This document shows positions 1 through 36,482 of a DNA stretch of 36,482 nucleotides, in pieces (the first letter of the stretch is position 1; the number at the start of each line of letters is the position of its first letter). Origin of the DNA: Planctomycetota bacterium (lineage in GTDB: Bacteria; Planctomycetota; JACOTG01; JAJDCM01); the NCBI GenBank assembly GCA_029260825.1, contig JAJDCM010000353.1:1-36482 (forward strand), written 5' to 3'. The position numbers and the translations under genes are program-made. A model generated the notes under the pieces. That model ran no database searches. It saw only the letters and a program-made list of their open reading frames with translations, and was not told where the DNA came from.

Positions 1-853
1 CCGGGAATTCCCACTCAACCACACACCAGAGGGGAGCTGAATGATCGTCGACATCCGGCCCCTTGGCCCGCACAGAGGTGGGATAGCTGAGATCTAGAGC
101 CCAGAAAGGAAGGTCCATGTAGTGACAAGCCATGTCGGCCAAGGTCCCTCCGCCAAAGTCCCAGAACCTTCTCCAGTTGGCAGGATGATAGGTCGGATGA
201 TAGGGGCGTCTCTCTGCGGGACCGAGCCAGAGATCGAAGTCGAGGTTCTTGGGGACGGCGGGGGTGTCAACCGGGAGCTTTGCTCCTCCCCAGTTCTTGT
301 CGCAAAAAACATGGACATAGCGAACCGGTCCAATCACCCCGGACTGAATCGCCTCAACGACTCTTCGATAGTTGGGCGTTGCGTGGATCTGGGTTCCCAT
401 CTGGGTAGCAAGCTCGGGATGGGCGAGGGCCTCTTGAGTAAGAGAGCGGGCCTCTGCGACGGTATGAGTAAGAGGCTTTTCACAGTAAACATGGTGCCCC
501 GACTTCAGGGCCTGAAGAGCCGGGCCGGCATGAGTGTGGTCGGGAGTACTGACCACCACTGCATCCAGATCAGAGCGCTCCAGAAGCTTTCGATAGTCCC
601 GGTACTTGACGGCCTTGGGAAACCGGGAACCCGCCTTGTCGAGGAAGTTCAGGTCCACATCACAGATGGCGACGATGTTCTCGGATGCCACACCAAGGAG
701 ATTTGCCTCCCCTCGATTGCCTACGCCAATCACTCCGATGTTGAGCTTTGCAAGTGGGCTTTGTTCTGCGACGACACCCCGCGGCAAGAACATGAGGCCC
801 GCTGCGGCAGCCGATGACGTTTGAAGAAAGCGTCGACGAGAAATCTGGCTCAT
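1..853 (-). CDS. Gfo/Idh/MocA-family oxidoreductase, Tat-exported (C-terminus cut by window edge)
   Basis: Reading the minus strand from the ATG at 853 gives an open frame of 284 codons running off the left edge. The N-terminus has a twin-arginine signal (SRRRFLQTSSAAAAG), so the protein is probably exported folded. A Rossmann nucleotide-binding segment follows (NIGVIGVGNRGEANLLG), then VVVSTPDHTHAGPAL and the family's catalytic EKP motif (HVYCEKPLTH). The second domain begins around residue 150 (GTQIHATPNYRRVVEAI) and includes DFGGGTLADMACHYMD. Members of this family use NAD(P) to oxidise or epimerise sugars and related polyols; Tat-exported versions are abundant in Planctomycetota. An AGGAGG ribosome site lies 6 bases before the start. 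The Nudix gene ends 37 bases upstream on the same strand, so the two may share a transcript. The substrate cannot be told from the sequence. Confidence 0.93.
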   Translation of the reverse strand, partial: MSQISRRRFLQTSSAAAAGLMFLPRGVVAEQSPLAKLNIGVIGVGNRGEANLLGVASENIVAICDVDLNFLDKAGSRFPKAVKYRDYRKLLERSDLDAVVVSTPDHTHAGPALQALKSGHHVYCEKPLTHTVAEARSLTQEALAHPELATQMGTQIHATPNYRRVVEAIQSGVIGPVRYVHVFCDKNWGGAKLPVDTPAVPKNLDFDLWLGPAERRPYHPTYHPANWRRFWDFGGGTLADMACHYMDLPFWALDLSYPTSVRAKGPDVDDHSAPLWCVVEWEFP

Positions 854-890
854 GAAAACCTCCTGACCCCGAAAGTCCATTCTTCCGCGA

Positions 891-1355
891 TCATAGCACG
901 GCCAGGAGACGGGAAAGAAACTCGATCTGCGCCGGATTCATCTTTCTTGCGGCGGTTTCGAGGTCAAAGAACTCCACCCGATCAATCTCCGGAAAATGTT
1001 GGATCCGACCCGACCGAGGGGGCCATTCGAGCTCAAAAGTATTGCTAGGAGGAGGATTTGTGACGTCTCCCGATCGCTCAAAAGCCCAGGCCAAGACGAT
1101 CTTTCCTGCCTTCTGGCGGACCTCTCCAAGAGGAATCAACTCTCCCGAGGGTTGGATGCCGGTTTCTTCTTCGAATTCCCGGATCGCCGTGCCCAATCCA
1201 TCCTCTCCCTCCTCGAGCTCCCCTTTCGGGATGGACCAGCAGCCATCATCTTTCCTGGCATAGAAAGGCCCACCTGGGTGGGCAAGGAGGACCTCAGGCC
1301 CGGTGGATGTTCTCTTGAACATCAAGCATCCTGCGCTCCTCTTCTTCGTCGCCAA
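891..1355 (-). CDS. Nudix hydrolase
   Basis: A protein of about 154 residues with a complete Nudix box (G-x5-E-x7-REFEEETGI), beginning GELEEGE. The N-terminal KRSAGCLMFKR and the HPGGPFYARKDDGCWSIPKGE stretch are typical of the small Nudix proteins that act on diadenosine polyphosphates or related nucleoside diphosphate compounds, but the substrate is not fixed by sequence. I prefer the TTG start at 1355: an AGGAG site lies 8 bases upstream, and the family normally begins right before KRSAG. A GTG at 1388 would add 11 residues but has no clear ribosome site. The gene is divergent from the CPBP protease and lies upstream of the Gfo/Idh/MocA gene on the same strand. Confidence 0.9.
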   Translation of the reverse strand: MATKKRSAGCLMFKRTSTGPEVLLAHPGGPFYARKDDGCWSIPKGELEEGEDGLGTAIREFEEETGIQPSGELIPLGEVRQKAGKIVLAWAFERSGDVTNPPPSNTFELEWPPRSGRIQHFPEIDRVEFFDLETAARKMNPAQIEFLSRLLAVL

Positions 1356-1442
1356 AGAAATCTCTCCTACCTTCTTCGGTTGATGCACCTATCGCCACGA
1401 GAGATTGTCGACTTTGGCGGACCCCAAAGGCAAGATGAAAGG

Positions 1443-2420
1443 ATGAATGGAAACGAAGAGATCTCTGCTGCGGCTCCGCCTCCTCACGGCACCTCTGGCG
1501 AACCGACTCTTCTTCCTCCTCCGCCTCCACGAGTATGGCCGAGCATGGTTCTCACTCTCGGGCTGATTCCGGCGAACGCACTTGTCGCGGGAATTCTTGT
1601 GATCGCCGCCGTCCTCTTCTCGGGAAAAAGTGATCTGCTGCAAGACAGTGAAGGCCTGGTCGAGTGGATCAGCGAGTTCATGATTACGTTGCCGGGAATT
1701 CTGATCTTCTTTCTGCCCTCCCAGATGCTGTTCCTTGGCTCAACTTTCCTCGCCGGTGCCATTTCCCCGACGCCTTTTCTGGAACGCCTTGGCCTCGTCC
1801 GATGGAAGCTACCCACATCAACCGTGGTGCTCTTGATCCTGGCCACTCCCCTTGCGCAGTTTTTCTCGGTTCTCTTCATTTCTCTTCTTGGACTGGAGCC
1901 TAGCGCCCAGCTCGAGCAGCTCACCCGGGTGTTTGTTGAAACCGAGGGTTCTGCCTTCGCGCTGACTCTTATCCTCACCACACTCGGAGCTGGATTTTCG
2001 GAAGAGCTTCTCTTTCGAGGGTATCTCCAGCGACGATTGCTCCAGGCCTGGAGTCCCTCAAAGGCCATCGCAACATCCGCCCTTCTTTTCGCCCTCATGC
2101 ATCTAGATCCAGTTCACGCCTCGGGAGTTCTCTTCCTCGGTGTCTGGTTCAGTATCGTGGCCTGGCTAACCGGATCGGTAATCCCTGCCATGATCGCTCA
2201 CGGTTTGAATAACTTGCTCGCCATTCTTGCCCTGGTGCTATCCGGGAAAGATGAAGACGATCTGGCGAGCATGGGCCCTGCGTACTTCGCCATGATCGGC
2301 CTGGGAGCAATGTTTGCTGTCCTGGCGTTTCTTTCCTTGAGGGCGCATCGACGCCGATTGACCAACCAACTCTCTTTTCAACCCAGCGAGAATGACAATG
2401 TTCAGCAAAACGAATCATGA
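1443..2420 (+). CDS. CPBP family intramembrane metalloprotease (CAAX protease-like)
   Basis: About 325 residues with a short proline-rich N-terminus (PPPPPRVW) followed by several hydrophobic helices. The C-terminal half carries the CPBP/Abi motifs: SEELLFRGYLQRRL (motif 1, Glu-Glu and Arg), LFALMHLD (motif 2 His) and AHGLNN (motif 3 His/Asn). In characterised relatives these residues form the active site of an intramembrane protease. The open frame extends upstream to 996, but that part is antisense to the Nudix gene, so I start at the ATG at 1443 (an in-frame ATG at 1383 is the alternative). The stop TGA overlaps the start of the cupin gene by 29 bases, which suggests translational coupling. 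Confidence 0.88.
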   Translation: MNGNEEISAAAPPPHGTSGEPTLLPPPPPRVWPSMVLTLGLIPANALVAGILVIAAVLFSGKSDLLQDSEGLVEWISEFMITLPGILIFFLPSQMLFLGSTFLAGAISPTPFLERLGLVRWKLPTSTVVLLILATPLAQFFSVLFISLLGLEPSAQLEQLTRVFVETEGSAFALTLILTTLGAGFSEELLFRGYLQRRLLQAWSPSKAIATSALLFALMHLDPVHASGVLFLGVWFSIVAWLTGSVIPAMIAHGLNNLLAILALVLSGKDEDDLASMGPAYFAMIGLGAMFAVLAFLSLRAHRRRLTNQLSFQPSENDNVQQNES

Positions 2421-2781
2421 CAAGGTCAACATTGACGAGAAGCTTGAATCTTTCCAGGAAACCTGGGTCCCCAAGGTGGTGGGAGAGCTGAACGGACAAC
2501 ACGTCAAGGTTGCAAAAATCCATGGTGAATACGTATGGCACCATCATGAGCATGAAGACGAACTCTTCTGGGTCGTCAAAGGAACGATGAAGATTCTTCT
2601 TCGAGATCGCGAAGTGACACTTTCCAAAGGAGAGTTCTTCGTTGTCCCACGGGGTGTCGAGCACAAGCCAGTCGCAGAGGAAGAGGCTCACATTGTCCTG
2701 TTCGAGCCGGCGTCCACGAGAAACACGGGGAACGTAGAAAACGATCTCACCATCGAGCCCGGAGACCTGGGGAAGATCTAG
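2392..2781 (+). CDS. Cupin-domain protein
   Basis: A single-domain small cupin of 129 residues. Cupin motif 1 is visible as WHHHEHEDELFWVVKG, with three His and a Glu suited to bind a metal. Motif 2 is GEFFVVPRGVEHKP, ending in the last metal-ligand His. Proteins of this form are often annotated as mannose-6-phosphate isomerase-like cupins; the substrate cannot be inferred. The start overlaps the end of the CPBP gene. An in-frame ATG two codons later (2398) is an equal candidate start. The gene converges on the minus-strand gene ending at 2790, with only 8 bases between them and no visible terminator. Confidence 0.9.
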   Translation: MTMFSKTNHDKVNIDEKLESFQETWVPKVVGELNGQHVKVAKIHGEYVWHHHEHEDELFWVVKGTMKILLRDREVTLSKGEFFVVPRGVEHKPVAEEEAHIVLFEPASTRNTGNVENDLTIEPGDLGKI

Positions 2782-2789
2782 TGGGGTGA

Positions 2790-4613
2790 CTAGTCCATCT
2801 TCCGAATTCGAGTCTGGAACTTGACCCGCTCTTGATCTGTCACCAGAAAACCCGCGATCCTCCAGGCTCCATCATCATGAGGACGCACCGACGCCTCCGC
2901 CGAATAGCGATTGATCCGGGTATGAACGTGGCCCCAATGTTCGACCGTCCCTTCGACGGTCCAGGTTCCTCTCCATCCAAAGGCTCGATCATCCGTCAAT
3001 TCCTCTGGCTTTGGCAGGATCTCTCCGTCTTCAAGCAAGACCTCCCGAACCCGGGAAACAGCACCTCCCTGTTCTTGCATCTCAAGGCCATCTCGAACCT
3101 TCAAATACAGGTCGGCAAGTAGTTCGCCACCCACGCTCTTGTCCAGCGAGTCGTAGATATCGCTCTCTTCAGAATATTCAAACGACCGGTAAACATTCGT
3201 GAGGAGGGACGAGAACACGGATCGAGCCTCTTCACCAGAAACGGAGGAGCTCGGCGAAAAGGGCGTGGACATTTCGATTCGAGCAAACGGCCACGAAAGA
3301 ACCCCCAGGCCAAGAAGCACAAGTGCACTCAGCACCCGGGTCCGGTTGCAGACACCCGAGACAAACATGCCGATCACGAGGGCCGAAAAGAGTACGAGGA
3401 AAGAAAAGCCAAGGGCCGGAAACGAGAGAACGGAGAGTGGAGGAGCCGACACGGGAATGATCTCGGGGAGTGGTTCCTTTCGGGTGTTCGTCCAGGAGAG
3501 TACCGGTTCGTTCGGTCGCAAGATGATCTGCTTTGTTTCTCTTTGCGCGAAGAGGGTTGTTCTCACGTCCCGAACACTCTCGGAAAAGAGTTCCCACGTG
3601 ATCTGCAACGAGTCAGGAATTCCCCGGGTCGGATAGCGAAGGATCAGACCCATCCTGGCAATGTGGAGGGGAACAGGCCGGGGCTCTGATCGCAAAGCAA
3701 AGTCGCGAATGTCGAGATCGAAAAAATCGAGAGTCGAGAGGACGGGCAAGACTTCTGCTCCATCGATCAGAACCGGATTCGTCCGGGCAAAGAACTGAAA
3801 GATGTCCTCCTTCGCGGCTTCCTGTTCTTCCACTTCGAGAACCGATGGCTTTTTTCGCTTTACCGGCACCCAGGTTTCCACCGTGGCCAGCGGAGCCAGA
3901 ATCTCGAAGCGAACTTCATGAGGCTCGACGTATAGAAAGGCGTAAATGGATCCATAGCTGACAATGCCAAGTCGCTCCGTCTCTTCTTTTTCGAGCTCCG
4001 ACGCAGACCGGGAATCTCCCGCGGGAGGCTCCGTGAGCCAGTCAAAATTCACTTCCGCAACAATGGTCTTTCCCACCAACCGACGCTCCTGCCGTGGCCA
4101 ACCGACCTGAGTCAGGTCGAGCTTCAGCACCGACGGAAAAAGACTCTTCTCCCCCCCAAAGGTATGGGAGAAAAAGAGGGATGCAGGGGGAAGAGCCAAC
4201 GGATACCGGATCTTGTAGAGGACCTCGCCCTCCATCGACTCCGGGAGTTTCTCCCAGCTTGCAGCACTCTTTGGAACCATATCGTAGATGTCCGGTTCAA
4301 GCCGGTTTCCATCCACATCCGTGATGATCAACTCCTCCCGGATCTTTTCCTTGTACTTCTTGGCAATGGGCCTCAAGTCGTCGCTGATGAGATCGCCATA
4401 CTCATTGGTTGGAAGCTCAAACGCGTAGTAGAACTCCTCGACCGTGGCGACAAGATTCATCTCCAGATGATCTTCATGCACCACGACATCCGCCGAAAGA
4501 ACCGCAAAAGGATGGCCGACCGCAGGCATGGAAAAAGCCATGAAGAGGGCAAGAAAGGCCATCAAGGTCCCGAAACTCGATCGAATCAACCTGATATCGG
4601 CGCGTTTTTGCAT
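2790..4613 (-). CDS. Secreted/membrane protein of unknown function
   Basis: About 607 residues. From the ATG at 4613 the protein opens with basic residues, then a hydrophobic signal (GTLMAFLALFMAFSMPAVG), followed by a secreted beta-rich region that faintly resembles the exported N-terminal part of HupE/UreJ-type proteins (GHPFAVLSADVVVHEDHLEM). Two membrane segments occur around residues 420-470 (FSFLVLFSALVIGMFVSG and VLSALVLLGLGVLSW). A C-terminal domain of about 150 residues is rich in Trp, Glu and Asp. The open frame extends to 4760, but a signal peptide beginning at 4613, with a GGAG site upstream, makes the shorter start much more likely. I do not recognise the family with certainty and assign no function. 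It is divergent from the amidase gene. Confidence 0.8.
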   Translation of the reverse strand: MQKRADIRLIRSSFGTLMAFLALFMAFSMPAVGHPFAVLSADVVVHEDHLEMNLVATVEEFYYAFELPTNEYGDLISDDLRPIAKKYKEKIREELIITDVDGNRLEPDIYDMVPKSAASWEKLPESMEGEVLYKIRYPLALPPASLFFSHTFGGEKSLFPSVLKLDLTQVGWPRQERRLVGKTIVAEVNFDWLTEPPAGDSRSASELEKEETERLGIVSYGSIYAFLYVEPHEVRFEILAPLATVETWVPVKRKKPSVLEVEEQEAAKEDIFQFFARTNPVLIDGAEVLPVLSTLDFFDLDIRDFALRSEPRPVPLHIARMGLILRYPTRGIPDSLQITWELFSESVRDVRTTLFAQRETKQIILRPNEPVLSWTNTRKEPLPEIIPVSAPPLSVLSFPALGFSFLVLFSALVIGMFVSGVCNRTRVLSALVLLGLGVLSWPFARIEMSTPFSPSSSVSGEEARSVFSSLLTNVYRSFEYSEESDIYDSLDKSVGGELLADLYLKVRDGLEMQEQGGAVSRVREVLLEDGEILPKPEELTDDRAFGWRGTWTVEGTVEHWGHVHTRINRYSAEASVRPHDDGAWRIAGFLVTDQERVKFQTRIRKMD

Positions 4614-4798
4614 TCCAGTCTTCTCACTCCGGTTGCCGTGGATTTCGATCATTATAACGAGAAACTCTTCAAGCCTCGCCACTTCGAGGTACACTGTCTC
4701 CGTGGTTGGAACCTTCTTCACGATTCTGGTTGATTCTCGAGTTTGAGAGTTTTGTGCCAAACTTATTAATGAGCCCTGAAACCCACCGGGGGCAATTG
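4614..4798. promoter_or_regulatory. Divergent intergenic region
   Basis: These 185 bases separate the minus-strand start at 4613 from the amidase start at 4799, so promoters for both genes should lie here. The stretch around 4730-4775 is AT-rich relative to its surroundings and is the likeliest place for the plus-strand promoter, but no convincing -35/-10 pair was identified. Confidence 0.4.
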
Positions 4799-5593
4799 AT
4801 GCAACGATCTTCTGTCGTCACACTTCTTCTCTGCGCGTTCTCCTTCGCATTCACCGGCTGCAACACAATGCCCTGGGAGCCCGAACCCAGACGATTGGCT
4901 CAGCAGCCGTCATCTCGATCGCTAGCGCCCCCCAAACATCGCCTGGAAGCTCCCAAACCCCAAGAGGACGCTGGTGTAGATCCGACGGCAGACCCATCAC
5001 GGGAGCTTGCCGAGAAAAAAATAGAACCGGTCTTCCTACCTCTTGCTGGCCAACACATCATCATTGATGCTGGCCACGGCGATCACGACCCAGGAACCAT
5101 GGGCAGCATTGGCGTCCCCGAGAAAGTAATCAACCTTGCCGTGGCAAAAGAGCTCGGCCGAATTCTCTCGGCGCGGGGTGCAACCGTACTACAGACCCGC
5201 ACTCGCGACACGTTTGTGGATCTCGACACACGAGCCGCTCTCGCCGATCGAAAGAAAACCGATCTCTTTCTCTCCATCCACGCCGATGCTGCGTCACGAG
5301 CCTCAGCGCGCGGAGCCACTCTGTATCTGGCGCCCCAGGCGTCCCGAACCAGCCAGTCTGTCGCAACAGCAATCGACGCAAGTTTTCGGCGAGCCGGCCT
5401 TTCATGTCGAGGGCTCCGCCAGGCAAAGTTCCGGGTTCTCGTGGGACACCAACGCCCCTCCGTACTGGTGGAATGCGGCTTCATGAGCAATCCGCAGGAA
5501 GCAAAGCTTCTCAATACCCCTTCTTATCGTACACGATTGGTGAATGCAATTGTCGAAGGTGTAGTGGAAGCAATCGGTGCGAACCCGACCTGA
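4799..5593 (+). CDS. N-acetylmuramoyl-L-alanine amidase (Amidase_3), lipoprotein
   Basis: A 264-residue zinc amidase that cleaves the bond between N-acetylmuramic acid and L-alanine in peptidoglycan. The N-terminus is a lipoprotein signal with a Cys at residue 21 (FAFTGC), then a Pro-rich linker to about residue 80. The catalytic domain shows all expected ligands: IIIDAGHGDHDPG (His93), Glu108 in PEKVINLA, LFLSIHADAA (His161), and SVLVECGFMSN (catalytic Glu225). The length and domain content fit a stand-alone Amidase_3 enzyme without a cell-wall binding repeat. The ATG at 4799 is preceded by a run of G residues that can serve as ribosome site. It probably acts in the periplasm, anchored to a membrane, in cell separation or wall turnover. 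It ends in TGA. Confidence 0.94.
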   Translation: MQRSSVVTLLLCAFSFAFTGCNTMPWEPEPRRLAQQPSSRSLAPPKHRLEAPKPQEDAGVDPTADPSRELAEKKIEPVFLPLAGQHIIIDAGHGDHDPGTMGSIGVPEKVINLAVAKELGRILSARGATVLQTRTRDTFVDLDTRAALADRKKTDLFLSIHADAASRASARGATLYLAPQASRTSQSVATAIDASFRRAGLSCRGLRQAKFRVLVGHQRPSVLVECGFMSNPQEAKLLNTPSYRTRLVNAIVEGVVEAIGANPT

Positions 5594-5618
5594 TTTCTGG
5601 CCGGAGCAACCCGAATGC

Positions 5619-6524
5619 TCAAAGCCCTCTTGCCCCTTCCGGCGTAAGAGGAATCTCACCGGAAAGAGCCCCGTCTAGAACTTCCAGAATCCTCGTTCGA
5701 TCACGGGGAAGTCGCCCGCCCAGGGGCAAGTAGTTCGACGCGTGGTTGGTTCGGAAAATGGCGTCGCTTGGGTTCGCATCTTGCACGAACTGCCGAAGCT
5801 CACGCAAGAGTTCCAGGACTGGCGGAAGCTCAAACCGCCCCCCCTCCTCAAGTTTTGCGATCGGAGTTCCAGGAATCACGGTCAGGGTCAGCAGGGAGAC
5901 AAACCGAGGGTCCATCGCCGTAGCAAGCCGCGCCGATTCCCGTCGATGCTCCTCGCTCCGTTCTATCCCACCTGCACCAAGAAGAAAGATCGCCGAAAGC
6001 TTCATCCCTGCTATGTGTGCCTTCCTGGCCCCCTCCACGTGATCGGCGAAATCGGCCCCCTTGGCGATGCGCTTCAAGGTGACATCATCCCCCGATTCCG
6101 GCCCGATATACAGGAGACTGAGACCCCACTCTCGCAGGAGTTCAAGCTCTTCCGGGCTCTTTTCCAGAAGATTCATGGCGGTGGCATACGCACTCACCCG
6201 CCGGAGTCGAGGAAATGCCTCCCGGCATTCTCGAAGAAGAATCTCCCAGGTCTCAAGAGGCAAGACCAGAGCATCCCCATCGGCGACAAACACCTTCTCC
6301 ACCTCGGTCCCGTGGAGCAACTTCGCCTGCTGGATATCTTCCAGGGTCTCCGGGAGGTCTCTTACCCGAAACGACTTATCCCGATACATATCGCAGTAGG
6401 TGCATGCATTCCACGAGCACCCGATCGTCGCCTGAAGTATGTAGGAGTACGCCTCACTCGGCGGCCGGTAGATTTTTCCTTCGTAGCGCAAGAAACCATG
6501 CTCCTGAGGTTTTGTTCCGCACAT
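5619..6524 (-). CDS. Radical SAM protein with CX4CX2C cluster motif
   Basis: About 301 residues. The iron-sulfur motif is ATIGCSWNACTYCDMYR, giving Cys36, Cys41 and Cys44 with CX4CX2C spacing rather than the common CX3CX2C. This spacing occurs in an Elp3/YgiQ-like subgroup of radical SAM proteins, whose members often have GCSxNxCxFCxMY. Other supports are LLYIGPESGDD (SAM-binding beta strand with Glu), GAGGIERSEEHRRES, and TVIPGTPIAKLEEGG near the C-terminus. The substrate is unknown. The start at 6524 is chosen for a GGAG site 10 bases upstream; an upstream in-frame start at 6566 lacks this. It lies downstream of the large FG-GAP protein on the same strand and converges with the amidase gene. 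Confidence 0.9.
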   Translation of the reverse strand: MCGTKPQEHGFLRYEGKIYRPPSEAYSYILQATIGCSWNACTYCDMYRDKSFRVRDLPETLEDIQQAKLLHGTEVEKVFVADGDALVLPLETWEILLRECREAFPRLRRVSAYATAMNLLEKSPEELELLREWGLSLLYIGPESGDDVTLKRIAKGADFADHVEGARKAHIAGMKLSAIFLLGAGGIERSEEHRRESARLATAMDPRFVSLLTLTVIPGTPIAKLEEGGRFELPPVLELLRELRQFVQDANPSDAIFRTNHASNYLPLGGRLPRDRTRILEVLDGALSGEIPLTPEGARGL

Positions 6525-6587
6525 ATTCTTTAATCTCCATCGAAAACACTCAAAAGTTATCCACACAACATCAGCATCCCCCCCCCC
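6525..6587 (-). other. Short leader with an 11-C homopolymer and a DnaA-box sequence
   Basis: Between the end of the large FG-GAP gene and the radical SAM start lie 63 bases. They contain an uninterrupted C11 run (6578-6588, a G run in the transcript; its last C is part of the stop codon of the preceding gene) and one TTATCCACA (6557-6565), which matches the DnaA-box consensus. No terminator hairpin is visible, so read-through from the upstream gene is possible. Confidence 0.5.
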
Positions 6588-9500
6588 CTAGTTTTTTCCA
6601 GAAGCAGCACCGGATTCGAGATGCTTCTTGAGTTCGGTCGCAGCACGAGAGTTCGGATGAAACTCCAGGACCGCATTCACTTCCTTCAAAGCCTCTTCCA
6701 TCCGCTCTTGCTGGATGAAAAGACCCGCTAGATTCGTCCGGAGGTCCTCATTCCGGGGGCGCAATTCGATCCCCGTGCGAAACACCCGGATCGCATCATC
6801 TACCTTTTCCAGCTGGACGAGGGCATACGCCAAATTGGTGACGCAATCCGGCTGATTCGGCTTGATCTCCAGTGATTGTCGGTAAGCAGATGCAGCCTCC
6901 TCAAAGCGCTCCTTCTTGATGAAGAGGTTGCCAAGGTTGTAGTGCACGCTGGGCCGGGCCGGGTCAATTGCAATCGCAGCCTCGAAATGACCAACAGCTT
7001 CCTCCGTCCTGTCCATCATTCCCAGGAGCATTCCTAGATCATGATGGGCTTCTCCCATGGTCTCATCGATCTCGATGGCTCTCTCGAAATGGCGGACAGC
7101 GGTCTCCAGCTCGTTTCGCGCGGCAAGGGTCGTCGCCAATCGATGCTGGCACAAGGCCGCGAGTGCGGGCCTTGGTTCCTTGGAGAGTAGTTCCGCAAAA
7201 AGAACCCCGGCCCAATCCATCATCCCGTTGGCACGGAAGGACTCGGCAAGCTGAAAAAAGACCATCTCATCCCCAACCTCGGCCATCCGCTTGACCCCAT
7301 CATCCGGGAGAAGAGAGCCCGGAAGACAGGCGGCGCGTTGCTCCCGATCCGCACGGGATCCAGCTGAATGGGCAAGGTCTGCGAGTACCTGGTCAACCGC
7401 AACCGCACCCTTGTAGATCACAGAAAGGCGGCCCGAGCCATCGACAAGAAAACTTGTGGGCACAGGAAGTGGCTTCGTCATCAAGAGAAGATGATCGTGA
7501 TAAAGCTGAAGGGTCTGAAGAAGTCCAGAGCTGGCGAGGCCCGCATCAAACGGCAAGTTCAATCGGGCCGTCATGGCCGCAGCCGATTTTGGACTCGCTC
7601 GTCGATCCCCCAGGCCATCGACGGACAGAGCCACTACCTGTAGTCCGTTCTCCTTGAGTTCACCGTTTCGAATGGCAAGCTCGGAAAGTTCCCGAACACA
7701 GGGAACGCACCAGCTCGCCCACAGATTCACCAGCACTGGCCGCCCGGTACCAAATCGAATGACTCGATCAAGACCCTGGAAATCCTGAAAGCCGATGTTG
7801 GGCATGGGAAGAAGATTCACGAGAGGAATTCGAGACTGTGCCCTGGGGTTTGGCAGCGAAATCTCGGAAGGAGAAAGGCTGGCTCCATCTGGCCGAGCCT
7901 TGACCACCGTCCCCCTCCCTTGCCCCTGCACGAGCTCATATCGGCCATCGACTGAAAGACCGGTAAAGTCTTCGGCCTCTCCACCAGGCCATTTCACCAC
8001 CACCCGATCGATGGCAGAAATCGTCCCCAGTCCGAAGTGAATCCACTTGGAAGATTGGCCAAGAAAACCCTCGCCCGCCCGGAGGGTGTCCACCAGCTTC
8101 AGGCTCGAAAGTTCCGGGGCGACGACCTCGACTCGAGCGCCGATGGCATCTCGGTTGGTTGTAGTTCCATTACCGACCAGACGAAGAGCCAGGTACCGAC
8201 CCGTCTTCTTCGAGTCGTTGCGTAGGAATCGCAGCCGGGGGGCGTTTCGATTGGAGATCCACAGGTCTTGATCTCCATCCTGATCCCAATCGACAACCCC
8301 AACCGCTCGCGCGTCATCCGGAAAATCCAATCCGGAGACCGCTGATACATCGGCAAACCGGGGCCCGCCCGTATTCAAGTAGACGCAGTTGCGCTCCCGG
8401 CCACTGAAGGAGCGACCCTGCCTCATCATCCGGGCAAGTTGAGCCCGGGCCAACCCAAGGTCATTCGATGTTTGCTGGTTCTCATCGTCCAGAGTTCGCG
8501 ACACGACCTGTCGCCAGAAGAAGCTTCACAAATCCCCCGTATCTTCGGCAGTGATGTAACCGTTGCCCACCACGATGTCTTTCCAGCCATCGTTGTTAAG
8601 ATCGACAAAGTTCGACCCCCAGGCCCAACGTCCCATCGTCACGCCAGCTGTCTCACTGACGTCGGAAAACCCACCCTCTTGGTTGGAAAGAAGGGTATTC
8701 CCACGGGCAAAACGCCGCAGTCGATTCCGCACTTCTTCGGAAGCATCAGGTTTGAATTTCTTTTGCCCGGTAATCCTTCCACCAGCCGACGAGAACATAT
8801 TGCTGACATGGACATCCATCCGACCATCTCGGTCGAAATCGGCCCAGGACACTCCCATGCCCGAGGCGCTGTCCTCTGCCCCGGTGGTTGCAGCCATGTC
8901 CTGAAACGTAGCTCTCCCCGTTTCAGCAAGAAGATTCTGATATAAATTATTACGGCCAAAATCGTTCCCTACATACAGATCCTGGTCACCGTCGTTGTCG
9001 AAGTCTTCCCAGGAAGCGGCAAGACTGTAGCGACGATTGTTCTTGTCGAGACCGACCTCATCGGTGGCATCGGTGAAGCGGAAAGGCTCTCCCTTTTCCA
9101 GATCGTTTCGATAGAGACAATTTCGGCCCCCATTATTCGCGTCGTGGTAGACGCCTCCCGAGCCTCCGCCCGCAAGTGACGCAGCCCGTGCCGAGTCAAC
9201 TTGCATCTTTCCGTAGTCCACACAGACATAGAGGTCGAGGTCGGCATCGTTGTCGAAATCGACCGCGGTCAGAGTCATCGTGTCATCATCGGTGGGAAGA
9301 ACCGTTTTCACCGAAAAACGATCCCCAAGATTTTCACAGACGACTACATTCCCGAGGAGTGCCACGGTCAGGTCCTGGTCTCCATCTTGATCCAGGTCCA
9401 CCAGGAGAGCGCTCCGGCTCGCCTCCAGCCAGTCAACGCCCCATTCCTTGGAAACGTCGGTGGCGGTTCCATCCGGATTCTGGAGAAACAGCCGATTGGG

Positions 9501-10490
9501 AAGCCCCCCTTCCTGACACGAAAAAACGTCGTCCATCCCATCGCCGTTCACGTCCCCCACCGAAAGTCCGGCAGCTCCCAAAAGAGCGAAATATCTCGCA
9601 TCTTGAGCTCGCTCGAACCATTCAGACATCCCGCGCAGAAACTGCTCCTCGAAGTCCGCGTTCTTTCCGAGAACGGATGTGGTGCAGTCGGTAAACAACG
9701 TCTCGTTCCCTTCAACCGTCGTCACCTGTTCGAAATCAGAGATTTCAATGCTTGCAAGCTTTGGAGCCAAGTCTCCTGAAACACTCCACCGGGTTTCCCA
9801 GGTTGATTTCTGTTCGATGTAGCTCTTTTTGCTTCGTCCCGATATTGAAAAATACTGCTTCGTGATGGAACCTTGCCCCTCTTTTTCTCCCGCATCTTCC
9901 CCTGCATTTTCACGGATATCAAAAACCTTGAACTTCACCCGAAGATCTGTAGCTCCGCGAAAAATCCGAGCGATCTCTTCCAGAGCCCCGGAGAATCCAT
10001 CTCGGCCCGCAAATGATGCTGAACTTGACCCGCCATCGCTCCTTGCAACCGCCACCGTCCCGTCGGAAAAGACAACCTCAAGGTTCCCGGGGACCAGAGC
10101 CCCACAAGAAAAGCCATCCACGACTAGCTTCTCTCCCTCGGATTCTGAAAGGGGTTCGCCCGAATGAAACAGTTTGGAGAGAGATTTCAGCTGCGCGGTG
10201 ACCTGGTCGTGAAATGCCTCGGAATCCCAGCCGTCGCTTTCCGGGTCATCGACCTCTGCCCAGCTCTTTCCCATGAACAACCGCGTTGGACGTCCATCGT
10301 CCACCGGAGGTGTCCATTCGACCTCCTGGGTTCGGGGCGTCGAGTTTTCTTTCGACCCGATGACTCCGGGAAAGTCTTCTTCTTCTTTCATCCGGGGAAG
10401 AATCACGGCGATAGCGACCAGGATCGCAATCACAACCATGAGAAGGATCCAGATCAAGACTCCGCCTGATTCCGCCGGCTTTCCTTGCAT
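6588..10490 (-). CDS. Candidate selenoprotein: membrane-anchored FG-GAP / ASPIC-UnbV / TlpA-thioredoxin / TPR protein with in-frame TGA
   Basis: One frame of 1300 sense codons is interrupted only by TGA at 8526-8528 (residue 655). In order: an N-terminal membrane anchor (residues about 10-33, VLIWILLMVVIAILVAIAVI); a 200-residue unclassified region; FG-GAP/VCBS repeats with calcium-binding signatures (DVNGDGMDD, DLDQDGDQD, DFDNDADLD, DLNNDGWKD); EDTGDL-TGA-SFFWRQVV; an ASPIC/UnbV domain (about 770-857); a TlpA/ResA-like thioredoxin domain with WCVPC at 927-931; and TPRs at about 1100-1290. FG-GAP repeats followed by ASPIC/UnbV is the normal architecture of CRTAC1-like proteins, so the two halves belong together. 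A SECIS-like hairpin follows the TGA. The start at 10490 is chosen because it places the anchor at the N-terminus. The conventional reading would be two genes, 8526-10490 and 6588-8504 (GTG start). A nonsense mutation or sequencing error remains possible. Confidence 0.75.
8495..8525 (-). promoter_or_regulatory. Candidate bacterial SECIS hairpin
   Basis: Read on the minus strand immediately after the TGA: GCGACA (8514-8509), loop GGUCG (8508-8504), UGUCGC (8503-8498) is a perfect 6-bp stem. Three further pairs (UUC 8519-8517 with GAA 8497-8495) can form below a two-base bulge on the 5' side. The loop GGUC begins 18 bases after the UGA. In E. coli fdhF, from memory, the loop is also CAGGUC, begins 19 bases after the UGA, and the stem has a 5'-side bulge. 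SelB recognises the loop G-U and the bulge in that element. The match in sequence, spacing and shape is unlikely to be chance, though no search was run. Confidence 0.65.
8526..8528 (-). other. In-frame TGA, proposed selenocysteine codon
   Basis: The codon lies between GAC-TTG-like codons for TGDL and AGC-TTC-TTC-TGG for SFFW, in the same frame on both sides. Nearby genes end with TGA in the ordinary way (for example at 2418-2420, 5591-5593, 13271-13273 and 23372-23374), so a genome-wide reassignment of TGA is excluded. The proposed reading is EDTGDL-U-SFFWRQ. Confidence 0.7.
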
Positions 10491-10597
10491 TCTCACTTTG
10501 CTTCTGCCTTCGTTAGGGTTATACGGGCGATTTTGGGATAATGCAGCGTTGATCTGTTGAGACACACTCAGGCCGATGAGAGTTCCAGAATACACAC
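10491..10597. promoter_or_regulatory. Divergent intergenic region
   Basis: About 107 bases separate the start of the candidate selenoprotein gene from the M42 peptidase start, so both promoters should lie here. A GATAAT sequence at about 10538-10543 could be a plus-strand -10 box for the peptidase; no clear -35 partner was found. Confidence 0.35.
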
Positions 10598-11683
10598 ATG
10601 AAGGAGAGTGGTGTGAATGTACAGCCTTCCCGGGATTTGCTGCGGCAGCTCGCCGAGGCCTCAGGCCCCCCCGGAGCAGAACAGGAAGTCCGAGAAATCG
10701 TCAAAAAGGCCATCTCTCCACCGGGTGAGGTGTCTTTTGATCGACTCGGGAGCATTCTTTGCGAAAAACAGGGAAGTAGCTCGACTCCTCGGGTAGCCGT
10801 GGAAGCTCATCTTGACGAAGTCGGGTTCATGGTTCAGAGCATCACCTCCCAGGGGTTCCTCCGCTTCATCCCCCTCGGCGGCTGGTGGGGCCACGTTCTT
10901 CCGTCTCAGCGGGTCGATATCCTCACCGAATCCGGAAAGATTCCCGGGATTATCGGGTCGACACCACCTCATTTCCTGAGCCCCGCCGAGCGAGAGAAGG
11001 TCCAGAGGATCGAGGATATGCTCATCGACGTGGGGGCTGGTTCCGAGAGTGAAATCGAAGCCATGGGAATTCGAGTTGGCGACCCGATTGCTCCCCACTC
11101 GAAGTTTGTCGAGATGGCGGCCCCCGACATTCTCAGCTGCAAGGCCTTCGACAATCGAGTCGGCGTCGGATCGATGTGCGAAACCATGAATCGATTGACC
11201 GAAACCTCCCATCCAAACACCGTGATCGCAGTCGGCGCCGTCCAGGAAGAAGTGGGCTGCCGAGGAGCCATCACCGCCACTGAAATGGCTAGACCCGACG
11301 TGGCGCTGATCCTCGAGGGGACTCCAGCAGATGATGTGGGCCCTGGTGAGGGTCAAGGTGTCGTGGGAAAAGGACCCCAGGTGAGGTTGTTCGATCCCAC
11401 CGCGATCTCGAACCGTCGGCTGGTTCGCTTCATGGAATCCGTTGCCAAAGAAGTGGGTATCGACCTACAACTTGCGGTGCGGCGAAGCGGGGGGACGGAC
11501 GCAAAATCGATCCACGTCTCGAGAATTGGGGTCCCTACCGTGGTCATCGGTGTTCCGGCTCGCTACATCCACACCCACGTGAGCCTCATTCACTGGCGGG
11601 ACTACAAACAGACCATTGACCTGACGGTCGCCGCCGTGGAAAGACTCGATGAAGCCACCGTCAACGGGCTCGTCGAGTTCTAG
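10598..11683 (+). CDS. M42 family metallopeptidase (FrvX/glutamyl aminopeptidase-like)
   Basis: A 361-residue cytoplasmic aminopeptidase of the M42 type, full length for the family. Metal and catalytic residues are in place: AHLDEVGFMV (His71, Asp73), KAFDNRVGV (bridging Asp185), AVQEEVGCRG (Glu217 and Glu218), LILEGTPADD (Glu240) and RYIHTHVS (His325). GGTDA at 299-302 is also conserved. These enzymes form tetrahedral dodecamers and trim short peptides, with two divalent metals per active site. No signal peptide is present. The gene is divergent from the candidate selenoprotein and converges on the secreted hydrolase gene, with the two stops overlapping by 4 bases (11680-11683). Confidence 0.94.
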   Translation: MKESGVNVQPSRDLLRQLAEASGPPGAEQEVREIVKKAISPPGEVSFDRLGSILCEKQGSSSTPRVAVEAHLDEVGFMVQSITSQGFLRFIPLGGWWGHVLPSQRVDILTESGKIPGIIGSTPPHFLSPAEREKVQRIEDMLIDVGAGSESEIEAMGIRVGDPIAPHSKFVEMAAPDILSCKAFDNRVGVGSMCETMNRLTETSHPNTVIAVGAVQEEVGCRGAITATEMARPDVALILEGTPADDVGPGEGQGVVGKGPQVRLFDPTAISNRRLVRFMESVAKEVGIDLQLAVRRSGGTDAKSIHVSRIGVPTVVIGVPARYIHTHVSLIHWRDYKQTIDLTVAAVERLDEATVNGLVEF

Positions 11684-13191
11684 CGAGAAAGCCACTCCTG
11701 GACCAACATCAAGACGGGAGGATCGCGCCGGAGCTTGTAGTGATGAGATCCAAGAGGTGGTGACGCGGCAACATCGACTACCTGCTTTTCCACCACATTG
11801 TAGGTGAGCTGATTGTCCGGAAACAATGTCGAGTCGAGATAAAACACACTATTGACCGGAATAAAACCGTCGTTCTCTTCTCCTTGGAGACAGGAACAAC
11901 CGTTGGGAGTGAAGCTTCCGGCCACCAGGTAAAAGGGAACACCGAATCCGGAGTTGAAGCTTGCGTTGTATCCCTCAACCACGCTCGGGCGGAGCGGGCA
12001 CACATAGGGAATCATGTCGCAAGCCGTGCAGAGACTGTCATCTCCAACGCAAGTCCCCCGGTTGGCTGTTCCGATGAGAACGACTCGATCCACCCGTTGT
12101 CCGCCGAGAACAGAAACGATTCTTCGCGCGACCAACCCTCCCTGACTGTATCCAACAATCGTGAATCGACGGTTCAGATGAAGCAAGAGTTCACTTCTCT
12201 GGTCTCGAAGAGCAAGGAAGTACTCCCGATAGGTTCTACGACCATCGCCACTCATGAGAGGTTCGATCGGCAAGAAGGCTTCTCGGGGAGTGTTCAGCGC
12301 GGTGAAGAGATCGCTCGCGAGATACGGCTGCATCGTGGTGAACTCGAACGGACCGTACACATGCTTCGGGGCCAGAGTTCCGTGAAGCATCAAGGTTGGC
12401 CAGTTGAATCGAACGCTAAGATTCGGAGGGGTTACCTGCCCTGAATTCGACACGACAACATCAGCGACAAGATCAAGATCCGCCGGCTGAAAAACCTCGG
12501 CCGTGTGGAGTGGATGAACATAGGGAACCGGGATCGGATAGACCACGACGACCTGGTAGGATCCGGGAGGTGCGTTCAGAGAAAAAGCACCATTTCCATC
12601 CACGTTGTCGCACGCAATGAGGTTCATCCCCTCATACAATTGCACGCTCGCATTTGGCGCCGGCGTCTGCCCGTCGGGAAACATCACCGTTCCCTGAAAG
12701 AGACCCACCGCCGGGTTCCCCGGTGCCGGATGCTGGATAACGGCTCCATCGAGGGCGTAGCCATCCGTACCTCCACCCTCAAGATCCACAAGCTTGACGA
12801 ACCGAGCGTCCGGAAAACCGATGAGAGAAAAGTCAAATCCGACCGGCGTATCCCCGGTGGGAGCAGCCGTACCAAGCAAGGTGAACGTCTGGCCATCCAC
12901 ACTCAAGAAAACCTGACAGGAATCAGAATCTTCTCCTCTTGGGAACAGGATCAAATCGTCCCCCGGCCCGTTGAGAAAGGAACGACCAAAAGCGAGGACG
13001 AGCTCTCCTTCGTCACCCAGGGTCATTTCGAGTTGATCCACCGCGCCGAGGGCTACTCCGGGAGCAACCGGTAGCGCACCCCCTCCCGGCTGATAGGAAA
13101 CAACACAAGACGCAGGGGTTTGGGCCCGTACACCGGAGCAAACCGCAAGAAGAAAGATGAGAAGAGAGGCAGGCGATATGAGGCGATGCAT
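11680..13191 (-). CDS. Secreted alpha/beta hydrolase (lipase/esterase-like) with N-terminal beta domains
   Basis: A 503-residue exported protein. Residues 1-23 are a signal peptide (LLIFLLAVCSGVRAQ). Residues about 50-153 look like a discoidin-type beta domain (FLSVDGQTFTLLG, DARFVKLVDLEGGG). Residues about 164-215 resemble a carboxypeptidase-regulatory-like fold (FQGTVMFPDGQTP...GSYQVVVVYP). The catalytic domain has the nucleophile elbow GYSQGG (Ser349), with Asp441 (ENDGFIPVNS) and His483 or 484 (GSHHYKL) as likely triad partners. The Ser environment with GTANRGT resembles PGAP1/DUF676-type lipases. Several Cys pairs at 380-433 suggest disulfides, consistent with secretion. The substrate is unknown, probably an ester. 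It converges on the M42 gene and lies upstream of nothing on the same strand within 1.5 kb. Confidence 0.86.
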   Translation of the reverse strand: MHRLISPASLLIFLLAVCSGVRAQTPASCVVSYQPGGGALPVAPGVALGAVDQLEMTLGDEGELVLAFGRSFLNGPGDDLILFPRGEDSDSCQVFLSVDGQTFTLLGTAAPTGDTPVGFDFSLIGFPDARFVKLVDLEGGGTDGYALDGAVIQHPAPGNPAVGLFQGTVMFPDGQTPAPNASVQLYEGMNLIACDNVDGNGAFSLNAPPGSYQVVVVYPIPVPYVHPLHTAEVFQPADLDLVADVVVSNSGQVTPPNLSVRFNWPTLMLHGTLAPKHVYGPFEFTTMQPYLASDLFTALNTPREAFLPIEPLMSGDGRRTYREYFLALRDQRSELLLHLNRRFTIVGYSQGGLVARRIVSVLGGQRVDRVVLIGTANRGTCVGDDSLCTACDMIPYVCPLRPSVVEGYNASFNSGFGVPFYLVAGSFTPNGCSCLQGEENDGFIPVNSVFYLDSTLFPDNQLTYNVVEKQVVDVAASPPLGSHHYKLRRDPPVLMLVQEWLSR

Positions 13192-13270
13192 CGATTCAGG
13201 TCCTCCATGAGCCGTGTCGATTGTTTTCCCTATTGTAGGTCGGAACGGGAAAAAAGGCTCCCGTATCTCC

Positions 13271-14893
13271 TCAGAAAATATATCGATTGAAATAGATCAT
13301 CGCCCCCACTGCACCGACAAGACCCGCCCTCACAATCGGATAGTAGTTGTTTCGATCCTTCCCCGGAAGGACAAAGTACACAAGGCAACTCGAAGCAGAG
13401 ATGATGGCAACCATTCCGCTGGAGAAATAGAACGCTTCCGAGGACGGATTCCAGCCGAGAGCTGCATGCATGATCGTCGCGATGAGAAGAAAAAGAGCCC
13501 CCGCAAAAAATGCAGGCCATCGGTTTCGCCTGGCCCATTCGTCGTAGAAGAGATGACAGGTCACAACAAGGATCGCCGCCATCCCCTCGAACACAACCGT
13601 TCGAGCGCCCGAAGCCATCGCACTCGGTCGACTGATCAAGACAAGAGCCGCAATTTGCGATGCAAAAGCCAGGAAACGCAAAGCAACCGCGCCAGCCATT
13701 GTCTTCCCCTGGCAATAGGGCTTGAGTAGCAAGAAGGTCAAGAAGGCGAAAGGATAAGCTCCTGTCAACCACTCCTCATCCGTGTTGATCGAGGGAATCT
13801 GAAAGACGACGAGCCAGAACCAGGACATCAAGAGCGATGCTCCACCAACCACCAAAGCTCCACCGGGGATCCTCTCCATCCAGGGCTCCACCCCCAGAGA
13901 GAATCCATTGCTTTGTCGTTGATTCGGCCTGGATTTTCCTCCGGAAACGTCTTCGACCTCCGTTCGCACCTCACTGACGTGCTGATAGCGGTTATCCGGC
14001 TCCTGGGCCAGGGCCTTCATCACGACCCTGTCCAATCGTCCGTCAACTTTCGCCCGGTTCGAAGGTGGAGGAAACTGTCCAACAGGGAGTTCGTTGGTCA
14101 GCATCTCGTAAAAGACGACACCAAGAGAGTAGATGTCGGCCCGATGGTCCACGTCGAGCGGACGGTTCATTTGCTCCGGGGCCATGTAATGGGGAGTACC
14201 CATGATCTGGCTCGCTCCCGTCAGGGTAAAGTCAGCCCGGGTTCCCCCCACCAGCTTGGCGAGCCCAAAATCGGCGATCTTGACCTTCCCCGTTTCATCC
14301 AGAAGAATGTTTTCCGGTTTGATGTCCCGGTGAACGACTCCCTGTTCGTGAGCATACTGAAGCCCTTCGCAGATCTGGGGAACGACCAGGAGAGCTTCCG
14401 AGGGAGTGAGGACCTGCTTTTGGATCGCTTCCCGAAGGTTGGTGCCGGCAACAAACTCCATCATCAAATAGAAGAGGCCGTCCACGTCGCCAAAATCATG
14501 AACCAGAACAATGTTCGGATGACTTAACTTGGCAAGAGCCCGGGCCTCGCGAGAAAATCGTTCGGCAAACGCCGGATCGTTCGCCACTCGCGGAGCCATC
14601 ACCTTGAGAGCGACCCACCGGTCAAGCCTCTTCTGGCGAGCCTTGTAGACGACCCCCATTCCGCCGGCACCGAGGGGCTCGAGAATTTCAAGATGAGGAA
14701 AGCATCCCTGGATCCGCTCCAGGTTGGCCAGATCCTGCGCCCCGAGTTCTCGTGAACCGGCCGGCTGCTCCAGAGACTCCTCCTTGGCCAATTTTAGGCC
14801 CTCTTCCAGCAAACAAGCAGGACAATCCCCATGTCCCTGGTTTCCACCAGGTAGGACCGCCCCACATCGGGGACATCTCGTGAGTTCAGCCAT
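13271..14893 (-). CDS. Ser/Thr protein kinase with N-terminal zinc ribbon and C-terminal membrane helices
   Basis: About 540 residues. An N-terminal zinc ribbon (Cys7, Cys10, Cys24, Cys27; CPRCG and CPACLLEEG) is typical of planctomycete and verrucomicrobial kinases. The kinase domain (about 68-315) has GAGGMGVVYKAR (glycine loop), VALKVM (Lys97), HRDIKPENILL (catalytic Asp190), IADFGLAK (Asp208) and GTPHYMAPEQ (activation segment). All residues needed for activity are present. The C-terminus has about six hydrophobic helices from residue 345. The ATG at 14893 has a GGAG site 8 bases upstream; upstream in-frame ATGs (14926, 14941) exist but lack this. The gene follows the ECF sigma factor by 92 bases on the same strand. 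Kinase-linked ECF sigma factors are known in these phyla, so the kinase may control that sigma factor; this is inference. Confidence 0.93.
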   Translation of the reverse strand: MAELTRCPRCGAVLPGGNQGHGDCPACLLEEGLKLAKEESLEQPAGSRELGAQDLANLERIQGCFPHLEILEPLGAGGMGVVYKARQKRLDRWVALKVMAPRVANDPAFAERFSREARALAKLSHPNIVLVHDFGDVDGLFYLMMEFVAGTNLREAIQKQVLTPSEALLVVPQICEGLQYAHEQGVVHRDIKPENILLDETGKVKIADFGLAKLVGGTRADFTLTGASQIMGTPHYMAPEQMNRPLDVDHRADIYSLGVVFYEMLTNELPVGQFPPPSNRAKVDGRLDRVVMKALAQEPDNRYQHVSEVRTEVEDVSGGKSRPNQRQSNGFSLGVEPWMERIPGGALVVGGASLLMSWFWLVVFQIPSINTDEEWLTGAYPFAFLTFLLLKPYCQGKTMAGAVALRFLAFASQIAALVLISRPSAMASGARTVVFEGMAAILVVTCHLFYDEWARRNRWPAFFAGALFLLIATIMHAALGWNPSSEAFYFSSGMVAIISASSCLVYFVLPGKDRNNYYPIVRAGLVGAVGAMIYFNRYIF

Positions 14894-14985
14894 GATTCGC
14901 TCCGGGACAGGATTCCTTTGCTCCATCCCCACAAGAAGCAAAGTACGAGAAAGGTTACTGGAAAACTTGCCCCCAAGCCAAAAAG

Positions 14986-15699
14986 TCAGTCGCGAAGTGC
15001 CCGAAAGAGCTCGCTGATCTCGTCTTCGATCTCCGCGGCACCAGAAACGGTATCCCCGATCTCGGCCCGAAGAATTTTTCCGAAGTTCTTCCGTAGACGA
15101 TGCGTCATCACGCGCACCGCACCCTCTGACACCCCGAGATCCTGGGCGATCTCTGCGGCCGAACGGTTCGATCCGGCCGGCAAAAGAACCCCTCGGAGGG
15201 CGGAAAAGGCCTCGCCCTTCCCCGAGGCAACGTACTCCTTTTCCAGAGTGGCAAAGACCCGATCCAACAGGACCACGGCCCAGGCACGCTCGAAGAACCG
15301 CTCTGGATCCCGGTGATCCGCGACCTGAATGCCCAGACGGCGGTCCGCCTCGTTCGGGTCGAGGGACAGGAAGGTTCGACCGTGGCCTCGCTTGAGGGTC
15401 CGAGCCTGGTCAGCTTGATTGGCCAGAAAATGACGAACACACCCGAGGAGAAACCAGCGAAACCGTCCCTTCGACGGATCGGGACGATAATTCTCCGGCC
15501 GTTCAAGAACCCGGCAGAAGAACTCCTGGGTCAGGTCCATGGCCTGATCTCTCTCAAAAGAGTTGCGACAGACGAAAAGATAGACCGGATACCAGTAGGT
15601 CTCGCAAAGAACCGTCAAGGCTTGACTCGCTGCTTTACCCGGAGCGTTTGCTGCATCGAGAATCACGCTCCAGCGGGTGGTTGCAAAATCACTGGCCAT
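14986..15699 (-). CDS. ECF-type RNA polymerase sigma factor
   Basis: A 237-residue sigma-70 family protein. It starts with the subgroup hallmark ATRWSVI, then region 2 (YWYPVYLFVCRNSFERDQAMDL, TQEFFCRVLE, FRWFLLGCVRHFLANQ) and region 4 (AAEIAQDLGVSEGAVRVMTH, a helix-turn-helix for -35 recognition). It belongs to the ECF type common in Planctomycetota, Verrucomicrobiota and Acidobacteriota. No anti-sigma factor is adjacent; instead a Ser/Thr kinase is downstream. The start lies 2 bases after the stop of the fused TIGR03546-TIGR03545 gene, and the lysine codons at that gene's end give a purine-rich ribosome site, so translation is likely coupled. Confidence 0.93.
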   Translation of the reverse strand: MASDFATTRWSVILDAANAPGKAASQALTVLCETYWYPVYLFVCRNSFERDQAMDLTQEFFCRVLERPENYRPDPSKGRFRWFLLGCVRHFLANQADQARTLKRGHGRTFLSLDPNEADRRLGIQVADHRDPERFFERAWAVVLLDRVFATLEKEYVASGKGEAFSALRGVLLPAGSNRSAAEIAQDLGVSEGAVRVMTHRLRKNFGKILRAEIGDTVSGAAEIEDEISELFRALRD

Positions 15700-15701
15700 C
15701 G

Positions 15702-17909
15702 TCAGTTCTTTTTCTTCTTCTTCTCGTCGTCCTCTTCGGTTTTCTTCTTCTTGTTCCCGAGCAATCCGCCTAGGAGGGAGGAGGCCTTTTCCGTGACACT
15801 CTCACTCACCTTTTCCAGATTGGGATCAAGCTTGCCTTCCGGAAGCCCTACCTTGTCTCCAAGGACTCCGGAAAGGTCTTTCCCCAACCTCTTCTCGAGA
15901 TCCTTTTGGTGCTTCTGGAACTCCTCGCCAAGTTTTGCCTGATAAGGAGCAAGCCGCTTTTCGACTTCACTCGCAAGCGCCTTTTCACCGGCCATCAACA
16001 AACCAGTCTTTACCTGGGCGAGAAGCTCGGCCATTCCGCTGTCCGCGAGTGACACCCGCGGGGAGCCAGAATCTCCCGAGACCTTGAAAGACAACCGCAG
16101 CGGCTCCTTCGTGGTAAGAGAATTGATGCCACGGCAAACGTCCGAAGCGTTGAGACCGGCGAGGGTGCTTTCGCTTCCGGGAGAGATCTTGAGATCCCGG
16201 GCGAGCAAGGTCAAATCACCGGTCAAGCTGTTGGACGGATTCACCCCGAGGCGAAGGTTGAGGTCGACCTTCCCCTGATCCATACGCACCCCATCCGGCC
16301 TGGCAACACCGGTCACGTCCGAGAGGTTCAATCCCATCACGGCAAGATCGATCGCCGTATCGTCGCCCCCGAGAAAGGTGAATCTCACCTCGGAGATCCC
16401 TTTTGCGGAAAAGCTCCCGGTGCATTTGGGCTCTCGAAGAGAACCCGTCGCCGGATCAAAACCCGCCGTCAATTGAAGTGACAGATCCTTGGCATCTTTG
16501 AGCCCAAGACTCGAAGCACTGCCGAAACTCCCCGAGTTCATCGAAAGAGAAATCTTGTGGCCCTCGGAAGAAGTTTTTCTCGCATCGAAGACTCCCGTCA
16601 TTTCGATTTTCTGCCCCAGATACTCACCGCCTGCATTGAGACTCAACGCCTCATCCTGAAGAGCCGGGTTCGAACTCAGGTTTGCGAGAGTAAGATCCAG
16701 CTGAGTGAGTCCGGTGAGGGGCCCCTTGGCTTCCCCCCAGTCGAGTTTCAGATTTCGAACCCCGGCAGAACGGACGAGAAACGTAGGATTGGTCGGGTTT
16801 GCATAGATGTACGCCGCCCGTCCTTCATATCCCGGAGCTTTCTCCTCCGGTGGCTCGCTTCCCTTCTTCAGAACTCCGTCCAGCTGATCGAATGCCCACT
16901 TGAGCTGCTCTTCGTGGGACTCGACCCAATCCAGGATTTGTTGAAAATCAACGGGCTCGTCCGGCTCGGGTGCGGGAGGGGCCTTGGGCAAATCTTTGGC
17001 CTGAGAACCCACGTAATAGTTCATGTTCTCGACCAAAGCCTCATCCACAACAAACCGGCGGCTCAGAAGCTTCATGGAATTCAGCCCGAACGAGAGCTTC
17101 TCTCCTTCAACAAGCTGATCAGAAGCTCCTCCACCCCCTCCTTCCTCGGACTCGATCTTGGGCTGGGCCACCACCATCTCCTGGATATTCAATGACCCCA
17201 GAAGAAGACCGAGGCTCGCATTGCTGAGGCGCACATCCTTGCCGGTGGTTTGACTGGCCAGAATCTGGATCCCTCCCTTCGTCAAGGCGTCCCCCCCGAT
17301 CCACCAGGCGGTTGCGGCAAGAAGAACGAAAAGCGCCGCCGGTACAACGAAACCCTTTCGAATCAGGCCACCGGCTTTTGCCTCTTCGTCCGACTTCTTG
17401 CCAAAAATCAAGCGCAGGAGCCCACCCAGAACGGGGATCTTCCCGAGCTTGGTAAGGAAGGTGGCCTTTTCTGCGGCTCGGTTCCACGCCTCACGAAGAG
17501 GGCGCACCGCCACCATGGCAATCCCGTACAAGAGGACGGCCAGAATGAATGACCCCACCGTCGATCCCATGGCGAGATACCCATCGAGGCCGCAAAGCGA
17601 GACGACCGGCAAGTTCAAAACCGAGGTCCAGAACCCCTTCAGCCCCTCCATCGACAGCAACATCTCCCCGAACGAGCCAAGAAGAGGCGCAATCGCTACG
17701 CTCAAGAGCTTGCTCAAGCCAAGGGCCAGGATGAACCCGCCCAGATTCGCGTTCAAGACAAAGAAAAGAACGATGAATGCAAACGGAATCAACCCGAACG
17801 GAGGGAGTCCCGCCAGAGCACCGAGGCTCAAGCCCAACCCGATCTGCCTGGACGACGATCCGGCGCGAATGATCTTGATCAGTTTTCGTAGGAACAGGAT
17901 GAGGGACAT
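15702..17909 (-). CDS. Fused TIGR03546-TIGR03545 family membrane protein
   Basis: A 735-residue protein. Residues 1 to about 150 match TIGR03546 (DUF2062-like) with several membrane helices, including SSRQIGLGLSLGALAG and YLAMGSTVGSFILAV. One more helix near residue 190 (VVPAALFVLLAATAWWIG) leads into a long extracytoplasmic part resembling TIGR03545, an AsmA-like region (LASQTTGKDVRLSNASLG, SLNIQEMVVAQPK). In other phyla, to my knowledge, these two families are encoded by neighbouring genes; here they form one chain. The C-terminus is highly charged with runs of Lys, Glu and Asp. A GGAGG site lies 8 bases before the ATG. It may act in envelope lipid or protein traffic, as AsmA-like proteins do, but no function is established. 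First gene of the set with the ECF sigma factor and kinase. Confidence 0.85.
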   Translation of the reverse strand: MSLILFLRKLIKIIRAGSSSRQIGLGLSLGALAGLPPFGLIPFAFIVLFFVLNANLGGFILALGLSKLLSVAIAPLLGSFGEMLLSMEGLKGFWTSVLNLPVVSLCGLDGYLAMGSTVGSFILAVLLYGIAMVAVRPLREAWNRAAEKATFLTKLGKIPVLGGLLRLIFGKKSDEEAKAGGLIRKGFVVPAALFVLLAATAWWIGGDALTKGGIQILASQTTGKDVRLSNASLGLLLGSLNIQEMVVAQPKIESEEGGGGGASDQLVEGEKLSFGLNSMKLLSRRFVVDEALVENMNYYVGSQAKDLPKAPPAPEPDEPVDFQQILDWVESHEEQLKWAFDQLDGVLKKGSEPPEEKAPGYEGRAAYIYANPTNPTFLVRSAGVRNLKLDWGEAKGPLTGLTQLDLTLANLSSNPALQDEALSLNAGGEYLGQKIEMTGVFDARKTSSEGHKISLSMNSGSFGSASSLGLKDAKDLSLQLTAGFDPATGSLREPKCTGSFSAKGISEVRFTFLGGDDTAIDLAVMGLNLSDVTGVARPDGVRMDQGKVDLNLRLGVNPSNSLTGDLTLLARDLKISPGSESTLAGLNASDVCRGINSLTTKEPLRLSFKVSGDSGSPRVSLADSGMAELLAQVKTGLLMAGEKALASEVEKRLAPYQAKLGEEFQKHQKDLEKRLGKDLSGVLGDKVGLPEGKLDPNLEKVSESVTEKASSLLGGLLGNKKKKTEEDDEKKKKKN

Positions 17910-18074
17910 TTCACGTCCTCCTTCGTGCCAAAAAACACCTTGGCTGTGCTCAGGAAACTAGCTCTCGAATCCATCTTATCTCGATCCACCATTAGACAAG
18001 GCGTGACCTTTTTTCTACTGTCGTCAATTCTGGTCTTCGAAGGGCTTTCGAAACGAAAAACAGCAGGAGCCATC
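17910..18074. promoter_or_regulatory. Divergent intergenic region
   Basis: These 165 bases separate the starts of the fused TIGR03546-TIGR03545 gene and the DUF1294 gene. Promoters for both are expected here. No convincing hexamer pair or inverted repeat was seen. Confidence 0.35.
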
Positions 18075-18470
18075 ATGGCCCAGCACAAGCACACTCACGA
18101 AAAACACGGAAATGCTCTCCTCCTGTTTGGCATTCCCGCCGCCGTTCTTGCCCTGGGACTCGCAGGAGGGCTCACCTTCGGGGCAAACGTCCCCATTCTT
18201 TGGGCATGGCTCGCCTCCATCAATCTCATCACCTTTCTCTGGTTCGGGCTCGACAAACACCGGGCCCAAAAAAATGGCCTTCGAGCTCCCGAAAATCTCC
18301 TCTTCTTTCTGACCCTCACGGGTGGCACCGTCGGGGCACTCGTGGGAATGCGGCTCTTCAGACACAAACGTGCAAAGCGATCATTTGTCCTGGTGATCTG
18401 GCTCCTGATCGTCTTTCAGGCGGCCGCGATTACTTTGGTCATCTTGTCCTCCCAGGGAAAACTCGGATAG
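18075..18470 (+). CDS. DUF1294 domain membrane protein
   Basis: A small membrane protein of 131 residues. A His-rich N-terminus (MAQHKHTHEKHG) is followed by four hydrophobic helices. The DUF1294 signature is clear: NLITFLWFGLDKHRAQKNG, APENLLFFLTLTGGTVGALV and MRLFRHKRAKRSF. Function of DUF1294 is not established; some members carry an N-terminal cold-shock domain, absent here. An open frame begins at 17925, but the ATG at 18075, with an AGGAG site 6 bases upstream, is the credible start. No terminator follows. Confidence 0.9.
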   Translation: MAQHKHTHEKHGNALLLFGIPAAVLALGLAGGLTFGANVPILWAWLASINLITFLWFGLDKHRAQKNGLRAPENLLFFLTLTGGTVGALVGMRLFRHKRAKRSFVLVIWLLIVFQAAAITLVILSSQGKLG

Positions 18471-18692
18471 CCATTAAACACTTACAAAATCCAAACACAC
18501 CCTTTTCGTCGACGGGTCAACCTTGCACGCTTCCCGAGGATGCCTTACTTTGCATGCCTAAGTAGGGTTTCAGGGAGACCTGCCTCTCCAGCGCCGAGAG
18601 GGATCCAGGTGAAGATAGTTCGGCCAAGGTGGGATGAAATGGACCGAGCTTCAGCCAAGTTTCACTACATTACGACTCCCAGGGGAGAGAGC
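18471..18692 (+). promoter_or_regulatory. Leader of the unknown secreted protein, with overlapping hairpins
   Basis: These 222 bases precede the TTG start at 18693. An 8-bp hairpin (18543-18550 with 18560-18567, one G-U pair) is followed by two mutually exclusive small hairpins: 18574-18578 with 18585-18589, and 18583-18588 with 18596-18601. Overlapping alternatives of this sort can form an RNA switch, but no known riboswitch consensus is matched. Confidence 0.35.
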
Positions 18693-20240
18693 TTGAAGAA
18701 TCTCCTTTTCGTACTTCTTGCGATCCTCCTCCAGTCGACGCCCGTGTCCGCTCAAGAAGAAGTCGGGAGAAAAACCCCGGACCGGATGCTCAGAACCCGA
18801 ACTCTCGAAGACGGAGGGACCCTTCGGGAAATCTCCTTCGAGGGGGGCTGGTTCGAGGTGACGTCAGCCGACACCCTGGGAAGGTACTACACGTCCCGGG
18901 GCGATCAAGCCATTCGCGAGGCGGTTGAGCTGGGGAAGGAACTCCGAGGCACAGCCAAGAACCCGTGGCGGGTCTACTTCGCCATCTGCAACCAGATTAC
19001 GGCCGACTGGCGTGATAAGGACGGAAGCAAGAAAACGACCTCTGTCGAGATGAACAACACAGAGGTGCGGCGTTGCCTTCGAGCCTTTCAGTCCTTTACC
19101 GAGCTCGTCCTCGCCTACACGAACGGGGCGCTCATCATCGATTCCCGGATCGACGTTTTGAGCAGACCCGTCACTCAGGTCTACCCGGTGTCCGAGGGAA
19201 AATACTGGGTTCCGCCTCATCGGGCGGTCAACGTGCAACTCCTCCGAAAGTTCAAGCCAGACAGCATCATCTTCTACTGCAAACCGGGGGACATTCCGAT
19301 CGCTGACGGAATGATGGGTGCTACCTATGGCAGCGATCGTGGGATCCTGGGCGCTGGCGTCACCAGCATTCACATTCCAGACGGATTCTTTCGGATCCGG
19401 GAAGAATCCCCCATGAATCTCGTGACTCTGGTAACCCTCCGTGAGTTCATGCAACAGATTTCTTACTCGGGAAAGACTCTGCTGGGTTACAGCGTGCTCC
19501 CGTCGATGAGAGCCGCTCCTGAGTATGGATATAAACTGGGTGATCTCGGCCTGATCCAGTGGACAAACGCCGTCGCGGACTTCATGAAGTTCTACTACCC
19601 CTCAGCCTTCTGGCAAAATGCCCGCATGGGAATCCTCAGCTCCAAGCTGAAACGTTCCTCGGCACCCTGGATTCCGAATCGTCTCTGCAGCTACAATCAA
19701 GTCATCGACCAGTGGCCCACCAGCCTTCCCCAGATTACCTCTGTTGAGCTGGAGAGTATTACTGGCATCCCCGGAATCATTCCGCGCATCGGTCAATTCG
19801 AGACCAACGGACCTTGCTACGCTTTTCTCGAAACACCGGAAAACATGCACGGCCAGAAAGTCCTACCCGAGCCTCTACCCAGCGACCGAGAATTCAACAA
19901 CCAGCTCTCGCTCAACAGTGATAACGCCCTCGAATCCATGGCTGTCTTGAGAATACCCGACAAGTTCGATCTCATCGTTGTACGGATGGACGTGGCTGAA
20001 AAGGTCCTCTCTGCCCTTGTCACGGAACAGGATCGGTCCGCAAATCGTTGTATCCTTGGCTACATTTCCGCCCCGGATCCGACCGAGGGAAATCCGATCA
20101 ACTTCCTCGTGGCCCAGACTCGATTCGGCACAACCCTACCCGGGACAGAACTTGAAGCGATTACCGGGGGGAAAATCACGGAGCTTGCCCCCTCAGGCCG
20201 GCCAGAAGAAGAAGGCAACGAAGAGAATTCGGGCAATTGA
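18693..20240 (+). CDS. Secreted protein of unknown function
   Basis: About 515 residues. The TTG at 18693, preceded by GGGGAGAG, begins a clean signal peptide (LKNLLFVLLAILLQSTPVSA), so I prefer it to the upstream ATGs of the open frame (18540 and 18639). The mature protein has no motif I recognise. It has mixed alpha/beta composition, many Ile-Pro and Tyr residues, a few Cys, and a low-complexity acidic tail (PEEEGNEENSGN). It sits between DUF1294 and the sensor kinase gene, 60 bases upstream of the latter on the same strand, so cotranscription with the two-component pair is plausible. Confidence 0.8.
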   Translation: MKNLLFVLLAILLQSTPVSAQEEVGRKTPDRMLRTRTLEDGGTLREISFEGGWFEVTSADTLGRYYTSRGDQAIREAVELGKELRGTAKNPWRVYFAICNQITADWRDKDGSKKTTSVEMNNTEVRRCLRAFQSFTELVLAYTNGALIIDSRIDVLSRPVTQVYPVSEGKYWVPPHRAVNVQLLRKFKPDSIIFYCKPGDIPIADGMMGATYGSDRGILGAGVTSIHIPDGFFRIREESPMNLVTLVTLREFMQQISYSGKTLLGYSVLPSMRAAPEYGYKLGDLGLIQWTNAVADFMKFYYPSAFWQNARMGILSSKLKRSSAPWIPNRLCSYNQVIDQWPTSLPQITSVELESITGIPGIIPRIGQFETNGPCYAFLETPENMHGQKVLPEPLPSDREFNNQLSLNSDNALESMAVLRIPDKFDLIVVRMDVAEKVLSALVTEQDRSANRCILGYISAPDPTEGNPINFLVAQTRFGTTLPGTELEAITGGKITELAPSGRPEEEGNEENSGN

Positions 20241-20300
20241 CCTGACTCTCCTCCTCGAGAGACTCTGACTTCGTCACCGGCCGGGATAGTTCGGAAGAGA

Positions 20301-22547
20301 ATGAAGTCAAACGAGTCATCTTCGTCCAGGAAACCATCGGCCACCGGCACTGGGCCCGGAAAAACGGTCACAAGACCGGGCCGTTGGAACCCGCCGCCCT
20401 CGCGACCCGAAATTGAACTCGTTCAAAGGCGGCGCCGGATGGTCATTCTTTTTCTCGGTGCCGTTGCTCTTCCGGCCATCATTCTTGGGGCTTTCGCACT
20501 CCGTGCCGTCTTTCTGTTCCAGCAAGCAGACATCGATGAAACACGACATCGTTTCACTCGAGCAGGTCATCGGGTCCGCCAGGCTGCCGATCAGGCCAGA
20601 CAAGAAGCCGAACACCGGCTGGTTCGAGCGGGAACCGAAGAACTAATAAGGATTTCCGTGCACACGACGGAGGAGCTCGAGCGTCTGGGAACCGAGATCC
20701 CCCTCGCTCGCCGACTGATTCTCCTCACCCCCTCCGGGCATACGATCCTTCCGCCAGGACCTCCCGAGGAACGGCCCCCGCAGGATCGCCCGGAAGGGAA
20801 CGACGGAAGCCTACAGGCGCTCCATCAAGCAGAGAGTCTCCTCCATCTGGACAACGATCCGGAACGGGCGCTCGACCTTCTCAATCAGTACCTAGACGCG
20901 ACCACTTCCCGGTTCAAAGGCCCTCTTCTCCACCTCAAGGCAATTTGTGAAGAGAAGCTCCTCCTCCTTGAAGACTCACTCGTGAGCTACGACACCATGC
21001 TCTCGGAAACTCCCGACGCAACCGGTGAAGAGGGAATCCCCCTTGTTTTCTACGCTCACCTCAATTCACTGCGAATCAACACCGAGCTTTCTAAATGGAA
21101 ACAGGCGGCAGACCATCTCGTCCGGCTGAAGCGACAAACAGAGATCAACCGATTCGACCTCACCCCACTCATGCAAAACCACTTCCAGGAGCGGATTCTC
21201 CACGAAAGAAAAATCCTGGTCTCCCTGATGCGACAGGAAGGATTGGTTCATGAGAGTCATCGACTGGATCGATTACTCGACGAGGCCCACGATCTCGGCG
21301 TCTTTGCCAGTGCCTTTCGCACCGACCTTCTTCCCGAACTTCAGCTCATCGTCAGGCGCGCCTCTCTGCAGGAGTCGGATTCTGCCGACAATTCGCCCCA
21401 TTACTTCTCCTATCGCTTGCGAACGATCGCCGGGGAACTTCGGCTCTTCGGAACCCGCATCATTCGCAATTCGTCCGGAGATCTCTCCGGTTTGATTGGC
21501 TACGAACTCGACCTCCCCTATCTCGACTCCTCCATTCTCACTCCCCTATCCGGGGAAATCGGTCGCGAACAAGACGCCCAGATCCGGTGGAGCCAAGATT
21601 CGCGAAAACGACCGGCTACCCTGACCGATGAAACAAGTGTCACCATCCAGCTCCAGCCACCGCTCGACTTCAAGAAGATGATCCTCTCCGTCCGTGATCC
21701 CGCCAGCGCCGCCTTGTACCGGACCCTACAAAGCTTGATGCTGGCCGGATTGATTCTTTTGATGCTCGGAGCCATCGGTCTTGGGGGAATTGCAATCATC
21801 AAGGGGATTGATCGAGAGCTCGATCTAGCCCGGCTGAAATCGGATTTCGTCTCCAGCATTTCTCACGAACTGAAAAGCCCTCTCACGTCGATTCTACTCT
21901 TCGGAGAGAACATGCAGCGAGATGAAACCGCGGGGCAAAAATCCCGCAAGTATGCCCAGCACATCGTCCGCGAAAGCCAAAGGCTGCATCGACTCATCGA
22001 GGAGATCCTCGACCTGGCCCGTCTCGAGGCTGGCGGCCGGACCCTGAGCCTCGAAGTTGGGGATATCAGCGAAGTCGTCCGGGAGGCGGTCGATTTCGTC
22101 AAGCCTCGAGCGCTTTCCGAAGGCTACGAGCTTGATCTCGGAGTCGATCCAGATCTCACCTACTGCCTCTTCGATCGAGACGCGGTTTCTCAGATTACCC
22201 TCAACTTGCTCGAGAACGCTCTTCTCCATTCCGGAGGAGAAAAGTCCATTCAGGTGCGAGTGCGCCCCCTTGGCAATCGGTTCGTAGCAACGGAAGTGAT
22301 CGACCTTGGCGTGGGCATCCCGGCCGATATTCGGGATCATCTGTTCGATCGGTTTGCCGCCGGACGACGGTCCGGAGGAAAACACCAGGGGGCGGGACTT
22401 GGACTCAGCATCGCTCGCGCTCTTTGCCGGGCCCAGGGAGGCGAACTGACCCTGATTCCTGGAGATGGACAGGGAACCCGCTTCGTGTTCACGGTTCCGG
22501 TTGGCCGCATGGATGATCCTGGCTCTCGATCTGGAAAGAAAGCCTGA
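20301..22547 (+). CDS. Membrane sensor histidine kinase
   Basis: A 748-residue kinase. The N-terminal 45 residues are Ser/Pro/Arg-rich; helix 1 spans about 47-72 (MVILFLGAVALPAIILGAFA) and helix 2 about 478-501 (LMLAGLILLMLGAIGLGGIA). The roughly 400 residues between them are extracytoplasmic and include helical, TPR-like stretches at about 171-310. HisKA follows: FVSSISHELKSPLTS with phosphoacceptor His522. The ATP-binding domain has NLLENALLHSG (N box), DLGVGIP (G1), LFDRFA (F box) and GAGLGLSIA (G2). All catalytic features are intact. It ends in TGA and is followed 113 bases later by its probable partner response regulator. Confidence 0.94.
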   Translation: MKSNESSSSRKPSATGTGPGKTVTRPGRWNPPPSRPEIELVQRRRRMVILFLGAVALPAIILGAFALRAVFLFQQADIDETRHRFTRAGHRVRQAADQARQEAEHRLVRAGTEELIRISVHTTEELERLGTEIPLARRLILLTPSGHTILPPGPPEERPPQDRPEGNDGSLQALHQAESLLHLDNDPERALDLLNQYLDATTSRFKGPLLHLKAICEEKLLLLEDSLVSYDTMLSETPDATGEEGIPLVFYAHLNSLRINTELSKWKQAADHLVRLKRQTEINRFDLTPLMQNHFQERILHERKILVSLMRQEGLVHESHRLDRLLDEAHDLGVFASAFRTDLLPELQLIVRRASLQESDSADNSPHYFSYRLRTIAGELRLFGTRIIRNSSGDLSGLIGYELDLPYLDSSILTPLSGEIGREQDAQIRWSQDSRKRPATLTDETSVTIQLQPPLDFKKMILSVRDPASAALYRTLQSLMLAGLILLMLGAIGLGGIAIIKGIDRELDLARLKSDFVSSISHELKSPLTSILLFGENMQRDETAGQKSRKYAQHIVRESQRLHRLIEEILDLARLEAGGRTLSLEVGDISEVVREAVDFVKPRALSEGYELDLGVDPDLTYCLFDRDAVSQITLNLLENALLHSGGEKSIQVRVRPLGNRFVATEVIDLGVGIPADIRDHLFDRFAAGRRSGGKHQGAGLGLSIARALCRAQGGELTLIPGDGQGTRFVFTVPVGRMDDPGSRSGKKA

Positions 22548-22628
22548 TGAGAGGCGGAGTTTTGCACGGGCGTTTCAAGAGGAGAGAGGCTATAACAAAC
22601 GATACGCCGTGGAAAATCTTGGAAAATC

Positions 22629-22647
22629 GCCGAAGCCTGTCTTCGGC
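22629..22647 (+). promoter_or_regulatory. Hairpin between sensor kinase and response regulator genes
   Basis: GCCGAAG (22629-22635) and CTTCGGC (22641-22647) form a perfect 7-bp stem around a 5-base loop. It ends just before the ribosome site of the response regulator (start 22661). It could tune regulator expression relative to the kinase, or be a weak processing or attenuation site. Confidence 0.45.
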
Positions 22648-22660
22648 TCTTGGAGCATCC

Positions 22661-23374
22661 ATGACCACGAGAAAGACAATCCTCGTCGTCGAGGACGAGG
22701 AGGCGATCCGCCTCGCCCTCTGCGATCGCCTCGAAGGAGAAGGGTTCGACGTCATCTCCGCAGAAGACGGAGCCAAAGCCGTTGAGTCCTTCTTTTCACT
22801 CCAACCCGATCTTGTTCTGCTCGACATTCTCCTTCCAGATAAGAGTGGTTACGAAGTCCTCTCTGCGATTCGCGCCGAGGGTTCGTTGACGCCCATTCTG
22901 ATGCTCACCGCAAAGGACCAGGAGCAAGACAAGGTCCACGGGCTTGATCTTGGAGCGGACGACTACATCACCAAGCCCTTTGGCACCGATGAGCTTCTTG
23001 CTCGAATACGAGCCAATTTGCGGCGGACAAGCCTCTCCGACACCGACAAGCAAAAGGCGCATGACCAGACAGCGATACAAATCGGCACTGCGCGGGTCGA
23101 CATCCCGGCCTGCCGCATCCATCGCAACGATGAGGAGTTTCCTCTATCCCCGATGGAGCTCAAGATGCTCGAAATGCTCATCCAAAAGCGAGGACACGTG
23201 GTGAGCCGTGAGGACTTTCTCAATCGAATCTGGGGGTTCGAAACCTCCAACACCCGGACCGTGGATTTCCACATCTTTCGCCTGAGACGAAAGCTGGAGG
23301 AAGACCCCAATCGACCGGGCTATCTGAAAACAATCCACGGAATCGGCTACTTGCTCGAGAAACAAGACGCTTGA
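22661..23374 (+). CDS. OmpR/PhoB-family response regulator
   Basis: A 237-residue protein. The receiver domain (1 to about 122) has the acidic pair EDE at 11-13, phosphoacceptor Asp55 (LVLLDILLPD), Thr83 (LMLTAKD) and Lys105 (ITKPFG). The C-terminal winged helix has FPLSPMELKMLEML, VVSREDFLNRIWG, TRTVDFHIFRLRRKLE and IHGIGYLL, typical of OmpR-type DNA binding. The ATG at 22661 is preceded by TTGGAG; an earlier in-frame start at 22547 would add 38 residues not found in this family. It is the likely phosphorylation target of the kinase encoded upstream. Target promoters are unknown. Confidence 0.95.
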   Translation: MTTRKTILVVEDEEAIRLALCDRLEGEGFDVISAEDGAKAVESFFSLQPDLVLLDILLPDKSGYEVLSAIRAEGSLTPILMLTAKDQEQDKVHGLDLGADDYITKPFGTDELLARIRANLRRTSLSDTDKQKAHDQTAIQIGTARVDIPACRIHRNDEEFPLSPMELKMLEMLIQKRGHVVSREDFLNRIWGFETSNTRTVDFHIFRLRRKLEEDPNRPGYLKTIHGIGYLLEKQDA

Positions 23375-23495
23375 GATTGGATTTTTCCCCGGATCACCGG
23401 ATTCTAACAGCCTTGCAACAACTCTTTGCCCATCTCCCTGCATACTGATAGCTTGGATCTGGATCCTCCTTGTTCGATCTTCTTTAGTTTTTTCC

Positions 23496-24794
23496 ATGAC
23501 CATGCCAAGACCCAAACTGATGACAACCGTTCTTGCAGCGACCCTCATTCTTCTTCCCATCCAGGTCGCGGCGTATGCCCAAGGTCACTCCACTTTGACG
23601 GAAGACCAGGCAAAAGCCGAGAAAGCCCGAGTCTTCGCCGAAGCCCTTGATCTCGAGGTCGGACAACAAAACCCGCGATCCGCTATCAACACTTACAAAC
23701 AGCTTGTCTCTGACTACCCCGGCACCGATCCGGTGGTTGGGAAAGCACTGGTTCGAATTGCGATTTGCGAGACCAAAATAGGAAACTTCGAATCGGCGAG
23801 GGATCATCTGCAAGCGGTCATCAATCGAGGCGACATCGATCCCCAAACCACTCGAAGGGCAAGACGAGAACTGAAAAGAGTGAGATCCCTGACGTCCGCA
23901 CCAACCTCAACCGATTCGAAGAACCTTCGCTCACCCACAGAAACCCCCCGGCCCCAAAGAGATCGGATCCAGGATTCAGGACGAAATTCTGCCATTCGGC
24001 GCACTCTCCAGGATCTCCTCCGCAAACGACTGATCCACGAGCAAGCGATTCAAAAGGAACTGGAGGCCATGGCTTCCCAGCTTGATGCTGAAGGCTACAC
24101 ACCAGAAAACATGCGCGTCGAATTCTTCTTGAGACGCACCGAGCTCGTACGCAAGATCGAACAAGAGTTCGAACAAGAAGCTGAAGACCTCCGCTTCAAT
24201 CTTTCAAGGTCCAATAGACCCGTTGAAGTAGAGCGGCAGTTTCAGCACATGCGGGAACTCATGAGCGAAACCCTGAAACTCGATTATCCGTTTCGAGGTG
24301 CTCTCCTGACTCGCATCGAGAACGAATCCAACTTCCGATCGCGACTCCGGAAGAGAATCGAACAGAAGCAAGATGAGGGAGCAAGCCCGAACGAGATCGG
24401 TCAATTCGTGCATCCTTACGTCTCTCGCTTTTATCGCAGCCAGACAGCGGAGCGTCGAACCCGTACGAATGAACGAGTTCTCGAGCTAAAAGAAATGGGT
24501 CTCCCTCCCACGGAAATCCGCCACGCTCTCAACACCTTCAGCCAGGTCTGTCGCTTCCTGGGAATCGAGAGAGCAGAGCTCCGGAGCGTCGTCCGATCTC
24601 TTGTTCCGGGGATGACAACGGAGGTACGAAGGCAAACTGACCGGAGAAAACCTGGAATCTCCACCACCAAAGAGAGTCAAGAAATCGACGCTCTGAGACT
24701 CCAGATAGCCGAAAAGAACGAGCAAATTCGCCTCCTCGAGCAAAAACTGAGAGAGGTCGAAAAGAACAAGGGCTCCAAAAGACAAGACGCGTAA
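23496..24794 (+). CDS. Secreted TPR/coiled-coil protein of unknown function
   Basis: A 432-residue protein with a signal peptide (TTVLAATLILLPIQVAAYAQ). Residues about 40-130 look like tetratricopeptide or tol-pal-like repeats (SAINTYKQLVSDYPG, KALVRIAICETKIGNFESA). The middle, about 165-330, is highly charged and helical with many Arg, Glu and Gln. The C-terminus (about 395-432) is a predicted coiled coil (EIDALRLQIAEKNEQIRLLE). ATG at 23496 or 23502 can start it. It follows the two-component pair on the same strand and may be in its regulon; this is only positional inference. Confidence 0.8.
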   Translation: MTMPRPKLMTTVLAATLILLPIQVAAYAQGHSTLTEDQAKAEKARVFAEALDLEVGQQNPRSAINTYKQLVSDYPGTDPVVGKALVRIAICETKIGNFESARDHLQAVINRGDIDPQTTRRARRELKRVRSLTSAPTSTDSKNLRSPTETPRPQRDRIQDSGRNSAIRRTLQDLLRKRLIHEQAIQKELEAMASQLDAEGYTPENMRVEFFLRRTELVRKIEQEFEQEAEDLRFNLSRSNRPVEVERQFQHMRELMSETLKLDYPFRGALLTRIENESNFRSRLRKRIEQKQDEGASPNEIGQFVHPYVSRFYRSQTAERRTRTNERVLELKEMGLPPTEIRHALNTFSQVCRFLGIERAELRSVVRSLVPGMTTEVRRQTDRRKPGISTTKESQEIDALRLQIAEKNEQIRLLEQKLREVEKNKGSKRQDA

Positions 24795-24862
24795 GGCATG
24801 ATACTTCATGAAGGTCGACCGAAATTGCCCCAGGGCAGCGGCCATGAAGCATTTCAGGAGAG

Positions 24863-25945
24863 ATGATGAAAAAACGAATCTATCTGGCGCTCGCGGTTCT
24901 TGCCGCGGTCATCACCCTACCGTTTTCCGGGTCCGTCCAGGCAGGACGACCCGGCAGCGACCGGATCGGACTCACGGCCCACGCCGTGCCTCGGCAAGTT
25001 TCCCCGGGGGAATCTGTCATCGTAAAACTCGTTATCTTTAACGGAACGGACACGACCCGCGACCTTCAGGCATCGGGCAGTGTCTCCCATGGAGATGATG
25101 AGGTCATGAGCTTCCGGCTCGACCCGGTCTCGGTTGGAGCCGGCGAACGGCGGGCCTTTGAGCACGCACTGGAAATTGGTGACGACGCGGCGCTAGGTTC
25201 CTACCTCATCCATTCTCGTCTGGTGGACACGGGAACCAGCGAACAGGTCGCGGAGGCTCGCACCGGATTCGCCGTTCGTGAGGCCAGCCCGATTCGCCTC
25301 GCTCTTACACTCCATCCCGCACAGACCCAACCCGGCGGCGGCGTCCTTCTTCATGTTGGTGTTCAGAACCGTACCGAAGGACCTTTGACCCTCGTCGTTG
25401 CCGGTCGAGTGACCTTCGGTGATCGCGGTGTTGGTGACATTCCGCCACGTCGGGTAGCACTCGCAGCCAACGAGAGAATGGGTCTACGAATCCCCTTTGC
25501 CGTCTCCGAAAATGCAAGACCCGGGGTTTACGTTGCAGAAATCATTGCCGGTGAAAGCCCAAGGGAGCCCTTTGCCGCTCGCCACGCACGATTCCAGGTC
25601 GTGCCTCGGCCACCCATCATGATTGACGCCGCGGTCAGGCCCAACGTAGCCCAGCAAGGTGACACCATTCGCCTGTCCACCCGGATCACGAACAACACCG
25701 ACGCGGCTCAGACATTGAGCAAGAGCGGAGTCATCCGAGGTGACCGGGGTGCGGTTCACGTTTTCAGGCCCCATCCATTCACCATCCGAGCAGGACAAAG
25801 CCAGGAAGACTCCCATCGTTTCAAGATTCCTGAGGATCTTCCTCCGGGACGATACGTCTTCGAGGCGTTCCTCGGTGTACGCGGCAGGCGCCCGATTGAT
25901 CATTCTTCGGCAGAGTTCACCGTCCGTCCCTCAGACGGCGGTTAG
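24863..25945 (+). CDS. Secreted protein with three Ig-like repeats
   Basis: A 360-residue protein with a signal peptide (LALAVLAAVITLPFSGSVQA). The rest is three tandem repeats of about 105 residues, each opening with a short strand, then P-x-x-x-x-x-G and a NxT or NRT turn: residues about 34-140 (VSPGESVIVKLVIFNGTDTT), 141-245 (TQPGGGVLLHVGVQNRTEGP) and 250-355 (AQQGDTIRLSTRITNNTDAA), and each ending with a G-x-Y-x-x strand (LGSYLI, PGVYVA, PGRYVF). This is the pattern of CARDB or BsuPI-like beta-sandwich domains. The likely role is as an envelope scaffold or adhesin; no enzyme motif is present. It ends upstream of a strong terminator. Confidence 0.85.
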   Translation: MMKKRIYLALAVLAAVITLPFSGSVQAGRPGSDRIGLTAHAVPRQVSPGESVIVKLVIFNGTDTTRDLQASGSVSHGDDEVMSFRLDPVSVGAGERRAFEHALEIGDDAALGSYLIHSRLVDTGTSEQVAEARTGFAVREASPIRLALTLHPAQTQPGGGVLLHVGVQNRTEGPLTLVVAGRVTFGDRGVGDIPPRRVALAANERMGLRIPFAVSENARPGVYVAEIIAGESPREPFAARHARFQVVPRPPIMIDAAVRPNVAQQGDTIRLSTRITNNTDAAQTLSKSGVIRGDRGAVHVFRPHPFTIRAGQSQEDSHRFKIPEDLPPGRYVFEAFLGVRGRRPIDHSSAEFTVRPSDGG

Positions 25946-25971
25946 CCGACACGAATCAAATAAAGCCAAAC

Positions 25972-26016
25972 AAAAAAGGGCCGACCCATCGTCATCGATC
26001 GGGCGGCCTTTTTTTT
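25972..26016. terminator. Bidirectional intrinsic terminator
   Basis: GGCCG (25979-25983), bulged A, CCC, ATCG, loop TCAT, CGAT, bulged C, GGG, CGGCC (26004-26008). It has six A residues on the left and eight T residues on the right (26009-26016), so it can stop transcription from both directions: the Ig-like gene on the plus strand and the membrane-protein gene on the minus strand. Confidence 0.9.
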
Positions 26017-26027
26017 GGGTCTGGGCC

Positions 26028-27407
26028 TCACCCCCTCATCACCACTCCTCGATCTTGCGCGGCAAGAACCCAAACCCGCACAAAATCGAGTCGCGGTGGC
26101 CAGGTGTTCATCTTGATGGCGTTCTCCTCGAGCCGCTTCTGCAAGCCAACAGGATCCCACCCACACAGATCCTCGACGGTGCGGACTCCCACTCCTTCAA
26201 GGAGGGACCCGAACTCACAACCGATTCCCTTGAAAGTGTAGAGCTCCGCCTGATCGAGAATCCTGTTCATTCCCTCTTTCTCACGGCCAAGCACCGCTCC
26301 GAGCGCTCTCTGCTCGGACTCGGTTCGAGTGGCTCGTAACAACTGTCGGGGACGGTGAATCCCTTGCTCACTCAGAATCTGGATCTCGCGGCCGGTCAGG
26401 TCGAGATCAACAATTCGAAGCTCCAAAGAGCCAAAGTTCGCCCCCATGATCGCGTAAACCACCAGGACCCAGCCGATAGGTTGAACCCCATAAAGCAGCC
26501 AGGCGATCGGTTTGCCAATTCTCGGGGTCGGGGAAACACGATACGACAGATCTTCCGGCGCTTCCCAAACTTGATTGGAGTAGAAGAAAGATGAGATGAG
26601 GGCAAATGCCGCCAGAGAATCGAGTGCAAGCCCCGGAAAACCGAGAAAGCCAAGGAGCGGCATCTCGAAGAGTTTGAATCCCTCGAGACCTCGGACCGTG
26701 TAGATCCATTTCTGGGGAGCAAAGAAGTTCAGGCTCTCCCAAACAACCCCGCAGAGAAGCCCCGCAGCAAGAACTCGCAAAAGGAGCCCCCAATCTCCCG
26801 CCTCCATATCCTTCAGGATCGAACGCGCCCCCCGTCGGTAGTTCCACGGATCCACGACAAAGGTAAAGCTTCCCCAGATCAATGGTGCCAGATAGTAGGG
26901 AAAAAGCAGGGCCAACCCCGCCATTCCGAATCCGAGAACCTGGAGCCCGTAGCTCAGCCACCAAGGAAGAGTCCGGCGCCCGGTTTGAATCGATCGAAAA
27001 AGCCCAAAGACCGACAAGACTTCAATCGCCTGAAAGATGCCGATGAACACGGTGGAGAGACAAACCACCGCAAAACACCCTCCAAGCAAAGCAGTCTCCA
27101 GATCTCGAAGAGCAAAAACTCCAACGTAGTACCAGTTGCGAAACCGGACGTTGAGCAGCTCAAAAAAGAACCAGAAGGAGGTGGACCAGAACGCAAGCGG
27201 GATCACGAGTCGAGAGGATCGAGTGAAAAGAGAGTGGCCCCTTGCGCACGCACAAAACCCGTCCACCATCAAAATAACGGACCACCACCCATAGGCATAG
27301 AACGGCTGGGCAATCCAGGCGACATCCTGGTACAGACCCCAACATGCCAGGACAAAGAGTCCGGCTCCGATCACAAGTTCGAGAATTCCGAACTTTCGGG
27401 CCATCAT
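26028..27407 (-). CDS. Polytopic membrane protein with C-terminal helix-hairpin-helix (DUF4332-like) domain
   Basis: A 459-residue protein. The first 340 residues hold about nine hydrophobic segments rich in Trp and Phe (LVIGAGLFVLACWGLY, LVIPLAFWSTSFWFFFELLN, LLFPYYLAPLIWGSFTFVV). From about residue 350 on, the protein is soluble and contains helix-hairpin-helix units; the clearest is FKGIGCEFGSLLEGVGVRTV, followed by DLCGWDPVGLQKRL, which fits the DUF4332 pattern. A weaker copy appears earlier (TGREIQILSEQGIHRPRQLL). Such domains are usually soluble; attachment to a membrane domain is uncommon. Starts at 27407 and 27404 are both possible. The GYD gene ends 3 bases upstream, so the two are likely cotranscribed. 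Function unknown. Confidence 0.85.
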   Translation of the reverse strand: MMARKFGILELVIGAGLFVLACWGLYQDVAWIAQPFYAYGWWSVILMVDGFCACARGHSLFTRSSRLVIPLAFWSTSFWFFFELLNVRFRNWYYVGVFALRDLETALLGGCFAVVCLSTVFIGIFQAIEVLSVFGLFRSIQTGRRTLPWWLSYGLQVLGFGMAGLALLFPYYLAPLIWGSFTFVVDPWNYRRGARSILKDMEAGDWGLLLRVLAAGLLCGVVWESLNFFAPQKWIYTVRGLEGFKLFEMPLLGFLGFPGLALDSLAAFALISSFFYSNQVWEAPEDLSYRVSPTPRIGKPIAWLLYGVQPIGWVLVVYAIMGANFGSLELRIVDLDLTGREIQILSEQGIHRPRQLLRATRTESEQRALGAVLGREKEGMNRILDQAELYTFKGIGCEFGSLLEGVGVRTVEDLCGWDPVGLQKRLEENAIKMNTWPPRLDFVRVWVLAAQDRGVVMRG

Positions 27408-27410
27408 GAG

Positions 27411-27698
27411 CTACACGTGTTGTACGAACGTGCTCCACTCCGATGCCTGCATCGTTTCCGTCACTGCCTTCCCCAGGGTGCGGATGATCATCGTTGCCCG
27501 TGCAACTTCCGCCGGATCCGCGCATTCCACGATATCCACCATGTCAAACCGACCGAACGTGGCGTAACGAGCCTTCCATTTGACATTCGGACATTCGTTC
27601 CGTAAACGCTCGGACACCCGGGCCTCGACAGACATGAACGTCTTGGCGTCCTCGACCGCATCCGGCAGGAAACGGGACAAAATAATATAAGTCGACAT
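27411..27698 (-). CDS. GYD-domain protein
   Basis: A 95-residue protein matching the GYD family along its whole length: YIILSRFLPDAVEDAKTF at the start, then VKWKARYATFGRFDMVDIVE, where the GRFDMV replaces the usual GxYD core, and a Thr-rich C-terminus (AVTETMQASEWSTF). The fold is a ferredoxin-like small protein of unknown biochemical role. It is the first gene of a two-gene set with the membrane protein, whose start follows after 3 bases. Confidence 0.88.
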   Translation of the reverse strand: MSTYIILSRFLPDAVEDAKTFMSVEARVSERLRNECPNVKWKARYATFGRFDMVDIVECADPAEVARATMIIRTLGKAVTETMQASEWSTFVQHV

Positions 27699-27727
27699 GA
27701 GAGCTACTCCTTCATACTGGCTTCTAG

Positions 27728-27745
27728 CGGGCTCATCTGAGCCCG
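27728..27745. promoter_or_regulatory. Perfect palindrome, candidate operator
   Basis: CGGGCTCA-TC-TGAGCCCG: 8-bp arms with a 2-base spacer. It lies 30 bases upstream of the GYD start (minus) and 113 bases upstream of the LptF/G start (plus), in their shared 159-base intergenic region. The short spacer fits a dimeric regulator site better than an RNA hairpin. The protein that might bind is unknown. Confidence 0.5.
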
Positions 27746-27857
27746 GGACCGTTTGTCTCGTTGGCCTTTGAAAAAAGAGTAGAATCCAGGTGGGGATTCG
27801 TAAACTCGTCAGATTCGAAAGTCCCCGGGCGAATGATTCAGTTGGGCTGGAAACGAC

Positions 27858-29096
27858 TTGAAAATTCTTCAGCGGTACATCCTGAAAGAGCTCCTGCTCA
27901 ACTTCTGCTTCACTCTGACGGTGATCACCTCCGTCTTCTTCATTGCAGTCTCCGTTCAGACCCTCTACCGATTTCAGCAGTTAAGTTTTCTTTTTGTCCT
28001 GCAGATCCTTCCCCAGTTCGTGCCTTATTCCCTGGCCTACACCATTCCGATGTCAGCCATGATCGGGGTCGTTCTGACCTATGGCCGCCTCTCCGCTGAT
28101 CATGAAATCACCGCCATGCGGACGAGCGGCATGCATCTGTGGCAGGTCCTGACCCCGAGCATCTTGATCGGCCTCTTCACGGTTGTCGTCTGCTTTGTCC
28201 TCCAGGCAAACGTCATTCCCTACTGTCAGTACAAGAAAAGAACGATCACCAAAGACGCGGTGGCTCGCTTGATCGCCGATCTCGACACCGAGACCGATGT
28301 TGCCCTTGGAAATTTTCGCATGAGCTGGGAGAAGAGAGACGAAGAGGGTCGGTTCCACAAGCTCCTTCTCCTCTTTGAAGATCCAAAAGAAGGGGCGAGC
28401 TTCAAGTTCATCGCAAACTCAGGACTTGTCTACGTTGATCAGGGCATCCTGCGATTCACTCTCTCTGGCGTGCATACATTCCTTGATCGAAGCCGCGGCT
28501 CCTCGTCACGGACGAAAAAATCCTCCAGCGGTGAACCCATCTCCCCGTTCTTTCGGGAGAAGATCAAACCCAAACCAGACCTTCAAACCGAGAATCTTGT
28601 CTCCGCCTCGGACGATCTGGTAGCCGGAGACATCGGCGCCAGGAACCGCTCTCAAGAATCCTCCCGCACTTTTTCTGAACTCGGGGAGTTCGAAGGCGGC
28701 CTGGAGATCGAGACCATCTTTCCCTCCTCGATCAGCCGTCGCAAGCTTCGAGAGTTTCCCATTGCGGATCTCTTGCATAAGCAATCTTTGACAACCGACC
28801 CGTTGGAGATCGCCGAGATTCAAACCGAACTTCAGATGAGATACTCCCTTTCCCTTGCGGGTCTTTGCTTCGTCCTCATTGGCACACCTCTTGGGATTCT
28901 CTTCCGACGTGGAAACCGGTTGGGGGCCTTCCTGGTCAGCTTTCTCCTGATCATGACTCTGTATTATCCCCTGCTCATGTTCGGGGAGGCTTTCGGGGAA
29001 ACAGGCCGACTCCACCCGGTGCTTGCGGTCTGGTCCGCCAACATTGTGCTGGGAAGTATCGGCCTCACCATGCTCTTTGCCGTATTGCGCCAGTGA
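27858..29096 (+). CDS. LptF/LptG-family permease (YjgP/YjgQ)
   Basis: A 412-residue membrane protein. Its N-terminus KILQRYILKELLLNF is the usual opening of LptG/LptF, followed by helices at about 15-35, 45-80 and 95-120 (FVPYSLAYTIPMSAMIGVVL, LSADHEITAMRTSG). A periplasmic domain spans about 130-330, and three C-terminal helices end the protein (SLAGLCFVLIGTPLGILFRR). LptF and LptG form the membrane part of the ABC exporter that moves lipopolysaccharide to the outer membrane. The start is TTG at 27858. Residues about 213-275 form a Ser/Lys/Arg-rich segment that looks like an insertion in the periplasmic domain. No partner lptF/G, lptB or lptC lies adjacent, so which paralogue this is remains open. 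Confidence 0.92.
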   Translation: MKILQRYILKELLLNFCFTLTVITSVFFIAVSVQTLYRFQQLSFLFVLQILPQFVPYSLAYTIPMSAMIGVVLTYGRLSADHEITAMRTSGMHLWQVLTPSILIGLFTVVVCFVLQANVIPYCQYKKRTITKDAVARLIADLDTETDVALGNFRMSWEKRDEEGRFHKLLLLFEDPKEGASFKFIANSGLVYVDQGILRFTLSGVHTFLDRSRGSSSRTKKSSSGEPISPFFREKIKPKPDLQTENLVSASDDLVAGDIGARNRSQESSRTFSELGEFEGGLEIETIFPSSISRRKLREFPIADLLHKQSLTTDPLEIAEIQTELQMRYSLSLAGLCFVLIGTPLGILFRRGNRLGAFLVSFLLIMTLYYPLLMFGEAFGETGRLHPVLAVWSANIVLGSIGLTMLFAVLRQ

Positions 29097-29149
29097 CACG
29101 TCTCCGGGGAACCCGGCAACGACTCGATGCAACACAAGGTCAATAGAAA

Positions 29150-29181
29150 AAGCGCCGACCCGGATCACCGGGCCAGCGCTT
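29150..29181 (-). terminator. Terminator for the secreted protein gene (minus strand)
   Basis: AAGCGC (29150-29155) pairs with GCGCTT (29176-29181), and CCCGG (29159-29163) with CCGGG (29168-29172) around an ATCA loop, with a 3x3 internal loop between them. On the minus strand it is followed by a short T run (29147-29151 complement), so it can end the gene whose stop is at 29224. It may also slow plus-strand readout from the LptF/G gene. Confidence 0.75.
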
Positions 29182-29223
29182 GAATTCTTCTGGACTCACA
29201 CAATCAGGATTCATCCCTCAGCC

Positions 29224-30180
29224 TTAGCTCGGGTCAACCGGAAGCCGGGTGTTCAGGGATCCGTTGTAGTGGAGAGCGTGTCCTGCCGTAAAGTCGGATC
29301 GCACGATCTGAACGAAGACACCCAAGATCGCAGGGATGGCCGATCCCGAAATCGAATTGCCAGCAAGATCAAGGATGGTGCGTCCGCGCAGCTTCATCCA
29401 ACCGGTCTCTTTGGCGAACTCGTTCGGGTCACCACCAAGATTGGTGACGATCGAGCTGATCTCGGAAAGGGCAACGGTGGTGTGGCAGACGAACTTGAAG
29501 GTTCGGCTGAAGCGATCTTCTTTGTTGTTGTAGGTGAAGACATCAATCTCGTTGATGTAATCCTGGCCCGAAGTCGACATGAGGCTCAACTGGTTCTCGA
29601 AGACACCAGCCTCTTCCTCGAAGAAGCTGTCAATGAAGATCTCCCGCGGGAAAGAATCATAATGGCTATCGTCGAAGTTCATCGGGGGAGGAGTGCTGAT
29701 TGCACCATTGGTCTGGAAAGAGTAGGGCGTGTAGCACCACATGATGTCAAGACCAGCATTGGCGACATAGGCCGAACCGATGAGGAAGTTCTCATCGAGA
29801 GGATCCCCGGATTCCGGATCCTGAGCCGTAACCGTCAGGAAGCCAACCTCGCCTTCCGGGTTGTGCTCACTGGCAATGACCGAAATGGTGTCGGCCGGGG
29901 TAAGAAACTCGAAGCGATCAAACTCGAGGCAGACCGTCGAACCGTCAGCATTCTTGCCGTAGTACACGTAGTGAATGCGAACGTCGCCAGCGAGAAACTG
30001 GTTCGTCTCAACCGTTCGGTCTTCCTCGGTGTTCGTCACATTGATGACGGTAGCCGATTGGGGCCTTGAGTCAAACAAGGGGAAAACGAGGGCGCCGGAG
30101 GGCTCAAGGTGCATGGGTTGCGCGCTAGCAACACCAGCGAGACTCAAAGCGGCCATCAGGGCCAGGGCAATTTTCTTCAT
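29224..30180 (-). CDS. Secreted protein of unknown function
   Basis: A 318-residue protein with a classic signal peptide (MKKIALALMAALSLAGVASA). The mature part is acidic and Asn/Thr/Phe-rich, with a beta-rich opening (LVFPLFDSRPQSATVINVTN) and two or three Cys. No family motif is recognised; the composition suggests a beta-sandwich envelope or surface protein. The ATG at 30180 has a GGAG site 7 bases before it; the open frame extends to 30255 but that extension is not supported. A 219-base intergenic region with a palindromic site lies upstream, and a terminator follows. Confidence 0.82.
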   Translation of the reverse strand: MKKIALALMAALSLAGVASAQPMHLEPSGALVFPLFDSRPQSATVINVTNTEEDRTVETNQFLAGDVRIHYVYYGKNADGSTVCLEFDRFEFLTPADTISVIASEHNPEGEVGFLTVTAQDPESGDPLDENFLIGSAYVANAGLDIMWCYTPYSFQTNGAISTPPPMNFDDSHYDSFPREIFIDSFFEEEAGVFENQLSLMSTSGQDYINEIDVFTYNNKEDRFSRTFKFVCHTTVALSEISSIVTNLGGDPNEFAKETGWMKLRGRTILDLAGNSISGSAIPAILGVFVQIVRSDFTAGHALHYNGSLNTRLPVDPS

Positions 30181-30299
30181 CACAGTCTCCGTGTCATCTA
30201 CTGAGGTGCAACTCGCGAAGAAGTTGAACCAATCCATGTCGAGATTCATCACCATTCACACCGGCCAGCTATCCGAGACGTGAGGGCCGAGGAAAGAGC

Positions 30300-30315
30300 A
30301 ACGCACAGGTGCGTT
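30300..30315. promoter_or_regulatory. Perfect palindrome, candidate operator
   Basis: AACGCAC-AG-GTGCGTT: 7-bp arms and a 2-base spacer, about 120 bases upstream of the secreted protein start (30180) and 85 bases downstream of the large regulator gene. It has the same arm/spacer geometry as the palindrome at 27728 but a different sequence. The neighbouring winged-helix regulator is one candidate binder; this is inference. Confidence 0.45.
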
Positions 30316-30399
30316 TCAACTTATTCACAAGTGAAGCCAATGTCTCGGAAACGAAGACCGCATCCAAGGATGGAGAAGTGCAAAGACCGTTCCCCTCGA

Positions 30400-33300
30400 T
30401 CAAATGATGGTGGATCGGACGGTAGGATGGGAAAGGAAGCTCTTTCGCACTCTTGGATGGTCCTGAAGGGAAGCTGCGAGGGCCTCGAAAACCTGACGAC
30501 AGAGGTCTTGACTCTTTCGTTCCTCGTCGGCTTTTCCCCACCGCTGGAACAGGGTCGCTCCCGCCGCATGAGTCCGCCAGGCTGCAAGAGGAGCCACCGG
30601 CCCCGAGAGAACTTCGCACGCTCTCTCATACTCGCGCCAGGCTGTTTCCCAATCTTCTTCAACCGTTGCCAGCCGGAGATAAAGCTGGAGACCCAGTGCA
30701 TGGTAGGTCGTTTCCCCCGATCGCCTGGCGAGACCCAGGAGCGAATCAGCTTCCCGCCTCGATCGGGCAAGGTCACCTTTCATCAGCCAGTATTCTGAGA
30801 GCCCGTTGTGAAGCGGCATGTAGAGGAGCCAATCCATCAGGCCTCCTTCTTCCGCTCGCTTGTAGACCCGGTCAAAACACTCCCAGGCATGATCGAGATC
30901 CCCCCGGCCAAGAGACGCAAGACCCAGAACAATGAGCGAGTGAAAGAAAAGCTGCCCCGTCCCCTGAAGATCTTCCTCGGCGGTAAGAAGTGCCGTTTGG
31001 GCCAGCTCTGCGGCAACCTCAAAATCAAATGTCTCCGCGTAAAGATGAGCTCGAATCACTCGAAAGAGCATGGACCAGAGAAGATGATCGTTCTTCTCGG
31101 CAAGCCGGGCCCCTTCGTCAACAACCGACAGGAATTCCCCCCACTCTCCCCGGTGGAGAAGAGCCCAGGATCGGAAGAACTGGCACAAGAGATAATCAAA
31201 GGCATCACCGACCTCCTGAGCAAGGGGTAGCCCCCAGGCCGCTGTCTCACAGGCACGCTCGTATTCTGAAGTCTGGCAAAGAGCATAGGTAAAGCGGGTG
31301 ACGTGGAGGCTCAACAAGGCCGGCTCCCCCGCGTCTCGAGCCGCCTCGATCGCTTCTTGGCAGGCGGTCATGTCTTCTTCCCGATAGCCTCTTAGATTGA
31401 GGTTCCAGTGGCCACAGTAACCCCGAGTATGGGCCCGCAAAAGATCGTCACCGAGCTGCTCGCTCAAAGCGATCGCTTCATCCGAACTCGCGAGACATCG
31501 ATCCCTCCCCACCCACCAGAGAACGCTCACCAGATACAACAAGCTCTTCACCTGGAGCTCAACCTGACCTCCATCGCTCGCGCATGTCACGAGCTCCTCA
31601 AAATCTTCAACCGCCCCTTTCATATCCCCCATCGAACGTCGCACGAGTCCACGCTCTCTCAGCACTCCAAGTCGCAGGCTCAGGCGTTTCTCCCCCGGTA
31701 ACCGATCCGCAAGAGAGAGTGCATGGGTTAAATGCCCGATGGCCTCGCGATTCGCGAACCGTCGGTGGTCTCTGTCCGCCGCCGCGAGTCGGTAGTGAAT
31801 GGCCCGAATGAGATCTCTTCCTTCCTCGAAGTGAAGAGCTAGTTCAGCCGCAATCTCTCCCACTTGATCTCCGTAGACCGCTTCTCCTTGAACACCGATG
31901 CGGAGGTGAAACTGATTTCGCCTCGCCGGAGCCACCCGGGCGTAGATCCCGCTTTGATAGAGGGAGTGGGTGAATCCATATCTTCCCGTCACCGTTCCAT
32001 CGGGCAACTCTCGCACATCGAGTCGTCTCAGAAACTGATACCCACGATCAAGCTCCTCGCACATTTCTTCAACGTGAAGAACGTCATCATCGAGGGCGGA
32101 CGCAAGAGCAAGAGACGAGAATTCAATTCCAGCAACGCTTGCCGCTTCGAGCAACTTCTGCTGCTCGGATGACAGACGGCTCACCTGGATGTCGATCATT
32201 TCTCGGACGTTTTGAGGAACACTCTCCCGAATTTCCCGGGTGTTGGGCTTCTCAACAAAAGAACCGTCCTCGTTCTGAAGAAGCCCCTGAGAATTCAGAT
32301 AGTCGAGAACGTTGATGAGGAAAAGAGGGTTTCCGCCGGTTCTCTGGTGCAGGGATTGAACAAGTTCTCGGGGAGGCTGGGCTCCATCCCTTCCACGCTT
32401 TTGAATGATTTTGCCCACGGTCAACTCATCCAGGCGGTCAAGCACAATTTCCTGACAAAGCCGCCTGGCTTCGAGTTGCTGTTTCACCGCCCGCAGGGGA
32501 TGCTGGCTCAAGATGACGTCGACCGGTCGATACGTGGTAACTACCTGGATCCGCGCCGCTTCTTCTCGACTTGCCAGCAACGAGATGAGATCGAGGGTGG
32601 AGTAGTCACTCCAATGGAGATCTTCAAGAATCAGCAAGAGAGGACGGATTTCAGAGACAACCTCAAGGGCTTCAGCCATCTCTCGAAGCATTCTTTCGCG
32701 AGTCGCTCCGAGGGTCTCACGATGTAAATCATCCCTTTCATTTCCATCAACCAATCCAGGAAGATGCACCAGCCACGTCGGCGCATACTGGCGAAGAACT
32801 CCAAGCAACTCGACCCGATCAGGTCCTCGACACAACCGTCCCAAGGCACTGAGAACGGGAAGATACGCCTCTCCCGCCCCATATTGCTCAAGGCACTGAC
32901 CTCGAGCCAGCAAGACCTCACCCTGTGCGAGCGCCAGGGGAACAAAAGCTGAAACAAGAGCCGTCTTCCCGATACCCGGCTCTCCTGTCACAAATACAAC
33001 CTGCCTTCTTCCCGAAAGAGCACGTCGCCAGCAGTCCTGAAGTTGGGACAGGCCTCCCTCACAACCAACGAGACCGTCGTGGAGAGACTTCTCTTCGACT
33101 TCCCCTTGCCTTGGCGGCCTGGCTGCTGCTGAAGAAACAAGATCCCCGCTTCGGGTGCTCGGAGAGGTCGAAGTGATGATCACCTCTGCCAGGAAGCGAT
33201 ACCCATGACGGTGGACGGTTTCGATGAAGAGGGCTTTTTTCGGGTCGTCCCCCAGCGCCTTGCGGATCTCCCGCACGCACACTTTGAGGGCCCCGTCCCC

Positions 33301-33492
33301 GACGATTGCCTCCGGCCACACCTGAGAAAGAAGCTCTTCCTTTCCCACAAGTCGTCTTGAATTGCGGGCAAAGTAGTGGAGAAGGGAGAGAGCTTTGGGA
33401 GTCAACTTGAGGGTTTTGGGCCCCCGTGAAAGCCGCTGCTCCCCTGGGTCGAGGAGAAACTCACCAAAGCTGAATAGGTTACTGGAGGACAC
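30400..33492 (-). CDS. Large winged-helix / AAA ATPase / TPR transcriptional regulator
   Basis: A 1030-residue protein. Residues 1-105 are an OmpR-type winged helix (LKLTPKALSLLHYFARNSRR, ALKVCVREIRKALGDD, FIETVHRHGYRFLAEV). No receiver domain precedes it, so it is of the CadC/ToxR or AfsR kind. A 40-residue linker leads to an AAA_16/STAND-type ATPase with Walker A GEPGIGKT (170-177) and Walker B LLLILEDLHW (285-294). From about residue 590 to the end, helical repeats with TPR character fill the chain. STAND regulators act as ATP-driven switches in which repeats sense a signal and the DNA-binding domain responds. The start is GTG at 33492, without a clear ribosome site. No membrane segment is seen, so it is cytoplasmic. 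The signal and target genes are unknown. Confidence 0.92.
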   Translation of the reverse strand: MSSSNLFSFGEFLLDPGEQRLSRGPKTLKLTPKALSLLHYFARNSRRLVGKEELLSQVWPEAIVGDGALKVCVREIRKALGDDPKKALFIETVHRHGYRFLAEVIITSTSPSTRSGDLVSSAAARPPRQGEVEEKSLHDGLVGCEGGLSQLQDCWRRALSGRRQVVFVTGEPGIGKTALVSAFVPLALAQGEVLLARGQCLEQYGAGEAYLPVLSALGRLCRGPDRVELLGVLRQYAPTWLVHLPGLVDGNERDDLHRETLGATRERMLREMAEALEVVSEIRPLLLILEDLHWSDYSTLDLISLLASREEAARIQVVTTYRPVDVILSQHPLRAVKQQLEARRLCQEIVLDRLDELTVGKIIQKRGRDGAQPPRELVQSLHQRTGGNPLFLINVLDYLNSQGLLQNEDGSFVEKPNTREIRESVPQNVREMIDIQVSRLSSEQQKLLEAASVAGIEFSSLALASALDDDVLHVEEMCEELDRGYQFLRRLDVRELPDGTVTGRYGFTHSLYQSGIYARVAPARRNQFHLRIGVQGEAVYGDQVGEIAAELALHFEEGRDLIRAIHYRLAAADRDHRRFANREAIGHLTHALSLADRLPGEKRLSLRLGVLRERGLVRRSMGDMKGAVEDFEELVTCASDGGQVELQVKSLLYLVSVLWWVGRDRCLASSDEAIALSEQLGDDLLRAHTRGYCGHWNLNLRGYREEDMTACQEAIEAARDAGEPALLSLHVTRFTYALCQTSEYERACETAAWGLPLAQEVGDAFDYLLCQFFRSWALLHRGEWGEFLSVVDEGARLAEKNDHLLWSMLFRVIRAHLYAETFDFEVAAELAQTALLTAEEDLQGTGQLFFHSLIVLGLASLGRGDLDHAWECFDRVYKRAEEGGLMDWLLYMPLHNGLSEYWLMKGDLARSRREADSLLGLARRSGETTYHALGLQLYLRLATVEEDWETAWREYERACEVLSGPVAPLAAWRTHAAGATLFQRWGKADEERKSQDLCRQVFEALAASLQDHPRVRKSFLSHPTVRSTII

Positions 33493-33651
33493 AACTCAAA
33501 TCTTACCAGAATCTAACCCCTCTCTTATGACTCGCGCACCGAAGGCTCCTAACCTCATTCCCGACCACCCGGAAGACCGAGGGCCAACCCGATGCGGGCG
33601 AGCCTTTGGCCTCTGGACGCAAATGAGAATTCAAGGAACAGGAGTCGAAAG
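33493..33651. promoter_or_regulatory. Divergent intergenic region
   Basis: The 159 bases between the regulator start and the YVTN-cytochrome start are shared by both promoters, so the cytochrome gene is a natural candidate target of the divergent regulator. No obvious inverted repeat or hexamer pair was found. Confidence 0.35.
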
Positions 33652-36054
33652 ATGAACAAGCCGAAGTTCACCTTCATTTCCGCTGCACTTGCCTTCACCA
33701 GCCTCCTTGGCCTGGTTGGTTGCACAAGTGGCGGAGGTGGAGGAGGTGCAGTCAACCAGACATTGCGGGGGCCCAGTCGCTCGAGCTCGATCGTGCTCAC
33801 ATCCGATGATCGCCGGGTCATCGCAGTAAACCGAGAAACCAATACGGTTTCCGTCCTCGAGGTTCGGGACGCAGCGGGAACAGATGTCGCCCGCAAAGTC
33901 GCCGAAGTGCCAGTTGGCCTCGAGCCGTGTGCGGTGGCGCTGTCCCCCGACGATCAAAGGGCCTACATCACAAATACGGTGAGCGGAACCGTTTCCGTTC
34001 TGCATGTTGGCCCCTTGTCTCCGGTTTCATTGATCACCGAGATTCCGGTGGGAACAGAGCCGCGAGGCATCGCCCTCACCCCCAACGGCAGCCGGGCCTA
34101 TGTGGCCAACCACACGGACGGTACCGTCTCGGTCATCGACACGACAAGCGATTCGGTCGTGCAAACAATCCAAACCGGGGGCAACCCAACTGCAATCGCC
34201 ATCTCCAATGACGGCGATCTTTCGGATACCGACGAACAGGTTTACGTCACCGAATTCTTCGCCGAGGTCGTTCCTGGCGGTCCGGGTCCGGGTTTTGACA
34301 CCGGAAGTCAGGGGGTCGTTCATGTCTTTGATGTTGCCGGGTTGACCGCTCCCACAAAGATCACGTTGAGCCCTCTTTCAAACGCCGGCTTTACCGCCGA
34401 TCGGGCTCCCTTCTGCTCCCAGTTCAACCCGACTGCCCACAGCGACATTTTCTGTCCCGATCAGGCGGCCACCGATCCGGCCTCCGATGTCATTGCCAGG
34501 AGCCCGCAGGGTGCCTATCCAAACCAGCTGCAATCAATTCTCCTTCGGAACAACCTCGTCTATCTGCCGAACATCGGAGCGGCTCCCGAGCCTCCGGTTC
34601 GTTTCAATGTAAACGTGCAGGCTCTGGTCCATGTTCTCGATACCGCTACCTTGTCCGAGCGAACCGAGCTGCATGTCAACCTGAACGATCAGATCAAGAC
34701 CGAGACCCAGCCCGCAGACCCGACATCCAGTTTGGATCGCCTGTTCGGGAACGACTTCGTCGCCATCGATGCCACGGACGATGGAACCGAGTTCTTGATC
34801 GTCAGCCGGGGAGGAAACTATGTCCTTCGGGCCACCGCCGACGGAGATGGACGCCTGAATATCGGAGCACCCACCGGAGTGATTCGTCTGCAAACCGGAA
34901 ACATCCCCACCGGAGTGGTGGTGAGCCGGGATGGGCAACGCGCCTATACCGTCAACGAGGTCAACGTGTCGATCACAGCTCTTGATCTGGAAACAAATAC
35001 GGTTCTCGATCTGGATATTCCTTCCGGAGCTCCTCCGCTACCCGGAACCTTTGAGCACGGTGTGCTTCTTGGAAAACTCGTGTTTCACACCGCTCTCGGA
35101 ACTCCCGACAACGAACTGTTCGGAAGCCCCATCCGCAACATTGTTCCTCTCGCGTCCCGCGGCAAAGCTTCAGACAACGGCTGGAGCTCTTGTGCATCGT
35201 GCCACCCGGATGGACTGGCAGATGGGGTCACCTGGTTCTTTCCCACCGGGCCTCGTCAGACGATTCCTCTGGATGGATTCTTCGCCAAGGACAACCCTGC
35301 CGATCAACGGATCTCGAACTGGAGTGCGGTTCGGGGAAGTATCACCGACTTCAACAACAACGCACGAAACATCCAGGGAGGCATTGGTTTTGCCGGTGAT
35401 CCCCCGGACGGAGGAATCTTCAATCACGGAATTACCCAGGGAGCAAGTGACGCCCTCGACGCCATGACTCTCTGGACTCAAACCGTGCGTCCCCGTCTCA
35501 TGCCTCCGCCGAGCGACACTCTGGCTGCCGAGAATGGTCGGCTTCTCTTCCAGGACAACTGCGCGTCATGCCACGGCGGCGCCAAGTGGACCAAGAGCCA
35601 GGTCGTGTATCTCGATAACCCAGCCTTCGACGGCAATCCCCTGGCCGGTGGTTCGCCGCTTGATCCCGGAATCAACAATGCTGGCCCCCAGATCGTCTCC
35701 TACACTCTTCTTGGTCGGACGATTCCCTTTCTTGAGAACATCAACACCTTCGATGTGTCCAACCCCCAGGAGATTCGAGGGGCTGGCGCCACAGGCAATA
35801 CCGCAGTTGGAGGCCTGGGCTTCAACGTTCCTTCGTTGCTAGGCACCGGATACAACCGCCCCTTTTTCCACGATGGATCAGCGGCTACCTTGAGCGATGT
35901 CTTCAAGAAACATGCCCTGACAGGTGGAGTCATCGAAGATCATTTCTCGGGGACCGAGCTCGACGAACTCAGGATCTTTCTCAACTCGATTGACGGGCGA
36001 ACCGAACCTTTGCAGTCAGCCACGGATCAGTTCCTCGATCTCGTGGGGAATTGA
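33652..36054 (+). CDS. Lipoprotein with YVTN beta-propeller and two c-type haem motifs
   Basis: An 800-residue protein. The N-terminus is a lipoprotein signal (SLLGLVGC, Cys24), followed by a Gly-rich spacer. Residues about 40-460 form a YVTN/YncE-like propeller with repeated signatures (SSSIVLTSDDRRVIAVNRET, PDDQRAYITNTVSGTVSVL, PNGSRAYVANHTDGTVSVID, RDGQRAYTVNEVN). The C-terminal part has two CXXCH haem-attachment sites, CASCH at residue 514 and CASCH at 637, and a di-haem peroxidase-like ending (LGTGYNRPFFHDGSA). Proteins of this form are periplasmic or surface electron carriers or peroxidases, exported and haem-loaded by the cytochrome c maturation system. The ATG at 33652 has an AGGAG site 8 bases upstream. 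Divergent from the large regulator. Confidence 0.92.
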   Translation: MNKPKFTFISAALAFTSLLGLVGCTSGGGGGGAVNQTLRGPSRSSSIVLTSDDRRVIAVNRETNTVSVLEVRDAAGTDVARKVAEVPVGLEPCAVALSPDDQRAYITNTVSGTVSVLHVGPLSPVSLITEIPVGTEPRGIALTPNGSRAYVANHTDGTVSVIDTTSDSVVQTIQTGGNPTAIAISNDGDLSDTDEQVYVTEFFAEVVPGGPGPGFDTGSQGVVHVFDVAGLTAPTKITLSPLSNAGFTADRAPFCSQFNPTAHSDIFCPDQAATDPASDVIARSPQGAYPNQLQSILLRNNLVYLPNIGAAPEPPVRFNVNVQALVHVLDTATLSERTELHVNLNDQIKTETQPADPTSSLDRLFGNDFVAIDATDDGTEFLIVSRGGNYVLRATADGDGRLNIGAPTGVIRLQTGNIPTGVVVSRDGQRAYTVNEVNVSITALDLETNTVLDLDIPSGAPPLPGTFEHGVLLGKLVFHTALGTPDNELFGSPIRNIVPLASRGKASDNGWSSCASCHPDGLADGVTWFFPTGPRQTIPLDGFFAKDNPADQRISNWSAVRGSITDFNNNARNIQGGIGFAGDPPDGGIFNHGITQGASDALDAMTLWTQTVRPRLMPPPSDTLAAENGRLLFQDNCASCHGGAKWTKSQVVYLDNPAFDGNPLAGGSPLDPGINNAGPQIVSYTLLGRTIPFLENINTFDVSNPQEIRGAGATGNTAVGGLGFNVPSLLGTGYNRPFFHDGSAATLSDVFKKHALTGGVIEDHFSGTELDELRIFLNSIDGRTEPLQSATDQFLDLVGN

Positions 36055-36084
36055 AATCGAGCCCTGCATCTCATTGCGTCCGTT

Positions 36085-36117
36085 GCCCGGAGACAAGATT
36101 GTTTGGTGTCTCCGGGC
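36085..36117 (+). terminator. Strong hairpin, probable terminator of the YVTN-cytochrome gene
   Basis: GCCCGGAGACA (36085-36095) and TGTCTCCGGGC (36107-36117) form a perfect 11-bp stem 30 bases after the stop. There is no T run after it, so it is either a U-poor terminator or an mRNA-stabilising structure. Confidence 0.6.
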
Positions 36118-36126
36118 GATGGGCGG

Positions 36127-36190
36127 TCTAGCAGCCCGTTGACAAAGTCAGATTTCGCCGAGGACAGCCCTTTATCAACGGACTGTCTAG
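36127..36190. mobile_element. 54-bp MITE-like element with TCTAG target duplications
   Basis: Left arm CAGCCCGTTGACAAAG (36132-36147) and right arm CTTTATCAACGGACTG (36170-36185) are inverted repeats matching at 14 of 16 positions, with the 22-base centre at 36148-36169. Exact TCTAG copies flank both ends (36127-36131 and 36186-36190) as a target-site duplication should. It holds no gene; it would need a transposase supplied elsewhere in the genome. Confidence 0.6.
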
Positions 36191-36205
36191 CCTGAGGGGA
36201 TGATC

Positions 36206-36244
36206 GGGCGTCGCCAGGATAGAAAGAGCGAATTGGCGACGCCC
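36206..36244 (+). terminator. Second strong hairpin with short T tract
   Basis: GGGCGTCGCCA (36206-36216) and TGGCGACGCCC (36234-36244) form a perfect 11-bp stem; AC and then TTTT follow at 36247-36250 on the plus strand. It could stop plus-strand transcription entering the PpiC gene, or, without a T run on the other side, act weakly for the minus strand. Confidence 0.6.
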
Positions 36245-36260
36245 ACTTTTCGGATATCTA

Positions 36261-36482
36261 CTACTCGAGCCGCTTGATGATGTGCCATCCAAACGGGCTC
36301 GTTTGAGGATGATACTCCCCCATCCCGATCTCTCCGACCTCGAGGGAAAACCCTACATCCCCAAACACGGTGGCCATTCCACTTCGAGCGAACCCTCCGG
36401 GAGGAGCACTCACGTTGTTGTTGGCCATGGTGTAGATCCCTCCCCCCGAATCGTTGCTGTACTCCTCCATCAGCGCATCAAA
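36261..36482 (-). CDS. PpiC-type peptidyl-prolyl isomerase, C-terminal part (5' end beyond window)
   Basis: The frame is open to the right window edge and ends in TAG at 36261. The 73 visible residues match the C-terminus of the parvulin (PpiC) domain: FDALMEEYSNDSGGG, corresponding to the usual F-x-x-A-x-x-x-S-x-D, then GFSLEVGEIG and the signature end SPFGWHIIKRLE. These enzymes isomerise Xaa-Pro bonds, and exported ones help outer-membrane protein folding. The N-terminus, including any signal peptide, is not in the window. It converges on the YVTN-cytochrome gene. Confidence 0.85.
   Translation of the reverse strand, partial: FDALMEEYSNDSGGGIYTMANNNVSAPPGGFARSGMATVFGDVGFSLEVGEIGMGEYHPQTSPFGWHIIKRLE

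Follow-up and report, generated by a model that had tools for sequence, protein, structure and literature searches.

The minus-strand gene described here, which lies in a window of 36,482 nucleotides (the whole stretch of DNA that was analysed), very likely encodes a selenoprotein with selenocysteine (Sec) at the UGA in positions 8526-8528. This conclusion is inferred from sequence, and no selenium, peptide or activity data stand behind it. The gene is read as a selenoprotein because the UGA is conserved in two phyla, a conserved hairpin accompanies it and the whole Sec machinery is encoded in the source genome. It is also very likely, again by inference from sequence, that the gene belongs to a family of envelope selenoproteins that spans Planctomycetota and Acidobacteriota, so that the finding goes beyond the single gene of the preliminary description, an earlier note made from the sequence alone.

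The frame 6588-10595, limited upstream by a GTG at 10595, is open apart from one internal stop, the TGA, and the claim of the preliminary description that this codon interrupts a single frame therefore held. On the frame lie, in this order, FG-GAP repeats, an ASPIC/UnbV domain, a TlpA/ResA-like thioredoxin domain and tetratricopeptide repeats (TPRs; table 1). Five stretches were assigned to PF13517 (FG-GAP) by the Pfam search, which also bore out the claim that FG-GAP repeats precede the TGA and ASPIC/UnbV follows it. As PF13517 repeats and PF07593 both score above the gathering threshold, the protein qualifies as a member of the CRTAC1/ASPIC-UnbV FG-GAP family, and its thioredoxin-like domain, having a CxxC, qualifies as a TlpA/ResA-like thioredoxin domain. 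The NCBIfam models TlpA, ResA and DsbE match this domain below their cut-offs. The numbering of the proposed Sec as residue 655 holds when counted from the likely start codon, and its reading as Sec is supported by sequence evidence, without selenium data. This residue is located on the propeller, about 270 residues upstream of the all-cysteine CxxC. In an ORF listing that takes TGA as a plain stop, the gene is reported as two truncated genes. Directly downstream is a radical SAM gene (5619-6566, minus strand). At 6578-6588 a run of G separates the TAG that ends the selenoprotein gene from an ATG, which itself shortly precedes the GTG listed as the start of the radical SAM gene.

Table 1. Positions in the window of the putative selenoprotein gene and its features.
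Feature	Positions	Strand	Basis and remarks
Coding sequence through TGA	6588..10490	-	Likely start ATG 10488-10490, picked by inspection
Hydrophobic N-terminal stretch, probable membrane anchor or signal	10395..10460	-	Translation by eye, no predictor
FG-GAP beta-propeller region with the Sec site	8151..9578	-	Approximate limits, by inspection; PF13517, structure model, 9etn match
UGA codon, inferred to be read as Sec	8526..8528	-	Column conserved among homologues; Sec is residue 655 from ATG 10488-10490
bSECIS-like hairpin, 6-bp stem GCGACA/UGUCGC, loop GGUCG (8504-8508)	8498..8514	-	Fold; conservation across homologues
UnbV_ASPIC domain (PF07593)	7938..8147	-	Pfam, 59.7 bits (cut-off 23.4); downstream of TGA
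TlpA/ResA-like thioredoxin domain (AhpC-TSA, PF00578)	7425..7748	-	Pfam, 36.4 bits (cut-off 26); Foldseek ResA and TlpA
CVPC redox motif in the thioredoxin domain (WASWCVPC)	7698..7709	-	Translation and homologue comparison
Tetratricopeptide repeats	6636..7142	-	Pfam; approximate limits

Homologues were sought with 212 amino acids around the TGA in 199 genomes, the source genome included. Matches were found in 114 of them. In at least 52 (counted by hand) a match contains a single TGA, whose identity as the Sec codon rests on direct reading for the fetched loci alone. The TGA occupies one invariant column in an alignment of 32 loci, all selected for having this codon, and is surrounded in most of them by the motif NG-x-x-[TS]...D-[LT]-U-S-x-x-W-R-x-V. 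A wider alignment of 104 rows kept only sequences that extend for at least 20 residues upstream and at least 40 downstream of the column, and left out hits to other domains (L024 and L034 are the same place twice); its Sec column holds U 78, C 11, Q 3, R 3, A 2, L 2, N 2, H 2 and one gap. All but one of the 11 Cys rows were obtained by scanning genomes with a single pattern that demanded Cys, so these ten establish the existence of Cys forms, not their frequency. Outside these ten loci Cys occurs in 1/94 rows (L132, the unselected one) and in 0/30 Acidobacteriota loci. The ten pattern-found Cys homologues have uninterrupted frames of 840-1340 amino acids, and selA is over its cut-off in eight of their ten genomes; the hosts of Cys forms include Phycisphaerales, another planctomycete and Bryobacterales/Terriglobia.

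The Acidobacteriota were covered by 199 genomes from the phylum to which a Bryobacterales MAG belongs. Matches at E <= 1e-15 occur in 56 of these genomes, and 26 of the 56 have a TGA-bearing match spanning the Sec site (counted by hand). The 30 loci retained have U 22, S 3, N 2, A 2 and G 1 in the Sec column. The expectation that the column would show either Cys or a TGA accompanied by a hairpin in homologues was thus fulfilled. Outside the Cys-selected set, replacements by residues other than Cys (Ser, Ala, Asn, Gln, His, Arg, Gly, Leu) are commoner than Cys; this counts against the Sec reading, as the site is dispensable in those paralogues. Several one-TGA family matches stand in close succession on contig C253 of genome G114 and contig C204 of genome G145; the five on C253 are spaced at intervals of about 3-4 kb. 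Such clusters point to selenoprotein genes arranged in tandem.

In bacterial Sec insertion, SelB carrying Sec-tRNA binds the loop of a hairpin and the ribosome inserts Sec. The preliminary description had pointed to such a hairpin, and its perfect 6-bp stem, its loop GGUCG and the start of CAGGUC at +16 after the UGA were all confirmed. Positions +12 to +17 pair with +23 to +28, leaving 17 bases between UGA and loop, and the fold energy is -9.5 kcal/mol for the isolated hairpin and -11.0 kcal/mol for the UGA plus 31 nt. A 5'-side bulge, also claimed, was not confirmed, and the predicted fold below the stem has a 1x1 internal loop only. The SECIS model check proposed at that time gave no match and no SECIS in an Rfam search of 8440-8560; the published limits for bacterial SECIS elements (bSECIS) are all satisfied, namely a loop of 3-9 nt, a stem of 4-16 bp, a spacing of 16-37 nt, MFE <= -7.5 and G in the first two loop positions (PMC13188914). 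Over the whole window a full stem in this register follows 6 of the 1216 TGA triplets (both strands, any frame), and three of these six have G in the first two loop positions. Given this background, the hairpin alone is weak, moderately surprising evidence, and it is the comparative evidence that makes the case strong.

In the fixed register all six pairs form in 50 of 76 distinct TGA sequences, where 2.2 would be expected from synonymous-codon shuffles, and the mean number of pairs in the 76 is 4.63 as against 3.31 shuffled (sd 0.10). The full stem is present in 6/11 Cys forms (five close relatives and L066) and in 0/13 homologues that have neither Sec nor Cys at the site. In Acidobacteriota it is found in 18/22 TGA loci vs 0/8 with other residues (near-identical rows were not removed), and pooling gives 68/98 Sec forms vs 0/21 with other residues (Fisher p 1e-9, uncorrected for relatedness). 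When the register is left free, the best stem reaches at least 6 bp in 72/76 TGA sequences (mean 7.03 vs 5.08 shuffled; GCGCAC-GGUC-GUGCGC is an example), and in a shuffle test of the hairpins one by one only 18/76 reach p <= 0.05. Covariation is visible at +17/+23, which changes from A-U to G-C, and at +15/+25, which varies among C-G, G-U, A-U, G-C and U-A. From 34 sequences sharing the protein motif S-x-x-W-R-[QRH]-V, RNAalifold returns exactly this stem, with compensatory changes in two of the six pairs; from a mixed alignment of 54 sequences, which includes subfamilies with shifted registers, it returns no consensus structure. In these 54 the cells with both-sided changes number 35, vs 17.6 in shuffles and 6-19 in slid controls. 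The shuffles are not exceeded in pairs with a both-sided change (4 vs 3.2) or in pair types (10 vs 10.0), and the control slid by -3 comes fairly close (68.2 vs 74.1% paired).

Two groups of loci deserve a separate remark. The Phycisphaerales Cys form L066:3324-7343 has TGC and yet keeps a perfect SECIS-type hairpin and the CxxC, and possibly represents a recent change from Sec to Cys. Loci L109, L064, L107, L114, L122, L126 and L129-L131 have other motifs after the Sec (e.g. PPFWKSVV, LPFAEGAV) and hairpins in a shifted register; these subfamilies have perhaps met the shared constraint on coding and RNA structure in separate ways.

The comparative evidence bears on whether the TGA is simply a true stop, so that the locus would represent two proteins, a pseudogene or an assembly error, the downstream part being translated from an internal GTG (8502-8504). 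In favour of this, a 638-aa ORF does begin at the GTG at 8504. Against it, many separate genomes from two phyla have this TGA with both flanks conserved in frame, the homologues with Cys and other sense codons are uninterrupted, and the full stem is missing from all 21 homologues that have another residue than Sec or Cys in the column. We therefore reject a stop, pseudogene or assembly error as very unlikely. The situation that the preliminary description had named as a refutation, other residues at the column and no hairpin, is found in paralogues. Since these have lost hairpin and TGA alike, they support rather than refute the selenoprotein reading.

The source genome is a draft of 8.37 Mb in 425 contigs (90% complete, 4.9% contamination). 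Its placement in Planctomycetota is inferred from a search of the phylum of G199, the Phycisphaerales genome with locus L066, in which matches have the contig coordinates of several same-phylum relatives of the window (e.g. C56:126479-127102). The check for Sec machinery proposed in the preliminary description found everything: selB (373 bits), selA (546.5 bits) and selD (371 bits), all over curated cut-offs, and a tRNA-Sec (71.5 bits; ARAGORN tRNA-SeC, anticodon tca) about 110 nt past the end of the selA match. The sel genes are on contigs other than that of the window, and selD is also interrupted by a TGA, with a hairpin of similar kind after it. Since SelA, SelB, SelD and tRNA-Sec are all encoded, the source genome should decode Sec. 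Among the searched genomes selA is over its cut-off in 47/52 with a listed TGA copy vs 88/147 others. Of the five TGA genomes without selA over the cut-off (G060, G149, G163, G172 and G175), three are 77-84% complete, and G175 has a partial selA just under the cut-off. Two more TGA-interrupted paralogues occur in the source genome, one with its hairpin in a shifted register (L022, G000:C415:2302-2958) and one with a weak motif and a best stem of 5 bp (L023, G000:C216:5580-6128).

It could still be argued that the TGA is read as another residue, such as Trp by recoding or suppression, without selenium. Read-through as such is indeed required by the conserved downstream domains. However, Trp is found in 0/104 rows and in 0/31 rows (the 30 Acidobacteriota loci and the window), and on this ground recoding as Trp was rejected. 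All four Sec genes are present in the source genome, the hairpin is within the bSECIS limits, and Cys is one natural substitute at the site. Read-through without Sec is therefore considered very unlikely, and insertion of Sec, which would give the motif NGYIT...DL-U-SFFWRQVV, remains the preferred reading.

The inferred selenoproteins show a link between the Sec and the thioredoxin domain. The CxxC is present in 69/81 Sec forms, 1/11 Cys forms and 1/20 others. A phylogeny of 112 sequences (FastTree, Sec column masked, midpoint root) has Sec as its root state under Fitch parsimony, with 10 changes vs a mean of 29 after label shuffling. That Sec is ancestral in the propeller family can be said only tentatively, as a possibility, because the sampling favoured Sec-like sequences. 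The non-Sec forms make up nine separate maximal clades, and a proper CxxC domain is missing in eight of them, except for one member, L168, of an Acidobacteriota clade. From this joint loss it is inferred that Sec and CxxC act together, the CxxC probably reducing the Sec.

The alternative is that the protein is a selenoprotein whose Sec is independent of the fused thioredoxin, serving for example as a metal or haem ligand or a structural site, or being reduced by another protein. On the one hand, 12/81 Sec forms lack the CxxC, di-haem oxidoreductase genes lie near 5/20 Sec homologues, and no partner cysteine near the Sec that is conserved in all members was found in the aligned loci; a possible resolving Cys next to the Sec (ERNC) is present in 41% of 54 Sec forms. 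On the other hand, Sec and CxxC were lost together (69/81 vs 1/20) in 8/9 separate non-Sec clades. In the fetched stretches of five loci with domain-less Sec forms no separate thioredoxin gene was found nearby. We lean slightly against independence, and reduction of the Sec by the CxxC domain of its own chain is an inference that could go either way.

A structure model of frame residues 140-1080, built from 11 sequences (mean pLDDT 77, pTM 0.76), shows a helix (model 550-562) inserted in the propeller and places the Sec where this helix begins. The local pLDDT there is modest, about 50-71, and no distance between Sec and CxxC could be measured. The top Foldseek match is murine CRTAC1 (PDB 9etn; E 2.4e-25, TM normalised to target 0.75), and many thioredoxins of the ResA/TlpA type are among the best matches.

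The neighbourhood offers few functional clues. A di-haem oxidoreductase gene (PF06537) was found near 5/20 extended Sec loci, domain-checked in two and assigned by BLAST clustering for the rest (L144, L146, L149, L153 and L154, four of the five with a second FG-GAP protein nearby); it is not among the scanned window genes around the selenoprotein gene. The radical SAM gene at 5619-6566 was dropped as a functional partner, because a phmmer search (E <= 1e-3) of 30 other family loci found no relative of it in their ORFs, as far as these loci were fetched. A hydrazine-synthase link, prompted by PMC12758564, was likewise not upheld and is a lead only, no hydrazine synthase appearing among the phmmer PDB matches for the di-haem neighbours of L144 and L149.

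The mechanism that we propose is putative throughout. The product would be a secreted or membrane-anchored CRTAC1-like beta-propeller, the Sec at the start of the inserted helix would be its redox nucleophile, and the TlpA/ResA-like CxxC domain of the same chain would reduce it. The di-haem oxidoreductase neighbours hint, as a lead only, that the substrate may belong to periplasmic peroxide or electron-transfer chemistry.

The preliminary description knew of no selenoprotein family of this type, and this held against two published family tables: there is no FG-GAP or UnbV entry among the 87 (2022, PMC9312934) or the 119 (2026, PMC13188914) prokaryotic selenoprotein families tabulated. No such family is named in passages of the deep-Sep paper (PMC12013277). 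In the full texts searched no selenoprotein occurred with UnbV and no selenocysteine with FG-GAP, and the matches for selenoprotein/FG-GAP/bacteria and selenocysteine/CRTAC1 were unrelated, judging by the listing. The family may nevertheless have been described already, perhaps in supplementary tables. Planctomycete selenoproteins are reported in the supplementary S9 Table of PMC4807772, and this table, PMC12013261 and Deng et al. 2026 (Cell Rep 45:116760) are outside our literature check; in addition, the NCBIfam model of a ResA-like WAxxUGC selenoprotein weakly matches the thioredoxin domain (33.9 bits vs a cut-off of 300). Against this stand the two tables, the searched full texts and the Sec region of 32 members, for which all NCBIfam matches are weak (best E 0.0017) and no selenoprotein model is among them. 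Prior description is thus unlikely, and within the limits of the check the family is likely to be a large, apparently unlisted one.

A bolder reading would make this the founding family of beta-propeller selenoproteins, in which a catalytic Sec on a CRTAC1-like propeller is recycled by a fused thioredoxin domain, Sec is ancestral and many paralogues occur in some genomes (tandem arrays), and Planctomycetota and Acidobacteriota would spend much of their selenium on this family, as one of its main uses. We consider that this reading, taken as a whole, falls a little short of being probable. Two aspects of the more cautious reading are relevant beyond the single gene. First, the family suggests for ASPIC/UnbV proteins a redox function that can be tested, and it may explain why selenium use is kept in these bacteria; second, annotation that reads TGA as a plain stop would split each family gene in two.

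The comparison with known systems begins with the hairpin. The hairpin of E. coli fdhF directly follows the UGA and has GGUC in its loop. The window hairpin shares both properties with the fdhF-type bSECIS but differs in its short stem and in the absence of an extended lower stem from the predicted fold. As to the protein, its best structural match, murine CRTAC1, shares the FG-GAP propeller plus ASPIC/UnbV, and a sequence profile (A1) aligns to 9etn outside the Sec segment only. CRTAC1 is not known to have a thioredoxin domain, TPRs or Sec, and to our knowledge the FG-GAP propeller of CRTAC1 type has no clear biochemical role. FG-GAP genes annotated as "CRTAC1 family" have been described beside hydrazine-synthase-like genes, some of them in Planctomycetota (PMC12758564). 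The likeness consists in an FG-GAP gene annotated as CRTAC1 in a haem-protein neighbourhood, but selenocysteine is not mentioned in the main text of that paper, and identity with the propeller selenoprotein family is not established. The C-terminal domain with WASWCVPC resembles the periplasmic thioredoxins of the TlpA/ResA/CcmG type. Characterised selenoproteins mostly carry Sec in a thioredoxin-like fold (PMC13188914), and in the known UxxC Prx-like selenoproteins it lies inside the motif; in the window protein, by contrast, the CxxC is all cysteine and the inferred Sec is located elsewhere, on an FG-GAP β-propeller of CRTAC1 type, where it appears to evolve together with the fused thioredoxin domain.
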